From positions 1 through 64,000 of the forward strand of contig JAAXHJ010000054.1 in the NCBI GenBank assembly GCA_012270965.1: a stretch of 64,000 nucleotides of DNA. Direction: 5' to 3'. Source of the stretch: Candidatus Palauibacter poriticola. Its GTDB lineage: Bacteria; Gemmatimonadota; Gemmatimonadetes; Palauibacterales; Palauibacteraceae. A program made the translations under genes and the position numbers. Below are positions 1 through 64,000 of this stretch, piece after piece (the first letter of the stretch is position 1; every line of letters begins with the position of its first letter). The notes under the pieces are model-generated. The model searched no databases. It worked only from the letters and a program-made list of their open reading frames with translations, and was not told the origin of the DNA.

Positions 1-297
1 GTGGTGTTCTGTAAAGACTTACGGCCCCGAAACTCCCCGGTTGCGTAGGTCGAAACGGGCGGGGCGGTGTCGGCGGGGTCCGGGAGGGGGGGCTAGCCGG
101 GGGGGAAACCGCTCGGCGGGCCGTCCGTCCGGCAACCCGCGTTTCCGTCGCACGATGCGCGATGTCGGGCGTGCCTACGGCGGGCCGTACGATGCTCACG
201 GCGGGCGGGCCCGTCCGGGGCTCCGTCATGGTCCGCGTTCCCGAAAAAACGGACACGGCGCGTGTGGGTAGGTTCTTTCAGTGTTCCCCCCCCCGGC
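1..297. other. No gene recognised at window edge
   Basis: This GC-rich stretch lies downstream of the recombinase remnant on the minus strand. It contains G- and C-homopolymer runs and no reading frame that resembles a protein. It may be the rest of a small integrated element that continues beyond the window. Confidence 0.4.
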
Positions 298-1261
298 CTA
301 CCGGGGAGCGGCGTAGGGGACGGCGAGCGTCGCGACGGCGGCGGCCTTGGCGGCCTCTCCCCGGCGGTCGTATATGCGCGTGGTGTCCGTCGAGGCGTGG
401 CCCATGCAGTCGGCGACGGCGGCGAGGTCGTTTCCCCCCGCGAGTAGCTGGGTCGCGAACGAGCGGCGCAGGACGTGGGGGCCGATGCTCCCTGAGTCCG
501 GCGCGGGCGGCCAGCGTTCGGACGCGGGCGGCGACGGCCTGCCCGCTCATTCCCCGGCCCGAAAGCGGCTCCCCCCCCTTGGTGACGGGCGCGAGGATCG
601 GCCCCGGCTTTGCCCCCCGGACGGCGGTCCAGTCCGCGAGGGCGCGAACCGTCCCGCCGGCGAGGTGCGCCAACCGCTCGCGGCGACCCTTCCCCCGAAC
701 CCGCAGCGTCCCCGCCTCCGCGTCAAGGTCTTCCATCGTCGCGGCGGCGGCCTCCGCGCGGCGCAACCCGAGTCCGAACAGCATCGCCAGTAGGGCGGCG
801 TCGCGGGCCGCGCTGGCCGGGTTGCGTCCGGCGGCGGCGGCCCGGAACAGCCTTCCGACCTGCGCGGGGGAGAGCGCCCGGCCGGGGGCGCTCGATCCGG
901 GGACGCGGCGCAGTGCGGCGGTGGCCCGTTCGAGCGCGTCCCGCTCCATGTCCCCGGCCAGCCAAGCGGCCCGGACGGCTCCCCGGACGGCGGCGAGCGA
1001 GGCGTTCACGCTGGCGACCGCGAGGCGGTCCGGGTGGTCCGTTGGTAGGTCCGCCCGGTCGGCGAGGGCGGCCCGCATGGCGGCCAGCGTGTCGGGGGGA
1101 CGGGTGTGCCATGGGACGCGCTCCCCGTCCGCGTCGTGTCCGGCGAGGGCTCGGGCGGCCCGGTTGAGGCTGGCCCGGACGCTGGCCCGCGACCCCTTGG
1201 CGGTTCCGGCGACGTGCCGGGCGGCGGGCGTGGCGGTCGGGATGGACGGCGTTTCGGACAA
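298..1261 (-). pseudogene. Tyrosine recombinase (XerC/D-like integrase), frameshifted
   Basis: This is a site-specific DNA recombinase of the phage-integrase family. The first frame, from a TTG at 1261 preceded by GGGAG, carries the core-binding helices and the first catalytic Arg (GLGLRRAEA) and Lys (RGKGRRER). Near position 493 the frame breaks. The rest lies one base away and holds GPHVLRRSFATQLL (His and Arg), CMGHASTDTT (His) and the nucleophilic Tyr in RIYDRRGEAAK, ending at TAG 298-300. Removing one base would give a coherent join (ARAGLGSIGPHVLRR). All catalytic residues therefore survive in two frames. The gene is either freshly inactivated, rescued by frameshifting, or carries a sequencing error. 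The same frame is open upstream to an ATG at 1420 that overlaps the stop of the tsx-like gene. Confidence 0.8.
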
Positions 1262-1416
1262 TGTCGGGGCTCCCTGCGCGGGCGGTGGGTTGCGAAAACA
1301 AGGCGTTTGGGCCGAGAGCGGACCGGGACCGCCCGCAACGTAACCCGAGCCCGGCAGGCCCGCGGTCAGGCCACTCGCGGCCAGCAGGCTCCAGATCCGA
1401 CAAACCGGCGCCGCGT

Positions 1417-2202
1417 TCATAGGCGCCAGACGACGAGGAACTGCACCACGCTCTCCGTCACCTCCGTCCCCAGCTTGTTTCGCCAGTACTGGTATTCGAT
1501 GCCGCTCATGAGCCGGCCACCGCCACCGCCGAGCAATCGGCCGAGATCCAGCGTAAGCTGCGGCTGAGCGAGGATCCACCCGCGCACCTCGTCGCCGAAT
1601 TCATCCGTCACGGCGCTGATGTACTCGGCATGGCCGGTAAAGGTGAAGGTTTGGCCCAGCATCTCCCACGCCGCCAGCCAGTTCACGTCGAACATCCAGC
1701 CGTTGCCCGTCGCCGGCGCGCCGCCGTTGTCGACCCCGCTCGAAGCGTCCACCATCCGGGCGAAGTCCGTGTTGAGGAAAGTGAATCCCGGGATGCCCCA
1801 CGATGCCCGGAACCCGGGCGTGTACTTGAGCGCCTTCGCCTGTGCGCCGTAGTTCACGCCGCCCAGCAGGGCGAAGTCGCGGATCGCGCCGATGCTCACT
1901 CGGCTCCCGCTGATCTTCCCCAGACTCAGCGAGGGATACCACTCCCCGTACAGATCCTTCTCGTTGAAGCCGTCGCTCCCTCCGTCCGCCGTGTAGTCGA
2001 AGAACATGAAATGGTCGCCCCACGACCACTGCGCGGCGTTCTGGAAGGTGACGACGACGGTGCCGTGCCCCGTGTCCGCGAACGGATTCGCCAGCTTGCC
2101 GAGCTGTAGCTGGAACTCCGTCTGTCCGGCCGCGGCCGCTGGCACTGCCAGAAGGAGGACGACGGCGAGCCGTCCGGCGGAAAGCCGTTTTCTCAGCTTC
2201 AT
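1417..2202 (-). CDS. Tsx-like nucleoside-specific outer membrane channel
   Basis: Predicted outer membrane beta-barrel of 261 aa. It has a cleavable signal peptide (basic start, hydrophobic stretch, cleavage near AAAAGQT). After it come family features of the Tsx/OmpX-type nucleoside channel: an N-terminal aromatic strand with WSWGDHFMFFDY, alternating strands such as DLYGEWYPSLSLGKISG, and a C-terminal strand ending FLVVWRL. Tsx proteins mediate passive nucleoside uptake. The substrate here is inferred only from family resemblance. Its TGA stop overlaps an ATG (ATGA at 1417-1420) whose frame starts like a signal peptide but runs into recombinase sequence. A former downstream partner may therefore have been replaced by an insertion. 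Confidence 0.65.
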   Translation of the reverse strand: MKLRKRLSAGRLAVVLLLAVPAAAAGQTEFQLQLGKLANPFADTGHGTVVVTFQNAAQWSWGDHFMFFDYTADGGSDGFNEKDLYGEWYPSLSLGKISGSRVSIGAIRDFALLGGVNYGAQAKALKYTPGFRASWGIPGFTFLNTDFARMVDASSGVDNGGAPATGNGWMFDVNWLAAWEMLGQTFTFTGHAEYISAVTDEFGDEVRGWILAQPQLTLDLGRLLGGGGGRLMSGIEYQYWRNKLGTEVTESVVQFLVVWRL

Positions 2203-2405
2203 TCAGCCTCTCTAGGGGAGAAGGACGACGGCGCTCGCGCGTCGTGAGGTTACAGCCAAGTGAATTCCGCGGCGAACACCCGCGCCGTCCTGAACCGTCC
2301 ACCGTTCAACGCGGACTCCGCCAGCGCAGGCAGGGTATCGGAGCCGAGTGGTTTCGGCACCCGTCAGTTGCTGCTCCAGATACACGGGCGACAGACTCTC
2401 GGCCT
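2203..2405. other. Degraded coding-like sequence, no intact gene
   Basis: Downstream of the Fic-like remnant on the minus strand, short blocks look protein-like in different frames (for example LPALAESALNGGRFRTARVF ending at a TAA, and SPVYLEQQLTGAETTR). No continuous frame joins them. They probably belong to the same decayed locus or a second lost gene. Confidence 0.3.
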
Positions 2406-2940
2406 TCATGCCGCACCCCGCGCGAGCAGCCCAGTGCTCGACGGTTTCCCGCGCGCCGGGATGGCGGATGCCCGCCGGGGCCACACCGCCTTCGTACCGA
2501 ACGAGGCTTGTCCGCGGTGCCGCATCAGATCCGCAAGGTCGTCCGGGCGCGCACCGATGTGTTCCGGGATCGGCTTCCGGGTCCACCGGTCCCGCTCGCC
2601 CCCCACCCGCTCTCGGTTCGGAGTCCGAGGCTTGCGAATCTCGGGTCGCCGATCACCACCGCCTGCAGGCGTTCCAGCTCATCGACATCAAGGTCGCGCT
2701 GACCTGCGTCGCCGATTGCCCGACCCCAGCGAAGTCTTCGATTCCGGGTCGGCCGCTCACCCTCGATCTGAAACGACGCCTGGCTGTCTTCGAGGAGCAA
2801 AAGGGCCGCGGCGCGACGACGATGTCCGGGTGCGTCCGTCCTCGCCTCCCGAGCTTGCTGCCCCAGGCGCATGTCCACATGGCGCTCGAGCTGGGGGGTC
2901 CGCTGGACCAGCGGGCAGAATCGCCTCGCACCGGGCAGTT
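2406..2940 (-). pseudogene. Decayed Fic-family-like protein fragment
   Basis: Two minus-strand frames together resemble the N-terminal part of a Fic (AMPylase) family protein. The first (about 2525-2940) contains LLEDSQASFQIEGE, RWGRAIGDAG, DELERLQAVVIGDPRFASLG and LRTESGW. The next (about 2406-2606) continues with VGGERDRW and PIPEHIGARPDDLADLM. They do not join without a frameshift near 2600. The Fic catalytic motif HPFxxGNGR was not found further down. This looks like an inactivated remnant. Confidence 0.55.
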
Positions 2941-3079
2941 AGATGTGGCGCAAGAACTCCGTAACTCTCAGCCAAGATCGCAGATAACCGTTCACAACTG
3001 ACCGAAAGCGTCGACATATCTTCACGATCCTGCACATCTCTTCCCGGATGGGCGGGAGGCGCGAAGCATCTTCACCGGG

Positions 3080-6000
3080 TCAGGGGCGGGGCGGTTTCTC
3101 CGGCATGGGGACGACCGCGTTGGGGCCCGTGAAGTGCAGGCCCACGGCGACCGGGCCGGCCAAGCTCGAAGCCGCCGCTCGGTACACGTCGGCTTGGATC
3201 CGGTAGCCGCGGGCCACGCGCGGCGCCTGCGCGGCTGTGATGCCGTGCGTCTTGAAGTCGATGACCAAGGCGTCCATCTCCTCTCGCAGATCCATGGTGC
3301 CGGCCAGGTGGGAAGGCGCCGGGCCGGGGCCGGCGAGACGCCGGTACAGGTCGAACGCGCCGAACCGCCAGTCCCGCGCGCCCAAGAGGTGGGTAAAGGT
3401 GAGTTCCTTCCAGTAGTCGCGGCCGAGTTCGCCCGCCGTGTACCAGGCCCACTCCTCGCTCGCGGCCACGCGGCGGATCTCCTCTTCCAGTTGCCTGCGG
3501 TATTCGCTTCCCGGACGGAGCATGGCCTCGAGTTCGGGCTCTTCCAGCGAACCGATGGTCTCTTCCACGACGCGGGCGATCTCCGCTTCCGCCTCCAGCC
3601 GTTCGAGCGCACCGTGGATGATCTGCCCCCGAACCAGCGCCGGGAGTCCCACCTCCTCCGCCGAGCTCTCGGGCGCGAAGTGCCAGGGGGCGAGGACGCC
3701 GTACTGGTAACGGCGCTCCCATTCTTCCGGATCCGCTTCCAGGACCGTGAGTTCGGTCGCCGAGCGGGTCCAGCGCAGCGGCAACTCCGGGAGCGTGTGG
3801 ATGAACGCCGGCGGCGTCGCCACCTCGTACCGGTCCAGCCAATCCAAGGTCGGCGGGCGGCTCGTGCGCGGGGCGGCCGGCGTGCCCACATGGCTCCGCG
3901 CCTTGGCCCCGCCGCGGGCGAGCCATTGGTCGTACCCTTTCTTTCCGTCCGGCCGGCCGACGATGATCAGGCGGTCGCGGGCCCGCGTCGCAGCCACGTA
4001 CAGGAGACGCGCCTCCTCCGCCCTCGCCTCGAGTCCTTCGCGGAGCACAATCCGGTCGCCGCGCGCTCCCCGGTCGGCTGCCTTGAGGCAGAAGAGGGGT
4101 CCGAGTTCGGGATCGGACCAGTACTCGTTCGCACGCGGGCCCCAGAGCGGCCGGTCGACACCGACCAGGAAGACGACCGGCCACTCGAGTCCCTTCGCCT
4201 GGTGGATCGTCGAGAGGGTGACGACGTCGTCCTCCTTCGAATAGAGCGGCGCCTGTGGAAGACCAACGTCACGGCTCGTCGAGCGATCCCACACCTCGAA
4301 AAAGGTGGAGAGGTCGCGCGCGCGATGAGACTCCGCGAAGTGGATGAGACTCTGTAGGTTGGCGAGGACCTCCTCCGCACCCTCCATGAGGAGCACGTGC
4401 AGACGGTATCCGGTGCGTTCGAACAGCTCCTCGATGACTTCGTCGAGGGCGAGCCGCGGCGCGAGCTGGCGCAGGTCATCGAGGACCGAGAGCCCATCCT
4501 CAAGCGCGCGGCGCTCGATACCGGCCAGTCGCGGATGATCGGGGGCCGCCGGCCATTCCTCCTCGTCCAGGAACCCCTTCGCCTGGCGCAGGAGCGGCCC
4601 ACCGCGCTGGAGCAGGCGGATGCGGGCGATCGTCTCATCCCGGAGACCCACGAAGGGCGACCGGAGGTAGCCGAAGGCCCGCAGGTCGTCGCGTTCGTTC
4701 GCGAGCACCCGAAGCGCGTTGAGGACATCCAAGACCTCCTGGCGTTCCCCAAGGTGCATCATGCCGGCGACGAAGTAGGGGATGCCGTGGCGCTTGAGCG
4801 CCGTCTCGAAATGCTCGAGCCCGGTGCGGGCGCGGTAGAGGAGGGCGATGTCGCGGAAGGCGAGCGGACGAAGCTCGCCCGTGTCGGGATCGCGGATGGC
4901 GTCGCGGCCCACCGAGGCGAGGATCCGGGAGGCGATGCGGGCGGCCGCGGATTCGCGGCGCTCGGCCGCCTTCTTCCCCCGCACTCGGATCCACTCGACG
5001 CCGGCCTCCTCATGATCGTCGACGCCCGCCACGAGGTCGGCGTAGTCGATTCGACTCGGCAACCCTTCCTCGGCGAGCGCGACTCCCGTCTCGTCCATGG
5101 AGACGCGTCCGACGATGTTCACGAAGTCGACGATTGGAGGGGCGCTGCGAAAGTTGCGCGGGAGGTCGAGGATGTCGCCCTTCTCGCCAAAGTCATCGGC
5201 GACGGCGTTCCACACCGAGATGTCGGCGCCGCGGAAGCGGTAGATGCTCTGCTTCGGATCGCCGACGAGAAAAAGTTGGGGACGATCCACGCCGCGTCCG
5301 ATGGCGAAGGCGATGTCGCGCTGCGTGAAGTCGGTGTCCTGGAACTCGTCGATGATGAGGATCCGATAGCGATCCCGTATCGCCGCGAGCGCGGCGGGGC
5401 CCGCGGGGCCGAGCAGGAGATCGGCCGCCCCCAGGACGAGGCTGTCGAAGTCGCGCCGGTTCTCTTCCTCGAGCCAGGCGTTCCAGCGCACGCGGGCCTC
5501 GAGCGCCACTTCGACGAGTTCCGAACAGATCGCGAGGGCCTCATCGTCCTTCTCGTCGCTCTCCGGACACAGGCGTTTCACCGACGGCAGGTCGAGGCCG
5601 GCGCTTCGGGACGCAAACAGGTCGAGCGTGCCGTCGCTCGCCGGCGGCGCGGCGGTCCGGAGCCATTTCGCGTACCGCCGGTCGCGCCACCTCAGGTCGC
5701 GGAGGACCTCCCGGACGTGGTCGATCGCGCCCCGGACGTTCTGCCGGCCCGCGAGCTTCCACCGCCGCAGGATCGCCTGGGCCGCGGGATCCTGCGCTTC
5801 GAGCCTGTCGAGCAGGAGCGTCTTGATGAGTTCGTCCTGCTCGGCCCACGCCTCGTCCTCATCGAGGATCTCGAAGGTGGGGTCGATCCCCAGGCGCAGG
5901 GCGTGTTCGCGGAGCAGCTCGCCACAGAAGGAGTGGATGGTGCCGACCGAGGCGCGGTCGATCTCCCAACGCAGTTCGTCCGCGCGCCGCGAGGCTTCGA

Positions 6001-6265
6001 TCCGCTTCCGGAGCTGCCGCTTGAGGTCGTAGGCGGCCTTCTCCGTGAACGTGATGGCGGCGATCTCGTCCAGTCGGCAGGAGACCGCGGGCGGTGCGAG
6101 CGGTTCCCCCGTCTCCTCGTTCACGCCGAAGGGGATCCCGAGCCGCCACATGATCTTGCCGACCACGGTGGTCGTCTTGCCCGTGCCGGCGTTGGCGACG
6201 AGCAGCGTGTCGTCCTCCGACCTAATCGCGCGCACCTGCTCCGTAGTCCACCGGATCTCAGCCAC
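3080..6265 (-). CDS. addA: UvrD-like helicase/exonuclease, AddA-type
   Basis: SF1A helicase with a C-terminal PD-(D/E)XK nuclease (about 1061 aa), the AddA-like subunit of a double-strand-break resection complex. Motifs in order are Walker A ANAGTGKTTTVVGK near residue 25, motif Ia TFTEKAAYDLK, Walker B LIIDEFQDTDFTQRD, motif III GDPKQSIYRFRGAD, motif V STIHQAKGLEWPVV and motif VI LYVAATRARDR. Nuclease residues are in GQIIHGALE, MDALVIDFKTHG (D-x-K) and QADVYRAA. The GTG start at 6265 is chosen because VAEIRWTTEQVRAI begins the family match and because it overlaps the upstream gene as GTGGCTGA. That overlap implies translational coupling to the AddB-like partner. Confidence 0.85.
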   Translation of the reverse strand: MAEIRWTTEQVRAIRSEDDTLLVANAGTGKTTTVVGKIMWRLGIPFGVNEETGEPLAPPAVSCRLDEIAAITFTEKAAYDLKRQLRKRIEASRRADELRWEIDRASVGTIHSFCGELLREHALRLGIDPTFEILDEDEAWAEQDELIKTLLLDRLEAQDPAAQAILRRWKLAGRQNVRGAIDHVREVLRDLRWRDRRYAKWLRTAAPPASDGTLDLFASRSAGLDLPSVKRLCPESDEKDDEALAICSELVEVALEARVRWNAWLEEENRRDFDSLVLGAADLLLGPAGPAALAAIRDRYRILIIDEFQDTDFTQRDIAFAIGRGVDRPQLFLVGDPKQSIYRFRGADISVWNAVADDFGEKGDILDLPRNFRSAPPIVDFVNIVGRVSMDETGVALAEEGLPSRIDYADLVAGVDDHEEAGVEWIRVRGKKAAERRESAAARIASRILASVGRDAIRDPDTGELRPLAFRDIALLYRARTGLEHFETALKRHGIPYFVAGMMHLGERQEVLDVLNALRVLANERDDLRAFGYLRSPFVGLRDETIARIRLLQRGGPLLRQAKGFLDEEEWPAAPDHPRLAGIERRALEDGLSVLDDLRQLAPRLALDEVIEELFERTGYRLHVLLMEGAEEVLANLQSLIHFAESHRARDLSTFFEVWDRSTSRDVGLPQAPLYSKEDDVVTLSTIHQAKGLEWPVVFLVGVDRPLWGPRANEYWSDPELGPLFCLKAADRGARGDRIVLREGLEARAEEARLLYVAATRARDRLIIVGRPDGKKGYDQWLARGGAKARSHVGTPAAPRTSRPPTLDWLDRYEVATPPAFIHTLPELPLRWTRSATELTVLEADPEEWERRYQYGVLAPWHFAPESSAEEVGLPALVRGQIIHGALERLEAEAEIARVVEETIGSLEEPELEAMLRPGSEYRRQLEEEIRRVAASEEWAWYTAGELGRDYWKELTFTHLLGARDWRFGAFDLYRRLAGPGPAPSHLAGTMDLREEMDALVIDFKTHGITAAQAPRVARGYRIQADVYRAAASSLAGPVAVGLHFTGPNAVVPMPEKPPRP

Positions 6266-9200
6266 CGGCACCCTCCCCGTAGTCCCGGGGGTGGTCCCCA
6301 AAGCGGTCGCCGAAATCGGCGAAGCGGTGGCCCTCGGTGAGCCGGGCGTGGTTGCGGCGGATCGCGAGACCCGGATCCCACGGCTTCCAGTTTCCCTTCC
6401 GCGACGCGACGGCTTCGAAGCAGCCGCTCCGCACGCGCGCTGGGATCGTGAGCGCGAGCGACAGGGCCCGCTCGTACCTCTCCGAACCGAAGGCGACCGT
6501 GCCCCCATTCTGCGGATTACCCGGTTTCTTGATCGCCCGATAACGGCTCGAGCCCATCTCGTAGCCGCGGTCGGCCATCACCCGCGCGTAGAGAACGCCC
6601 TGCAGGGAGGTCGCGTCGTCGAAGCTCGGCGCGCCCGGGGTCCAGCTGCTCTTGTAATCCAGCACATGGTGAACGCCGGACCCCACCCCCACTCGATCCA
6701 CCCGGTCGATGCTGCCGCGCAGGCTCACGCGCGACATCCGTCCCCATACGTCCTCGCCCTCTACGAACGTTCGCTCATCGTCCCAACCGAAGCGCAACTC
6801 GGTATGGACCGGGCGTTCGCCTTGTCCCGCCATGTATTCGAGTTCCCAGGCAACGTAGTCGCGCACTCCCGTCACGATCCCTTGGCGTGTCTGCTCCCAG
6901 AGAGCGGCGACCCCGAGCCACTCCCCCTTCTCCACGCGTTCGGCGCAGACCTCCTCGGAGATCTCCGCGAGGCGGATCTCGGCGGACCCCGTGAGGGAAA
7001 GGGGGAGACGGTCCATGAACTCGGCGTAGAACCGCTCGAGGATCTCGTGCGCCACGCTTCCGAACACGAGCGGCGTCGTCTCCTCCTCGGCCTCCTCCAC
7101 GCCTTTCAGCCAGAGCACGCGCTCGATGAGGAAGGTGAAGGGGGCCCTCGCGTAGGCCTCCAGTTGGCCGGCGGACCACGGGTGGTCGTCGTCGAAGCGG
7201 CGCTCCAGCCGCCGCAGCACGCCGGGGTCGCGCAGGTAACCGTTCCACGGGTTCGGCCGAAGAGCGGGATGCACGACATTGACGTCGCTCGATGGAGGCG
7301 CGGGGACGAGGAATCCGGGGTAGCGGTCGAGTCCGGGGCCGCGATGGGTCTCGGCCGCGGCCGCCACGATCGCGCGGGCGATGCGGGCGGGGCGGGCGGG
7401 GGCGATGCGCGGTCGCGCCTCTGAGCCGGAGCGTCCGAGGGTCCGGTAAAGGGAGAAGGCGGCGCGCCGGTCCGCCTCGGCCGGCGTCACGGGCTCCACG
7501 TCAGCCGAGGGGCGGCGGACTCTGGGAAGCTCGGCGGCGTCCTCGTGCGGAGGGACCATGAGGGACGGTAGGAGCGGCCGACCCCCGGGATCGGTGGTAC
7601 GGTAGCTGATCCACACCGGACCCGCCTGCTGCGTGACGGCACGCCACAGCGCCCGCTCGCGTCGGAGCGTCTCGTCCCGGTGCCCGACGGGGAGGCCCAG
7701 CGCGGCGAGGCGGAGGCGCTCCCCGTCGGTGAACACGCCCGTGGAGCCGGCCGTGCGCGGAAACTCGCCGTCGTTCGCATGCACGACGAACGTGTGGGCG
7801 AAGGGAAAGAGCGCGGCGTCGTGGGCCTCCAGGACCTGGACGCCCTTCTGCCCCGGCGTGGAGAGGATGAGTTCGTTCGCCTGCAGGAGTTTCCCGAGAA
7901 GCGCGTGCCACGCCGCCGGCAAGAGTGGGTCGTCGGCGTGGTCGAGGTTCCGCCACTCGCGCAGGAGTCGTTCGAGGTGGAGGATCCCTCGCTGGTCGGA
8001 GCGCACAACCTCCCACCGTTGCTCCACGGGCTCGCAGACCCGGCGCCTCAGCCGGAACACGCCGCGGTCTTTTCGGAGGAGCGCGAGCGTCGCGTCGATC
8101 CAGTCCGCTTCGGGGCGAGCCTCGCCCAGCGGTTCGAGTACGTCTCGGATCGCCGCGAAGGCCTCGATGTCCTTCTCGACGCGATCCGCGAAGAGCCCGC
8201 GGCCTCGGATCTCGCGCGCCTTGTCCTCCACGAGTGCGCGGAGTCGCTCGAGATTCTCGCTCCACGCATCGAGTCCCTGCACGCGGCGGAGCGCCGCGAT
8301 GGCGTCGATGCCCCGAAGATCGACGCGCGTGTCGAAGTAGGGGTGCGCGAGCACGGCCCGCAGCGACCGGTAGTCCCAGTTCCGGCCCGCTCCCCGCAGG
8401 ATGAGGAGGAGAGCCCTGAGGGCCGGAACCTCGTCCAGCGGCGTCCGGATCCGGGCCGTGGCGGAGACGCCCGCCCGCCGCAGCGACCGGTACGCGCGGT
8501 GCGTGTTGTCGTGGCCCGACTTCGCAACGACGGCGATCCGGTGCGGTTCCGCGCTACCCGCCGCGAGAATCTCCTTGACCTGCCGCGCCACCCAGGCCAT
8601 CTCGCGCGCGGCGTCCGGCACGGGCTGCACGGTCGGCGGCACGGGCTGCACGGTCGGCGGCACCGGCTGCACGGTCGGCGGCCCAGCCTCCCCCTCGTCG
8701 CCACGGTCCGCGGCGCTCCCGATCACCTCCGTCCGTTCGGCCAGCGCATCGAAGAACGGATCCGGTTCGGATTCCAGCGGGAGGTAGAGGTGGACCTCCA
8801 CCTCCTCCTGCCGCGAGAGAGCCTCGAGCATGCGCTGCCGCGTGCGAGGGCTCGTGATGCCGTACACGTGCAGCTCCCGCGCACCGCCGGTCGCCGCCGC
8901 CAGTCCTCCCGCTTCGATCCGCTCCGCGATGCGGGCGTTTACCGAGCGCCGGTCTAGCCATCTCCGCTTCTCGAGCGAATCGACGTACGCGCGGTAGACC
9001 GCCACCGCCCACGCATTGCGTCGGCGGGCGAAGTCGTCCCCCCCCAGCCGGGCCAGGGCTCTCTCCAACTCGTCCGGCGGGATGCCCTCCGGCAGCAGGT
9101 CGCCGAACAGCCGGTCGAGCATGTGTCCGCGGATGACACCGTCTCCGCGGCCGGGCTCCCGCTCCAAGATCCGCCGTCCCAGCCGCGCTGCGTGCCGGCT

Positions 9201-9482
9201 CACCAGCCGGCGGCGCGTGAGGAGGCCAACGGGTTTGTCGCGGATTCCGAAGCGGTCGGTCAGCTCCCCGAACAGCGTGACGGGAGGATCGAGCCACCCG
9301 GCGACGCCGCGTTCGTACGCCGCCTCGAACAGGAGATCCCGCAGGTTCCGGTGGTTGAGCCAGATCCACGCGGCCGCTCCCGCGCCCGCCTCGGCCGGTG
9401 AGGCGGCCTCCGCCAGAAACCGCTCGGCGCACGCCGCCCACAGCGCCGTCGCGGTGGGCGCTCGAACTACGTTCAGCGGCAC
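6258..9482 (-). CDS. addB: AddB-like helicase-nuclease subunit, PD-(D/E)XK
   Basis: Large partner (1074 aa) of the adjacent AddA-type protein. The N-terminus lacks a classical Walker A motif, as expected for an inactivated helicase scaffold. The C-terminal part carries a nuclease of the PDDEXK_1 type: WSAGQLEAYARAPFTFLIER, FGSVAHEILERFY, and HHVLDYKSSW (D-x-K) followed by SLQGVLYARVM. The four cysteines that hold an iron-sulfur staple in classical AddB are not visible: the position normally reading YxxCP is YARAP, and the C-terminal tail has no Cys cluster. A PPTVQPV heptad occurs three times in tandem near residues 268-288. The role in break repair and foreign-DNA degradation is inferred from family and gene pairing. 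Confidence 0.78.
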   Translation of the reverse strand: MPLNVVRAPTATALWAACAERFLAEAASPAEAGAGAAAWIWLNHRNLRDLLFEAAYERGVAGWLDPPVTLFGELTDRFGIRDKPVGLLTRRRLVSRHAARLGRRILEREPGRGDGVIRGHMLDRLFGDLLPEGIPPDELERALARLGGDDFARRRNAWAVAVYRAYVDSLEKRRWLDRRSVNARIAERIEAGGLAAATGGARELHVYGITSPRTRQRMLEALSRQEEVEVHLYLPLESEPDPFFDALAERTEVIGSAADRGDEGEAGPPTVQPVPPTVQPVPPTVQPVPDAAREMAWVARQVKEILAAGSAEPHRIAVVAKSGHDNTHRAYRSLRRAGVSATARIRTPLDEVPALRALLLILRGAGRNWDYRSLRAVLAHPYFDTRVDLRGIDAIAALRRVQGLDAWSENLERLRALVEDKAREIRGRGLFADRVEKDIEAFAAIRDVLEPLGEARPEADWIDATLALLRKDRGVFRLRRRVCEPVEQRWEVVRSDQRGILHLERLLREWRNLDHADDPLLPAAWHALLGKLLQANELILSTPGQKGVQVLEAHDAALFPFAHTFVVHANDGEFPRTAGSTGVFTDGERLRLAALGLPVGHRDETLRRERALWRAVTQQAGPVWISYRTTDPGGRPLLPSLMVPPHEDAAELPRVRRPSADVEPVTPAEADRRAAFSLYRTLGRSGSEARPRIAPARPARIARAIVAAAAETHRGPGLDRYPGFLVPAPPSSDVNVVHPALRPNPWNGYLRDPGVLRRLERRFDDDHPWSAGQLEAYARAPFTFLIERVLWLKGVEEAEEETTPLVFGSVAHEILERFYAEFMDRLPLSLTGSAEIRLAEISEEVCAERVEKGEWLGVAALWEQTRQGIVTGVRDYVAWELEYMAGQGERPVHTELRFGWDDERTFVEGEDVWGRMSRVSLRGSIDRVDRVGVGSGVHHVLDYKSSWTPGAPSFDDATSLQGVLYARVMADRGYEMGSSRYRAIKKPGNPQNGGTVAFGSERYERALSLALTIPARVRSGCFEAVASRKGNWKPWDPGLAIRRNHARLTEGHRFADFGDRFGDHPRDYGEGAGG
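8619..8681 (-). repeat. Three tandem 21-bp units inside addB
   Basis: Three near-identical 21-base units (one mismatch in the third) encode PPTVQPV three times on the minus strand. They lie between the helicase-like parts of the AddB-like protein and probably form a flexible Pro-rich linker that can vary in copy number. Confidence 0.85.
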
Positions 9483-9599
9483 GCGTCAGGCTCCAAACGG
9501 ATCGATGGTCGCCCCCCAGCGCGGGATCCAAGTCCGGCAGGCTTCAGGGCCGGCACGTGTGAACAGCCCGACAGTCGGCGCAGAAGTGCCTGACGTCAA

Positions 9600-9758
9600 C
9601 CGCGAGAGCGGCGACGGGCGCGCCGGGCCCGGGAGGCCTCGCCGCGCTTGTCCATCAGCGTCCGGCGATCCGTCGGTCGAAGAGTTCGCCCGGTTGACGC
9701 ATCGAACCTGTCGACAGAGGTGGGGACCGGACCAGCCGTGGGCGAGGAGGTGTGGTAG
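9600..9758 (+). pseudogene. Decayed MazE/AbrB-type antitoxin remnant
   Basis: The frame ending at TAG 9756-9758 reads NLSTEVGTGPAVGEEVW, which matches the conserved C-terminus of AbrB-type antitoxins that overlap mazF starts. The preceding motif PSVEEFARLT lies in a different frame, so a single-base change separates the two halves. No intact N-terminal DNA-binding domain could be read upstream. The 7-base overlap with the toxin start (GTGGTAG) keeps the original operon geometry. Confidence 0.5.
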
Positions 9759-10123
9759 AGGATCCTCACGTCCCGGACGGCGGCGATGTCGTATGGCTGG
9801 CTTTCGGCCCGCGAGCCGGCCACGAGCAGGCGGGGCGGCGTCCCGCGCTCGTCCTCAGCCCTCGCGCCTACAACCGGAAGGCCGACCTGGCTCTCGTTTG
9901 TCCGATTACGTCGAAGGAAAAAGGCTACCCCTTTGAAGTTGCGCTCCCCGCCACAGGTCGCGTAATGGGCGTGATCCTTGCGGATCTAATCAAGAGGCTT
10001 GACTGGCGGGTCCGGCGGGCGGCCTTCGCGGCTAGAACGTCGACTTCGGTGCTGGGCGAAGTGTTGGACAAGCTGGAGGTCCTGCTCGGGCGACGCCGAC
10101 GTGTGTCTGGTGGCCTCTTGTGA
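9752..10123 (+). CDS. mazF: MazF/PemK-type mRNA interferase toxin
   Basis: Sequence-specific endoribonuclease toxin of 123 aa. It shows the family signature in order: GDVVWLAFGP, AGHEQAGRRPALVLSP, YNRKADLALVCPITSK, KGYPFEVALP, and a C-terminal LIKRLDWRVRRAAF followed by LGEVLDKLEVLL. The Arg in RRPALVLSP and the Thr in CPITSK correspond to catalytic positions of MazF. The GTG start at 9752 overlaps the remnant of the antitoxin frame. Because the antitoxin appears broken, the toxin may be inactive, weakly expressed or neutralised by an unlinked antitoxin. Confidence 0.82.
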   Translation: MVEDPHVPDGGDVVWLAFGPRAGHEQAGRRPALVLSPRAYNRKADLALVCPITSKEKGYPFEVALPATGRVMGVILADLIKRLDWRVRRAAFAARTSTSVLGEVLDKLEVLLGRRRRVSGGLL

Positions 10124-10201
10124 CGACGGGATACTATGGATCGTTGAACTCATGCGGGGGTGGAGGCCCCTGCCGCGATAACGCCCGACCCGGAATGTCC
10201 C

Positions 10202-11587
10202 ATGAGCCAACCCCGCGACAACTGGAGTTCCAACCTCGGTCTCGTGCTCGCCGCGACCGGCAGCGCGATCGGCCTCGGCAATCTGTGGAAGTTCCCGTTC
10301 ATCACCTGGGAGAACGAGGGGGGCGCCTTCGTTCTCGTCTACCTGGTGTGCATCCTCGCCGTCGGCCTGCCGATCATGATGGCGGAACTGCTCATCGGGC
10401 GCAGGAGCCAGAAGAGCGCGGTCGGAGCCCTCAAGGAGGCGGCCGGACCGTGGTGGGGGATCGTCGGCGGCTGGGGGGTGCTCGCCGGGTTCATCCTCCT
10501 CAGCTACTACACGGTCATCGCGGGCTGGTCGCTGTACTACTTCGCCCAGTCCATCGGCTGGACGTTCGGTGGCTATCCCGCCGGGATGGCGGCCGGTGAC
10601 CTGTTCAACGAGCAGGTGGGGAACGCCGGTCTCCAGCTCGCGCTCTCGCTCGGCTTCAGCATCGGGACGATCGCGGTCGTCTACTTCGGCGTGAGCAGGG
10701 GGATCGAGCGCATCGCGCGCATCTTCCTTCCGATTTTGTTCGGCATCCTGCTGCTGCTGCTCGTGAGCGCGCTCGGGATGAGCGGATCGGGCGAGGCACT
10801 GAGCTTCATCTTCCGCGCCAACTTCGGGGAGCTGGAGATGAGCGGCGTCCTCGAGGCCCTGGGCCACTCCTTCTTCACCCTCTCCCTCGGGATGGGGGCG
10901 ATGATCACCTACGGCTCCTACATCTCGCGCAAGCAGTCGATCGTGAAGGCGTCGGGGGCGATCGTGGCGCTCGACACGCTGATCGCGCTCGTGGCGACGG
11001 TGATCATGTTCTCCGTCATCTTTTCGGTGGCGGGGATGAGCGATCAGGTTAGCGGCTCGCCGGTGGGTATGCTCTTCATCTCGCTGCCGGAGCTGTTCTA
11101 CACGGCGGTGCCGTTCGGCGTCGTGCTGGGGCCGCTCTTCTACGTGCTCGTCGCGCTCGCGGCGCTGACTTCGACGATCTCCCTCCTCGAGGTCGTATCG
11201 AGCTACGTCATCGATGAGCACGGCATCGGCCGGCACAAGGCGACCGTCCTTTGCGGGGGAGCGATCTTCGTGTTCACGATCTTCGCCGCGCTCTCCTTCA
11301 CGGGCACGCCGTTCCTCTCCACACTGGAGATCTTCGCGGGCAAGGCCGGTTGGTTCTCCACCGCCGACCACTTCGTCTCCAACTGGATGCTGCCGATCGG
11401 CGGGTTTTCGATCACGCTTGCCGCGGGCTGGTTCATGACCCGGAACGCGACGGAGCGGGAACTCGTGGACGGCACGGAGCCGCGCTGGTTCCACTACGGG
11501 GCGTGGCGCTTCTTCATCCGCTGGGTGGCGCCCATCGCGGTGGGCGCGATCATCGTCGCCGTCATCCTGGGCCGCGACTTCAGCTGA
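10202..11587 (+). CDS. Sodium-dependent transporter, NSS (LeuT) family
   Basis: Integral membrane symporter of 461 aa that uses the sodium gradient to import amino acids or related amines. Transmembrane helix 1 carries the family signature (LGLVLAATGSAIGLGNLWKF and the following FPF), and helix 2 ends with GLPIMMAELLIGR. At least ten hydrophobic helices follow, including SYYTVIAGWSLYYF and SLGMGAMITYGSYIS. The ATG at 10202 follows a short spacer and gives the standard N-terminus. The substrate cannot be read from sequence, though tryptophan or another amino acid would fit the catabolic genes elsewhere in the window. The next gene starts 35 bases after its stop, so the two may be cotranscribed. 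Confidence 0.88.
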   Translation: MSQPRDNWSSNLGLVLAATGSAIGLGNLWKFPFITWENEGGAFVLVYLVCILAVGLPIMMAELLIGRRSQKSAVGALKEAAGPWWGIVGGWGVLAGFILLSYYTVIAGWSLYYFAQSIGWTFGGYPAGMAAGDLFNEQVGNAGLQLALSLGFSIGTIAVVYFGVSRGIERIARIFLPILFGILLLLLVSALGMSGSGEALSFIFRANFGELEMSGVLEALGHSFFTLSLGMGAMITYGSYISRKQSIVKASGAIVALDTLIALVATVIMFSVIFSVAGMSDQVSGSPVGMLFISLPELFYTAVPFGVVLGPLFYVLVALAALTSTISLLEVVSSYVIDEHGIGRHKATVLCGGAIFVFTIFAALSFTGTPFLSTLEIFAGKAGWFSTADHFVSNWMLPIGGFSITLAAGWFMTRNATERELVDGTEPRWFHYGAWRFFIRWVAPIAVGAIIVAVILGRDFS

Positions 11588-11622
11588 CGGGGACGGCGTT
11601 CGGACTTGTTGCGGCCAGCGCC

Positions 11623-13170
11623 TTGAGGCGGGTCGGCGTCGGAGCGGTTGGGCTGGCCGGATCAGTCGTCCTCGGCGGCTGCGGCGGCGGGCCCTCCCCA
11701 TCGTCCGCAGGCGCGAGCGGCGGAGCCGGTGGACGTCCCGACATCGGCCGCGAGCAGGTCGTCGAGGCGCTGGCCCGGGGCTGGTTCCCGGGCCGCGTCG
11801 GCGACATTGCGGTGATCCCCGGCTCGCGGGCGATCATCACCTACCGGAGCGAGAGCAACCGTTATATGCACGGAGGCCCGTGGCCGCACGACAGCGACGT
11901 GCCGTTGCTGCTCCACGGCCCCGGCACCTTCCGGCCGGGCGTCTACGACGCGCCGGCTTCCCACCAAGACGTCGGCGCGACCGTGACCGAGCTACTCGGG
12001 CTTCCGCCCTGGTCCGGGGCGACGGGACGGCCGCTGCGGGAGGCGTTCGCGAACGGGGAGGACGCCGGACGACCGGGGCTCGTCGCCGTGCTCGTTCTGG
12101 ACGCGCTGCGCTCCGATTACTTGGAACGGAAGGCCGATTATCTCCCCAACCTGAGCCGGCTCGCCGAGGAGAGCGCCCGCTTCGCCAATGCCAGGATCGA
12201 CTACCTGCCCACCAACACCTCCGCCGCGCACTCGACGATTGCGACGGCCACGGACCCCGCGATTCACGGGATCGTCGGCAACGGGCTCTACGACCGCCGG
12301 ACCGGTGAGTCGAAGCTGGCCTACGAGGGAGCCGCACCCCACAACCTCATGGCGCTCACCTTCGCGGACCGTTGGAGCGTCGCCACCCGGGGCCGCGCCG
12401 AGATCGTGGTGCAGGCGGGGACGGACTACCCGGCGGTGGCGCTCGCGGGCCACGGGGCGTGCATCGTGGGCGGCTATCCGCCGTGGATGGCGTACTACGA
12501 CCCCGGAAGCGGTACGTGGCGCGCGAACGAGGACTGCTACCACCTCCCGCCCGCCGTCGCGGAACTCCGTTTCGGCCCCCGACTCGACGCCGCCGGCCGT
12601 CTTTGGCTGGGCCATGAACTCGACGGTTTCGGCGAGGCGAGGCGCTCCGCGCACTTCGCCGCCTTCGAGGGCGAGGCGGCGGTCGCTCTCATCGAGGGGA
12701 GCGCCTTCGGCGAGGACGACATCGCCGACCTCTTCCTCGCCAACCTGAAGAGCCCGGACTACGTGTCCCACAAGTACGGTCCCTTCTCGCCCGAGATGGA
12801 TGCGACGCTGGCGGAACTTGATGGTGGGCTGGGCCGGATCGTTGCGGCGCTCGAGGCGAAGGCGGGGCCGGGCGGGCTGGCCCTGATCGCGACGGCGGAC
12901 CACGGCATGCCGGATGCTCCGCCGTACGACGACCTGTGGCTCACGTACGACGACGTGACGGCATGGCTGAACGAGCGTGTGGATCCCGGCGGGCCGGGCG
13001 TGGTCGCGTATTACGAAGGGTCCGAGAACCAGATGTGGCTCGACCACGCGCGGCTGGAAGCACTCGGGCTGACCCCCGGCGACATCGCCCGGACGCTGGA
13101 GGAATCGCCAGCTGTGGGCTTCGCGATTACCGAGCGGGAGGTGCGGCGGGCGCGAGCTGCTACGCGGTGA
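11623..13170 (+). CDS. Alkaline phosphatase superfamily lipoprotein, apparently circularly permuted
   Basis: Predicted lipoprotein phosphatase or phosphodiesterase (515 aa) starting at TTG 11623; residues 1-20 form a lipoprotein signal ending LGGC. The catalytic domain order is unusual. The segment that normally closes the fold (MHGGPWPHDSDVPLLLHGPG, with the last metal-binding His and Asp-Val-Pro) comes first, around residues 85-105. The usual N-terminal motifs follow: VAVLVLDALRSDYL, then LPTNTSAAHSTIATATDP with the nucleophile Thr, and HGIVGNGLYD. Later come NLKSPDYVSHKYGPFSPEMD and ATADHGMP, which supply further metal ligands. This is consistent with a circular permutation or an inherited variant order of this family. 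The Tat-exported phosphoesterase 21 bases downstream suggests joint work on extracytoplasmic phosphate esters. Confidence 0.72.
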   Translation: MRRVGVGAVGLAGSVVLGGCGGGPSPSSAGASGGAGGRPDIGREQVVEALARGWFPGRVGDIAVIPGSRAIITYRSESNRYMHGGPWPHDSDVPLLLHGPGTFRPGVYDAPASHQDVGATVTELLGLPPWSGATGRPLREAFANGEDAGRPGLVAVLVLDALRSDYLERKADYLPNLSRLAEESARFANARIDYLPTNTSAAHSTIATATDPAIHGIVGNGLYDRRTGESKLAYEGAAPHNLMALTFADRWSVATRGRAEIVVQAGTDYPAVALAGHGACIVGGYPPWMAYYDPGSGTWRANEDCYHLPPAVAELRFGPRLDAAGRLWLGHELDGFGEARRSAHFAAFEGEAAVALIEGSAFGEDDIADLFLANLKSPDYVSHKYGPFSPEMDATLAELDGGLGRIVAALEAKAGPGGLALIATADHGMPDAPPYDDLWLTYDDVTAWLNERVDPGGPGVVAYYEGSENQMWLDHARLEALGLTPGDIARTLEESPAVGFAITEREVRRARAATR

Positions 13171-13191
13171 CGGACCGGAGGTGAGAACGCA

Positions 13192-14775
13192 ATGCGAGAC
13201 GGCAAGATCCATCCCCCGACGAACTTCGAGGCACCCGCCGGAACGCTGAGCCGGCGAACGTTTCTGAGGAGCGGAGCGCTCGCCGTCGGCGGAGCGGCGG
13301 CGTTGGGCGACCGTCTCCTGGCCGCCCCCTACGACCCCATCCCGGCTCACACCGGGATGGCGCGCCCTGTACGAATTCGAGGGATGGTCCGGACCCGGGG
13401 GAGGGGCGTGGGGCGCGTCGCGGTCTCCGATGGACTCCAAGTCGTCGATTCCGACGCGGATGGCCAGTTTGAACTCGTGACCTCGTCCGACCGGGGCTTC
13501 GTCTGGGTTCGGGTCCCGGCCGGATACGAGATCCCGAAGAACGCGCCCGGCACGGCGCGCTTCTACGAGCGGATCGACCCTGAGCGCAGCGAGATGTCCG
13601 TCGCCTTCGACCTCACGCTGCTGTCGGGGTCCGACGAGCGTCACGCCGTCCTACTCCTGGGCGACATCCAGACCGAGACCGCGGAGGAGATGGGCTGGTT
13701 CCACGAGCGCGCGGTGCCGGACCTTCGGGACACCGTGCGGGAACTCGGAGATGTACCCGTCGTCGGCGTCGCCGATGGCGACATCATGTTCGACAACCTC
13801 GAGTTGTATCCCGAGTACGAGCGGGGGGTGCGGCGTATCGGGGTCCCGTTCTTCCAAGTGGTCGGGAACCACGACCTCGACATGGAGAGCCGCACCGATG
13901 AGGGCTCGACGGACACCTTCTCCCGCCACTTCGGCCCCCGCTACTACTCGTTCGACCGCGGAGCCGTACACTACGTGGTCCTCGACGACGTGTTCTGGCA
14001 CGGGAGCGGATACCTCGGCTATCTCGATGCCGATGCCCTGACTTGGCTGCGGGCGGATCTCGAACGCGTCGAACCCGGGGCGCCCGTCGTCGTGGCCACG
14101 CATATCCCCGTTCTCGGCAGCTATCACGCGCGGCAGGGACGGCGCTCACCGGATCCGCCCGCCGCGGTCATGAACCGGGAGGCACTGTACCGGCTGCTCG
14201 AACCCTTCCGCGCCCACATCCTCACCGGCCACACGCACGAGCTGGAGCACGTATTCGAGAGCGGGACGCACGAACATGTGGCCGGCGCGATCTGCGGCGC
14301 CTGGTGGAGCGGTCCCATCTGCCACGACGGGGCACCGAACGGATACTGCGTGTACGAGGCGGAGGGCGAGGAGATCTCGTGGCGCTACAAGTCCACGGGG
14401 TTCGACGCGGCCCACCAGATGCGGCTCTACGGGCCGGGGGCCGACCCCGCCGCACCGGACGAAGTCGTGGCGAACGTGTGGGACTGGGACCCCGAGTGGA
14501 CCGTGCGCTGGTTCGCCGACGGCGACCCCCGCGGCGTCATGGCCCGCCGGCCGGGACGCGATCCCCTGAGCGTCGAGCTTCACTCCGGCGACGACCTTCC
14601 CGCGCACCGGCCGTGGGTCGAGCCCCGCATCACGAACCACATGTTCTACGCGCGCGTCGACCCGGGCGTGGCGGAGGTGCGCGTGGAGGCCACCGACCGC
14701 TTCGGCCGCGTCTACTCGGAGTCGCTGGCGATCGGGCCGGTTAGGGGCAGCCCTCGCCCTCCAAGCGCGCGGTGA
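13192..14775 (+). CDS. Tat-exported calcineurin-like metallophosphoesterase
   Basis: Secreted metallophosphoesterase of 527 aa. The N-terminus carries a twin-arginine signal (SRRTFLRSGALAVGGAAALG, residues 20-39). A beta-rich N-terminal domain (about 50-140) precedes the catalytic domain with LLLGDIQTE, VADGDIMFDN, VVGNHDLDM, VATHIPVLG and ILTGHTHELE. These supply the usual metal ligands, although the first motif is GDIQ instead of GDxH. A C-terminal domain (about 390-520) ends near RVEVEATDRFG-like sheet sequence, matching the calcineurin N- and C-terminal accessory domains. The start is ATG 13192, preceded by GGAGGTGAGAACGCA. The substrate is unknown. Its 3' end overlaps a convergent gene remnant by about 34 bases. 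Confidence 0.82.
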   Translation: MRDGKIHPPTNFEAPAGTLSRRTFLRSGALAVGGAAALGDRLLAAPYDPIPAHTGMARPVRIRGMVRTRGRGVGRVAVSDGLQVVDSDADGQFELVTSSDRGFVWVRVPAGYEIPKNAPGTARFYERIDPERSEMSVAFDLTLLSGSDERHAVLLLGDIQTETAEEMGWFHERAVPDLRDTVRELGDVPVVGVADGDIMFDNLELYPEYERGVRRIGVPFFQVVGNHDLDMESRTDEGSTDTFSRHFGPRYYSFDRGAVHYVVLDDVFWHGSGYLGYLDADALTWLRADLERVEPGAPVVVATHIPVLGSYHARQGRRSPDPPAAVMNREALYRLLEPFRAHILTGHTHELEHVFESGTHEHVAGAICGAWWSGPICHDGAPNGYCVYEAEGEEISWRYKSTGFDAAHQMRLYGPGADPAAPDEVVANVWDWDPEWTVRWFADGDPRGVMARRPGRDPLSVELHSGDDLPAHRPWVEPRITNHMFYARVDPGVAEVRVEATDRFGRVYSESLAIGPVRGSPRPPSAR

Positions 14776-15227
14776 ACAGCGCGGCCTTCGAGACCAAGCC
14801 CTCGTCGCGGGCCGCGTAGAGGTACTCGCCGTCTCCGGTCCACCACAACCAATCATCCAACACGGACCGTGCCAACAACGCCCCCGTGGCGGGGTCGACC
14901 ACCTCGACGACCGTGTCGCCGTATCGATTAGCATTGATCGGTACGAGCGGCACCGGGTTGGCAACGGCTTCCCGCCAGCCGTCGTCGGCCACCACCAGTG
15001 CCCCCACCCGCCGACCACGAATCCTCGGCCGGCGACGAGTGGAACAAAGTTGAGGGGGGTATTGCACCGCTCTGCGTCGTCTCCAGCGAGATCCATTCGG
15101 CGGCCAAGTGCGTGATTCGTCGCGTGCCGGGATCCAGAATGAGGGCACCGCCCCCGGTCGCGGGGCGGAGCCCGTCTTGTGCCATGCCGTGCGGTGCTCT
15201 ATTCGGCCTCGCTGCGCCACGCACCAA
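14741..15227 (-). pseudogene. C-terminal remnant of a beta-propeller-like protein, frameshifted
   Basis: The frame that closes at 14741 reads like the end of a repeat protein: ALVVADDGWREAVANPVPLV, DTVVEVVDPATGALLARSVL, WTGDGEYLYAARDEGLVSK. Upstream of about 15000-15060, the plausible continuation (LILDPGTRRITHLAAEWISLE) lies in another frame. No start codon or signal sequence is evident beyond 15227. It is interpreted as a truncated, frameshifted gene. Function unknown. Confidence 0.5.
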
Positions 15228-15376
15228 CTGATGCGCACCCTACCCCGCACCCCGCCGGCCTCGCAAGTTGGGTTGCGGGGGCGTGCCGGAGGCGGGGGGC
15301 CGAGCATACGTTTGCAGGCGCGTCCCACGCCGCTCGGACGCGCGCACCCCCATGACTTTGGCCGGGAGATGCCGCC
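15228..15376. other. Intergenic region upstream of dimethylformamidase-like gene
   Basis: GC-rich spacer of about 150 bases. It probably contains the promoter of the following plus-strand gene, but no convincing -35/-10 pair or operator was seen. Confidence 0.4.
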
Positions 15377-17515
15377 ATGATCCATCCGTCCGCCCCCCTC
15401 GGCACCACCTGCCCCCCGCCTAGCTCCTCGGCTCGGGTCGCGGGGACCGCCGCCTGTCTGGTCGCCGCCTGCCAGCCGCCGGGGACCGCCACCGACCACT
15501 GCGCGGAGCCCGCCAACGAGATCGTGGCCGAGAACTGCCTCGAGGGGCACCCGTCCACGGAGTGGGACATCAACGGCTACGGAGACCCCAGCATCCAGGG
15601 CTTCGGCACGGACATCGCGATCGCCCAAGGGGAGATGATCGAGTTCAAGATCGACACGGACTCGGACGACTACCGGATCGACATCTACCGCATGGGCTAC
15701 TACGGCGGCATGGGCGCGCGCCGCGTGGACTCGTTCGAGCCTTCCGCGACGCTGCCCCAGATCCAGCCGGAGTGCCTCCGGGGTCCGATTCCGGTGCTGG
15801 CAGAAGGAGGCGGCCTGGAGACATGGCCCGCGCCGCTCGTCGACTGCGGCAACTGGGCGGTGTCGGCTTCGTGGCAGGCGCCGGAGGACGCGACATCGGG
15901 CATCTACTTCGCCAGGCTCGTGCGCGAGGATCCGATCGAGGGCTGGGTGAAGAACGACCAGTTCGAGGCCACGCCGCTCCCGCCGACCGGGGAGGATTCG
16001 CTGTGGGAGGCGCCGGGCTTTCGGGCCGTGATGCGGAACGCGCTGCGTGAGGCACGCGCCAGCCACATCTACTTCGTCGTGCGGGACGATGACGGCGAGT
16101 CCGACATGCTCTTCCAGACCTCCGACCTCAACTGGCAGGCCTACAACCGCTATGGCGGCCACAGCGTGTACGGGCGCCTGAATCCGGAACGACTTCGGCT
16201 GCACGGCGGACCGCCTCGCGCGCCGAAGGTGAGCTACAACCGGCCCTTCGAGACGCGGCACTACCGCGCCGTGAACATGGTGTTCAACTCCGAGTACCCG
16301 ATGGTCCGCTGGCTCGAGCGGAACGGCTACGACGTGAGTTATACGTCCGGGGTCGACACGGATCGGCGTGGCGACGAGCTGCTCGAACACAAGGTCTTCC
16401 TCTCCGTTGGACACGACGAGTACTGGACGGGCCAACAGCGGCGCAACGTGGAGGCGGCCCTCGCGGCCGGCGTACACCTCGGCTTCTTCGGCTCGAACGA
16501 TATCTTCTGGAAGGTGCGCTGGGAGCCGAGCATCGACGGCTCGGAGCAGCCGTACCGGACCTTCGTCACGTACAAGGATACGCAGGACCACCGGCGGCTC
16601 GATCCCGTCGAATGGACGGGTCAGTTCCGGGACCACCGCCCGATCAACGAGGAGGGTCCGTGGCCGGAGAACGCGCTCACGGGGACGCTGTTCACGGTGA
16701 ACGCGTGGCGGAACGACCCGCTCATCGTCGACGCCGAGTTCGCCGATCTGCGGTTCTGGCGCAACACGGAGGTCGCGCGGCTCCGGCCCGGTGAGCGCTA
16801 CGTCTCGATCAAGGGGATCCTCGGCCACGAGTGGGACTCGGACATCGACAACGGGTTCCGCCCGCCGGGGCTGTTCCAACTCTCCGCGACGACGATCGAC
16901 AACCTGCTGTACTGCGTCCACCCAGGTCGAGGCTGCGAGACGGGGTCGGCCACACACCACGCGGTCCAGTACCGGCACGAGAGCGGCGCACTCGTCTTCG
17001 ACTCGGGGACGCTGCAGTGGCCGTGGGGCCTCGACGCCAACCATGACACCGAGACCGGCGTCCCCCCCGAGCGTCAGAACGGCGCGGACACGCGGGTCGG
17101 CGTCGATCCGAACGGTCCGGATCTGGTGTTGCAGCAGGCGACGCTCAACGTGTTTGCGGACATGGGCGTGCAGCCCGCCACGATTCAGTCGGAGCTGACT
17201 CCGGCCACGGCCTCAACGGATGACGTCCCGCCGACCTCTTCCTTCGCGGCACCCTCCGGGCCCGATGCGGAGAGTGGCCTGATGACGATCAGCGGGACGG
17301 CTTCGGACGCCGGGGGCGGCGTGGTCGCGGCGGTCGAAGTGTCGCTGGACGGCGGCATGACGTGGCGCCCGGCCCGTGGCCGCACGAGCTGGAGCTACGA
17401 GTACGATCCCGCCACGGCGGGCGAAGACGTCTCGATCCTAAGCCGCGCGGTGGACGACAGCGGCAATCTCGAGACGGCGAACGCGACCGGCGGGGGCGGC
17501 GGCTCGGGAGGCTGA
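15377..17515 (+). CDS. N,N-dimethylformamidase beta-subunit-like lipoprotein
   Basis: Predicted exported protein of 712 aa related to the large subunit of N,N-dimethylformamidase. The N-terminus ends in a lipobox-like LVAAC (about residues 28-32), followed by a mature region rich in Cys. Family-like stretches are YRIDIYRMGYYGGMGARRV, MLFQTSDLNWQAYNRYGGHS, PMVRWLERNGYDVSYTSGVD, VFLSVGHDEYWTG and LGFFGSNDIFWKVRWEPS. Residues from about 610 form an Ig-like module (VEVSLDGGMTWRPA, AVDDSGNLE) and the protein ends in a Gly-rich tail. Family homology suggests an amidohydrolase-like or carbohydrate-binding fold. The substrate is unknown, and no small subunit gene is adjacent. Confidence 0.7.
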   Translation: MIHPSAPLGTTCPPPSSSARVAGTAACLVAACQPPGTATDHCAEPANEIVAENCLEGHPSTEWDINGYGDPSIQGFGTDIAIAQGEMIEFKIDTDSDDYRIDIYRMGYYGGMGARRVDSFEPSATLPQIQPECLRGPIPVLAEGGGLETWPAPLVDCGNWAVSASWQAPEDATSGIYFARLVREDPIEGWVKNDQFEATPLPPTGEDSLWEAPGFRAVMRNALREARASHIYFVVRDDDGESDMLFQTSDLNWQAYNRYGGHSVYGRLNPERLRLHGGPPRAPKVSYNRPFETRHYRAVNMVFNSEYPMVRWLERNGYDVSYTSGVDTDRRGDELLEHKVFLSVGHDEYWTGQQRRNVEAALAAGVHLGFFGSNDIFWKVRWEPSIDGSEQPYRTFVTYKDTQDHRRLDPVEWTGQFRDHRPINEEGPWPENALTGTLFTVNAWRNDPLIVDAEFADLRFWRNTEVARLRPGERYVSIKGILGHEWDSDIDNGFRPPGLFQLSATTIDNLLYCVHPGRGCETGSATHHAVQYRHESGALVFDSGTLQWPWGLDANHDTETGVPPERQNGADTRVGVDPNGPDLVLQQATLNVFADMGVQPATIQSELTPATASTDDVPPTSSFAAPSGPDAESGLMTISGTASDAGGGVVAAVEVSLDGGMTWRPARGRTSWSYEYDPATAGEDVSILSRAVDDSGNLETANATGGGGGSGG

Positions 17516-17543
17516 CCGACCGTCCTCCGCGCCACCCGCGGCG

Positions 17544-17559
17544 CGTTCCCGCGGGAACG
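17544..17559. terminator. Perfect 16-bp palindrome between convergent genes
   Basis: A perfect palindrome (CGTTCCCG/CGGGAACG) lies between the dimethylformamidase-like gene and the convergent vapC. There is no T-tract, so it may act as a bidirectional transcription barrier or a protein site. Confidence 0.35.
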
Positions 17560-17587
17560 TCGCAGCGGGCCACCGGCGTGCGGTCGG

Positions 17588-17992
17588 CTACCAGTACTCG
17601 ATATCCAGTCCCTCGACCCGGTTGAAGCTCCGGCGGTCCCGCGTCGCCACCCGGTAACCGCCGCTGACCGCCGTGGCCGCGATGATGAGGTCGTGGGCGC
17701 CGATCGGCGTCCCTTTCCGGCCAAGCTGGTGGGTCAGGATCGCGTGGACGCGCGCGACGTCAAGATCGAACGGGATCACGGGGAGCACGGCAAGCCACGT
17801 CTTGAAGGCCCGCTCGGCTTCGATACGCCTGACTCCCCGAGCCGCTTCAACCCCCTGCAGGAGTTCCGAAGCCGTGATTGCGGCCATGGCCACCCGGTCG
17901 TCCAACGCCGCGGCGGCACCGATCACCGAACCGGCGTCCAACTGGCCTCGCTCGACGGCGACCAGAACGCTGGTGTCGATCAGCGTTCCCAC
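17588..17992 (-). CDS. vapC: VapC-type PIN-domain ribonuclease toxin
   Basis: PIN-domain toxin of 134 aa that would cleave RNA using a metal site of acidic residues. The N-terminal LIDTSVLVAVERG supplies the first Asp. ITASELLQGVEAA supplies the conserved Glu. IGAHDLIIAATAVSGG supplies the third acidic residue, followed by a C-terminal VATRDRRSFNRVEGL. It overlaps the upstream antitoxin gene by 13 bases, the standard arrangement of a coupled type II toxin-antitoxin operon. Confidence 0.9.
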   Translation of the reverse strand: MGTLIDTSVLVAVERGQLDAGSVIGAAAALDDRVAMAAITASELLQGVEAARGVRRIEAERAFKTWLAVLPVIPFDLDVARVHAILTHQLGRKGTPIGAHDLIIAATAVSGGYRVATRDRRSFNRVEGLDIEYW

Positions 17993-18285
17993 GAACGCCC
18001 AGGCACTTCCTCACGATTCCAGATCGCGATGCCTTCCTCGATCGCGCGTAGGCACTCCTCATCCAAACGCGGCCCGGAACGCGCGGCGACGAGCCGGGCG
18101 AACTCGCCCAATGTGGGGCCCGGTTCGCGAGCCGGACCCACCTGCGCGACCGCCTTCCCGCGATGTTCCACGACGTACTCCGCGCCGCGTTCGCGCACCT
18201 CCGCGAGGATCGATCCAAGGTTCTTCGCGGCTTCGGTCGCGCTCACTCTCCGCGCGCCCGGCCGCAGATCTCGTGTGTCAGACAT
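17980..18285 (-). CDS. vapB: Phd/YefM-type antitoxin of the VapBC pair
   Basis: Antitoxin of 101 aa. The N-terminal half (VSATEAAKNLGSILAEVRER, then VVEHRGKAVAQVGP) is the Phd/YefM fold that binds operator DNA. The acidic, flexible C-terminal half (RLDEECLRAIEEGIAIWN) would wrap around the PIN toxin. It starts at ATG 18285 and overlaps vapC. It probably autoregulates its own promoter in the region just above 18285. Confidence 0.85.
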   Translation of the reverse strand: MSDTRDLRPGARRVSATEAAKNLGSILAEVRERGAEYVVEHRGKAVAQVGPAREPGPTLGEFARLVAARSGPRLDEECLRAIEEGIAIWNREEVPGRSWER

Positions 18286-18367
18286 TGGAGAATGTTACGG
18301 AAGTTACGGAATCTCCGGAACCCTCAGCCGTGGCGAGACCCCCTCATCAGCGCCGAGACCCCCCGCG

Positions 18368-18612
18368 TCAGCGCCGAGAGAGGTGAGGCGCTCGGCGGGG
18401 GCTCCTCTGAGGAGAGGAGCGATGGGGCATATCGCCGACGGGCGCGGGGAGCGATACTCGAGGCCCGATGCCGAAATCCGCGTCCTCGCCGTAGCTGACC
18501 GTGGCGCCGACGCGGATGGCCTGCGCCGCAAGAGGGGCGGTGGAACCGAGTAGAAGGACCGCGAGAGCGAGACACGTGCCTGAGGGTCGGCGATTCCTAC
18601 GACCTCCGTTCG
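18368..18612 (-). pseudogene. Truncated outer-membrane beta-barrel protein remnant
   Basis: On the minus strand after the MmsA-like gene, a signal peptide (LALAVLLLGSTAPLAAQA) is followed by IRVGATVSYGEDADFGIGPR, typical of the first strands of a small outer membrane barrel. The frame then turns into low-complexity Arg/Pro-rich sequence. No start codon in a good context is present. It is interpreted as the 5' end of a decayed gene. The rest of 18286-18615 is GC-rich with short direct repeats (TCAGCGCCGAGA twice, near 18347 and 18366). Confidence 0.5.
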
Positions 18613-18615
18613 AAG

Positions 18616-20204
<1,589 letters not shown>

Positions 20205-20208
<4 letters not shown>

Positions 20209-21641
20209 TTCGCCCCCTCGTGATAGCCCAGGATCGCCTTTACCTCGAGGAACTCCTCGAGTCCGTGGCGGCCCCACTCGCGTCCGTTGCCGGATTGCTT
20301 GTAGCCGCCGAATGGCGCCCGGAAGTCCGGACGGGCGCCGTTCAGGTTCACCTGACCCGACCGGATGCGGCGTGCGACGGCCCGTCCACGTTCGCGGTCG
20401 CCCGCCGACACGTAGCCGGCCAAACCGTAGAGCGTGTCGTTCGCGATGCGAACCGCGTCGTCATCGTCCTCGTATCCGATGAGCACGAGCACCGGGCCGA
20501 AGATCTCCTCGCGCGCAACGACCATCTCGTTGTTCACGTGCGAGAAGACCGTCGGGCGAACGTAGTACCCCCGCTCCAGCCCGTCCGGCCGCCCGGGCCC
20601 TCCCGTCGCGAGGCGCGCACCCTCCTCGATCCCCCGCTCGATCAGCTGCTGGATCTTGTCGAACTGCGCGCCGGACACCGCCGGGCCGATCGTCGTTCCT
20701 TCGGCGCCGGGATCGCCGACCACGACCTTCCCCACCGCCGCGGCGGCGATGTCCGCGGCCTCGTCCATGCGCGCATGCGGCACGAGCATACGCGTCGGCG
20801 CATTGCAGGACTGTCCCGTGTTGGTGCAGACGGCGAACACGCCCCGGGACACCGCGCGCCCGAACTCGGCGTCATCCAGGATGATGTTGGCCGACTTGCC
20901 GCCCAGTTCCTGCGCGACGCGCTTCACCGTCGCCGCCGCGTTTCGGGCCACCTCCACCCCCGCCCGCGTCGAGCCCGTGAAGGAGACCATGTCCACGCCG
21001 GGGTGCGACGACAGCGCCGCGCCCACCACCGGACCGGATCCGTTCACGAGGTTGAAGACCCCCGGCGGCACGCCGGCCTCATCCAGAATCTCCGCGAAGA
21101 TCAGCGCGTTGAGCGGCGCCACCTCCGACGGTTTGAGCACCATCGTACAGCCCGCCGCGAGCGCCGGCGCCACCTTGCAGGCGATCTGGTTCAGCGGCCA
21201 GTTCCACGGCGTGATGAAGGCGCACACCCCCACCGGCTCGCGTACGAGAAGCGACGTCCCCAAGTCCGTCTCGAATTCGAAGTCCGCGAGGATCTTCAGC
21301 ATGGTTCGGAAGTGCGCCATGCCGGAGGGGACCTGTGCCTGCGTGGCCAGGGCCATCGGCGCGCCCATCTCCGCGCTGACGGTCGCGGCCAACTCCGCCG
21401 AACGGGCCGCGTAGCCCTCGCAGATACGTTCGAGCAGCGCGACCCTTTCTTCCCGGCTGGTCCGCGAGAAGGCGTCGAAGGCGGCGGCCGCGGCCGCCAC
21501 CGCGGCATCCACGTCGGCCCGCCCGCCCATCGCCACGGCCCCAATCACCTCCTCGGTGGCCGGGTTCACCACATCCAGCGTCTCGTCGACCGACGGTTCG
21601 ACCCACGCGCCGCCGATATGGAGCTTGCGGAGGTTCTCCAC
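20205..21641 (-). CDS. NAD(P)-dependent aldehyde dehydrogenase
   Basis: Aldehyde dehydrogenase superfamily protein of about 478 aa. It shows CAFITPWNWPLNQIACKVAP, LKPSEVAPLNA, the nucleotide-binding FTGSTRAGVEVAR, the general-base Glu in AQELGGKSAN, and the catalytic Cys in NTGQSCNAPTR. It ends with PFGGYKQSGNGREWG and a C-terminal LEEFLEVKAILGY. The GTG start at 21641 is preferred because GGGGGA lies just upstream and the protein begins MENLRKLHIGGAWVE, the normal N-terminus. It overlaps mmsA by 4 bases, so the two act as an operon converting an aldehyde to an acid and then to a CoA ester. The specific aldehyde is not determined. Confidence 0.85.
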
Positions 21642-21696
21642 GGATCCCCCTTCCCGCGCCGCGCGATGCGGCGTCATGATGTTCCGTACGAAAACA

Positions 21697-21736
21697 CGAC
21701 CCCGGCGGGGGCGGCCTTCGCCTCCCGCCGGGGTCG
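21697..21736 (-). terminator. Strong intrinsic terminator after the TonB-dependent receptor
   Basis: A perfect 13-bp stem (CGACCCCGGCGGG with CCCGCCGGGGTCG, 14-base loop) is followed on the minus strand by TGTTTTCG. It lies between the receptor gene and the aldehyde dehydrogenase gene and would end receptor transcription. Confidence 0.85.
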
Positions 21737-21803
21737 ATCCCACCCTCCAGGGTCGGCCTCGACTACCGGCGACCCCGGATGCAGCCCGACTACGCTTCGG
21801 AAC

Positions 21804-24581
21804 TCACCCCGTCAGCCACGACCACCGGTAGTTCACGCGAACGTAGTAGTATCCGCCGTTGAAGCCGAATGGCGAGCTCTCCGGATAAAGCAGACCCACG
21901 TCGTCGGCCGTGTCCGGAGCCTGGGCCGCCGGATACGTGTCGAACAGGTTGTTCGCGCCGATGGTCAGCTCGGCGTCCTCCGTGAGGTCCGTTGACAACT
22001 CGAAGTCGACGAGGAACCGGCCGGGGAAGTCCGCGCCCTCGACGCCGCCGATCACCACGCCGCCGACGTCCACCCATGAATCGTACCAGGTACCGCGCAG
22101 GAGGCCGCGTACTCCGCCGGTCGTGTGCAGCACGTTGAGCGAGCCCCGCCACGAAGGGATGGACCGCTCGAGCTGGTCCACCCGGTCCTGGTCGATGACA
22201 TCCGGGTTGAAGTCGGTGACCGAGGTGCCGTTGTAGTTGAAGAGCGCGCTGAAGCTCGTCGCGCCGCCCCTCGACGGGGGCGTGTAGTTCGCCACGATGT
22301 CGAGCCCCTGCGTCTTCGTGCTGAAGTCGTTGGTGAAGAACCGGAACTCGGCGAGGTTCGCCGCGCTCGTGATCCCCTCGCCCAGCAGTCGCGCGACCTC
22401 GTCGTCTTCGAGCTTGAACGTCTGCGTCTGCGCGAAGCGGTCCGAGATCGCGATCCGGTAGTAGTCCACCGTCAACTTGAACGCATCCGCGTCGAACACG
22501 GTGCCGGCGGTGAGGCTGAACGCCTTCTCCGGTTCCAGCTGTCGCCCGCCTCGGAGGGCCGCCACGGCCGACGTCGAAGGGATCGTGCCGCGGTTGACGA
22601 GGTCGCCGATCGTCGCATCGAACACCGTCGACACGTTGAAGGCGTTCTGCTGCCCCGGCGTCGGCGCGCGGAAGCCGGTGCTCCCGCCGGCGCGCAGCGC
22701 GAGCCGGTCGCTGACCTGCAGGCGGCCCGAGACCTTCCCCGTCAACTGGCTTCCAAAGTCGGAGAAGTCCTCCCAGCGCAACGCGGCGCCGAGCGTCCAC
22801 GGGTCTTCGCCGCCGCCCAGCTGGACATCTCCGTATACCGCCACGTTCTGGCGGTCCCAGTCTCCCGCGGCGATCGGGCTGAAGCCGGGGAAGCCGTTGG
22901 AGGACGAACTGAAGCCCTGCGCGGCGTAGGGCCCGATCTTCCACGACTCGTCCTGCCCCTGGCCGATGACGAAGCGCTCGTCCCGCCGCTCCAACCCGCC
23001 CGCGAGGTGTACCTGATCGCTGGCCTCGTACGCGACGTCGAAGTTGAGGTTGAATTCTTCCTGCGTGTAGAGACCCGGATCGAAGTGCGTCGGCGTCTCC
23101 GGTCCCAGCGCGGCATTCACCGTGTTGTAGATGAAGAAGTCGGCCGTGTGGCTGCCGAAGCTGGCGCTCGCATCCCACGAAAAGCCGCTGCCGTTGCTGC
23201 CCTTGACGCCGCTCACGACGGACCAGTCCGTGACGTTGCCGCCGAACTGGGGCGTGAAGCCGCCGGGGAACATCTCCTGGAACGAGAAGCAGTTCGGGTC
23301 GGCAAAGACCTGCTCCAGCGCCACCGGGTCCGGCACATGGTTCGTGATGCGGACCACCGGGCAGTTCGCCGATCCGTCGAGTACGCCGTCCTGCGCGTCG
23401 AGCACATCGCCGATGAGGAGCGTCTCGCCCCCGTCGCCGCTGAACACCGCGCCCCGCGTGTTCGGATTACGGAAGAAGAAACCTCCGTCCACTTCCTTCG
23501 TGGAGAGGTTTCCGAAGGCGTAGAACTGCTCGTCGTCGCTGAACGTGTAGCCGGTGTTGAGCCACACCTTGAGGTCGTCGTTGACCTCGGGCGACCCCCA
23601 GATCTGGGCCGTGGGCGTGCGCACGGCGGCGTTGCCGGCCGCGAGGAGTGCGATGGCGTCGGCGCGCTGGATGGCCCGGTCGGTCGGATCCTGGTTCCCG
23701 TATTCCACGCTGAGGTTGGCGAAGCCGGTGGCCCCCAAGGGGACGCCGACGTTGCCGGAGACGGTGAGCATGTCGCCGTCGCCCTCGTAGTAGCTGCCGC
23801 TCTTCACCTCGATCATGCCGCCGTCGCGGTCGTCCTTCAGGATGAAGTTCATCACGCCGGCGATGGCGTCGGACCCGTACTGCGCCGAGGCCCCGTCGCG
23901 AAGAACCTCCACCTGTCGCAGCGCGATGCCGGGAATGGAGCCGATGTCGACGCCCTGGGCCCCATCCGAGAGACCGGCTCCGAGCCACGTGATGATCGAC
24001 CCGCGGTGCCGCCGCTTCCCGTTGATCAGCACCATCGTGTGATCGGACGCGAGCCCCCGCAGGTTCGCCGGGCGCGTGATCGTGGCCGCGTCGCTGATGG
24101 GCTCGACGCGGACGTTGTAGGAGGGCACCACAGTGCGGAGGAGGAAGTCGATGTTCGTCTCCGCCTGGCTGGTGATCTCGGACACCGGGATCACGTCCAC
24201 CGGCACCATCGACTCGGTTACCGTTCGCGGCTGGGCGCGGCTTCCGACGACCACCAGCTCGCCAAGGTTGATCGCCTGGAGCTCCAAGACAAAGTCCTGG
24301 TTCGCCGTCTCGCCGCTTACGACCGAGACCGTCTGCGTCTGGATGGCGTAACCGATGAGCCGGACCTCGACCACATGGTCGCCCGCCGGGACGCCGGGAA
24401 TCGAGTAGGCACCGCCAGCTCCCGAGCCCACCGAGATGTCGAGCGCGGGGATCGCGACCCTCGCACCGTTGAGACCGGCGCCGGACTGGCCGCTGGTCAC
24501 CCTGCCCTCGACCGTCCCCTGGCCATGGGCCAGCGCGGGCGCCGCGAGAAAGGCGAGGGCCAAGGACGCTCGTTTCAGCAT
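21804..24581 (-). CDS. TonB-dependent outer membrane receptor
   Basis: Outer membrane receptor of about 925 aa for energised uptake of an unknown ligand. The signal peptide (ASLALAFLAAPALAHGQ) is followed by a carboxypeptidase-regulatory-like domain (VEGRVTSGQSGAGLNGARV to about residue 95). Next comes a plug domain with RPANLRGLASDHTMVLINGK, RQVEVLRDGASAQYGSDAIA and GVMNFILKDD. The rest is a 22-strand-type barrel with GGLERRDERF, VALRAGGSTGFRAPT-like motifs and a C-terminal YYYVRVNYRWSW. The start is ATG 24581, with AGGAG eight bases upstream. A strong terminator follows the gene. The ligand cannot be deduced; the neighbouring HD-like protein upstream could be functionally linked. Confidence 0.9.
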   Translation of the reverse strand: MLKRASLALAFLAAPALAHGQGTVEGRVTSGQSGAGLNGARVAIPALDISVGSGAGGAYSIPGVPAGDHVVEVRLIGYAIQTQTVSVVSGETANQDFVLELQAINLGELVVVGSRAQPRTVTESMVPVDVIPVSEITSQAETNIDFLLRTVVPSYNVRVEPISDAATITRPANLRGLASDHTMVLINGKRRHRGSIITWLGAGLSDGAQGVDIGSIPGIALRQVEVLRDGASAQYGSDAIAGVMNFILKDDRDGGMIEVKSGSYYEGDGDMLTVSGNVGVPLGATGFANLSVEYGNQDPTDRAIQRADAIALLAAGNAAVRTPTAQIWGSPEVNDDLKVWLNTGYTFSDDEQFYAFGNLSTKEVDGGFFFRNPNTRGAVFSGDGGETLLIGDVLDAQDGVLDGSANCPVVRITNHVPDPVALEQVFADPNCFSFQEMFPGGFTPQFGGNVTDWSVVSGVKGSNGSGFSWDASASFGSHTADFFIYNTVNAALGPETPTHFDPGLYTQEEFNLNFDVAYEASDQVHLAGGLERRDERFVIGQGQDESWKIGPYAAQGFSSSSNGFPGFSPIAAGDWDRQNVAVYGDVQLGGGEDPWTLGAALRWEDFSDFGSQLTGKVSGRLQVSDRLALRAGGSTGFRAPTPGQQNAFNVSTVFDATIGDLVNRGTIPSTSAVAALRGGRQLEPEKAFSLTAGTVFDADAFKLTVDYYRIAISDRFAQTQTFKLEDDEVARLLGEGITSAANLAEFRFFTNDFSTKTQGLDIVANYTPPSRGGATSFSALFNYNGTSVTDFNPDVIDQDRVDQLERSIPSWRGSLNVLHTTGGVRGLLRGTWYDSWVDVGGVVIGGVEGADFPGRFLVDFELSTDLTEDAELTIGANNLFDTYPAAQAPDTADDVGLLYPESSPFGFNGGYYYVRVNYRWSWLTG

Positions 24582-24700
24582 AGTTATCTCCTGAGGTTGG
24601 TTGTATGAAATCCTGAGTGGTCGTTTCAAACCGGGTCGGCTCGACACTCTGCGTCTCCGGGGGCCCGAGCCGGCGGCCCCCGGGACTTCCCCGCGATGCC

Positions 24701-25606
24701 CTAGAGCGGAGCCCAAGGCATCTCGAGGGACCTCCACATATGTGCGACCGGACTGTTGTCGTACCCGAGGCCCTCCTTCGGCTGCTTGAAGTGGCGCCCG
24801 ATGATGTCGATGAATGGATCCAGCGAGACCTCCATGCCATCCTGGAAGGCATACGTGTCGTTCACGCAGATCATGCGGGCCGAAACGTACAACGGGTGAC
24901 CCTTCGCGTACTCCGCCGCCTGCTTGATGTAGTCCGGCGGAACGTAGTCCTCGCCGAAGATCCGGTTGTACAGCTCGGGGTATTCGTACCCGTACTCCTC
25001 GTCCGGGTAGAAGCGCAGCGCGCCGTGATACCGGATGCCCCAACTCACGTACTCGGGCACATACGGCTCGTAGAGCTGCGCGCCCCACCAGCCATGATCC
25101 ACCTTGATCAGGTTTTGCACGGTGTCGTGGAGCAGGCCGGCGAGGACGTTCTCCTCGGGCTGCCCGTCATTCAACGCGTGAGTCGCGCTCTGCAGGACAT
25201 GCCGGGCGGGCCAGAACCTCAGGCGGAAGAAATCCTCCAGCGTGGGATTCGCGGGCAGGGGTGCGAGAACCTCGTCGGTGGGTCTGAACAGGTTGCCGGT
25301 TCCGCGGGGGGGACGGACCTCCTGCCCCGCGGCGTGATCGTCGTGGTGGTCCTCATCCGCGAATTCGGCTTCGGCCTCCGCGGCCTCCGCCAGCAACTCG
25401 TTCTCGTCGAGGAGCCGCGGGTCGAGGTCTTCGGTCCGCGGAACGGGGCCGTGGTGATGATGATGGTCGTGGACGTGACCCGGACCCTCGCCGTCGAGGA
25501 GATCGCACATGTAGTGCTCCAGAGCCTCCGCCTTGTCCTCCGGCGTCATGACCGCGAGGGCACCGGCACCAACGGATGCGAGGAACCTTCTTCGGTCGAT
25601 CTCCAT
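24701..25606 (-). CDS. Tat-signal HD-domain-like protein with His-rich linker
   Basis: Protein of 301 aa. The N-terminus has a twin-arginine-like motif (RRRFLASVGAGALAV). An acidic, His-rich linker (HVHDHHHHHGPVPRTEDLD, then EDHHDDHAAG) could bind metal. The C-terminal domain resembles metal-dependent HD-fold hydrolases: HALNDGQPEENVLAGLLHDT, VDHGWWGAQLYEPYVPEYV, GIRYHGALRFYPDEEYGYEY, YVSARMICVNDTYAF, DPFIDIIGRHF and NSPVAHMWRSLEM. Conserved His and Asp residues would coordinate the metals. The substrate is unknown; inositol-oxygenase-like proteins are a possible comparison. It lies 119 bases upstream of the receptor gene on the same strand. Confidence 0.55.
   Translation of the reverse strand: MEIDRRRFLASVGAGALAVMTPEDKAEALEHYMCDLLDGEGPGHVHDHHHHHGPVPRTEDLDPRLLDENELLAEAAEAEAEFADEDHHDDHAAGQEVRPPRGTGNLFRPTDEVLAPLPANPTLEDFFRLRFWPARHVLQSATHALNDGQPEENVLAGLLHDTVQNLIKVDHGWWGAQLYEPYVPEYVSWGIRYHGALRFYPDEEYGYEYPELYNRIFGEDYVPPDYIKQAAEYAKGHPLYVSARMICVNDTYAFQDGMEVSLDPFIDIIGRHFKQPKEGLGYDNSPVAHMWRSLEMPWAPL
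25425..25459 (-). repeat. 35-bp repeat, copy 1 (inside the HD-like gene)
   Basis: This segment matches 29050-29084 at 33 of 35 positions. Here it encodes HHHGPVPRTEDL within the His-rich linker. See the finding on this pair. Confidence 0.8.
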
Positions 25607-25720
25607 GATTCCCTCCCGGCGCTGGATGTTACGCGACGATCACACCTTCAAGCTGATCAAGCGGACACCGGACCGGCGGATCCGGCAATGGGGAGGGTCG
25701 CACGGAACCCCAAAGACACG

Positions 25721-25744
25721 GGGGCGTCCCGTCCCGGACGCCCC
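25721..25744 (-). terminator. Hairpin terminator downstream of the cold-shock gene
   Basis: A perfect 9-bp stem (GGGGCGTCC with GGACGCCCC, 6-base loop) lies just beyond the cold-shock gene on the minus strand. The following sequence is only mildly T-rich, so efficiency is uncertain. Confidence 0.6.
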
Positions 25745-25790
25745 TCTCCCTTCGCTCTTCTTCCTACCCGACGCGCGATCTGCCGGCGGA

Positions 25791-26003
25791 TCAATAGGCC
25801 TGCTTGACCACGTTCTCGGCTTTGGGACCCTTCGGTCCATCGACGACATCGAGTTCGACCTTCTCACCTTCCGCCAGACTCCGAAAACCATCCGCCTGGA
25901 TCGCCGTGTGGTGAACGAAGACCTCCGCGGAACCATCGTCGAGCGCGATGAACCCGAAGCCCTTCTGATCGTTGAACCACTTGACCGTGCCACTTCTGCG
26001 CAT
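25791..26003 (-). CDS. cspA: Cold-shock domain protein
   Basis: Single-domain cold-shock protein of 70 aa that binds single-stranded RNA and DNA and can act as an RNA chaperone. RNP1 (KGFGFIAL) and RNP2 (VFVHHTAI) are present, together with the family N-terminus [11 protein letters not shown]. The start is ATG 26003 with AGGAG nine bases upstream. A sigma-70-like promoter lies at 26107-26135, giving a leader of roughly 95 bases, in keeping with the long leaders of cold-shock mRNAs. Confidence 0.95.
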
Positions 26004-26106
26004 GCCCGTGCTCCTGAAGGTGTGGGTGTCGCCGAGAGTACGGGCTTGCCGCACATGCCGACCACAATACCGGCGAACCTGATCCGGTTCGCATGTTCCG
26101 GAGCCC

Positions 26107-26135
26107 AGAATACATGGGGAATCCGCAGTTGTCCA
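26107..26135 (-). promoter_or_regulatory. Sigma-70-like promoter of the cold-shock gene
   Basis: On the minus strand, TGGACA (-35) and TATTCT (-10) are separated by exactly 17 bases. They sit about 100 bases upstream of the cold-shock start. Confidence 0.6.
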
Positions 26136-26154
26136 TGCGCCGGGCGGGACGCGG

Positions 26155-26931
26155 CTATTTTCCTACAGAGAGAAAATCGCGCAGGCGGAGCTTCGTCTGG
26201 TGGTCCCGCATCCGCACGCCGCGCATGTTCTGGCCGCGAATGTACGTCCGCTGCCAGCCCTCTTGAACCGCCTCCTCCTCGTGGGCGTGGAGGTCGTCGA
26301 TGAACTGCGCCCGGGACTCGTTCCACGCCGTGTACTGCTTCGCGATGAGCTTGTCGTCCCACAGCTCTCGCGTGCGAGGGCGCACGTTCTCGAGATAGTG
26401 TCGCGGCGTGGGGACGATCCGGCAGATCGGCTCTCCCTCGTCGAAGCGGATCCAGTGCTTGGGCCGCGTGACCTTCCAATTCATGGTGAACGAGAAGGGG
26501 GCCCAGTCGGTCTCGATGATCCCGTCGAGCGGGACGATGCCGTCCTTCGGAAGGTTGGGGCAACCTCGCGCCCAGAGGTTGTGGCCCTTCGTGGTGCGGA
26601 ACAGATAACCGGGCGTGAACGTCAGGACTCCGCTCCCGAAATGGCTGGCGATGGCGGGGTGTGGCTCGTCCTCCCAGCGAAAGCGGATGGACTCCAGCTT
26701 GGCCCCGCCGTCCCAGCGCAGCCAGAACCGCGTGGGGCAGAGCAGATCCCAGCCGGCCTGGTTCGCGAGGAGGAGCGGCAGGCAGCGGTAGGCGAAGCGG
26801 TCGGGCGTTTCGTCCATCCACTCGCGACGCTGGTCGCCCGTCGCGATCTCGAGGGCGGTGTCCGCGACCCGGAACGCCGTCAGTTCGATGCCGCGCGCGG
26901 TCTGCGGCCGCGCCTTCGCCTTCTTCGCCAC
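26155..26931 (-). CDS. DUF6065 family protein
   Basis: Cytosolic protein of 258 aa of a family without known function. It is recognised by the overall pattern [73 protein letters not shown], and a C-terminal [17 protein letters not shown]. The last 60 residues are charged and helical and end with [13 protein letters not shown]. It has no signal peptide or membrane segments. Such proteins often sit near peptide or natural-product genes in other genomes, but nothing here supports that. It lies on the same strand as the cold-shock gene, separated from it by that gene's promoter. Confidence 0.7.
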
Positions 26932-26952
26932 CGAGGGGGGCCGCCGTATGCC

Positions 26953-27513
26953 CTACCGCGCCGAGACCCGGTTGGCCGGCCCACCTCCCCCGCCGCCCTC
27001 GGCAGGTTCGACAAGCGACTTGCCGAGATCCAGGGGCACGAGCTGGCCGCCGATCTCGGCGACGCCCCGTATGCGGACCCAGCGATCAAGAAGCGTGACT
27101 TGGAGCACCGTCTCGAACCCGTCGCTCGTCGCGGTGGGGTCGATTTTCATCGTGATTCGTCGCCGATCGACGTCGTACTCCCATGAACCGTAGCGCCGGG
27201 TGTCCAGGGTCGTACCGCCCGGCCCAAGCCCGGTCAACGTGATCCGCGAACTCAGGTTCTGGATCGATCCGAAGACGAGACGGACATCGGAACCGGGGGG
27301 GAGGGGTTCGAAGTCGTCGGGAAGGTGCGGCACCTCGCGCCGGAGGAGTTCGAGGGGCCTGTAGGCGCCGATGATGGTGTGATGGACGGTTCGGTACGCG
27401 GGCCCGTACGGGTTGTTGTCCCGCTCGCACCCCGTGACGGCGACCGACAGGGCGGCGACCGCCATCGCCCGCCCGATGCCTCGCGCCCGAATCCGGGCCG
27501 TGAAGAGTCCCAT
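26953..27513 (-). CDS. Hypothetical lipoprotein
   Basis: Unrecognised exported protein of 186 aa. Residues 1-28 form a lipoprotein signal ending in AVTGC. The mature part is beta-rich (DVRLVFGSIQNLSSRITLTG, TTLDTRRYGSWEYDVDRRRI, FETVLQVTLLDRWVRIRGVA) and ends in a poly-Gly tail. The start is ATG 27513 with GGAGGT five bases upstream. The stop lies 21 bases before the DUF6065 gene on the same strand, so the two may be cotranscribed. No function can be assigned. Confidence 0.7.
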   Translation of the reverse strand: MGLFTARIRARGIGRAMAVAALSVAVTGCERDNNPYGPAYRTVHHTIIGAYRPLELLRREVPHLPDDFEPLPPGSDVRLVFGSIQNLSSRITLTGLGPGGTTLDTRRYGSWEYDVDRRRITMKIDPTATSDGFETVLQVTLLDRWVRIRGVAEIGGQLVPLDLGKSLVEPAEGGGGGGPANRVSAR

Positions 27514-27776
27514 CTTACCTCCAACCTTCCTGGTGGCCGGTCGCCCGCGCGGACCGTCCGCGGCCATGCGCCTGCTGCCCGAGCGCACGCGCTCGTCCGC
27601 TGGATGAGCGTCTGCAGCTCGCCGGCTCGCCTCTCATGAAACCGCCGGGGGGAGAATACGGCAACCCCCGCGCGTGCGCGCCGGACGTTGCGCCGCACCG
27701 TCCGGCTCGGCAGGCTTGTCGCCGAGCCGTCCCTGGCTCCAACCGTCCCCCACCCCAAACACGAGTTCCTCGCCTC

Positions 27777-29030
27777 ATGCTCACGATACGCCCTCTCCCG
27801 CGCGCGCTCGTCCCCGTCGACTCCACCGCCGCCCGCCGCGTCTCGGCGCCGAACTACGACGAATTCCAGGGGGACGCGGAGATCTGGGAGGCCATTCGGC
27901 GCGCACCCGACTCCGTCCTCAGCGTTACGATGGCGCACTGCGCGGTCGACAGCCCGGCCGAGATTCTGCCGGGAGACTCGGAGGCGTCGCTGGAAGTCGC
28001 GCGCCGCAACTTTAGGCGGCTGGGCGCCTCGCCCCTCACCCGCGAGGCGAAGCGGATCCTGTACCTGTACGAGATCGTCGACCCCCGGCGTCCCGGCGTG
28101 CGGCAGATCGGTCTGGGCGGGTTGGCCCGCACGGACGAGATCCGGACGGAGGACACGCCGGCCGGGCCGATCATCCGCAACGAGGGGGTGCGCCCGCCCA
28201 AGGCGAGGGGACGGGCCCGACTCATCGAGGCGACGGGCGCCATCATCGGGACCGTGAACAACGCGGTGCCGGACGAGTCGGGGGCGTTCGCGGCGGCGCT
28301 CGAGCGCCACGCGGACGGAACCGAACCCGACTTCGAGGCGGAGGGCGCGGGGGGTACGATCCACCGCATCTGGCTCGCCGCGGAACCGGGGGCCATCGCG
28401 CGCCTGCAACGATTGCTGGCCGCCGAGCCCGAGGCGTACGTGGCCGATGGCAACCACCGGAGCGCGGCCGCCGCAATGCTCGGGTACGAGTCCTTCCTCG
28501 CGGTGTTCTTTCCGGCGGACCGGATGGGGATCTCCCCCTACAACCGGCTGGTCCGGCTCCCCGGCGAACGCGACGCGACCGCGGTCGACGCGGCGCTGGC
28601 GCGCTCCTTCCAAGTTGCGCCCGCCGACGACGAACCCTTCCAGCCTCGCGAGACCCACGTGATCGGCGTCTATGCGCCGGGGCGCGGCTGGAGGCGGGCG
28701 ACGCCGCGGAGCGGTGTGGTGGACGCGACCGATGCCGCCGCCTCCATCGACCACGACATCGTGCAGCGGACGCTCTTCGCCGACCTCGGGATAGCCGACG
28801 CGGCGGACGATCGGCTCACGTTCGTGGGCGCGAACAAGGATGCGGCGTGGCTCCAGGCCGAAGTGGACCGCGGGCGGGCGGACCTTGCCGTCACCCTGCC
28901 CGCCGTGACGATGCGTCAGTTCGGCGCGGTGTGCCGGCAGCGGCGGATGATGCCCCCCAAGTCGACCTGGTTCGAGCCCAAGATCCGGAGCGGACTCGTC
29001 ATGGCGCCTCTCGACGGCCGGCGGCGCTAA
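27777..29030 (+). CDS. DUF1015 family protein
   Basis: Protein of 417 aa of the DUF1015 family (function unknown, found across bacteria and archaea). Characteristic segments are an N-terminal PLPRALVPVDSTAARRVSAPNYDE, ASLEVARRNFRRLGASPLTR, LYLYEIVDPRRPGVRQIGL, YVADGNHRSAAAAMLGYESF and a C-terminal RRMMPPKSTWFEPKIRSGL. The GNHR motif and the PPKSTWFxPK ending are the strongest identifiers. Its start, ATG 27777, faces the lipoprotein gene across a 263-base divergent region. It ends at a palindromic repeat (29024-29038). Confidence 0.88.
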   Translation: MLTIRPLPRALVPVDSTAARRVSAPNYDEFQGDAEIWEAIRRAPDSVLSVTMAHCAVDSPAEILPGDSEASLEVARRNFRRLGASPLTREAKRILYLYEIVDPRRPGVRQIGLGGLARTDEIRTEDTPAGPIIRNEGVRPPKARGRARLIEATGAIIGTVNNAVPDESGAFAAALERHADGTEPDFEAEGAGGTIHRIWLAAEPGAIARLQRLLAAEPEAYVADGNHRSAAAAMLGYESFLAVFFPADRMGISPYNRLVRLPGERDATAVDAALARSFQVAPADDEPFQPRETHVIGVYAPGRGWRRATPRSGVVDATDAAASIDHDIVQRTLFADLGIADAADDRLTFVGANKDAAWLQAEVDRGRADLAVTLPAVTMRQFGAVCRQRRMMPPKSTWFEPKIRSGLVMAPLDGRRR

Positions 29031-29038
29031 GCGCTAGC
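29024..29038. repeat. 15-bp palindrome-containing repeat, copy 1
   Basis: The sequence GCGCTAAGCGCTAGC also occurs at 47485-47499. In both places it lies at or just after the end of a gene. It contains AGCGCT arms and could form a hairpin. Confidence 0.7.
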
Positions 29039-29049
29039 CGAGCCAGCTA

Positions 29050-29084
29050 AGGTCTTCGGTCCGCGGAACGGGACCGTGGTGGTG
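29050..29084. repeat. 35-bp repeat, copy 2 (intergenic)
   Basis: This matches 25425-25459 at 33 of 35 positions but lies between DUF1015 and the CoA ligase, outside any recognised gene. Confidence 0.8.
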
Positions 29085-29097
29085 CCGAGCTGAGCTA

Positions 29098-30744
29098 CTA
29101 GGAGGACGCCGCCCGGTCTTGCCGCCGGGGTCGGTCGCGGAGCGCGGCGCGGTCGACCTTCCCCAGGTGCGTGCGGGGCAGCTCCGCCACGAGATGAACG
29201 GCGGCGGGCGTCTTGTAGGTGGGCAGCCGCGAAGCGACGAACTCCCTGAGTCCCTCCGCAAGCCCGCCGGCCCGCCCGGCGGCCCGCCCGGCGGACGGTT
29301 TCGTCGGGACGACCCAGGCGACCGGCTCCACGAGACCCTCGGGGGTCGGCACGCCGACGACGGCCGCCTCCGCCACGGCGGCGTGCCGCAGCAGACAGTC
29401 CTCCACTTCGCCGGGGGAAAGCCACTTCCCCCTGACCTTGAGCATGTCGTCGCCGCGGCCGCAGTAGCGGAACAAGCCGCGTTCGTCACGCACGATCATG
29501 TCGCCCGACACGTACCACTCGCCTCGGAAGGCGTCGGCCGTCGCCCGCGCCCGCTGCCAGTACCCCAGCGCCCGCGACCCTCCGCGGACCCAGAGCCAAC
29601 CCACTTCGCCATCCGGAAGCTCTCGGCCCTCGTCGTCGCAAACCCGCACCTCGAAACCCGAAACGGCCCGCCCCAGCGTTCCCGGATACACCTCGTCCGG
29701 GCGGTTGCTGAGAAAGATGTGCCACATCTCCGCCGTCCCCAGGCCGTCGAGAAGCGTCACCCCCCAGCGGTCGCGCCAGCGCCGGTGAAGTTCCGGCGGA
29801 AGCGCCTCTCCCGCCGAGGTCGCGAGACGAAGGCACGAGAGATCGCTCGCGGCGGCGTCCGGGTGCGCCACCATGAGCCGGATCATGGTGGGGACGTTGA
29901 CGAGCACGGTCGGGCGGAACCGTGCGATCCTCTCGAACAGGACGTCCGGAGTGCAGCGCTCGGGGAAGAGGGCGGCGGTCGCGCCGACCGAGAAGGGGAA
30001 GAAGAGATTGGATCCGGTGGCGTACCCGAAGAACAGCTTGGGGACGGAGAGCGTGATGTCGTCTTCCGTCAGGCCCAGCACCCGCTTGCCGTAACACTCG
30101 GTTGTGTTCGCGAACGAGGCGTGCGTTTGAACGACGCCCTTCGGGCGGCCGGTCGTCCCGCCGCTGAACAGCCAGAGCGCGGGGTCGTCCCGGTGGGTCG
30201 GCCAAGGTTTCAGCGTCGTCGGCTGGGCGCGCAGCCGCTCGACGAAGGCGGCGTCGTCCACGACGAGGGTCTCGCGCGGCGCGGAGGGTACCTCGCTCCA
30301 AGCGATCCCGGCTTCCCCAACCGTCTCGGCTGCCGGAGCCGCCGGCATCGCCTCGCGAAAGAAGGGCGCGCAGCCGGAATCCACGAGGAGGACGGCGCCG
30401 CGCGTGTAACGAAGGAAGTAGGAAATCTCGTCACGGCGGAGGTACGGGTTCAGCATGACGCCCACGGCGCCGATGCGCAGCGCGCCGAAGAGGGCGCCGA
30501 CGAAGTCCGGTCCGTCCGGGAGCGCGATGAGGACCCGCTCCTCCGGCCGCACGCCGGCGCCGCGCAGGAGGTGGCCGTAGCGGTTCGCCAGCGCTTCGAC
30601 TTCCGCGTAGCTCTTCTCGCCGCCGTCCGTGACGAGCGCGCGGCGGCCGCCCCGTCCCTCCCGAATGCGGTCGCCCAGGAAGTATTCGGCGATGTTGAAG
30701 CGCTCGGGCGGATCGAAGATCGGCTGCGGCGCGTCGTCTCGCAT
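29098..30744 (-). CDS. Benzoate/2-aminobenzoate-CoA ligase
   Basis: Adenylate-forming ligase of 548 aa that activates an aromatic acid with ATP and CoA. Motifs are LFSGGTTGRPKGVVQTHASF (P-loop), SVPKLFFGYATGSNLFFPF (characteristic of the benzoate-CoA ligase group), LDGLGTAEMWHIFLSNRP, WYVSGDMIVRDERGLFRYCG, and the catalytic Lys in HLGKVDRAAL. The divergent operon carries an anthranilate-type monooxygenase/reductase and kynureninase, so anthranilate is the most likely substrate; benzoate cannot be excluded from sequence. A 127-base divergent region with an inverted repeat separates it from the operon, suggesting shared control. Confidence 0.85.
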   Translation of the reverse strand: MRDDAPQPIFDPPERFNIAEYFLGDRIREGRGGRRALVTDGGEKSYAEVEALANRYGHLLRGAGVRPEERVLIALPDGPDFVGALFGALRIGAVGVMLNPYLRRDEISYFLRYTRGAVLLVDSGCAPFFREAMPAAPAAETVGEAGIAWSEVPSAPRETLVVDDAAFVERLRAQPTTLKPWPTHRDDPALWLFSGGTTGRPKGVVQTHASFANTTECYGKRVLGLTEDDITLSVPKLFFGYATGSNLFFPFSVGATAALFPERCTPDVLFERIARFRPTVLVNVPTMIRLMVAHPDAAASDLSCLRLATSAGEALPPELHRRWRDRWGVTLLDGLGTAEMWHIFLSNRPDEVYPGTLGRAVSGFEVRVCDDEGRELPDGEVGWLWVRGGSRALGYWQRARATADAFRGEWYVSGDMIVRDERGLFRYCGRGDDMLKVRGKWLSPGEVEDCLLRHAAVAEAAVVGVPTPEGLVEPVAWVVPTKPSAGRAAGRAGGLAEGLREFVASRLPTYKTPAAVHLVAELPRTHLGKVDRAALRDRPRRQDRAASS

Positions 30745-30764
30745 CGGGCTCCAGCGGCGGGGGT

Positions 30765-30791
30765 CCGTTCGGTCCGTCCGGGGTCGAACGG
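30765..30791. promoter_or_regulatory. Inverted repeat in divergent ligase/operon promoter region
   Basis: CCGTTCG (30765-30771) and CGAACGG (30785-30791) form an inverted repeat with a 13-base spacer. It lies between the CoA ligase and the tryptophan/anthranilate operon, a fitting place for a regulator binding site. No regulator gene is in the cluster. Confidence 0.4.
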
Positions 30792-30871
30792 TATGCGCGG
30801 CCCGGCGGCTCTACAACCGGCCCAACGCGTCCGGACTTGCGCCTCTCCCCGGCACGGCGTAGCGAGACTCC

Positions 30872-31660
30872 ATGACTCTGCACAGGCTTTCGGACCTCAC
30901 CTGGGAGGAGGTCGGGGCGCTCGACCTCGATCGAACGGTGGCGATCCTGCCGGTGGGAGCGACCGAGGCGCACGGCCCGCACCTGCCCCTCGACACCGAC
31001 GTCACCATCGCGGAGGCGATGGCGGAAGCCGGCGCGCGACGACTCTCGGCTCTGGGTGTGGAGATCGTGCTCCTCGACGGCCTCCGGTACACGCCTGCCG
31101 CCTTCTCCGCCAAGTTCCCCGGTACGATCGATATCGGGGCCGCGACGCTCACCGCCTTCCTCGCCGACATCGTCGCCAGCCTGCGCCGGACCGGGATCGC
31201 CACCCTGGCGATCGCGAACGCGCACTTCGACCCCGCCAACCTCGAGGCGCTTCACGCCGCGGCGGCGGTCGGCGGGCGTGGCTCCTTTCGCGTCGTGTTT
31301 CCGGATGTGACGCGCCGGCCGTGGGGAAGCCGGCTCACCGAGGAGTTCCGGAGCGGGGCCTGTCATGCCGGGCAGTACGAGGGTTCGATCCTCCTCGCCC
31401 GCGACCCCGGGCGCGTGCGCGAGGACATCATGCGCGAACTGGAGGACCATCCCGTCTCGCTCTCCGCCGCGATCCGGGCCGGGATGGGAGACTTCGCGGC
31501 GGCGGGAGGGACGCGCGCCTATTTCGGCTACCCCTCGCAGGCGACGGCGGAAGAGGGACGTGCTACGATTGAGACGCTCGGCGCCATCCTCGCGGAGGCG
31601 GTGATGGAAGCCCTGGGAGAAGCCTTGGGAGAAGCCATGGGAGAGGAGAAGCGATCGTGA
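30872..31660 (+). CDS. Creatininase-family amidohydrolase (candidate kynurenine formamidase)
   Basis: Metal-dependent amidohydrolase of 262 aa and first gene of the operon. It carries the family's N-terminal metal motif LPVGATEAHGPHLPLDTDV (Glu, His and Asp) and a later HAGQYEGSILLARDP in place of HAxxxETS. The usual NGHGGN is changed to NAHFDPANLE, so the active site is divergent. Family members hydrolyse creatinine or amide bonds. The operon has tryptophan dioxygenase and kynureninase but no classical formamidase, so hydrolysis of N-formylkynurenine is a reasonable hypothesis. An alternative is a C-N or ring hydrolysis step after anthraniloyl-CoA reduction. The C-terminus holds a 12-base tandem repeat (EALG-EALG-EAMG). 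Confidence 0.72.
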   Translation: MTLHRLSDLTWEEVGALDLDRTVAILPVGATEAHGPHLPLDTDVTIAEAMAEAGARRLSALGVEIVLLDGLRYTPAAFSAKFPGTIDIGAATLTAFLADIVASLRRTGIATLAIANAHFDPANLEALHAAAAVGGRGSFRVVFPDVTRRPWGSRLTEEFRSGACHAGQYEGSILLARDPGRVREDIMRELEDHPVSLSAAIRAGMGDFAAAGGTRAYFGYPSQATAEEGRATIETLGAILAEAVMEALGEALGEAMGEEKRS

Positions 31661-31685
31661 CGCGGTCGATCCCGGCAGCCCAAAC

Positions 31686-32465
31686 GTGAGTCTCGCCGGA
31701 CGTGGCGCTCTCGTCACGGGCGGGGGGCGCGGTATCGGGGCCGCGACGGCGCGGACGCTGTCGGGCCGCGGCGTCCGACTGGTCGTGGCCGCGCGGAGCA
31801 CGCCGCAGATCGAGGCCGTCGCGGCTGAGGTGCGGGACGGTGGCGGCGAGGCCTGGGCGGTGACGTGCGACGTGTCGGACCCGGCGAATGTGGAGGCCCT
31901 GTGCCGCGAGGCCGCAAGTCGGCTCGGCGCCGTGGACATCCTCGTGAACAATGCGGGCGTAGCCAGTTCCGCCGCCGTCGTGCGACTCGCGCCGGAGGAG
32001 TGGGAGCGGTTGTGGCGCATCAACGCGACCGGCCCGCTCCTCGCCATGCAGGGCGTGCTGCCCGGCATGCTGGAACGCGGCTGGGGGCGGATCGTGAACG
32101 TGGCCTCGGTCGCCGGGCTGCGTGGAGCGCGCTACATCGCCGCCTACGCCGCGTCGAAGCACGCCTTGCTCGGCCTCACGCGTTCCGCCGCGGCTGAAGT
32201 GGCCGGAGGCAGGGTCACGGTGAACGCGGTCTGTCCCGGCTATGTCGACACGCCGATGACGGACGCCACGATCGAGAACATCGTGAAGCGAACGGACATG
32301 GGGGAGCCGGGGGCCCTCGACGCGATTCTGGCGACGACGCCGCAGCGGCGGCTCATCGCCCCCGAGGAGGTCGCGGCATCCATCGCGTACCTGTGTGGCG
32401 ATGAGGCGCGGAGCATCAACGGCCAGACCGTCGTGCTGGACGGCGGCGCCACGGCGGCGCTTTAG
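31686..32465 (+). CDS. Short-chain dehydrogenase/reductase
   Basis: Classical SDR of 259 aa. The cofactor motif is TGGGRGIG near residue 11, followed by NNAGV near 90. The catalytic Ser is in VASVAG and the catalytic Tyr/Lys in YAASKHALLGL. It ends with the usual GQTVVLDGG. The start is GTG 31686, 25 bases after the creatininase gene. In the proposed pathway it would oxidise or reduce a hydroxy/keto group of the alicyclic CoA ester made by the monooxygenase/reductase, as a 3-hydroxyacyl-CoA dehydrogenase would. The substrate is inferred from context only. Confidence 0.85.
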   Translation: MSLAGRGALVTGGGRGIGAATARTLSGRGVRLVVAARSTPQIEAVAAEVRDGGGEAWAVTCDVSDPANVEALCREAASRLGAVDILVNNAGVASSAAVVRLAPEEWERLWRINATGPLLAMQGVLPGMLERGWGRIVNVASVAGLRGARYIAAYAASKHALLGLTRSAAAEVAGGRVTVNAVCPGYVDTPMTDATIENIVKRTDMGEPGALDAILATTPQRRLIAPEEVAASIAYLCGDEARSINGQTVVLDGGATAAL

Positions 32466-32466
32466 C

Positions 32467-33054
32467 ATGGCGTCGCCGAGATCCACGCGTCACGGCGAGC
32501 GCCGGGCCGCAGGCACCGCTCATGCGCGCGCCGTCGCCGCCGATGCCCGCACTGACGCCGATGCCCGCACTGACGCCGATGCCCGCACTGACGCCGCCGA
32601 TGCCCGCACTGACGCCGATGCGCCCGCTGACGGCGCTGCCCCCGCTGACGCCGACGCGTTCGAGGTGCTGAACCCGGCCGCGCTCGGCGTGCCGCGGGGC
32701 TGGAATCACGGACTCCTCGCTCCTCCCGGCGGGCGCGCGCTCTTCGTCGCCGGGCAGACCGCCGGCGGAGCGGACGGACACGTCCAGACTCCGGACTTCG
32801 CAGCGCAGTTCGCGCTCGCACTCGATCGCGTGCTGGCGGTCGTGCGGGCGGCGGGCGGGGAGCCCTCGCACATTGGACGGATGACGATCTACGTTACGGA
32901 TCTCGCCGTCTACCAGGAGGCTCGTTCCGAGCTGGGGGCGGCGTGGCGCGACCGGCTGGGCCGGCACTATCCCGCCATCGCGCTCGTCGAGGTCAGCGGG
33001 CTCGTCGACGCCGGCGCGCAGGTCGAGATCGAGGCGACCGCCATCCTGCCGTGA
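32467..33054 (+). CDS. RidA-family protein with repeat-rich N-terminal extension
   Basis: RidA/YjgF/L-PSP family protein of 195 aa. The last 125 residues are the domain: VPRGWNHGLLAPPGGRALF, VAGQTAGGADG, FAAQFALALDRVLAVVRAAG, DLAVYQEARSELG, and YPAIALVEVSGLVDAGAQVE with the conserved Glu. Many members hydrolyse reactive enamines or imines. The first 65 residues are an Ala/Asp-rich extension built from DARTDA repeats, absent from typical RidA proteins. Within the operon it could hydrolyse the enamine of the reduced 2-aminobenzoyl-CoA product. One base separates it from the SDR stop. Confidence 0.82.
   Translation: MASPRSTRHGERRAAGTAHARAVAADARTDADARTDADARTDAADARTDADAPADGAAPADADAFEVLNPAALGVPRGWNHGLLAPPGGRALFVAGQTAGGADGHVQTPDFAAQFALALDRVLAVVRAAGGEPSHIGRMTIYVTDLAVYQEARSELGAAWRDRLGRHYPAIALVEVSGLVDAGAQVEIEATAILP
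32542..32652 (+). repeat. 18-bp tandem repeat in the RidA gene
   Basis: Four identical 18-base units (GATGCCCGCACTGACGCC), with one 3-base insertion between the third and fourth, are followed by diverged units. They encode the DARTDA extension. Confidence 0.88.
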
Positions 33055-33085
33055 CCCCGCATCGCTCCGTGGAGGGAAGCCCGCC

Positions 33086-33886
33086 GTGCCGCTGAATCCG
33101 AGTTCATTCCTGTACGAGGTCGAAGCCGCGACCTCCGTCGCGACGATCACGCTGAACCGTCCCGAACGGCGCAATGCCCTCACCTTCGAGGTGTACGACG
33201 AACTCCGGAATACCTTCCGCGCGCTCGACCGGGAAGCGGGGGTCCGCGCGATCGTCATTACGGGGGCCGGCCCCGCCTTCTGCACGGGCGGGGATGTGCG
33301 CGACATCATCGGGCCGCTCCTCGAGATGGACGCCGCGGAGTTGTTGGACTTCACGCGGATGACGTGCGACCTGATCGCCGCCATGCGGGAGTGTGGCCGA
33401 CCCGTCGTCGGCGCCCTCAACGGCACCGTGGCGGGGGCCGGGGCCGTGATCGCGACGGCCTGCGATGTGCGGATCGCGGCGGAATCCGCCAAGATCGCCT
33501 ACCTGTTCACGCGGGTCGGGCTCTCCGGCGCCGACATGGGGATCGCTTGGCTCCTGCCGCGCATCATCGGTCTGGGGCGGGCGACGGAACTTCTGATGAC
33601 GGGTGATTTTCTCGACGCGCGCGAGGCCCTCCGTCTCGGACTATATCATCGGGTCGTGCCCGATGGAGAGGCTCTCGACACCGGGACGGAGTGGGCGGCG
33701 CGGCTGGCGGCGGGACCCTCCTCCGCCCTTTCCGTCACCAAGCACGCCCTGGAGAGGGAGGCTCACATGACGTTGCTCGACGCGCTCGACGAGGAGGCCC
33801 GCCTGCAGGCCGCCTGCATGGAGGACCCGAACTTCCGCGAGGGCTTCCGCGCCTTCGTCGAGAAGCGGGCCGCGGTGTTCTCGTGA
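33086..33886 (+). CDS. Enoyl-CoA hydratase/isomerase
   Basis: Crotonase-fold enzyme of 266 aa. It shows ITLNRPERRNALTFEVYDEL, the oxyanion-hole loops in GPAFCTGGDVRD and NGTVAGAGAVIATACDVRIA, and the active-site region SGADMGIAWLLPRIIGLGRA. The start is GTG 33086 preceded by GGAGGG. Its stop overlaps the next gene (GTGA). In the CoA-dependent anthranilate route a hydratase would act on the unsaturated alicyclic CoA ester before or during ring opening. The Glu positions of classical hydratases are changed in part (ADMG), so an isomerase or ring-hydrolase role is possible. Confidence 0.85.
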   Translation: MPLNPSSFLYEVEAATSVATITLNRPERRNALTFEVYDELRNTFRALDREAGVRAIVITGAGPAFCTGGDVRDIIGPLLEMDAAELLDFTRMTCDLIAAMRECGRPVVGALNGTVAGAGAVIATACDVRIAAESAKIAYLFTRVGLSGADMGIAWLLPRIIGLGRATELLMTGDFLDAREALRLGLYHRVVPDGEALDTGTEWAARLAAGPSSALSVTKHALEREAHMTLLDALDEEARLQAACMEDPNFREGFRAFVEKRAAVFS

Positions 33887-35043
33887 TCGACCTCCATCCC
33901 GTCCGCGCCTTTCTCGACGCGCAGCACCTCGAACTCGGGGAGAGGCTCGGGCGCTACGCGGCGTCGGAGTTCGCCGAACACGCGCATCGGGACGACGACG
34001 ACCTCGCCCGCCGCTACGCGCGGGAGATCTGCGCGTCCCTGGGGCGGGGCGGCTGGTTGAAGGCGATCGCCCGACAGGACTTCCGGGCCTGCTCCGTGAC
34101 GCGCGAGACGCTGGCCTTCTACTCGCCGCTCGCGGACGCGATGTTCGCTCTCCAGGCGTTGGGCTCGACCCCGATCGCGCTGGCCGGCGACGAGAGGCAA
34201 CGGCGGCTGTGGCTCGACCGCGCCATCCGCGGGCGGGCCGTGGCGGCTTTCGCGATGAGCGAGCCGGAGGCGGGGTCCGACGTGGCCGCCATGCGCACGA
34301 CCGCCGTCCGGGACGGGAACGATTACGTCCTCAACGGCGTGAAGACCTTCATCTCCAACGCGGGGATCGCGGACTTCTATCTCCTGTTTGCGGTCACCGA
34401 CCCGGGCGAGGGCGTGGCGGGGATCTCCGCCTTCCTCCTCCCCGCCGATACCAAGGGCTTCCGCTTCGTGCGGCCGCTTCTGATGGCCGACCCCCACCCG
34501 CTGGGGGAGATCGCGCTCGAGGACTGCCGGCTGCCGGCCGCGGCCCGCGTCGGAGACGAGGGCGAGGGGTACAAGCTCGGGCTCGCCACGCTCGACCGCC
34601 TGCGCCCCACCGTGGGGGCCGCCGCCTGCGGGATGGCGGGCCGCGCGCTGCACGAGGCGCTGCACCACGCCCTCTCGCGCCGGCAGTTCGGGCGGGCGCT
34701 GGCGGATTTTCAGATCACGCAGGAGAAGGTGGGGCGCATGGGGACCGACCTTACCGCCGCCCGGCTCCTCGTGTATCGAGCGGCCTGGGAGCGCGACGGC
34801 GGCGCGGATCGCACGGACCTCGAAGCCGCCATGGCAAAGTCCTTCGCGACCGAGATCGCGCAGTGCGTGGTGGACGACGCCGTGCAGGTTCTCGGCGGAC
34901 GCGGCGTGCTCGCGGACCACCCGGTCGACCGGCTCTACCGCTCCGTGAGGGCGCTCCGCATCTACGAGGGCGCCACCGAGATTCAGCGCCTCATCATCGC
35001 GCGTCATCTGTTCGACGCCGCGCGCGGCGAGAGCGACCCCTGA
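33883..35043 (+). CDS. Acyl-CoA dehydrogenase
   Basis: FAD-dependent acyl-CoA dehydrogenase of 386 aa. Family motifs are AFAMSEPEAGSDVAAMRTTA, YVLNGVKTFISNAGIADFYL, DRLRPTVGAAACGMAGRAL, RRQFGRALADFQITQEKVG and the C-terminal RALRIYEGATEIQRLIIAR. The first 90 residues fit the helical domain. The GTG start at 33883 overlaps the hydratase stop. It would introduce a double bond into a ring or dicarboxylyl-CoA intermediate of anthranilate breakdown, or act on glutaryl/pimelyl-type CoA after ring opening. The exact substrate is not determined. Confidence 0.87.
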   Translation: MIDLHPVRAFLDAQHLELGERLGRYAASEFAEHAHRDDDDLARRYAREICASLGRGGWLKAIARQDFRACSVTRETLAFYSPLADAMFALQALGSTPIALAGDERQRRLWLDRAIRGRAVAAFAMSEPEAGSDVAAMRTTAVRDGNDYVLNGVKTFISNAGIADFYLLFAVTDPGEGVAGISAFLLPADTKGFRFVRPLLMADPHPLGEIALEDCRLPAAARVGDEGEGYKLGLATLDRLRPTVGAAACGMAGRALHEALHHALSRRQFGRALADFQITQEKVGRMGTDLTAARLLVYRAAWERDGGADRTDLEAAMAKSFATEIAQCVVDDAVQVLGGRGVLADHPVDRLYRSVRALRIYEGATEIQRLIIARHLFDAARGESDP

Positions 35044-37460
35044 GGATCGTCTGCGTCGGAGGCGGGCCAGCCGGCCTGTACTTCGCGATCCTGATGAAGC
35101 GCTCGGATCCGGCGCACGATGTCATCGTCTTCGAACGCAACCGCCCCGGCGACACCTACGGCTTCGGCGTCGTGTTCTCCGACGCCACGCTGGAGGAACT
35201 CGCCGCCGCGGACCTCGAGAGTTACGAGGCGATCGCGCGGTCCTTCCACCACTGGGACGACATCGACATCCACTACCGGGGCCACCGGCTCACCTCGACC
35301 GGACACGGCTTCAGCGGCCTCGCCCGCACGGCCCTCCTCGAGATCCTGGAGTCGCGAGCGCGCGAACTCGGCGTCGATCTGCGGTGCGGCGTGGAAGTCG
35401 AGTCGGAGGAGGCGTACGCCGGCGCCGATCTCGTGCTCGCCGCCGATGGAGTGAACAGCCGCATGCGGGACCGGTACGCCGCCGCGTTCGGCCCCCGCGT
35501 CGATCTTCGTCCGAACCGGTTCGTGTGGCTCGGCACGACGAAGTCCTTCCCCGCCTTCACGTTCTATTTTCGGGAGACCGAACACGGGCTGTGGCGCGTG
35601 CACGCGTATCAGTACCGGCCCGGCGACGCCGGCGAGGAGGCCGTCTCCACCTTCATCGTCGAGGCGACCGAGGCGACGTGGGAAGCCGCCGGCATGGACG
35701 CCGCCTCCGAAGAGGAGACCGTCGCCTTCCTCGAGGACACCTTCCGCGAGGAACTGGATTCCCATCGGCTCGTCGCAAACCGCTCGATCTGGCGCGGCTT
35801 CCCGACCGTCCGGAACCGGTCGTGGCGCCACGGCCACATCGTGCTGGTCGGCGACGCCGCGCATTCGGCCCACTTCTCCATCGGATCGGGGACCCGGCTC
35901 GCGATGATCGACGCGATCTCGCTCCACGAGTCGCTTCTCGCCCATGATCTCGTCGTCGCTCCCGCTCTGGAGGCCTACGAGACGGCCCGCCGCCCCGAGG
36001 TCGAGAGCGTGCAGAGGGCCGCCCAAGCGAGTCTCGAATGGTTCGAGGGCACCGAGCGCTTCCTGGAGACGGAACCCCTGCAGTTCGCCTTCAACCTCAT
36101 CACGCGCAGCCTCCGCATCACCCACTCCAACCTCGCCCTGCGCGACCCGGAGTTCACCGCGCGCGTCGATCGCTGGTTCGCCGAGCGGGCCGCGGCGGAG
36201 GCGGCGGACGCGGCCGACCCCGCGGCGCGGGCGGAGGCGGCGGACGCGGCCGACCCGGTGGCGCGGGCGGAGGCGGCGGACGCGGCCGACCCGGTGGACG
36301 CGGCCGACCCGGCGGCGGGGGCGGGGGAGCGAACACCTCCGCGCGGGAGCGTGGGGCGCGGCCCGGCTCCGCCCCCGCTCCTCGCCCCGTTCCGGCTCCG
36401 CGGGCTTGAGTTGAGAAACCGGGTCGTCGTCTCGGCCATGTGCCAGTATTCGGCGGAGGACGGGACGCCGGACGACTGGCACCTCGTAAACCTCGGCAGC
36501 CGGGCGATCGGCGGAGCCGGACTCGTGATGTCGGAGATGACGGACGTGAGCCGGGAAGGCCGCATCTCCCTAGGCTGCGCGGGAATGTACGCTCCCGCCC
36601 ATGTGGGTGCGTGGAAGCGGATCGTCGATTTCGTGCATCGACACTCCGACGCGGCGATCGGCATGCAACTCGGCCACGCGGGCCGGAAGGCCTCCACGCG
36701 GCTGTCCTGGGAGGGCGACAACGAACCGCTTGCAGGGGATGGCTGGCCGGTGATGGCCGCCTCCCCCGTACCGTGGTTCGAACACAGCCCGGTTCCGCGC
36801 CAAATGACGCGGCGGGACATGGATCGGGTGACGGCGGAATTCCGCCGCGCGGCGGAGATGTCGGAGGAGGCCGGGTTCGACCTGCTGGAGATCCACTTCG
36901 CGCACGGCTACCTGCTGGCCGGTTTCATCTCTCCTCTCACGAACCTCCGCGAGGACGAGTATGGGGGAGACGTGGACGGACGGCTTCGTTTCCCGCTCGA
37001 GGTTCTCGGGACGGTACGATCCGCGTGGCCGCCGGAGAAGCCGATGTCCGTCCGCATCTCCGCGGTGGACTGGGCGGAGGGCGGGATGACGGCCGACGGC
37101 GCCGTCGAGGTCGCGCACCGCTTGAAGGAGGCGGGCGTGGACATCATCGATGTCTCGGCGGGGCAGACCGTCCCCTGGCAGGAGCCCGCCTACGGCCGGC
37201 AGTACCAGACCCCCTTCTCGGACCGCATCCGGCACGAAGTGGGGATCGCGACCATGGCCGTGGGCAACATCTCCTCCTTCATGGACGTGAACACGATCCT
37301 CGCGGCGGGGCGCGCGGACCTCTGCTGTCTCGCCCGCGCACACCTCTGGGACCCATACTGGACCCGGCACGCAGCCTACGCTTCGGGGGCACCGATCCCC
37401 TGGCCACCGCAGTATTCGTCGCTGGACGCCTACACGCCGAGATTCGAGTGGGGGTACTGA
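35040..37460 (+). CDS. Fused FAD monooxygenase/old yellow enzyme (2-aminobenzoyl-CoA monooxygenase/reductase type)
   Basis: Bifunctional flavoprotein of about 806 aa. Residues 1-380 form an aromatic-ring monooxygenase with GGGPAGLYFAILMK, LAADGVNSRMRDRY and HIVLVGDAAHSAHFS. Residues 440-800 form an old-yellow-enzyme reductase with LRNRVVVSAMCQYSAEDGTP, GMQLGHAGRKASTR and IHFAHGYLLAGFISPLTN. This fusion matches 2-aminobenzoyl-CoA monooxygenase/reductase, which hydroxylates and then reduces the ring of anthraniloyl-CoA. The linker is a 12-residue repeat (AEAADAADPVAR). No ATG, GTG or TTG precedes the FAD motif in frame, so the start is probably CTG at 35040, overlapping the previous stop (CTGA). 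Salicylyl-CoA 5-hydroxylases share the architecture, but the neighbours favour anthranilate. Confidence 0.83.
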   Translation: MRIVCVGGGPAGLYFAILMKRSDPAHDVIVFERNRPGDTYGFGVVFSDATLEELAAADLESYEAIARSFHHWDDIDIHYRGHRLTSTGHGFSGLARTALLEILESRARELGVDLRCGVEVESEEAYAGADLVLAADGVNSRMRDRYAAAFGPRVDLRPNRFVWLGTTKSFPAFTFYFRETEHGLWRVHAYQYRPGDAGEEAVSTFIVEATEATWEAAGMDAASEEETVAFLEDTFREELDSHRLVANRSIWRGFPTVRNRSWRHGHIVLVGDAAHSAHFSIGSGTRLAMIDAISLHESLLAHDLVVAPALEAYETARRPEVESVQRAAQASLEWFEGTERFLETEPLQFAFNLITRSLRITHSNLALRDPEFTARVDRWFAERAAAEAADAADPAARAEAADAADPVARAEAADAADPVDAADPAAGAGERTPPRGSVGRGPAPPPLLAPFRLRGLELRNRVVVSAMCQYSAEDGTPDDWHLVNLGSRAIGGAGLVMSEMTDVSREGRISLGCAGMYAPAHVGAWKRIVDFVHRHSDAAIGMQLGHAGRKASTRLSWEGDNEPLAGDGWPVMAASPVPWFEHSPVPRQMTRRDMDRVTAEFRRAAEMSEEAGFDLLEIHFAHGYLLAGFISPLTNLREDEYGGDVDGRLRFPLEVLGTVRSAWPPEKPMSVRISAVDWAEGGMTADGAVEVAHRLKEAGVDIIDVSAGQTVPWQEPAYGRQYQTPFSDRIRHEVGIATMAVGNISSFMDVNTILAAGRADLCCLARAHLWDPYWTRHAAYASGAPIPWPPQYSSLDAYTPRFEWGY
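36195..36318 (+). repeat. 36-bp tandem repeat in the interdomain linker
   Basis: Three 36-base units, the third diverged at its end, encode AEAADAADPVAR between the monooxygenase and reductase domains. Confidence 0.85.
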
Positions 37461-37500
37461 GGACGCGGGTATCCCGAGACGGGCCGCCGGAGGGGGATTC

Positions 37501-38304
37501 ATGGCGCAGAAAAAATACCTGACCTATTCCGGATACCTGCACTTGGACGAGTTGCTGTCGCTCCAAGTGGAGCAGTCGGGCGTGGACGGGGACCGCGAAC
37601 ACGATGAGATGCTGTTCATCATCATCCATCAGGTGTACGAGCTGTGGTTCAAGCAGCTCCTGCACGAACTCGAGTTCGCACGCGACCGGATGGGTGCGGA
37701 CGACATGCCGCGGCTCCTTCATACGATGGAACGCATCCTCACGATCCTGAAGGTCCAAGTCGCCCAACTGGACATCCTGGAGACGATGCGTCCGCTGGAG
37801 TTCCTCGCCTTCCGGCAACGGCTGGAGGAGGCGAGCGGCCTGCAGTCGTACCAGTTCCGCGAACTTGAATTCATTCTCGGCCACAAGCGGAGGGACGTAT
37901 TCGACCGCTACCCGGATGGAAGCGACGCGCGCCGGCGACTCGAAGCCCGCTACGGGGAGCCGTCGCTGTGGGCCGCCTTCCTTTGCTTCCTCCGCGCGCG
38001 CGGGTACGCGATCCCGGCGGCGGACATGGAGCGAGACGTCACGGCGCCGACCGAGCCATCGGCGGGCGTGCGGGCCGCCCTCACCCGGCTCTACCGGGAA
38101 GATCCGCGACTCGTCCAACTGTGCGAGCGGTTTGTGGATCTCGACGAGGGACTCCAGGAGTGGCGCTACCGGCATGTGAAGATGGTGGAGCGCACGATCG
38201 GGGCGCGGCCCGGGACCGGCCGGACCTCCGGCACCGCCTATCTCCGGAAGTCGCTGAACCGCCCCGTGTTTCCCGACCTGTGGGCGATCCGCACGGACCT
38301 GTGA
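37501..38304 (+). CDS. kynA: Tryptophan 2,3-dioxygenase
   Basis: Heme enzyme of 267 aa that opens the indole ring of L-tryptophan to N-formylkynurenine. The family sequence is clear throughout: YSGYLHLDELLSLQ, HDEMLFIIIHQVYELWFKQL, MRPLEFLAFRQRLEEASGLQ, SYQFRELEFILGHK, the heme-ligand His in WRYRHVKMVERTIG, and GTGRTSGTAYLRKSL. The length is normal for bacterial enzymes. ATG 37501 is preceded by GGAGGGGGATTC. The stop overlaps the kynureninase start (GTGA). Its place at the end of the operon links tryptophan to the anthranilate-CoA genes. Confidence 0.96.
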   Translation: MAQKKYLTYSGYLHLDELLSLQVEQSGVDGDREHDEMLFIIIHQVYELWFKQLLHELEFARDRMGADDMPRLLHTMERILTILKVQVAQLDILETMRPLEFLAFRQRLEEASGLQSYQFRELEFILGHKRRDVFDRYPDGSDARRRLEARYGEPSLWAAFLCFLRARGYAIPAADMERDVTAPTEPSAGVRAALTRLYREDPRLVQLCERFVDLDEGLQEWRYRHVKMVERTIGARPGTGRTSGTAYLRKSLNRPVFPDLWAIRTDL

Positions 38305-39512
38305 CGGGCATCGCGGCGGAGGATCTGTACCGGGAGCCGAACGCGCTCGCCCCGCACTATGCCCGCTTCCGGGTCGCGGAGCGGCTGCTCCTCACGGGAC
38401 ATTCGCACCAGGCGTGGCCCGACTGCGGTTTCGAGGGACAGCTCCGGGCGTGGGAGGACGCGGCCCGTCTGGTGGACGGGAAGTGGGAGGAGGCGTTCGC
38501 CCGCGGGAACCGGGTCCGCGCCGGATATGCCGAACTCCTCGGACGCCCGGAGCGCCCGGACGAGGGGGACTACGCGCTCGGTTCGAACACGCACGAACTC
38601 GTGGTCCGCTTTCTCTCCGCCCTGCCCCTGCGCGCGCGACGGCGGCTCGTGACGACGGCGGGAGAGTTCCACTCCATCCGGCGCCAGCTCGACCGCTTGG
38701 AGGAGGAGGGACTGACCATCGACCGCGTGCCCGTGGACCCGATCGACTCGCTCTCCGAACGGCTCCGTCTCGCGACGGACGACGAGACGGCGGGCGTCCT
38801 GGTCTCCGCCGTCCTCTACCGCGACGCCCGTATCGTCGGCGGGCTCGACGGCGTTGCGGAACGCTGCGAACGGGTGGGGGCGCACCTCCTCGTGGACGCG
38901 TATCACGCGCTGAACGCGATCCCCTTCGATCTCTCCAGCTTGGGGCTCGACGGCGCGTTCGTCGTGGGGGGCGGGTACAAGTACTGCCAGCTCGGCGAGG
39001 GGAACTGCTTCCTGCGGGTACCTCCGAACTGTCGACTGCGACCCGCCGTCACGGGGTGGTTCGCGGAGTTCTCGGCGCTGCACGGGGGGGAGGACGCCCG
39101 GCGCGTGAGGTACGGACCGGGGGCCGAGCGGTTCGCGGGCAGCACCTACGATCCGACGAGCCACTACCGGGCGGCCGAGGTGTTCGACTTCTTCCGGGAG
39201 CGGGGACTTGTTCCGGAGTTGCTGCGCGCGGTGAGCCGGCACCAGGTGGACCGTCTCGCGCGAGGGTTCGACGGGCTCGACGCGGACCCCGGGCTCATGG
39301 ACCGCGACCGGGAGACGCCGCCCGAGGCGGTGGGCGCCTTTCTCGCGCTGCGGACGCCGCGGGCGCACGACTTCCACGAGGCGCTCGCGGCCCGAGGCGT
39401 GGCGACGGACTACCGCGACGACCTGCTGCGGCTGGGCCCGGCCCCCTATCTCAGCGACCGGCAACTGGACGACGCCGTGGCCGCCCTCGGAGAGGTGGCG
39501 GCCAGCTTGTAG
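38301..39512 (+). CDS. kynU: Kynureninase-like PLP enzyme
   Basis: Fold-type I PLP enzyme (aminotransferase class V group) of 403 aa, expected to split kynurenine into anthranilate and alanine. It contains LTGHSHQAWPDC, ALGSNTHELVVRFL, FHSIRRQLDRLEEEGL, the PLP Asp in LLVDAYHALNAIPFDL and the Schiff-base Lys in VGGGYKYCQLGEGN. SHYRAAEVFDFF and DYRDDLLRLGPAPYLSD lie near the end. The identification rests on overall pattern and on direct coupling to tryptophan dioxygenase (GTG 38301 overlaps its TGA). It ends 13 bases before the convergent mobA gene. Confidence 0.87.
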   Translation: MTGIAAEDLYREPNALAPHYARFRVAERLLLTGHSHQAWPDCGFEGQLRAWEDAARLVDGKWEEAFARGNRVRAGYAELLGRPERPDEGDYALGSNTHELVVRFLSALPLRARRRLVTTAGEFHSIRRQLDRLEEEGLTIDRVPVDPIDSLSERLRLATDDETAGVLVSAVLYRDARIVGGLDGVAERCERVGAHLLVDAYHALNAIPFDLSSLGLDGAFVVGGGYKYCQLGEGNCFLRVPPNCRLRPAVTGWFAEFSALHGGEDARRVRYGPGAERFAGSTYDPTSHYRAAEVFDFFRERGLVPELLRAVSRHQVDRLARGFDGLDADPGLMDRDRETPPEAVGAFLALRTPRAHDFHEALAARGVATDYRDDLLRLGPAPYLSDRQLDDAVAALGEVAASL

Positions 39513-39525
39513 CGCGCCGCCACAC

Positions 39526-40302
39526 CTATCGGCCCGTGGCGAGACCCCGTTGCGTTCGAGCGGCGCGCCGCGCGGCCCAGTCCAGGTCGGCGCGGCTGTC
39601 CACGCCGCGGACCATCGCCTCGAGGTCGCCGATGGGGGCCAGTTGTTCCGCCGTGACCGTTCGCACCCGCAGCCGCTCCAAGAAGCTCATCATCGAGGGA
39701 GACGGGTCGCCGGACGCGGCGGGGCGCGCCACGAGCCGCGTGGCCAGCCGGCCGACTTCCCGCCGATAGGCGGCGCACAGCGGCTGGGCACCGCCGCGCG
39801 CGTGCGGCACGACGGCGTCCAGCTCCGCATCGCTCGCGAGTTCGCGGCTCAGACGGTCGACGAGATCCGCCGTGACGAAGGGAAGGTCGCCCGCCAGCAC
39901 GACGCAGATGGCTCCCCGCGCCGCGTCCAGCCCGGAGGCCACGCCGGCGAGCGGGCCGAGGTCGGGCACCGGGTCGGGCACGACAAGGAGGGCGCGGCCC
40001 TGCGGGCTGCGGAGCGCGACCGAGCCGGGCGGGTCCGCGCCTTCCACGCCGGGCGGATCCGTGCTTGCCGCGCCGGGCCGATCCGCGCCTGGCGCGCCAA
40101 GCTCCCAGCCTTCCGCAACGAGCGCGCGCCGGAAGGGCGGAACCTCGCGCACCGCCAATACCGCATCCGCGAACTGCGCCGTGGCTTCCAGGATCCGCGA
40201 CAGCACGGTACGACCGCCGATCTCGACGAGCGGCTTATCGCGCCCGAGGCGGCGGGAACGGCCGCCGGCCACGATCACGACCGACCTGTCCGGCCCGCTC
40301 AT
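39526..40302 (-). CDS. mobA: MobA-like molybdenum cofactor guanylyltransferase
   Basis: Nucleotidyltransferase of 258 aa of the MobA/MobA-like group, which attaches GMP to molybdopterin. The N-terminal signature is VVIVAGGRSRRLGRDKPLVE. CVVLAGDLPFVTADLVDRLS supplies the metal-binding Asp, and AVVPHARGGAQPLCAAYRRE is typical. Residues about 70-100 contain an insertion built of imperfect GADPPG-like repeats. The start is ATG 40302, overlapping the arsC stop (ATGA). No other cofactor-biosynthesis gene is in view, so a related activity (for example a purine hydroxylase cofactor cytidylyltransferase) is possible. Confidence 0.75.
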   Translation of the reverse strand: MSGPDRSVVIVAGGRSRRLGRDKPLVEIGGRTVLSRILEATAQFADAVLAVREVPPFRRALVAEGWELGAPGADRPGAASTDPPGVEGADPPGSVALRSPQGRALLVVPDPVPDLGPLAGVASGLDAARGAICVVLAGDLPFVTADLVDRLSRELASDAELDAVVPHARGGAQPLCAAYRREVGRLATRLVARPAASGDPSPSMMSFLERLRVRTVTAEQLAPIGDLEAMVRGVDSRADLDWAARRAARTQRGLATGR

Positions 40303-40772
40303 GCCCCCGGAGGCCCTCCGGCACCCGCCGCCATCGCCCCGGGCGCCACGCCGAGGTCCGCCAGCAACGCGGCCACCCGCCGGCGAATGTCGTCCCGGAC
40401 GGCGCGGAACTCCGCCGGCGGCAGCTCCTTCGGGTCTCGCACCTCCCACTCCTCCCGCCGCCGCGCCGGCACGTACGGACACGCGTCGCCGCAACCCATG
40501 GTGACGACCGCATCGAACGGCCCGGGCGGCACCTCGTCCAACCCCGCCGACCGGTGGACGCCGAGATCGTAGCCCACCTCCGCCATGGATTCGATCGCCC
40601 GAGGGTTCACGACGCCCGAGGGCCGCGAGCCCCCGCTCGACGCCTGCACGCCGTCACCCGCCAGCATGCGGGCGAACGCCTCCGCCATCTGGCTCCGGCA
40701 GGAGTTCTCCACGCAGACGAAGAGGAGCCGCAAGCGCCCGGAGTTCTCCGCCGACTCGGACGGATCAGCCAC
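40299..40772 (-). CDS. arsC: Arsenate reductase / low-molecular-weight tyrosine phosphatase family
   Basis: Small cytosolic protein of 157 aa with the phosphatase P-loop CVENSCRSQMAEAFAR near residue 20. It has ArsC-type segments SSGGSRPSGVVNPRAIESMA, VVTMGCGDACPYVP and WEVRDPKELPP. Thioredoxin-coupled arsenate reductases need three cysteines. The P-loop Cys and the later CGDAC pair could fill these roles, so arsenate reduction is plausible. The GTG start overlaps the DUF5916 gene by eight bases (GTGGCTGA). The stop overlaps mobA. Confidence 0.8.
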   Translation of the reverse strand: MADPSESAENSGRLRLLFVCVENSCRSQMAEAFARMLAGDGVQASSGGSRPSGVVNPRAIESMAEVGYDLGVHRSAGLDEVPPGPFDAVVTMGCGDACPYVPARRREEWEVRDPKELPPAEFRAVRDDIRRRVAALLADLGVAPGAMAAGAGGPPGA

Positions 40773-43050
40773 CGAGGACGTTGAACTGCCGACTGTACTT
40801 GATGATCAGCGAACGGCCCTGCGGTCCGCGCAGATCCTGGATCCCCCGGATGTCGTTGTAGACGATGAACAGGCCGGTCCCCGCCGTGTTGAGCCACCCG
40901 AACCGCACGTTGGCGGAAAAGGTGTCGAGCTGCGTCGAGTACTGGACGAGCGACTGCAGGTAGATCCGGGGCGTAAGGAAGTAGCCGAGATTCACCCCGG
41001 CCAGCGTCGTGACGAAGTCCCCGTGCTCCAGCGTGACGTTGTTGTAGTCGAGCCGGAGCGACGTACTGAACGAGGAACCCGGCCGCACGGTCAACGTCCC
41101 GTTCACGCTGCGGCGCGACCCCGACAGGAAGGAGCCGATGTTCGCCCCGCTGCGGAAGGAGACCTTTGCCGATTCGTTCGTCCAGAAGCGCAGTTGCGTT
41201 TCCCACCCATCGTACGTTCCGGTGGGCACGGTGACGTCCGTTCCGAAGATCGTGAAGGGTTCGTACAGCCCCTCGCGGACCCAGTTGACGCCGGTGTGGG
41301 CCTCCATCCCGTCGTTGAACTCCCAGTGCGTGTCGATGTGGAGCCGCGCCGACTCCTCGAACCCCTGCACCACCCCCGTCTTGTCGCTCCGGAAGGTGAA
41401 GTAGGAGACGTGCGGGCGGATCTCCCGGAAGGTCTCGTCCGGATGGATGTTGTACATCAGAAAGACTTGGTAGTACCGGTGCCCCGTCCGCCGCAGGAAG
41501 CCCACTTCGGGGTTGAAGTTCTCGCCGAAGTGCTGATACTGGACGTTCCCCCGCCACTTTCTGGTCGTGAGACCGAAGGTGGCGTCGAACGCCTGGTCCG
41601 CGCTCGTCAGGCCGGGCGTCTCCGTCCTCGCCCCCCACGCCGTCAACGTCCACGCCTCCCCCAGCCCCAGCTGTCCATCCAAGGCGTAGGTCCGGTTGTA
41701 GTCGCCGACACCGCTCCCGTCGCGGTTGATGAAGGCGGCGCCGACCCGCGACCGGTTCGGCAGCTCGCGCGCCACGCGCGCCACCGAGTACGCGTTCGCG
41801 TCCTGGACACCCTCGATCCCGTCGGTCCCGATGTGCAGCATCCCGACGTTGAAGCCGGCCGCGCGCCCGGAGACGCGGGCGCCGCCGGTGATCGGAACCT
41901 GCCGGCCGTTGGCGATGCCGATGCGCCGGCTGAAGAAGAGATCCGCTCCACCCCCCCCGACCGTGAAGAAGCCCGCGTTCTCGAGGAAGAAGGGGCGCTT
42001 TTCAGGGAAGAGGAGGCTGAAGCGCGTCAGGTTGACCTGCTGGTCGTCCACCTCCACCTGCGCGAAGTCCGTATTGTACGTCGCGTCGAGCGTCACTCCC
42101 CGCGTCAACTGGAGCTTGGCCTCGCCGCCGAACTCGTAGTTCCGGTCGAACGCCGTCTGTCCGCCCGCGTAGTCTCTCGCCGTCGATCCCAGCATGTACG
42201 GCGTGAGCGAGCCGAGGCGCCGGAAGGGAAGCTCGAGTCCGGTCAGGTGACCCGCGTAGTTGAGCCGGTAGAGGTTGAACTCGCGGGGGACCGCGGACCA
42301 GAAGGACTCCTCGTTCCGGCGCCGGATCTGACGGGAGACGTTGAAGCCCCAAGTCGAGTCCGTCCCGTAGCGCAGGGTGTTGAAGGGAATCCGGAACTCG
42401 GCGTACCACCCCTCGTCGTCGCGGCTCGTCGCAACGTTCCAGGAGCCATCCCAGTTCTTGTTGAAGCCTCCGCCGGCGCCGGATTGCATGCGGCGCTGCG
42501 TGTTGAAGCCGCCCCCGAGGAAGAAACCGCCGCCGCGGCCCTCGTTGGCGACCTGTCCGTCGTACTCGATCCCCGCCGGCGTCGTCCCGAACACGAAGGC
42601 GTTCTGGTAGTCGCGGTAGGTGTCGAAGGCGAGCAGAACGTGGTCGGCCTCGGACACCTCGGTGTCCCGGATCCGGTCCCCGGGGATGATCCCCGCCGGA
42701 TCCTCGTCGAGGGCCCACACCCCGACGTAGATGGCCTCGTTGTCGAACACCATGCGCACCTCGGTGCGCTCGGACGCCGGCTGCCCGTCGAAGGGCTCGC
42801 GCTGGATGAAGTCCGTCATCACCGGAACCCCGTCCCACGCCGCATCGTCCAAGACTCCATCGATGGCGGGAGCCTGCGCCGCGCGGACCGCAAGGCCCTC
42901 CAGCGGAGCGGGCGGCGCCTCGGCCGCGTCGGGCTGCCCCGGACCGTCCTGCGCGCGCACCTCCGGCACCGGCGCGGACAGGAAGACGAGACCGACGATC
43001 CCGGATCCAAGCCTACGGCCGGAGAGACCATGGTTTCTTCGGAAGCTCAT
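40765..43050 (-). CDS. DUF5916 outer-membrane protein with N-terminal CBM9-like domain
   Basis: Secreted protein of about 761 aa. A signal peptide (GSGIVGLVFLSAPVPEVRA) is followed by a carbohydrate-binding-like domain: PAIDGVLDDAAWDGVPVMTD, TEVRMVFDNEAIYVGVWALD and DEGWYAEFRIPFNTLRYG. After that come long amphipathic strands of the DUF5916 barrel (RFSLLFPEKRPFFLENAGFF, DLFFSRRIG) to the C-terminal RSLIIKYSRQFNVLGG. The likely location is the outer membrane; the ligand is unknown. The start is taken at ATG 43050; an in-frame ATG at 43083 is possible. A divergent HTH regulator is 100 bases away and is the best candidate for its control. Confidence 0.82.
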   Translation of the reverse strand: MSFRRNHGLSGRRLGSGIVGLVFLSAPVPEVRAQDGPGQPDAAEAPPAPLEGLAVRAAQAPAIDGVLDDAAWDGVPVMTDFIQREPFDGQPASERTEVRMVFDNEAIYVGVWALDEDPAGIIPGDRIRDTEVSEADHVLLAFDTYRDYQNAFVFGTTPAGIEYDGQVANEGRGGGFFLGGGFNTQRRMQSGAGGGFNKNWDGSWNVATSRDDEGWYAEFRIPFNTLRYGTDSTWGFNVSRQIRRRNEESFWSAVPREFNLYRLNYAGHLTGLELPFRRLGSLTPYMLGSTARDYAGGQTAFDRNYEFGGEAKLQLTRGVTLDATYNTDFAQVEVDDQQVNLTRFSLLFPEKRPFFLENAGFFTVGGGGADLFFSRRIGIANGRQVPITGGARVSGRAAGFNVGMLHIGTDGIEGVQDANAYSVARVARELPNRSRVGAAFINRDGSGVGDYNRTYALDGQLGLGEAWTLTAWGARTETPGLTSADQAFDATFGLTTRKWRGNVQYQHFGENFNPEVGFLRRTGHRYYQVFLMYNIHPDETFREIRPHVSYFTFRSDKTGVVQGFEESARLHIDTHWEFNDGMEAHTGVNWVREGLYEPFTIFGTDVTVPTGTYDGWETQLRFWTNESAKVSFRSGANIGSFLSGSRRSVNGTLTVRPGSSFSTSLRLDYNNVTLEHGDFVTTLAGVNLGYFLTPRIYLQSLVQYSTQLDTFSANVRFGWLNTAGTGLFIVYNDIRGIQDLRGPQGRSLIIKYSRQFNVLGG

Positions 43051-43149
43051 ATGACGGACACCTTGAAGGATGGACCTGCGCATGCCGAGCCGGAAGATAG
43101 TCAACACGTACCGGCTCCGCACGGTTGCACCCGAAGACCGCCGATCCCT
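43051..43149. promoter_or_regulatory. Divergent promoter region, DUF5916 operon and regulator
   Basis: This 99-base region separates the start of the DUF5916-arsC-mobA operon from the divergent HTH gene. Promoters for both must lie here, but no strong consensus pair was identified. Confidence 0.4.
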
Positions 43150-43842
43150 ATGTTCAGATACATGGACACCGTTCAATCACGACTCAGATTCTTCCGCAAC
43201 GATGTTCAGGGCTTGTCACTGCGCGACTTTCGCGGCCGGGTCAATGCGGAGCTGGCCGAGCACGCCCGCGTGAGCCTCGGCACGCTCTCGAACTACGAAC
43301 GGGACGGCGGCGGATCCCCGAGGGCGGGGCCGAGGGTCGATTTTCTGGCAGCGTTGAAGCGAGCCTTCCCTCCCCTTCGCCTCGAGTGGCTCATCATGGG
43401 CGACGGGGAGCCGACGACCATCGCCGAGCGACTCGCCGCGCCCGAGGGCCTTGAGACGAAGGCGGGCTCGTCGACGGGTGAAGAGTCCTCGTTCGCCATT
43501 CGTGTGCTGGCGCGCTACCCCGACCTCGAGCTGCTCTCGCCGGAGGCATCGGCCCTCTTCATGGCCGCGCTGACGCGGCTGGCCATGGGCGAACCGGAGC
43601 TGGCGCTGGATGAGGGGGACTTGATCCAACTGGCGGGCGATTTGCGCTGGCTCCTCCTGCTTCCTCCGGGGGCGTGGGGGTTTCTCCACGCGCCGCCCTA
43701 TCGGACCTTCTCCGACTACGCCGTCGCGATGCTGCACGCCCTGAGCCGGCTCATGCCCGAGAGCGGGGAGGGGGATCCGATCGTCGACCACCCCACCTCG
43801 ATTCTCCCGCGGCTGCGCCGCTTTCGGACGGTCGGTTTCTAG
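43150..43842 (+). CDS. HTH-type transcriptional regulator, XRE-like
   Basis: Probable DNA-binding regulator of 230 aa. Residues 12-75 resemble an XRE/Cro-type helix-turn-helix: [30 protein letters not shown] and [12 protein letters not shown], then [11 protein letters not shown], which is often seen at the end of such domains. The C-terminal two thirds are helical and unrecognised ([40 protein letters not shown]). The start ATG 43150 is a choice between two close ATGs (43150 and 43162). It is divergent from the DUF5916 operon, so it may control that operon. Confidence 0.62.
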
Positions 43843-43985
43843 ACCACGGAGGGACGCGTAGATTCCCCGCCGGGTCTTCGTCGCGGTGGGGGCGGGGCGG
43901 TTGCGGAGAGCGAAGGCGGAGTGGTGGCGAGTTTCCCGAACCCGGAGACCCGGTACTCAGACTCTTCCCGATCACCTGGACCTAC
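43843..43985. other. Intergenic region before the fused E1 gene
   Basis: This GC-rich spacer of 143 bases probably contains the promoter of the fused dehydrogenase E1 gene. No ribosome binding site of normal strength precedes ATG 43986. Confidence 0.35.
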
Positions 43986-46154
43986 ATGGCTATCCCTATC
44001 GACCAGACCGACGACCTGGAGCGCGCGCTCAGCGCCCTCGCCCGGCCCGAGTGGCGGGATCTCCAGGCGGACGACCTCCTCGCGATGTACCGCGTGATGT
44101 ACACGTCGAGGATGATCGACGACCGCGAAATCGCGATGAAGCGGCAGAACCGCGTCTTCTTCCAGATCTCCGGCGCGGGACACGAAGCGCTCCTCGTCGC
44201 GGCCGGACGCGCGCTCAGACCCGGCCACGATTGGTTCTTCACCTACTACCGCGACCGCGCGCTCTGCCTCGAACTCGGCATGACTCCGTACGAGATGTTC
44301 CTCGGCGCGGTCGGGGCGGAGGAGGATCCGTCGACCGGCGGACGGCAGATGCCGGCGCATTTCGGTTCGCCGGCCCTGCATCTCGTTACGCCCTCCAGTC
44401 CGACGGGCACGCAGTTCAACCAGGCGGTGGGGTGCGCGGAGGGCATCGCTCGCGCCCGGGCCGCCGGCCTCGACGGCCTCGACGCGGTCGCCCCGCATGT
44501 GGAATCGGATGAGATCGTGCTCGTGTGCACGGGGGACGGCACGACCTCGGAGGGAGAGTTCTGGGAGGCGATCAACACCGCCTCCAACCTGCAGCTTCCC
44601 ATCCTTTTCCTCGTGGAGGACAACGGATACGCGATCTCGGTGCCGGTGGAGGTCAACACCGCCGGGGGCAGCATCTCGAGTCTCGTGCGGAACTACCCGA
44701 ACCTCCACGTCGAAGAGGTCGATGGAACGGATCCGCTCGAGAGCTACGTCGTCATGCGGCGCGCGGCGCGATATGTGCGGTCCGGTCACGGTCCGGCGCT
44801 CGTTCACGCGCATGTCACCAGACCCTACAGCCACTCGATGTCCGACGACGAGCGGCTCTACAAGTCCGAGAGCGAACGGGAACTCGAATCCGAGCGCGAC
44901 CCGCTCGCCACCTTCGCCGACTACCTCGTGCGGGAAGGCGTGATCGGGACGGCCGCACTCGAATCGCTCAAGGCGGAGATCAGGACCGACGTCGCCGACG
45001 CGGCGGACCGGGCCATGGCCCGCCCCCAGCCGAGCCCCGACACCGTTTACACCCACGTGTATTCGCCCGATGTCGACCCCGCGTCGCGCGCCTTCGAGAC
45101 GGAGGCCCGGTTCGACCCCGAGGGGAATCCGAAGACGATGGTCGACCTGCTCAACGCCTGCATCCGCGACGAGATGCGGCGCGATCCGCGGATCGTGGTG
45201 TTCGGGCAGGATGTGGCGGACGCGAGCCGCGAGGAGATCCTCGATGAGGTCAAGGGCAAGGGCGGCGTCTTCAAGGTGACGTACGGCCTGCAGCGCGAGT
45301 TCGGATCGCTGCGCGTGTACAACGCGCCCCTCGCGGAGGCGAACATCGTCGGACGCGCCGTGGGTCTCGCCGTGCGCGGGCTGAAGCCGGTCGCCGAAGT
45401 TCAGTTCTTCGACTACATCTGGCCGGCCTACCACCAGTTCCGGAACGAGGTCGCGACCTTCCGCTGGCGCTCCGCGGGACGCTGGAAGTGTCCGCTCGTC
45501 ATCCGCACCACGTACGGGGGCTACATCTCGGGCGGCGCGATGTACCATTCGCAGACGGGCGCCTCGCTCTTCACGCACACGCCCGGCATGCACGTGATCT
45601 GTCCCTCGAATGCGGAGGACGCGAACGGACTCCTGCGGACCGCGATCCGGTGCGACGATCCGGTGCTCTTCCTCGAGCACAAGCACCTGTACCGGCAGAC
45701 GTACAACAAGGGCATCTATCCGGGTCCCGAGTACGTGATCCCGTTCGGCCGGGCCGCGCTCGTCGCGGAGGGGGACGATCTCACCATCGTCACGTACGGC
45801 GCGATGGTGGAGCGCACCCGCAAGGCGCTCGCGAAGCTGGACCGCGCGGGAGAGCCGGTGCGCGCGGACCTCATCGACCTACGGTCGCTGAACCCGGTCG
45901 ACATGGACTCCATCCGCCGCTCCGTGATGAAGACGAACCGCGTGCTCGTGGCCTACGAGGACGCGAGATCGTGGGGCTACGGGGCCGAGATCTCGGCCCG
46001 CCTGGCCGACGAACTGTTCGAGTGGCTCGACGCGCCCATCCGGCGCATCACCGCGACGGACACCTTCATCGGCTACGCGCCCTCGCTCGAACACGCGTCC
46101 CTGCCGCAGGTCGACGACATCGCCGAAGCGATCGTGGAACTCGCCACCTGGTAA
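43986..46154 (+). CDS. Fused alpha/beta E1 of a 2-oxoacid (branched-chain type) dehydrogenase
   Basis: Thiamine-diphosphate-dependent E1 of 722 aa with both subunits in one chain. The alpha part (about 1-350) has [38 protein letters not shown] and the cofactor motif [20 protein letters not shown] ending in VEDN. The beta part (about 380-722) has [59 protein letters not shown] and [20 protein letters not shown]. It resembles branched-chain 2-oxoacid dehydrogenase E1. No E2 or E3 gene is adjacent, so it probably uses the E2/E3 of the pyruvate dehydrogenase locus about 6 kb downstream or another set elsewhere. Confidence 0.87.
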
Positions 46155-46241
46155 CCGTGGGGGCCCGGCTTCGGATCCGGGAGCCCGCCCCTAAGGCAGC
46201 CCGCGGCGAACCCCCGGGTCAGGGCCGAGAGCGGTGAAGCG

Positions 46242-46514
46242 CTACCTCCTCGCGCGGGCGCGCCAGGCGCGGATGTGATCCTTGAGTTCCGCCCGCCTCA
46301 CGCCCGGTCCGCACCACTCCAGACGGTCGGCGAAGGCGTCGTAATGGGGGAGCGTCGAGTCGTGGATCCACCTGGGATCGAGGCCGTGCCGCCGACCCCA
46401 CGCCTCCAGTTCCTCACGGGAGACGTCGCTGTAGACGTGGCACAGCGGATCCCCCTTCGCGATCCCGAGGCGGGGGATGTCCTTGCGCGCCGTGTGGTAG
46501 TGGTAGCGGATCAT
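46242..46514 (-). CDS. DUF4031 family small protein
   Basis: Protein of 90 aa of a family of unknown function. The typical content is [39 protein letters not shown] and a C-terminal [19 protein letters not shown]. His and Asp residues are conserved in the family. It starts at ATG 46514, overlapping the end of the Fpg/Nei gene (ATGA), so it is translated in the same operon as the DNA glycosylase. Confidence 0.72.
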
Positions 46515-47452
46515 GCGTCCCCCTCCGGGGCCGGCGGAGGCCCTCCCGACCGGAGTGCCTCCAGCGCCTCCAAGCTGCGGGGCCAATCCCTTCCCAGCAG
46601 CCGCGAGAGGGCCCGGTCCGCCAGCACCTTTCCGCCGGTCTGGCAGGCGGCGCAGTAGTTCGTCTCGTTGTTCGCGTATCGGATGCGCTGCACCGGCGCG
46701 GCGCAGTCCGGACACGGCCGTCCGTACTTCCCGTGTACCGCCATCTCGTCGTGGAACGCCGTCACCTTCTCCGGGAACTCACCCGCCAGCTCGTCCCGGA
46801 GCCGGCGCGTCCACTGGTCGAGCGTGCGTCGCGTGGCTTCGCGGAGCCGGCTGATCTCCCCGTCGTCCAGCCGGCTCGTCCATCGGATCGGCGACAGCTT
46901 CGCGCGGTGCAGGATCTCGTCGGAATACGCGTTGCCGATGCCGGAGAAGAGCCGCGGATCCGTGAGCGCGCGCTTGAGCGTGTGGTTGCGGGCCGTGAGC
47001 GTCTCCCGGAAGACGGCCGGGTCCGCGGTGAGGGGATCGATGCCGCCGGGGTCGTGCCGGGCGAGGGCCTCGGCGCCTCTCGCGACGTGAAGCGAGGCCC
47101 GCTTCTTCGTCCCGGCCTCCGTGAGCAAGAGGCTCCCCTCGGCGAAGTCGAACGCGGCGAGACCCAGCCGTCGCGGGATCGTCACGCCGGGATCCCGCCA
47201 CCGGAGCCGCCCGGCAATCATGAGGTGGAGGACGAGCCACAGCCGCGGGCCGTCGCGCTCGGCCAACCCGATGGCGATACGCTTCCCCAACCGGCGCAGG
47301 GCCACGACCTCCCGTCCGTGAACATCCGCCAGCGGCGGATCGACGCTCCGGAGCAGGAAGGGGCTGCCGAGGCGCACTCGCTCCAGCGTACGCCCGAGGA
47401 CGCGCGCTTCCAGCCCCTCCAAGTACATCGTGATGTCGGGCAGCTCGGGCAT
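46511..47452 (-). CDS. Formamidopyrimidine-DNA glycosylase (Fpg/Nei family)
   Basis: Base-excision-repair glycosylase/AP lyase of 313 aa. The N-terminal [19 protein letters not shown] supplies the catalytic Pro and Glu. [12 protein letters not shown] supplies the conserved Lys. The helix-two-turn-helix region contains [19 protein letters not shown]. The C-terminal zinc finger is CPDC followed by YCAAC. In classical Fpg the finger ends CQR; here the sequence is CQTGG, so the Arg that contacts the lesion is replaced. The protein belongs to a divergent branch and its lesion preference is uncertain. Confidence 0.85.
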
Positions 47453-47484
47453 CGGCGCGGTCCGGCGAAGTACCCCGAACGCCA

Positions 47485-47499
47485 GCGCTAAGCGCTAGC
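47485..47499. repeat. 15-bp palindrome-containing repeat, copy 2
   Basis: The sequence is identical to 29024-29038 (GCGCTAAGCGCTAGC). It lies in the 93-base gap upstream of the Fpg/Nei gene. Confidence 0.7.
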
Positions 47500-47545
47500 A
47501 GGTCGCGGCGAAGGCCCGCTGCGTTCGGGGATTCGCCGCGGTCTA

Positions 47546-48679
47546 CTAGCCGTCCGAGCGGGGGGCGTGGCCGTGGCCGTGGGCGGCTTCGTTCGGTTTC
47601 TCAAGGGTATTGCGAAGGTCCTCGACGTAGTCCGGATGCTCGCGGCTGAACTCCGGCCAGTCCTCGCCCGCGGCGATGATGATGCCGCCGATCGCGCCCA
47701 TCGCACCGTCCGGCGCCAGGTGGTCCAGCGGGTTCGAGTATTGGACGGAAATGCGGTACACGTGGTCCTTGCGGATCCGCACGCCCCCGCGCCACCAGAG
47801 ACGGCTGGCGGGCACGCCGACGGTGCGGCCCGCGCCGTCCACCGCGGGCCCCGTTTCCCAGATCACCTTGTCCGCCGTGACATCCTCGAGCCGAATCCAG
47901 TCCGCGTAGTCGTGCAGGTGCCCGCCAACGCCGAAAATCCGCCCGTCCACGGCGGGGCTGCCCTCCCAGCTCCTCCCGTGAGTGCCGGGCGGAAGCGGAA
48001 ACTCCTTCTCGCCGACCGGTCCCATCACGTCGAGGTAAAACGGATAGACGTGCACGGGCCCGACGAGGCCCGGATCTTGGGACGGCGTGTACGGAAGCCG
48101 GATGTGCAGGAAGGCCTCGTCGTGCGACGCGTCGGGGAGCGGGGCGAACATGGCGCTCAGGAGAACCCGGGTACCCGGTGCGAGGGGATAGCCCAGCACG
48201 CCCGGCAGCAACTCGCTCTTCGTCTCGCGGCCCGCGGCGAGGATGCGGCGCGGCACGGCGGAGAAGAGTTCGCGGTTGTCGGGGTCGATGACGTTGACGT
48301 GATGGAGAAGGCGGTCGGGGAGTGGGTTGCCCCCCCGATCCCTCATCCGCCACGAGAAGCCGTGCAGCCAGCCTGCGACCGGCACATCGGCGAGTTGCAC
48401 CGGGGGCCGGAGGTGCGGGCCGCCCGCCGGCAGGGAGACGGGGCCGACGACGATCTCGAACTCGCGCTCGGCCGCGTGCACCCGCACGTCGATGAGCGGG
48501 CTCGCGGCGGGCAGGCGGGGCACGGCCGAGCCGCCGGCGTGCGCCGAGGCTCCGTGTGCGTGTTCCTGTGCGGCGGGGGTGTCCGGCGCCTGCCGATGCA
48601 ACGGCAACGGGTGCGGCGACAGGAGCACGCAGAGGCCCGCGAGGTGCGGCGCAAGGCCGCGCGGGCACGGGTTCCACAC
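47546..48679 (-). CDS. Secreted protein of unknown function
   Basis: Exported protein of 377 aa. A leader of about 45 residues (LAPHLAGLCVLLSPHPLPL, then a His/Ala-rich stretch) precedes a beta-rich body: GPVSLPAGGPHLRPPVQLAD, RLLHHVNVIDPDNRELF, APGTRVLLSAMFAPLPDAS and VGGHLHDYADWIRLEDV, with DHVYRISVQYSNPL near the end. The HH and GGHLHD motifs suggest a metal-binding fold. It recalls plant Nod19-type or copper-monooxygenase-like folds, but this is a weak guess. The C-terminus is His-rich (AAHGHGHAPRSDG). GTG 48679 is the likely start. Confidence 0.45.
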   Translation of the reverse strand: MWNPCPRGLAPHLAGLCVLLSPHPLPLHRQAPDTPAAQEHAHGASAHAGGSAVPRLPAASPLIDVRVHAAEREFEIVVGPVSLPAGGPHLRPPVQLADVPVAGWLHGFSWRMRDRGGNPLPDRLLHHVNVIDPDNRELFSAVPRRILAAGRETKSELLPGVLGYPLAPGTRVLLSAMFAPLPDASHDEAFLHIRLPYTPSQDPGLVGPVHVYPFYLDVMGPVGEKEFPLPPGTHGRSWEGSPAVDGRIFGVGGHLHDYADWIRLEDVTADKVIWETGPAVDGAGRTVGVPASRLWWRGGVRIRKDHVYRISVQYSNPLDHLAPDGAMGAIGGIIIAAGEDWPEFSREHPDYVEDLRNTLEKPNEAAHGHGHAPRSDG

Positions 48680-48733
48680 CGTCGTGGTTCGCCTCAGAGG
48701 TCGGACTCGCTGCCAGTGTCGTGTCCCGACACT

Positions 48734-48979
48734 CTAGGGCGGGGGGACGTCGAAGTAGGTGTAGTTCTTCGCGGTGAAGGCTTCGTACTGCTCCGGCACC
48801 TCGTCGTCCGGGTAGATGGCCTCCACGGGGCACTCGGGCACGCACGCGCCGCAGTCGATGCACTCCTCGGGATGGATGTAGTACTGATCCTCCCCCTCGT
48901 AGATGCAGTCGACGGGACACACATCCACGCAGGACGCATCCTTCTCGCTCATGCATGGTTCGGTGATGATGTAGGTCAT
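48734..48979 (-). CDS. fdxA: 7Fe ferredoxin ([3Fe-4S][4Fe-4S])
   Basis: Small electron carrier of 81 aa. One cluster site is C-x7-C-x3-CP ([20 protein letters not shown]). The other is a standard 4Fe-4S ligand set, [12 protein letters not shown]. The spacing in the first site fits a 3Fe-4S cluster. The start is ATG 48979, facing lipA across a 223-base divergent region. It may donate electrons for radical-SAM chemistry of LipA next door, an inference from proximity only. Confidence 0.92.
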
Positions 48980-49051
48980 GCGCGGGAAGATACCCGAGGC
49001 CCGAGGGCTGAGCAATTCCGCAGTGCCGCCCGCGCGGGCGAGGACATTGGG

Positions 49052-49080
49052 TTGGTCCGTCGTGCAACAGCCGGTATCTT
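49052..49080 (+). promoter_or_regulatory. Candidate sigma-70 promoter upstream of lipA
   Basis: TTGGTC and TATCTT are separated by 17 bases and lie about 120 bases before the lipA start, in the divergent region with the ferredoxin gene. Confidence 0.4.
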
Positions 49081-49202
49081 GGAGGTTTTGCCGCCGGACG
49101 GCGTACGGAGGCATCGGCGGGGTTCGCGGGACCAAGGGTTTTGCGGGCCGAGCAAACGCGGGGGCGGATCACGCGGATCACACAGCGAGAAGGCGGCGGC
49201 CT

Positions 49203-50128
<926 letters not shown>

Positions 50129-50132
<4 letters not shown>

Positions 50133-51250
50133 GCCCGGCGAACCCCGGCCGGTCCACGGCCACGGTCTTCGACGCTCCGGCGGCGGAAACCCCCGGGGGA
50201 GGATCGAGCGCCGACCCCGACGCTTTCCTCGGACTCTCGAGGGAGGAATGCGTGGAACTCCTCCGTGAGATGATCATCGAGCGCCGATTCGAGGAGAAGG
50301 CGGCGGAGGTCTACCAGATCGGCAAGATCGGCGGTTTCTGCCACCTCTACATCGGGCAGGAGGCCGTCTCCGCGGGAGCGATTTCACCGCTGCGCGACGA
50401 CGACTACGTGATCACCGCGTATCGCGATCACGCGCAGGCGATCGCGCGCGGGATGACGCCGAACGCCGTCATGGCCGAACTCTACGGACGGGCGGACGGC
50501 TGCTCGAGGGGCTTCGGCGGCTCGATGCACATGTTCGACAAGACGCTCAACTTCATGGGCGGACACGGCATCGTCGGGAGCCACCTGCCCCTTGCGGCCG
50601 GGGTCGGCTACGCGATCCGCTACCGGGGCGGGAGCCAGGTCTGCCTCTGCTTCTTCGGCGATTCCGTGGTCAATATCGGCGCCTTCCACGAGTCGATGAA
50701 CATGGCCGCGCGCTGGAAGCTGCCCGTCATCTTTCTCCTCGAGAACAACCGGTACGGGATGGGGACCGACTACCGGCGCGTGGCGGCGGTGCGGGAACTC
50801 AAGGATCGCGGCCGGGCCTACGAGGGCCTCACCTCGCTCGATGTGGACGGCATGGACGTGCTGGCGGTCCGCCATGCGATGGAGGAGGCGATCGAGCGGG
50901 GACGGAGCGAGAAGACGCCCAGCTTCATCGAGGCGCGCTGCTTCCGTTACATGGGCCACTCGATGGCGGACCCGATGCACGGGACGTACCGGACGCGCGA
51001 GGAGGTCGAGAAGTGGCGGTCGGATGACCCGATCCTCTCCTTCACGCGGCAGCTCATGGACGCGGGGCGGCTGACGGAGGAGGAGTACAAGGCGCTCGAC
51101 GGCGAGGCGAAGGACATCGCCGAGGAGTCGGCGGCCTTTGCGGACCGGAGCCCCTTCCCCGATGTGGAGGCGCTGTATCGCTATGTGTATTCGGACGGGT
51201 ATCCGGACGACATGCGGCGGCGCGACGCGTGGCGGAAGGAGCTGCGCTGA
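50129..51250 (+). CDS. pdhA: Pyruvate dehydrogenase E1 alpha subunit
   Basis: Alpha subunit of 373 aa of the E1 component, binding thiamine diphosphate with PdhB. Segments are MIIERRFEEKAAEVYQIGKI, GFCHLYIGQEAVSAGAI, YRDHAQAIARGMTPNAVMAE, GCSRGFGGSMHMFDKTLNF, and the cofactor motif GDSVVNIGAFHESMNMAARW ending in LLENN. The motif has GDS in place of the common GDG. The N-terminal 30 residues are a Pro/Ala-rich extension. It overlaps lipA and pdhB (TGATG). Confidence 0.93.
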
Positions 51251-52233
51251 TGGCCGTTCTCACGTATCGGGAAGCGTTGAACGACGCCCTCCGCGAGGAG
51301 ATGGAGCGCGACGACTCGACGTTCATCATCGGCGAAGAGGTGGGGGAGTACGACGGAGCCTACAAGGTCACGAAGGGGCTGCTCGACCAGTTCGGGGAAT
51401 GGCGCGTGCGGGACGCCCCCATCGCCGAGTTGGGGTTCGCGGGGCTCGGCGTGGGCGCGGCGATGGCGGGTCTGCGGCCGATCGTCGAGTTCATGACCTG
51501 GAACTTCGCCCTTCTCGCGATCGACGAGGTGGTGAACGGCGCGGCGAAGATGTTCCAGATGTCGGGCGGCCAATACAACGTCCCCATCGTCTTCCGGGGA
51601 CCGGGCGGCGCGGCGCTCCAACTCGCGGCGCAGCACTCGCAGTCGCCGGAGCCCTGGTACAGCTATTCGCCGGGGCTGAAGGTGATCGCGCCCGCGACGG
51701 CGAAGGACGCGAAGGGACTCCTGAAGAGCGCGATCCGCGACAACGACCCCGTCGTCTTCATCGAGAGCGAGATCATGTACAACCTCGTGCGCGATGAGGT
51801 GCCGGAAGAGGAGTACCTGACGCCGATCGGCAAGGCCGAGGTGAAGCGCGAGGGGTCGGACGTGACCGTCGTGTGCCACTCGAAAATGGTGCATCAGGCG
51901 CTCGCGGCTGCCCGTACGCTGGAGGGGGAGGAGATCGACGTGGAGGTGCTGGACCTGCGCACGGTGCGTCCGCTGGATGTGGACGCGGTCGTGGCCTCGG
52001 TGAGGAAGACGAACCGGGCCGTGGTCGCGGAGGAGGGGTGGCCGGTGTGCAACGTCGGGGCCCAGGTCGTGGACGACATTCAGCGCGAGGCCTTCGACTC
52101 GCTGGACGCCCCGGTGGCGCGCGTGAACGGGCTGGACGTGCCCATGCCCTACGCGAAGAACCTGGAGAGGCTCGTAACCCCGAACGCGGACCATGTGGCG
52201 GCGGCGGTGCGCCACGTGTGCTACGCGGACTAG
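51250..52233 (+). CDS. pdhB: Pyruvate dehydrogenase E1 beta subunit
   Basis: Beta subunit of 327 aa. It shows REALNDALREEMERDDSTFI, GEEVGEYDGAYKVTKGLLDQ, DAPIAELGFAGLGVGAAMAG, RPIVEFMTWNFALLAIDEVV and QHSQSPEPWYSYSPGLKV. The C-terminal transketolase-like domain has ESEIMYNLVRDEVPEEEY and RAVVAEEGWPVCNVGAQVVD. The length and sequence are typical. It starts one base into the pdhA stop codon and is followed after eight bases by the E2 gene. Confidence 0.95.
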   Translation: MAVLTYREALNDALREEMERDDSTFIIGEEVGEYDGAYKVTKGLLDQFGEWRVRDAPIAELGFAGLGVGAAMAGLRPIVEFMTWNFALLAIDEVVNGAAKMFQMSGGQYNVPIVFRGPGGAALQLAAQHSQSPEPWYSYSPGLKVIAPATAKDAKGLLKSAIRDNDPVVFIESEIMYNLVRDEVPEEEYLTPIGKAEVKREGSDVTVVCHSKMVHQALAAARTLEGEEIDVEVLDLRTVRPLDVDAVVASVRKTNRAVVAEEGWPVCNVGAQVVDDIQREAFDSLDAPVARVNGLDVPMPYAKNLERLVTPNADHVAAAVRHVCYAD

Positions 52234-52241
52234 CGGCCGAC

Positions 52242-53609
52242 ATGCCTACGAGAGTCGTGATGGCGCAACTGAGCCCGACGATGGAGGAGGGCAGGCTCAT
52301 CGAGTGGAAGGTCGCCGAGGGCGATGCCGTGGCGCAGGGAGATGTCGTCGCGGAGATCGAGACGGACAAGGCGAACATGGATGTCGAGGCGCTCGGCGGC
52401 GGCGTGCTGCGCAAGATCGTCGTGCCGGCGGGCGCCACGGTCCCCGTGGGCGCGCTCATCGGCGTGATCGCCGAGCCGGACGAGGCGATCGACGACCTGC
52501 TCGCCGAGGCGCAGGCGGCGGCCGGCGACGGGTCGGCGGAAGACCCCGCCGAGGAGCCCGCCGTGCCCGCTTCGGCGCCGGAGCCCGCGGAGTCGACCGA
52601 GGTCGCGGCGGATCCGGATGGGGCGGCCCCCGGGGGCACGGGCGCGGCGGCACCCGGAAGCGCTGGCTTGGCGGGCGGGGGCCGCATCAAGGCCTCGCCC
52701 GTGGCGCGGCGCATGGCCGCAGAGAGCGGGGTCGCCCTGGCCGGCCTAACCGGCTCCGGGCCGGGCGGCCGGATCGTCAAGGCCGACATCGAGGCCGCGC
52801 TCGCCGGGGACGCCCCGCGCGTCGCGCCGGTCCCCGGCCCCACGCCCGCGCCGCCCTCCGCAGCACCCGTTCCACAGCCACCCGTCCCGCGCGTTCCACC
52901 GGCACCCGTCCCGCTCCCTCCCGGGCTTGAGGATCGCATCGAAGAGGCGAGTCAGATGCGGAAGGCCATCGCACGCCGGCTCGGCGAGTCGATCGGGCCC
53001 ATCCCCCACTTCTTCCTCACGACCGAGGTCGACATGGGTCGGGCGCTCGAGCTGCGGGCGGACCTCAATGCGCGCTTCGCGGAGGGTAGGATCGGCGTGA
53101 CGGACCTGCTCCTGAAGGCGACGGCGGAGGCCCTCAACCGGCACCCCGGAGTCAACGCCTCGTGGGAGGAGAACGCGATCCGCTACCACGGCGCAGTGCA
53201 CCTCGGCATCGCCGTGGCGCTCGACGAGGGCCTCATCACGCCGGTGCTGCGCGACGCGGGCCGCAAGGGGCTGCGGCAGATCTCGGTCGAGGCGCGGGAC
53301 CTCATCGCCCGGGCGCGGGCCCGAAAGCTCGCGCCGGAGGAGTACCAGGGCGGAACCTTCTCGGTCAGCAACCTCGGCATGCTCGAGATCGACCAGTTCA
53401 CGGCGATCATCAACCCGCCGGAAGCCGGCATCCTCGCCATCGGACAGACGATCGAGAGACCCGTCGCGGTGGACGGGCAGGTCGTCGTCCGCAAGCGGAT
53501 GCGCGTGACCATGTCCTGCGATCACCGCGTCATCGATGGCGCCACGGGCGCGGCCTTTCTCGCCACCTTCAAGGCCATGCTCGAGAACCCGCTCGAGATG
53601 ATCCTTTAG
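52242..53609 (+). CDS. pdhC: Pyruvate dehydrogenase E2 (dihydrolipoyl acetyltransferase)
   Basis: E2 core subunit of 455 aa with one lipoyl domain (residues 1-80; the lipoylated Lys is in AEIETDKANMDVEALGG). An Ala/Pro-rich linker follows, then a peripheral-subunit-binding domain (KASPVARRMAAESGVALAGL, TGSGPGGRIVKADIEAAL), and a second Pro-rich linker. The catalytic domain has FFLTTEVDMGRALELRADLN, GTFSVSNLGMLEIDQFTAI and the active-site SCDHRVIDGATG. It is the lipoylation target of the LipA and LipB enzymes encoded on either side of the locus. Confidence 0.95.
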   Translation: MPTRVVMAQLSPTMEEGRLIEWKVAEGDAVAQGDVVAEIETDKANMDVEALGGGVLRKIVVPAGATVPVGALIGVIAEPDEAIDDLLAEAQAAAGDGSAEDPAEEPAVPASAPEPAESTEVAADPDGAAPGGTGAAAPGSAGLAGGGRIKASPVARRMAAESGVALAGLTGSGPGGRIVKADIEAALAGDAPRVAPVPGPTPAPPSAAPVPQPPVPRVPPAPVPLPPGLEDRIEEASQMRKAIARRLGESIGPIPHFFLTTEVDMGRALELRADLNARFAEGRIGVTDLLLKATAEALNRHPGVNASWEENAIRYHGAVHLGIAVALDEGLITPVLRDAGRKGLRQISVEARDLIARARARKLAPEEYQGGTFSVSNLGMLEIDQFTAIINPPEAGILAIGQTIERPVAVDGQVVVRKRMRVTMSCDHRVIDGATGAAFLATFKAMLENPLEMIL

Positions 53610-53695
53610 CGCCGCCGGGTTTCGAGTCCGGGGTGGCTCCCGGTCGGGCCGCCGGATTTTTCCGCGAACCAGAGAACGAGAGAGTGAAGGGATAG

Positions 53696-55105
53696 ATGTC
53701 GGAGACATACGATGTCGTCGTGGTCGGGGCCGGACCGGCCGGCTACGTGTGTGCGATCCGGGCCGCGCAACTCGGACTCCGCACCGCTTGCGTCGAGAGC
53801 GGGTCGTACGAGGGCGGCCTCGGCGGCACCTGCCTCAACTGGGGCTGCATCCCCGCCAAGGCGCTGCTCGAGAGCGCCGCGCTCGCGCACAACCTGCGGC
53901 ATTACGGCGCCCGCATGGGCGTGAAGCCCGTCGAGGTGGAGTACGACTTTCCCGCGGCCGTGAAGCGGAGCCGCATTATCACCCGCAAGCTCACGGTCGG
54001 CGTGAAATACCTGCTCGGGAAGAACCAGATCGACATCGTGCAGGGCCGCGGCCGGCTGGCGGGGGTGGGCCGCGTCGCCGTCGAGTCGGACGGCGAGACC
54101 CGGGAGATCGCGACCCGGAACGTCGTCTTCGCCACCGGTTCCGTGATGAAGACCTTCCCCGGCTTCGAACTCGATGGCGAGAAGGTGATCGGAAGCCGGG
54201 AGGCGCTGGGTCTCCAAGAACTCCCGGCGAAGATGGCGATCGTCGGGGCCGGATTCGTGGGGGTCGAGTTCGCAGATGTGTTCAACGCGTTCGGGGTGGA
54301 CGTCACGCTGATCGAGGCACTCGACACGCTCGTGCCGCTCGAGGATCCGGAGATCGGCAAGGCGCTCGAACGCTCGTTCAAGAAGCGGGGCATCCGCAAT
54401 CTCACGAACACCCGCGTCAGGCACCTGGACCGCGACTCGAGCCCGATGGTGCTCACGGTCGCGAACCCGGACGGCGGCGAGACCGCCGAGGAGACGGATC
54501 TCGTGCTGATGGCCGTCGGACGCCGGCCCGTGACGGAGAACCTCGGCCTCGAGAAGAACGGGATCGCCTTGGACGACGGCTTCATTCGGATCGACGAGTG
54601 GTGCCGGACGAACCAGCCGGGCGTCTACGCGATCGGGGATGTGGCCGGACAGCCGATGCTGGCGCACGTCGGATCGCACGAGGGCATCGTCGCCGCCGAA
54701 CATATCGCGGGCGTGGCCAGCCACCCGATGACGTACGGGAACATCCCCTCCGTCGGGTACTGCCACCCCGAAGTCGCCTCGATCGGCATGTCCCCGGCGC
54801 AGGCAGAGGAGGCGGGCTACGAGGTCGTCACCGGCAAGTACCCGCTCGGAGCGCACGGACGCGCGCTGACCGCCGAATCCGCGGACGGTTTCGTGAAGAT
54901 CGTGGCGGACGCCAAGTACGGCGAAGTGCTGGGCGTGCACATGATCGGACACAACGTGAGCGAACTCGTGGCGGAGGTCGGCATGGCGCGCGAACTGGAA
55001 GCCACGCTGGACGAGATCGTGCGTCACGCACACGCGCACCCCAGCATGGCCGAGGCCGTGATGGAGGCCGCGTTCGCCGCGCTCGGGCGCTCGATCCATA
55101 TGTAG
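53696..55105 (+). CDS. lpd: Dihydrolipoyl dehydrogenase (E3)
   Basis: FAD-dependent disulfide oxidoreductase of 469 aa that reoxidises dihydrolipoamide with NAD. It has the FAD motif VVVGAGPAGYVCAIRAAQLG, the redox-active pair in GGTCLNWGCIPAKALLES, the NAD motif AIVGAGFVGVEFADVFNAFG, VYAIGDVAGQPMLAHVGSHE, and the dimer-interface His-Glu in HAHAHPSMAEAVMEAA. The start is ATG 53696, 86 bases after the E2 gene. It may also serve the fused branched-chain E1 complex. Confidence 0.96.
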   Translation: MSETYDVVVVGAGPAGYVCAIRAAQLGLRTACVESGSYEGGLGGTCLNWGCIPAKALLESAALAHNLRHYGARMGVKPVEVEYDFPAAVKRSRIITRKLTVGVKYLLGKNQIDIVQGRGRLAGVGRVAVESDGETREIATRNVVFATGSVMKTFPGFELDGEKVIGSREALGLQELPAKMAIVGAGFVGVEFADVFNAFGVDVTLIEALDTLVPLEDPEIGKALERSFKKRGIRNLTNTRVRHLDRDSSPMVLTVANPDGGETAEETDLVLMAVGRRPVTENLGLEKNGIALDDGFIRIDEWCRTNQPGVYAIGDVAGQPMLAHVGSHEGIVAAEHIAGVASHPMTYGNIPSVGYCHPEVASIGMSPAQAEEAGYEVVTGKYPLGAHGRALTAESADGFVKIVADAKYGEVLGVHMIGHNVSELVAEVGMARELEATLDEIVRHAHAHPSMAEAVMEAAFAALGRSIHM

Positions 55106-55130
55106 GCGGGCGGGGGCGGGCGGAGCTTCG

Positions 55131-55910
55131 ATGAGCGGGGAGCGGCAGCTCCGGGTGGTCGGCCTCGGCCGCCGCGAGTACCGTGAGGTGCTTGAGCTTC
55201 AGCGCTCCATCGCCCGCTGGCGGCGGGATTCTCCGCCGGATCACGACCTCCTGCTTCTCGTCGAACACCTGCCGGTGGTCACCGTCGGGCGGGGATCGAG
55301 CGAGGACTTCACCCCTCCCGACGAGGCTTGGCTCGCCGAAGCAGGGCTGAATCTGGTCGAGATCGAGCGCGGCGGCGACCTCACGTATCACGGCCCCGGC
55401 CAACTCGTGGGCTACCCGATCCTGGACCTCCGCGCGCACCGGCGGGACCTCCACTGGTATCTGCGCCGCATCGAGGAGGTGTTGCTGCGCGTCCTAGCGG
55501 AGTGCGGTCTCCCCGCGTTCCGGGTCGGGTCGTACACCGGAGTGTGGACGGGTTCTCCACCCGCCGTGAGCCTCGAGACCGTCGAGGACGACGGGTTCGG
55601 CACGGTCGCCGTCGGGCGCGCGGACGCCCTCATCGGGGCCGGCGCGATCCGCAAGGTCGCTTCGATCGGAGTGCACGCGAGCCGCTGGATCACCTGGCAC
55701 GGCTTCGCGCTCAACGTGACGCCCGAACCTCTCGCGAACTTCCGCGGGATCGTCGCGTGCGGGATCCACGGCGTCCGCATGACGAGCCTCGCCTCCGAGG
55801 GCGCCTCGCTTACCCTTGAAGAGGCCAGCGAAGCCGTGGTGCGCGCGTTCCCCGCAGCGTTCCCGAACTTCGCCCCGTCACCCGCGCCGGAAGTCGGCCT
55901 GCGCGTCTAA
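55131..55910 (+). CDS. lipB: Lipoyl(octanoyl) transferase
   Basis: Transferase of 259 aa that moves octanoate from acyl carrier protein to E2 subunits, the step before LipA. Motifs are LLLVEHLPVVTVGRGSSEDF, RGGDLTYHGPGQLVGYPILD, the catalytic Lys in AIRKVASIGVHASRWITWHG and FALNVTPEPLANF, and the active-site Cys in IVACGIHGVRMTSL. It is the last gene of the pyruvate dehydrogenase locus. Having lipA first and lipB last makes the locus self-sufficient for cofactor assembly. Confidence 0.95.
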   Translation: MSGERQLRVVGLGRREYREVLELQRSIARWRRDSPPDHDLLLLVEHLPVVTVGRGSSEDFTPPDEAWLAEAGLNLVEIERGGDLTYHGPGQLVGYPILDLRAHRRDLHWYLRRIEEVLLRVLAECGLPAFRVGSYTGVWTGSPPAVSLETVEDDGFGTVAVGRADALIGAGAIRKVASIGVHASRWITWHGFALNVTPEPLANFRGIVACGIHGVRMTSLASEGASLTLEEASEAVVRAFPAAFPNFAPSPAPEVGLRV

Positions 55911-55960
55911 GGGTTCCGCCGGGTTGTATTCCTCCATGGCGCGCCCGCGGCGCGGACGGA

Positions 55961-56083
55961 GGTAGCCCCAGTAGGTGTGTAAGAGGGGAGGCGACGGACC
56001 CTTCGGCTGACCGTTTACCAGCGATCCGGGAAGAGCCCGGAGAAGGGCGTCGCCTCGCTTATTACACACCTCTTGGGGTTACC
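55961..56083. repeat. Long imperfect inverted repeat (structured element)
   Basis: Two 35-base arms (55961-55995 and 56049-56083) are complementary at about 29 of 35 positions and flank a 53-base centre. The arms begin GGTA and end TACC. The centre can form a further small hairpin (CCGGG-AAGAG-CCCGG). It lies between lipB and a small membrane-protein gene. It could be a MITE-like repeat, a long terminator or a structured RNA. Confidence 0.75.
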
Positions 56084-56198
56084 TGCCCCCCTGGCGTTGC
56101 CGAAACGCGGGTTTGGGCCGACCTTGTGGCCCGTCGCTCACCGGGGAGGGCGACCCCGTGTCCGTCGCCGAACCGCCGCACAAGGATGGCTTGCGAAG

Positions 56199-56366
56199 AT
56201 GATGATTCTGGGGATCCTGCTGCTCTGCACGGTCGTCGTCGCCCTGCTGCTCGGACAGTTCGCCCGGATGTCTTTCCGGGAACGCGTCCTTCAGACCGTC
56301 GCCATGCTCGCCGCGGCCTTCATCTTCTACGGCCTCGTCGTCCTGGTCGAATCCGCGGCACACTGA
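56199..56366 (+). CDS. Small two-helix membrane protein
   Basis: Unrecognised protein of 55 aa. Two hydrophobic segments (MILGILLLCTVVVALLLGQF and TVAMLAAAFIFYGLVVLV) are separated by a short charged loop (ARMSFRERVLQ), so it should sit in the inner membrane as a hairpin. Two adjacent ATGs (56199, 56202) could serve as start. It follows the structured inverted repeat by 115 bases and converges with the next membrane-protein gene. Confidence 0.55.
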   Translation: MMILGILLLCTVVVALLLGQFARMSFRERVLQTVAMLAAAFIFYGLVVLVESAAH

Positions 56367-56387
56367 CGCCCGACGGCGGCCACCTGG

Positions 56388-56861
56388 TCAGCCGGCCGCC
56401 GTGGTGTTCACCGTCGTGTCGGGGACGGCCGCGGCGGCGGCCTCGTTCGGTCCGTGTACGATCTTCGAACCCTGCCACGCGGCGATACCGATCATGAACG
56501 TCGCAAACAGGCCCACCAGGAGCACGAAACGCCGCAGCCGGCGGTCGTCCCGCTCGTGCAGCGCGAAGGCGGCCAGCGCGCCGGCGGTGAAGGCGGGGAC
56601 GGCGGCCCACGTGGCCCAGAAGCGGTGGGTCTGGACGATACCCGGCCGCACGAAGGTGCGGTCCGCGACGACGTCCGCGGCGGCGAGGCCGGTCAGGTAG
56701 GCGGGAGCCACGAAGGCGCCGGCGATGACGAGAGCCAAGAGCCCCCACAGCTCGAGCGGCTCGCGATTCCGCGCCCACCCGTACAGGCCGACGGCGCTCC
56801 CGCTCGCGGCGAGGACGATGGGGAACGAGTGCGAGATGATGTGCAGGTGCTCCCAGCTCAC
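56388..56861 (-). CDS. Conserved four-helix membrane protein
   Basis: Integral membrane protein of 157 aa with four predicted helices (IISHSFPIVLAASGSAVGLY, LWGLLALVIAGAFVAPAYLT, WAAVPAFTAGALAAFALH, FVLLVGLFATFMIGIAAW). Conserved-looking His residues lie at the ends of helices (HLHIISHSF, VQTHRFWATW), as in DUF2231-like or heme-binding membrane proteins. The tail is Ala/Thr-rich. No function can be assigned. Confidence 0.6.
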   Translation of the reverse strand: MSWEHLHIISHSFPIVLAASGSAVGLYGWARNREPLELWGLLALVIAGAFVAPAYLTGLAAADVVADRTFVRPGIVQTHRFWATWAAVPAFTAGALAAFALHERDDRRLRRFVLLVGLFATFMIGIAAWQGSKIVHGPNEAAAAAVPDTTVNTTAAG

Positions 56862-56906
56862 CGCATCCCACCTCCGCTCCGTCCGTCGCCTCGAATCGTC
56901 ATCGGC

Positions 56907-56934
56907 TTGACACGCCTTCCAGCCCCATTAGAAT
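56907..56934 (+). promoter_or_regulatory. Sigma-70 promoter of tRNA-Glu
   Basis: A perfect -35 (TTGACA, 56907-56912) and a near-perfect -10 (TAGAAT, 56929-56934) are separated by 16 bases and sit just upstream of the tRNA. Confidence 0.85.
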
Positions 56935-56950
56935 ACCGCTTCCCAACTCC

Positions 56951-57023
56951 GCCCCCTTCGTCTAGTGGCCCAGGATACCTGGTTCTCAGCCAGGAGACAG
57001 GGGTTCGATTCCCCTAGGGGGTA
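56951..57023 (+). tRNA. tRNA-Glu (anticodon CTC)
   Basis: A complete cloverleaf of 73 bases can be folded. The acceptor stem is GCCCCCT with AGGGGGT. The anticodon arm is CCTGG-TTCTCAG-CCAGG, giving anticodon CTC (codon GAG). The T arm is CAGGGGTTCGATTCCCCTA. CCA is not encoded. The D arm (CGTCTAGTGGCCCAGGATA) matches bacterial glutamate tRNAs. Confidence 0.96.
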
Positions 57024-57027
57024 TGAG

Positions 57028-57063
57028 ACGCCGCGGCAGGTTCCGACGGGATCCCCGCGGCGT
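57028..57063 (+). terminator. Hairpin terminator after tRNA-Glu
   Basis: A 9-bp perfect stem (ACGCCGCGG with CCGCGGCGT, 18-base loop) directly follows the tRNA and leads into TCTTCGTGTC. It also lies beyond the end of the convergent DUF547 gene. Confidence 0.6.
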
Positions 57064-57102
57064 TCTTCGTGTCTCGACGGTCCGGGCGGACCTGGTTCGA
57101 TG

Positions 57103-57930
57103 TCACGGGACATCCGGCGCGTTCAGGCTCCAGTCGTAGTCGTGGTCGAGCGAACCGTCGAAATCCCGAAGCTGCTCCGCCAGGTCGCCCTCCGCGTACT
57201 TCCGAATGTGTTCGAGCACGCCGGCCTCGGAATCGCCGAAGTCCTCCCGATACCAGAAGTAGATGCTGGAGACGACGCCGGACGCCTCGTCGAGAAGGTC
57301 CGCGCCGCGGGGGTGGTTGACGTAGTCTCGCGCGCCCTGATCCAAGAGCCGTTCCAGATTCTCGGCGGTGTACGGCTCCGGGGCCAGATTCGGGCAGCCG
57401 ATGCTGGCGCAGTTCACGGCGTAGTGGATCCGGTTGTCCCGCCAGATGGGACGCAGAATGTCGTGCTCGATGTTGTCCAGCGTCAGCGGGTGCCCGGCCA
57501 CGCTCGCGTGGAAGTCGCGCCAGGGGCCCGTGCCGGGAATCAGACCTTCGTGGATGTCCCTGATCGACTCGACGGGGTACTCGTCCACGACGACCCGCAG
57601 CGTCACGGCGTTGTAGAGGTTGATCCAGTACGCCATCTGTACGTCTTTCGCGTACCGTCGCGGATCCAACTCCTGCAGGTAGTCGATGTAGCCGGCCAGG
57701 CGTTCCCGGTCGGCGGCGTTCGCCCGCAGCTTTCCGTAGTCGACGAGGTTGACGCCGGACGGGTCGTCGGTGATCAGGTAGGCGTCGAGCAACACCTGCC
57801 AAGCGCCGTGGTCGAGCGGGGCGGTATTGGTCGGGTCATTCTCGCCCCAAGCGACGTCGGTGGACGGCCCGCCGCACGAAACCCCGCCGAGCGCGAGGAG
57901 ACCGAGCAAGCCCCACGGAATCCCTTTCAG
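57103..57930 (-). CDS. DUF547 domain lipoprotein
   Basis: Exported protein of about 275 aa. The N-terminus is a lipoprotein-type signal (WGLLGLLALGGVSC). The DUF547 domain follows: VNLVDYGKLRANAADRERLA, YIDYLQELDP, MAYWINLYNAVTLRVVVDEY, IHYAVNCASIGCPNLAPEPY and SSIYFWYREDFG. The conserved Cys-His pattern suggests a papain-like or other thiol fold, but the family function is unknown. No ATG, GTG or TTG lies at the expected place. CTG 57930 overlaps the stop of the glycosyltransferase (CTGA) and has GGAGG upstream, so it is the best start. Confidence 0.78.
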   Translation of the reverse strand: MKGIPWGLLGLLALGGVSCGGPSTDVAWGENDPTNTAPLDHGAWQVLLDAYLITDDPSGVNLVDYGKLRANAADRERLAGYIDYLQELDPRRYAKDVQMAYWINLYNAVTLRVVVDEYPVESIRDIHEGLIPGTGPWRDFHASVAGHPLTLDNIEHDILRPIWRDNRIHYAVNCASIGCPNLAPEPYTAENLERLLDQGARDYVNHPRGADLLDEASGVVSSIYFWYREDFGDSEAGVLEHIRKYAEGDLAEQLRDFDGSLDHDYDWSLNAPDVP

Positions 57931-58670
57931 TTCCCTGCCTCCTGCGACCGGGTGGAGCGCGCGGCGCGTGCCTGCCGCCAGCGGAGCCGGACGATCATCG
58001 AGAGGATGCCGGCGCCGGCGCCGGCGACGCCCCGGACCGTGCCCCCCACCTTCGACCGGCCGAAACGGCGCCGCAAGGTGTCCACCGGCACCTCGACGAC
58101 GCTCAGACCGTGCTGGATGGCCTTGATCTGCATCTCCACGGTCCAGCCGTACGCGCGATCCCGCATGTCGAGACGGCGCAGCACCTCGGCCCGTATGGCG
58201 CGGTAGGGACCGAGGTCGGTCACCGCCGTCCCCCACAGCAGACGTATGAGCAGGGCGGCCACCCGGTTGCCCGCGATCTGCGGAGCCGACAGGGAGCCCG
58301 GCTCCCTCCGGCCCAGCGCGCGCGATCCGATGGCGAGGTCGGCCCCGCCGGCGATGGCTTCGAGCAGCCCGAGGCCCTGCGCCGCCTCGAACGACCTGTC
58401 GCCGTCCGTGAACAGCACGATGTCGACATCGCGCAGTTGAGCGAGCGCCGTCAGGCACGCGAGTCCGTAGCCCGGCGTGTCCTGCCGGACGGTCCGCGCC
58501 CCCGCCTTTCGCGCGCGGGCTGCCGTCGCGTCCGTCGATCCGTTGTCGCAGACGACGAAATCGTCGACCACCCGCCGGCCCCGATCATCGCGCAGCGCAA
58601 GCAGGTCGGCGACCACGCCGCCGATATTCCGCTCCTCGTCCCTCGCCGGCACGACGACGCCCACCGTCAT
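57927..58670 (-). CDS. Family 2 glycosyltransferase
   Basis: GT-A fold glycosyltransferase of 247 aa without transmembrane segments. It has VGVVVPARDEERNIGGVVAD, VVCDNGSTDATAARARKAGA, the metal-binding DGD in VLFTDGDRSFEAAQGL, and IGSRALGRREPGSLSAPQIA, followed by YRAIRAEVLRRLDMRDRAYG and PVDTLRRRFGRSKVGGTVRG. This layout fits dolichol-phosphate-mannose-synthase-like or related polyprenyl glycosyltransferases. Donor and acceptor are unknown. It is coupled to the downstream DUF547 gene. Confidence 0.85.
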   Translation of the reverse strand: MTVGVVVPARDEERNIGGVVADLLALRDDRGRRVVDDFVVCDNGSTDATAARARKAGARTVRQDTPGYGLACLTALAQLRDVDIVLFTDGDRSFEAAQGLGLLEAIAGGADLAIGSRALGRREPGSLSAPQIAGNRVAALLIRLLWGTAVTDLGPYRAIRAEVLRRLDMRDRAYGWTVEMQIKAIQHGLSVVEVPVDTLRRRFGRSKVGGTVRGVAGAGAGILSMIVRLRWRQARAARSTRSQEAGN

Positions 58671-58699
58671 TCCCGCGTACACGCCGCCCGGCCCTCCGC

Positions 58700-59764
58700 T
58701 CAGAAGTCGACCTGGGCGAGGAACTGAAACTGGCCATCGGACAGCGTCGGCGCGTGGGGCGAGTCGTCGAGGGCGCTGGCGTACTGCAGCCCGAACCGCG
58801 CGTAGCCGTCGGGATACAGGTTCAGTCCGAACACCATGAACTTCCGGTCGGCGCCCAGAGCCGGCCGGAATCCATCGTACCGCACGACACCCTCGAGCAG
58901 CCCCCAGGGCCGATAGCCGAACTGCGCGTAGCCGCCGTACGCCTCCGTCTCGGCGGGCCCGCTCCCGCTGAGCGGCGCATCGAGATCGAAGTCCGCCCGC
59001 AGGTATTCGCCGGTCAGCGTCAGGCTGTGGTAGGAGATCTGAACGTCCGCACCCCAGTACAGGCGGCTGCCCGCAAAACCGGACGTGATTCCGGGCGCCG
59101 CCGATCGGTCTCCGGTGATGATCCCCTTTCCGAGCGGCGCGGAGGTGTCCTCCGAATAACCTAGGGAAGCTCCCGCCTGTACGACGAGTTCGTCGTAGAA
59201 CGCGATCGTGCCGATCGAGTTGTACTGCACGCGGCCAGCGAACATGTAGTTGTCGCCGTCGTTCGTGACGGACCGGCCGTTGCCGTTGTAGAGGCCGGCC
59301 CCGTAGGTGAACCGGCCATCGAGCGCCTGCCCGCCCGCCTGCACGCCGATCTGCCGGTCCGGCCTGAGGGCGGTCGCGGCCTGCGAGCGTTCGACGAACG
59401 TGATGTCGCTCCGCGACACCGTGGCTTCGTAGCCGAAGTAGGGCTTGAACATGCCGATGCTGAGTTCGAATTCCGGGATCACCGGCATCGTGACCACCGC
59501 GTCGTGGATCCGGTACGCGTCCCGCGTCGCATCGTAGCGGACAACGAACTTGTAGTCGAAGACGAGCCCGACGGCGCCCTCCACCTTGAGGCGGGATTCG
59601 AAGAGCCGGAATCCCTGCCCGCCGAGGGTGGAATCCGCATGCGCCCGGGCTCCGGCCCGCAGCAGCCCCCCGACCTCGACCGGGGAGGCCTCCTGCGCCG
59701 CCATGCCCGCCGGAATGGCCAGGCCAAGCGCGACAAACGTTCGCGCGCACATTCTCGCGATCAT
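58700..59764 (-). CDS. Porin, phosphate-selective OprO/OprP-like
   Basis: Outer membrane beta-barrel of 354 aa. The signal peptide (TFVALGLAIPAGMAAQ) precedes barrel strands typical of the OprO/OprP group: FRLFESRLKVEGAVGLVFDY, VIPEFELSIGMFKPYFGYEA, GVQAGGQALDGRFTYGAGLY and a C-terminal GQFQFLAQVDF ending in Phe. Phosphate selectivity is only suggested by family. A PhoB/PhoR-type system about 3 kb away makes a phosphate-starvation role plausible. It is followed on the same strand by the glycosyltransferase after 30 bases. Confidence 0.75.
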   Translation of the reverse strand: MIARMCARTFVALGLAIPAGMAAQEASPVEVGGLLRAGARAHADSTLGGQGFRLFESRLKVEGAVGLVFDYKFVVRYDATRDAYRIHDAVVTMPVIPEFELSIGMFKPYFGYEATVSRSDITFVERSQAATALRPDRQIGVQAGGQALDGRFTYGAGLYNGNGRSVTNDGDNYMFAGRVQYNSIGTIAFYDELVVQAGASLGYSEDTSAPLGKGIITGDRSAAPGITSGFAGSRLYWGADVQISYHSLTLTGEYLRADFDLDAPLSGSGPAETEAYGGYAQFGYRPWGLLEGVVRYDGFRPALGADRKFMVFGLNLYPDGYARFGLQYASALDDSPHAPTLSDGQFQFLAQVDF

Positions 59765-59777
59765 GTATCAATCCTCA

Positions 59778-60497
59778 TCATGTCTCGGGTTCATCGGGTT
59801 CGTCGACATCGAAGTTCGCGTGGAGGTGGCGCCAACCTCCCAGGCCGATCGCGGCGTTGATCCAGAAGTGCCCGACGATGGACGGGAACAGACTGTCCGT
59901 CCAGATGACGGTCACCGCCAGCACGACGCCGAGCGCCGTCGCCCGGACCACGCCGACCAGCTTCTGGTATCCGTGAGCAAGTCCGAAGGACACGGAGACC
60001 AGCGCCACGCCGAGCGAGGGGTTGCCGGTCCATGCCGACACGGCCCACAGGCCGAATCCGCGATAGGCATACTCCTCGCAGACCGCCGCGATCCCGGAGA
60101 GCGCGAGAAACGCACGCTTTTCCGAGGCGTTTCGCGGCATCAGCAGCAGCACGGCCGCAGTCTCCCGGAGCCCGGCGATCCGCGCGGCGGTGGTGATCAG
60201 CCAGGCTGCCAAGAGCCCGACGGCGGCCACGCCCAGGCCCCGGAGCAGCGCGGGCCCGGGCGCGTCGACCCTCCAGCCGAGCGCGGCCGCGGGGACGTTC
60301 TGCCACGCCGCGACGCCGAGCGTCACCAAGCCGAGCACGACGAGCGATGCTCCTACCGACACGTACAGCAGACGGCGGTGTTTCGCCGCTGCGGCGAGAT
60401 CGGCCCCGCGGCGGGCATCGAGGGCGGCGAGAAGGGGCATGCCGATCAGGAGCAGCAGGGCGTACGCCGCCACGATCGGGGTCGGAGTCTCCGGCAT
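59778..60497 (-). CDS. CPBP family intramembrane metalloprotease
   Basis: Integral membrane protein of 239 aa with about eight helices. The catalytic motif is CEEYAYRGFGLWAVSAW (Glu-Glu with Arg two residues on), followed by a His in VSFGLAHGYQ and a last motif GHFWINAAIG. These are the family hallmarks of Abi/CPBP (Rce1-like) proteases. The start is ATG 60497. It is divergent from the NAD-synthesis genes across 157 bases, and 13 bases separate it from the porin gene on the same strand. Confidence 0.85.
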   Translation of the reverse strand: MPETPTPIVAAYALLLLIGMPLLAALDARRGADLAAAAKHRRLLYVSVGASLVVLGLVTLGVAAWQNVPAAALGWRVDAPGPALLRGLGVAAVGLLAAWLITTAARIAGLRETAAVLLLMPRNASEKRAFLALSGIAAVCEEYAYRGFGLWAVSAWTGNPSLGVALVSVSFGLAHGYQKLVGVVRATALGVVLAVTVIWTDSLFPSIVGHFWINAAIGLGGWRHLHANFDVDEPDEPET

Positions 60498-60654
60498 CGC
60501 GGAGGGATAACGCGGCGCAGGTGCCGCGTGCAACACGCGCACCGGACCACGGTGGCCGGGCCCGTTGACAGCGGCGCGCGGTTCGGGGACGTTCACCCGA
60601 CCGCCAGCCTCCGGACCGACGGCATTTCACTCGAACGACGACTGCGGAACGCGT

Positions 60655-61548
60655 ATGCCGCTCGATATCGTGATCGCCCAGTTCCGGCCCTCGAAGGGCG
60701 ACCTCGACGCGACACTGGACGGCTGCGCGGGGATCATCCGGCGCGCGGCCGGGGCGGAACCGCGGCCGCGCCTGGTCGTGTTCCCGGAGACCGCGCTCAC
60801 TGGCTATTTCCTCGAGGGCGGAGTTCGCGAACAGGCCATCGCGGCCCCGGAACTGTTCGAGGCCTTGACCGAGCGAGCCGGCGTAGACGCGGACGGCCTC
60901 GACGTTGCGATCGGCTTCTACGAGCGGGACGCGGCGGGCCTCTACAACTCCGCCCTCTACGCAACGCTGGGGTCCGGCGGCGGGATCCTTCACGTCCACC
61001 GGAAAGTATTCCTAGCCACCTACGGCGTCTTCCAGGAAGAGCGGTTCGTCGAGGCGGGGGCCGGAATCCGGGCGTTCGACGGGCCGCCCGGGCGGATCGC
61101 GCTGTTGATCTGCGAAGACGGCTTCCACTCGGTCTCGGGAACGCTCGCCGCGCTCGACGGCGCGTCGATCATCCTCATCCTCAGCGCCTCGCCGGCGCGA
61201 GGGGCCGCCCCCGGGGCCGGAGTGCCCGGCAACCTCGTGCGCTGGGATGCGCTGGGGAGCGCGATGGCCGCCGAGCACGGTGTGTTCGTCATCGTGTCCC
61301 AGTTGGTCGGGTTCGAAGGGGGCAAGGGGTTCGCCGGAGGATCCGCGGCCTACGATCCACGCGGGCGCCGACTTCTGGCCGGGCCGCTGTGGGAGGAAGC
61401 GCTGCTGCCCGTGCGGATGGACCTCGACGAGGCGGCGCGCGCCCGCACCGAGGAACCGCTCTTCTCGGACCTCGAACGGTCCTGGACCCGTCTCCTCGTG
61501 AACAGCCCGGGATCCGGCATCCTCCGGCCGGCTCCCGACGGCGCATGA
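60655..61548 (+). CDS. Carbon-nitrogen hydrolase (glutaminase-like partner of NAD synthase)
   Basis: Nitrilase-superfamily amidase of 297 aa. The catalytic triad is visible: Glu in LVVFPETALTGYFLEGG, Lys in HVHRKVFLATYGVFQEERFV and Cys in IALLICEDGFHSVSGTL. The YGVFQEERF segment closely resembles the N-terminal glutaminase domain of fused glutamine-dependent NAD synthetases. Its stop overlaps nadE (ATGA). The two genes together look like a split form of that enzyme, with this subunit releasing ammonia from glutamine. ATG 60655 is the start. Confidence 0.85.
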   Translation: MPLDIVIAQFRPSKGDLDATLDGCAGIIRRAAGAEPRPRLVVFPETALTGYFLEGGVREQAIAAPELFEALTERAGVDADGLDVAIGFYERDAAGLYNSALYATLGSGGGILHVHRKVFLATYGVFQEERFVEAGAGIRAFDGPPGRIALLICEDGFHSVSGTLAALDGASIILILSASPARGAAPGAGVPGNLVRWDALGSAMAAEHGVFVIVSQLVGFEGGKGFAGGSAAYDPRGRRLLAGPLWEEALLPVRMDLDEAARARTEEPLFSDLERSWTRLLVNSPGSGILRPAPDGA

Positions 61549-62423
61549 CCGGCGTCTGGCCGCCGCCGGGCATCGCCGAGGCTTGCGCTCCGCATCCTGC
61601 GGACCCGGGCCCGCTCGACATCGACACCCACCTCGTGGGGAGCTGGCTCGTTCGGTTCCTGCGCGAGGAGATCGAGCGTCGGCGCGGTTTCCGGCGGGTC
61701 GTGGTCGGGTTGTCGGGAGGGGTGGATTCCGCCCTCACCGCTGCGCTGTGCGCGAGAGCGCTCGGCCCGGAAGCGGTGCTCGCCCTCCTGCTGCCCTACC
61801 GGACTTCGAGCCCCCGGAGCCGCGAGCACGCCCTGCTCGTGGCGAAGACGTTCGAGATCCCGACCCGCACCATCGACATTACGAGCGCCGTGGACGGCTA
61901 CCTCGACGAGTTCGAGCCCGGCGCGGGGGGACACCGGAGAGGCAATGTGGCCGCGCGCCAGCGCATGATCGTCCTCTTCGACCAAGCCTTCAAGCTCTCC
62001 GCGCTCCCCGTCGGTACGGGCAACAAGTCGGAGCGCCTCCTCGGCTACTATACCTGGCACGCGGACGACTCTCCGCCGGTGAACCCGCTCGGCGATCTGT
62101 TCAAGAGCCAGGTATGGGCGCTCGCGCGGGCCGTCGGGGTGCCCGCCGAGGTCGTCGACAAGCCGGCGACGGCCGATCTGATTCAGGGACAGACGGACGA
62201 GGACGACTTGGGCGTCACCTACCCCGAAGCCGATCTCATCCTCCACCACCTCATCTCCGGACGAGAGCCGGACGACTTGGCCGAGGCGGGGTTCGGGAGG
62301 AGGAAGGTCGAACTCGTTGCGGGACGATTGGAGAGCACGCACTGGAAGCGCCACCTGCCGACCGTCGCGATGCTCTCGCCGACCGCGATCGGAGAGTGGT
62401 ACCTAAGACCCGTCGACTACTGA
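61545..62423 (+). CDS. nadE: NAD(+) synthase
   Basis: N-type ATP pyrophosphatase of 292 aa that amidates nicotinate adenine dinucleotide. It has the PP-loop VVVGLSGGVDSALTAALCAR, GNVAARQRMIVLFDQAFKLS, GTGNKSERLLGYYTWHADDS, NPLGDLFKSQVWALARAVG and KPATADLIQGQTDEDDLGV. The size is that of stand-alone synthases, and the glutaminase function is in the overlapping upstream gene. After its stop there is a 370-base gap before the regulator. Confidence 0.95.
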   Translation: MTGVWPPPGIAEACAPHPADPGPLDIDTHLVGSWLVRFLREEIERRRGFRRVVVGLSGGVDSALTAALCARALGPEAVLALLLPYRTSSPRSREHALLVAKTFEIPTRTIDITSAVDGYLDEFEPGAGGHRRGNVAARQRMIVLFDQAFKLSALPVGTGNKSERLLGYYTWHADDSPPVNPLGDLFKSQVWALARAVGVPAEVVDKPATADLIQGQTDEDDLGVTYPEADLILHHLISGREPDDLAEAGFGRRKVELVAGRLESTHWKRHLPTVAMLSPTAIGEWYLRPVDY

Positions 62424-62517
62424 ACGCTCACGGCTCCGGCCCCCCAGCGCGAAGCACCTCGAGCGGCAACTTGGCGGATCGATGGCGGGCGCCGGGGCTT
62501 GGAGCTGCGATCGCGAC

Positions 62518-62680
62518 CTACGGTTCGTAGTAGCGGAATATCTTGAGTTCGCCGTTCCGGTCGAGGACGTCCTTGAAGATTTACTGCTGCGGAATCAGTT
62601 CCCGATCGCGCTTGAGGGTCACCCGGCAGTCGGTGTGCACGACGAAGCTCTCAAACGCCGCCGCGGCGGTTACGGTATGG
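62518..62680 (-). pseudogene. Small protein remnant with in-frame TAA
   Basis: On the minus strand the sequence reads FESFVVHTDCRVTLKRDREL, then IPQQ, an in-frame TAA, IFKDVLDRNGELKIFRYYEP and a stop. Both halves look like real protein in one frame, so a single nonsense change seems to have interrupted a small gene. No start codon in good context is visible upstream. The plus strand of the same region gives a longer open frame that looks like an antisense shadow. Confidence 0.35.
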
Positions 62681-62695
62681 TTACAAATGCGTTAC
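62669..62695 (+). promoter_or_regulatory. Three direct GTTAC repeats at 11-bp spacing (Pho-box-like)
   Basis: GTTAC begins at 62669, 62680 and 62691, exactly one helical turn apart, about 100 bases upstream of the PhoB-like gene. OmpR/PhoB regulators bind tandem direct repeats of this period, so autoregulation is likely. Confidence 0.65.
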
Positions 62696-62792
62696 GATAC
62701 CGCCCGCAGGCGCGACCCAAGATTCACCCGGATCGGCTTCCGAAGCACGGACGAATCTGCGGATTTCCGCGGATTGCGGGAGCCTGCAGCGC

Positions 62793-63497
62793 ATGGTGAC
62801 GATGGCGAACGCACAGATCCTCGTGGTGGACGACGAGCCGGACATCCTCAGCGTGCTCGTGTATCACCTGAGCCGCGAAGGATACCGGGTGACCACGGCC
62901 GTGAACGGTCAGGGGGCGTTGACGACGGCGGACGCCGATCGCCCGGATCTCATCATCCTCGATCTCATGCTGCCGGGCATGGACGGATACGAAGTGCTGC
63001 AGCGCCTGAGACGAGCCGAGCGCACGAACTCGATCCCCGTCATCCTGCTCACTGCCAGACGAGAGGAGGAGGAGAGGGTCAAGGGATTCGAGGTCGGGGC
63101 GGACGATTACATTACGAAACCGTTCAGCGCGCGCGAACTCACGCTCCGCGTGGAGGCGCTTCTGCGGCGCGCGAAGGCGGAACCGGTTTCCGCCTCGCGG
63201 CGGATCTCCGTGGGTCCCGTGGAACTCGACCGCGAGGGGCACCGGGTTTTCTCAGAGGGTTCCGAGGTCGACCTGACTCCGCTGGAGTACCGATTGCTCG
63301 AAGTGCTGCTGGAGCGGCGGGGGCGGGTGCAGAGTCGCCGCCAGTTGCTTCAGGCCGTCTGGGATACGAACGCGTCGATCGAGACGCGTACGGTCGACAT
63401 GCACGTCGCCCGCCTGCGGACGAAGCTCGGGGGTGCCGCCCCCCTGATCGAAACGGTTCGAGGGATCGGCTACCGGTTCCGGGCTCTCGACAAGTAG
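62793..63497 (+). CDS. phoB: PhoB/OmpR-family response regulator
   Basis: Response regulator of 234 aa. The receiver domain (about 5-125) has the acidic pocket ILVVDDEPDILSVL, the phosphoacceptor Asp in LIILDLMLPGMDGYE, the Thr in ILLTARREE and the Lys in DDYITKPFSA. The C-terminal winged helix (about 140-230) has VDLTPLEYRLLEVLLERRGR, RRQLLQAVWDTNASIETRTV and DMHVARLRTKLG with the final RGIGYRF. The pattern is that of PhoB-type proteins. ATG 62793 and ATG 62802 are both possible starts. The kinase gene follows after 70 bases. Confidence 0.92.
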   Translation: MVTMANAQILVVDDEPDILSVLVYHLSREGYRVTTAVNGQGALTTADADRPDLIILDLMLPGMDGYEVLQRLRRAERTNSIPVILLTARREEEERVKGFEVGADDYITKPFSARELTLRVEALLRRAKAEPVSASRRISVGPVELDREGHRVFSEGSEVDLTPLEYRLLEVLLERRGRVQSRRQLLQAVWDTNASIETRTVDMHVARLRTKLGGAAPLIETVRGIGYRFRALDK

Positions 63498-63567
63498 CTC
63501 GGACGGCGGGTCCCGCTCCCGGCGGAGGGGCGGCGGCGGATGAACTCGGGCGATCGGTGGACGCAAG

Positions 63568-64000
63568 GTGAGACTCGCAAACCGCTTCTTCTTCGCCGCG
63601 ACGGCGGTTCTGCTGGTCGCGCATGTCGCCGCCTGGTTTCTGTTCCGGCTCGACGCGAGGGGCGTGGCGGTCGAATCGGCCGTTCTCGGCGGCTTTCTGA
63701 TTCTGCTGTGGCCGGCCACCCGGTTGGCGGCCCGACGGATCGAGGCCGAAGTCGAGCAGGCGCGGGAAACGGTAACCCGTATCGCTTCCGGCGATCTCGG
63801 TTTTTCCAGCGGCCCGGCCGGTGCGGGCCCGATCGGTTCCCTGAACCGGGCGATCGGCCGCATGGCCGGCCAGGTGCGCGACCGCGTGGCCCACTCCGAA
63901 CGGGAGTCCAGCGATCTCCGGACCCTGTTGGACGGGCTGGAGGACGGGCTCGCCTTCATCGATCGGGACGGGCTGGTGAGCCTCTGCAACCCCGCGTTCG
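63568..64000 (+). CDS. phoR: Sensor histidine kinase, PhoR-like (3' end outside window)
   Basis: The N-terminal 144 residues of a membrane sensor kinase are present. GTG 63568 starts a protein with two hydrophobic segments (FFFAATAVLLVAHVAAWFLF and AVLGGFLILLWPATRLAA) and almost no periplasmic loop, as in PhoR. A HAMP-like helix (VTRIASGDLGF) follows, then the start of a PAS domain (LRTLLDGLEDGLAFIDRDG). The frame remains open at the window edge, so the catalytic domains are not visible. Pairing with the upstream regulator is inferred from adjacency. Confidence 0.8.
   Translation, partial: MRLANRFFFAATAVLLVAHVAAWFLFRLDARGVAVESAVLGGFLILLWPATRLAARRIEAEVEQARETVTRIASGDLGFSSGPAGAGPIGSLNRAIGRMAGQVRDRVAHSERESSDLRTLLDGLEDGLAFIDRDGLVSLCNPAF

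Follow-up and report, generated by a model that had tools for sequence, protein, structure and literature searches.

A creatininase-family protein as candidate N-formylkynurenine formamidase in a tryptophan degradation operon of Candidatus Palauibacter poriticola

The creatininase-family protein described here, from the marine gemmatimonadote Candidatus Palauibacter poriticola, is probably the formamidase of tryptophan breakdown, with N-formylkynurenine (or N-formylanthranilate) as its predicted substrate. This is the best-supported function because the genes of its subfamily occur together with tryptophan 2,3-dioxygenase (TDO) and alternate with KynB, because the lower pathway does without them, and because a relative of animal kynurenine formamidase occupies the same slot in Ensifer. 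The function had been proposed in the initial annotation, made from the sequence alone, and is supported by the genomic comparisons given below. The protein would hydrolyze the aryl-formamide made by TDO and would thus be a candidate non-orthologous replacement of both KynB and the alpha/beta-hydrolase arylformamidase. It is rather likely that it represents a third, structurally unrelated family of bacterial kynurenine formamidases, of creatininase fold, which completes an all-in-one operon from tryptophan to anthraniloyl-CoA. Its members would be found in Gemmatimonadota, Acidobacteriota, Myxococcota, Eremiobacterota, Planctomycetota and Proteobacteria as well as in some Actinomycetes.

The operon lies in a stretch of 64,000 nucleotides (the window). 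Its features are listed in Table 1.

Table 1. Features of the operon in the window
Feature	Position	Strand	Remarks
Benzoate-CoA ligase family protein, likely 2-aminobenzoate-CoA ligase	29098..30744	-	TIGR02262 479 bits, over cut-off
Creatininase-family protein, candidate N-formylkynurenine formamidase	30872..31660	+	ATG start, 262 aa; subfamily signature GACHAGQYE
Short-chain dehydrogenase (SDR) of 2-aminobenzoyl-CoA cluster	31686..32465	+	PF00106 204 bits; recurs in ACMR clusters
RidA-family protein	32449..33054	+	PF01042 59 bits; domain ~32731-33045; start codon uncertain
Enoyl-CoA hydratase (ECH) family protein	33086..33886	+	NF006107 356 bits, over cut-off
Acyl-CoA dehydrogenase (ACAD) family protein	33883..35043	+	PF00441 156 bits
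Fused FAD monooxygenase/old-yellow-enzyme reductase, ACMR type (2-aminobenzoyl-CoA monooxygenase/reductase)	35025..37460	+	NF006101 1084 bits, over cut-off
Tryptophan 2,3-dioxygenase (TDO)	37501..38304	+	PF03301 211 bits; PDB 2nox E 5e-55
Divergent kynureninase	38301..39512	+	PF22580 KYNU_C over cut-off; best PDB match 1qz9 E 4e-11

On the plus strand the genes run in the order creatininase, SDR, RidA, ECH, ACAD, ACMR, TDO and kynureninase. The CoA ligase gene is divergent from the creatininase gene, with an intergenic region of 127 bp. The ligase is 33% identical to the anthranilate-CoA ligase of Arthrobacter Rue61a pAL1, an experimentally tested enzyme (PMC3534580), and the ACMR protein is 50% identical over 811 columns to its homologue from the same strain. 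The RidA-family protein may act as an enamine/imine hydrolase in the lower pathway. Short in-frame tandem repeats were seen at three places: the C-terminus of the creatininase (31607-31644), the N-terminal extension of the RidA-family protein (32535-32654) and the linker that joins the two domains of ACMR (36191-36315). The PDB matches of the TDO and the kynureninase bear out the earlier assignment of both genes, and the region 37501-39512 holds no KynB or arylformamidase between them, as had been stated. PDB 1qz9, the best match of the kynureninase, is a Pseudomonas kynureninase, and no match to the NCBIfam model TIGR01814 was obtained at E<=0.01. Kynureninases of the window type are missed by this model, and counts based on it were therefore left out of the analysis. 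By its sequence, the protein appears to belong to a second kynureninase subfamily that accompanies the operon.

When the creatininase, TDO and kynureninase genes are set aside, the rest of the operon is similar to the aerobic 2-aminobenzoyl-CoA (anthraniloyl-CoA) pathway known from Azoarcus evansii and Arthrobacter Rue61a (PMC4539516, PMC3534580). From its gene content the operon therefore reads as a route from tryptophan via N-formylkynurenine, kynurenine and anthranilate to anthraniloyl-CoA, followed by ring reduction and beta-oxidation. Within this route, which is presumably expressed, the formamidase step has no assigned enzyme. The source genome (3.56 Mb, 94% complete) was searched as a whole, and no bona fide kynB was found, the best TIGR03035 score being 67 bits against a cut-off of 223. 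Three distant cyclase-family proteins are present and may serve as KynB substitutes. A two-sequence profile of alpha/beta hydrolases related to animal kynurenine formamidase gave no arylformamidase-like match in the genome at E<=1e-15. This gap beside a TDO and a kynureninase counts in favor of the formamidase function.

The gene at 30872-31660 had been described as a divergent creatininase at the head of the operon. The open reading frame is real: the protein matches PF02633 (Creatininase) with 170 bits (E 5.6e-50; gathering cut-off 31.3), its AlphaFold model has a mean pLDDT of 94, and the top Foldseek matches of the model are solved Pseudomonas creatininases (E 7e-16). Its profile matches are to creatininase models only, with no match to the cyclase family of KynB (TIGR03035). 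Three named identities were rejected: the mycofactocin peptidase MftE (TIGR03964, 106.5 bits vs a cut-off of 172; NGHGGN absent, the motif being NAHFDPAN), creatininase EC 3.5.2.10 (TIGR04448, 87.8 vs 235) and the riboflavin formamidase ArfB (NF033501, 15.7 vs 180). The score with the IolN model was also far under its cut-off.

The protein retains each of the five metal-ligand positions of solved creatininase. The ligands of the binuclear site of the latter, E34, H36, D45, H120 and E122, have their equivalents in E32, H34, D43, H118 and D120, with H118 on His120 and Asp120 in place of Glu122 in the HMMER alignment. The first metal motif, TEAHGPHLPLDTD, is present, as had been noted. The reported replacement of NGHGGN by NAHFDPAN is correct for residues 116-123; the second metal motif is not thereby lost, since the ligands H118 and D120 stay. 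Across 27 diverse members of the subfamily E32, H34, D43 and H118 do not vary, N116, P121 and the GACHAGQ-E block (162-170) vary little or not at all, and position 120 is D or E. Loss of the second metal site was thus ruled out by the retained ligand set. As the ligand positions are conserved, with D or E at position 120, NAHFDPAN is no ruined NGHGGN and has more in common with the HYE found in true creatininase. H165 and E170 (in CHAGQYE) correspond to creatininase H178 and E183; the roles assigned to them are predicted. The retained metal-ligand positions count for the formamidase function. Creatininase Trp154 and Trp174 are not conserved and align with Pro144 and Gly162/Ser161 (read from the HMMER alignment), which makes creatinine an unlikely substrate.

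It is very improbable that the protein is a standard creatininase, an MftE or a riboflavin formamidase of the ArfB/BrbF type that lies in the operon by chance. The Pfam family and the fold are the same, and BrbF is an example of a formamidase within the creatininase family (PMC9478397), but the equivalog scores given above are well under their cut-offs, the two creatinine-binding tryptophans are not conserved, and the operon is conserved across phyla.

A single scan for relatives of the protein covered 84,980 species genomes and gave 73, which are 38-90% identical to it. They come from Gemmatimonadota, Acidobacteriota, Eremiobacterota, Planctomycetota and Alphaproteobacteria, from Myxococcota and other deltaproteobacteria, and from three actinomycetes in culture. 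Judged by these matches, the protein defines a subfamily of at least six phyla. The CoA ligase is the most frequent neighbor, followed by SDR, RidA, ECH, ACAD and ACMR. The subfamily gene usually adjoins the CoA ligase rather than TDO, and a TDO and/or kynureninase gene lies within 10 kb of it in about 22 of the 73 relatives. In Eremiobacterota the neighbors, read by eye, look unrelated to tryptophan breakdown. A search of plasmids gave no subfamily member, the best matches having at most 37% identity. In Candidatus Palauibacter rhopaloidicola (L010:10001-11539) the creatininase and the SDR form a single in-frame open reading frame of 513 aa; no weight is placed on this fusion because it was seen once in 26 loci with adjacent creatininase and SDR genes.

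Whole-genome searches of 50 of the subfamily genomes found TDO (PF03301, over cut-off) in all 50, as compared with 2 of 14 in a control set. ACMR-type matches at E<=1e-60 were found in 45 of the 50. KynB over the TIGR03035 cut-off was found in none, and a relative scoring 134-185 bits in four. The co-occurrence with TDO lacking KynB that follows from the initial annotation is thus observed. Three genomes of the source genus (G093, G119, G136) lack TDO, ACMR and creatininase altogether, as if the three had been gained or lost as a unit.

The replacement of KynB was followed within one phylum, in 150 Gemmatimonadota genomes at least 90% complete. KynB-like here means E<=1e-30, with every such protein under the curated cut-off, and ACMR was counted with its monooxygenase half. 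The subfamily was present in 39 genomes, TDO in 90, KynB-like genes in 56 and ACMR in 72. The TDO-bearing genomes divide into 33 with the creatininase only, 31 with a KynB-like gene only, four with both and 22 with neither (Fisher p=3e-6). For genomes with both TDO and ACMR the respective numbers are 31, 20, 4 and 7 (Fisher p=7e-7), and for TDO-bearing genera 16, 18, 4 and 11 (p=0.008); these p-values treat genomes or genera as independent, which phylogenetically they are only in part. The subfamily and KynB-like genes accordingly tend to replace each other among TDO-bearing members of the phylum.

KynB lies next to TDO in 20 genomes, and only one of these, G118, has a subfamily member. G118 is the only clear genome with both a TDO-adjacent KynB and a subfamily creatininase; the latter is divergent (38% identity) and lies beside ACMR and a CoA ligase (L100, L101). 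Four further creatininase genomes of the phylum carry an unlinked KynB-like gene. In some TDO-bearing genomes no formamidase of any of the three types lies near TDO, and in four of them (G110, G092, G187, G117; L109, L112, L113, L114) no KynB-like gene, arylformamidase relative or subfamily creatininase was found. A missing formamidase alone therefore proves little.

G118 is one counterpoint to the formamidase function, and the four genomes with an unlinked KynB-like gene and the distant cyclases of the source genome are others. A further one is that the association of the gene with ACMR is almost as close as that with TDO, each being present in 37 of the 39 subfamily-bearing Gemmatimonadota. 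The arrangement in G118 and the association with ACMR fit an unlikely second explanation, which had been named in the initial annotation as hydrolysis of a cyclic intermediate further down. The protein would then be a hydrolase of the lower pathway, acting on 2-amino-5-oxocyclohex-1-ene-carboxyl-CoA or its product by hydrolytic deamination or C-C ring opening, like the creatininase-family IolN on a cyclic diketone, and its co-occurrence with TDO would reflect no more than the origin of anthranilate from tryptophan in these organisms. The nearly constant position beside the CoA ligase, usually within a cluster of ACMR, SDR, RidA, ECH and ACAD, is also in its favor, as is the single fusion with the SDR. 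It gives, however, no reason for the alternation with KynB, and complete lower-pathway clusters exist without the gene. A complete cluster of ACMR, SDR, ECH, ACAD, CoA ligase and RidA without creatininase is found in G067, which has no TDO, and in G115, G181, G154 and G134, which have TDO and a KynB-like gene; G054 and G193 have partial sets without it. Clusters of this kind on plasmids of Azospirillum thermophilum, Phyllobacterium T1293 and Paroceanicella have neither creatininase nor TDO in the plasmid stretch read, and that of Sagittula stellata includes TDO and kynureninase, again with no creatininase. The plasmid cluster of the anthranilate-degrading Arthrobacter Rue61a likewise has none (PMC3534580). 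Because both Gemmatimonadota and plasmids hold such clusters, the lower pathway apparently does without the creatininase gene. Moreover, in Gemmatimonadota with ACMR and no TDO the gene is absent, save in two genomes with a contig end inside the cluster; in G158 and G184, which have the subfamily gene and no TDO, contigs end inside the ACMR gene. A hydrolase acting downstream is thus disfavored relative to the formamidase.

The slot of the creatininase gene is filled differently elsewhere. Ensifer PDNC004 has a relative of the solved animal kynurenine formamidase 4e11 (E 1e-15), an alpha/beta hydrolase, divergent from a CoA ligase-TDO pair, which is the position of the creatininase. A similar hydrolase adjoins TDO in Ruegeria, and in the gemmatimonadote G156, which has no creatininase, an arylformamidase-like gene lies directly upstream of TDO. 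Together with the KynB-like genes and the creatininase, three unrelated enzyme families thus appear to occupy the same slot. This occupancy in Ensifer, and the alternation with KynB in genomes with TDO and ACMR, point to the main formamidase step. They argue against a further and rather improbable explanation, in which the protein acts on another amide of the pathway (N-acyl-anthranilate, anthranilamide-type side products) or repairs cyclized kynurenine products, and N-formylkynurenine breaks down spontaneously or through a promiscuous hydrolase. In its favor are the distant cyclases of the source genome and the TDO-bearing Gemmatimonadota with no recognizable formamidase near TDO, in which another route may exist.

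As a formamidase, the protein would be a binuclear-metal amidohydrolase converting N-formylkynurenine and water to kynurenine and formate. A metal-bridged hydroxide would attack the formyl carbon, and D120 and H165 would help to protonate the aniline nitrogen as it leaves, after which formate and kynurenine would depart. Kynureninase would then yield anthranilate, which enzymes of the same operon would activate to the CoA thioester and degrade via the 2-aminobenzoyl-CoA route. Equally consistent would be a variant in which kynureninase acts first and N-formylanthranilate is then hydrolyzed to anthranilate and formate. A chemical precedent within the family is BrbF, which deformylates an N-formylamino pyrimidine in riboflavin synthesis (PMC9478397). 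In the literature collection searched, no paper links creatininase with kynurenine formamidase, and no relevant one links creatininase with anthranilate and CoA ligase. If the function is correct, the pathway would be complete in many Gemmatimonadota, Acidobacteriota and Myxococcota that are now read as lacking a kynurenine formamidase, and a function would be gained for a large set of proteins that bear the annotation 'creatininase family'. To the riboflavin enzymes of this family a second type of aryl-formamidase would be added. Since three cultured actinomycetes carry the gene, genetics is possible; orthologues are present in the cultured Amycolatopsis coloradensis DSM 44225 (L066) and in Actinophytocola (L065).

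Among known systems, the 2-aminobenzoyl-CoA clusters of Azoarcus evansii (likened by description only) and Arthrobacter Rue61a share the CoA ligase, the fused monooxygenase/reductase and RidA with the operon, and most clusters read also have the SDR, enoyl-CoA hydratase and acyl-CoA dehydrogenase; the plasmid clusters differ in having no subfamily creatininase. Creatininase (PDB 1J2T / 3A6x) agrees in fold, binuclear ligand positions and the H178/E183 equivalents, but identity is about 25%, HYEN stands where HFDP is found here, the score is under the family cut-off, and the two tryptophans mutated in the 3A6x entries are not conserved. MftE, of mycofactocin biosynthesis, is in the same Pfam family and has the nearest NCBIfam model (107 bits, below the cut-off); the protein differs in lacking NGHGGN and in an operon with no mycofactocin gene. 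BrbF and ArfB also belong to the creatininase family and hydrolyze a ring-bound N-formylamino group of an aromatic substrate (PMC9478397), whereas the present gene lies in a tryptophan operon and has 16 of the 180 bits required by the ArfB model; BrbF was compared by description. KynB (TIGR03035) shares the proposed reaction and the partnership with TDO and kynureninase, but is of an unrelated family and alternates with the creatininase across Gemmatimonadota. The arylformamidase/animal kynurenine formamidase (PDB 4E11) has an unrelated serine-hydrolase fold (alpha/beta hydrolase); it shares the proposed reaction, and its relative lies in the same slot in Ensifer.
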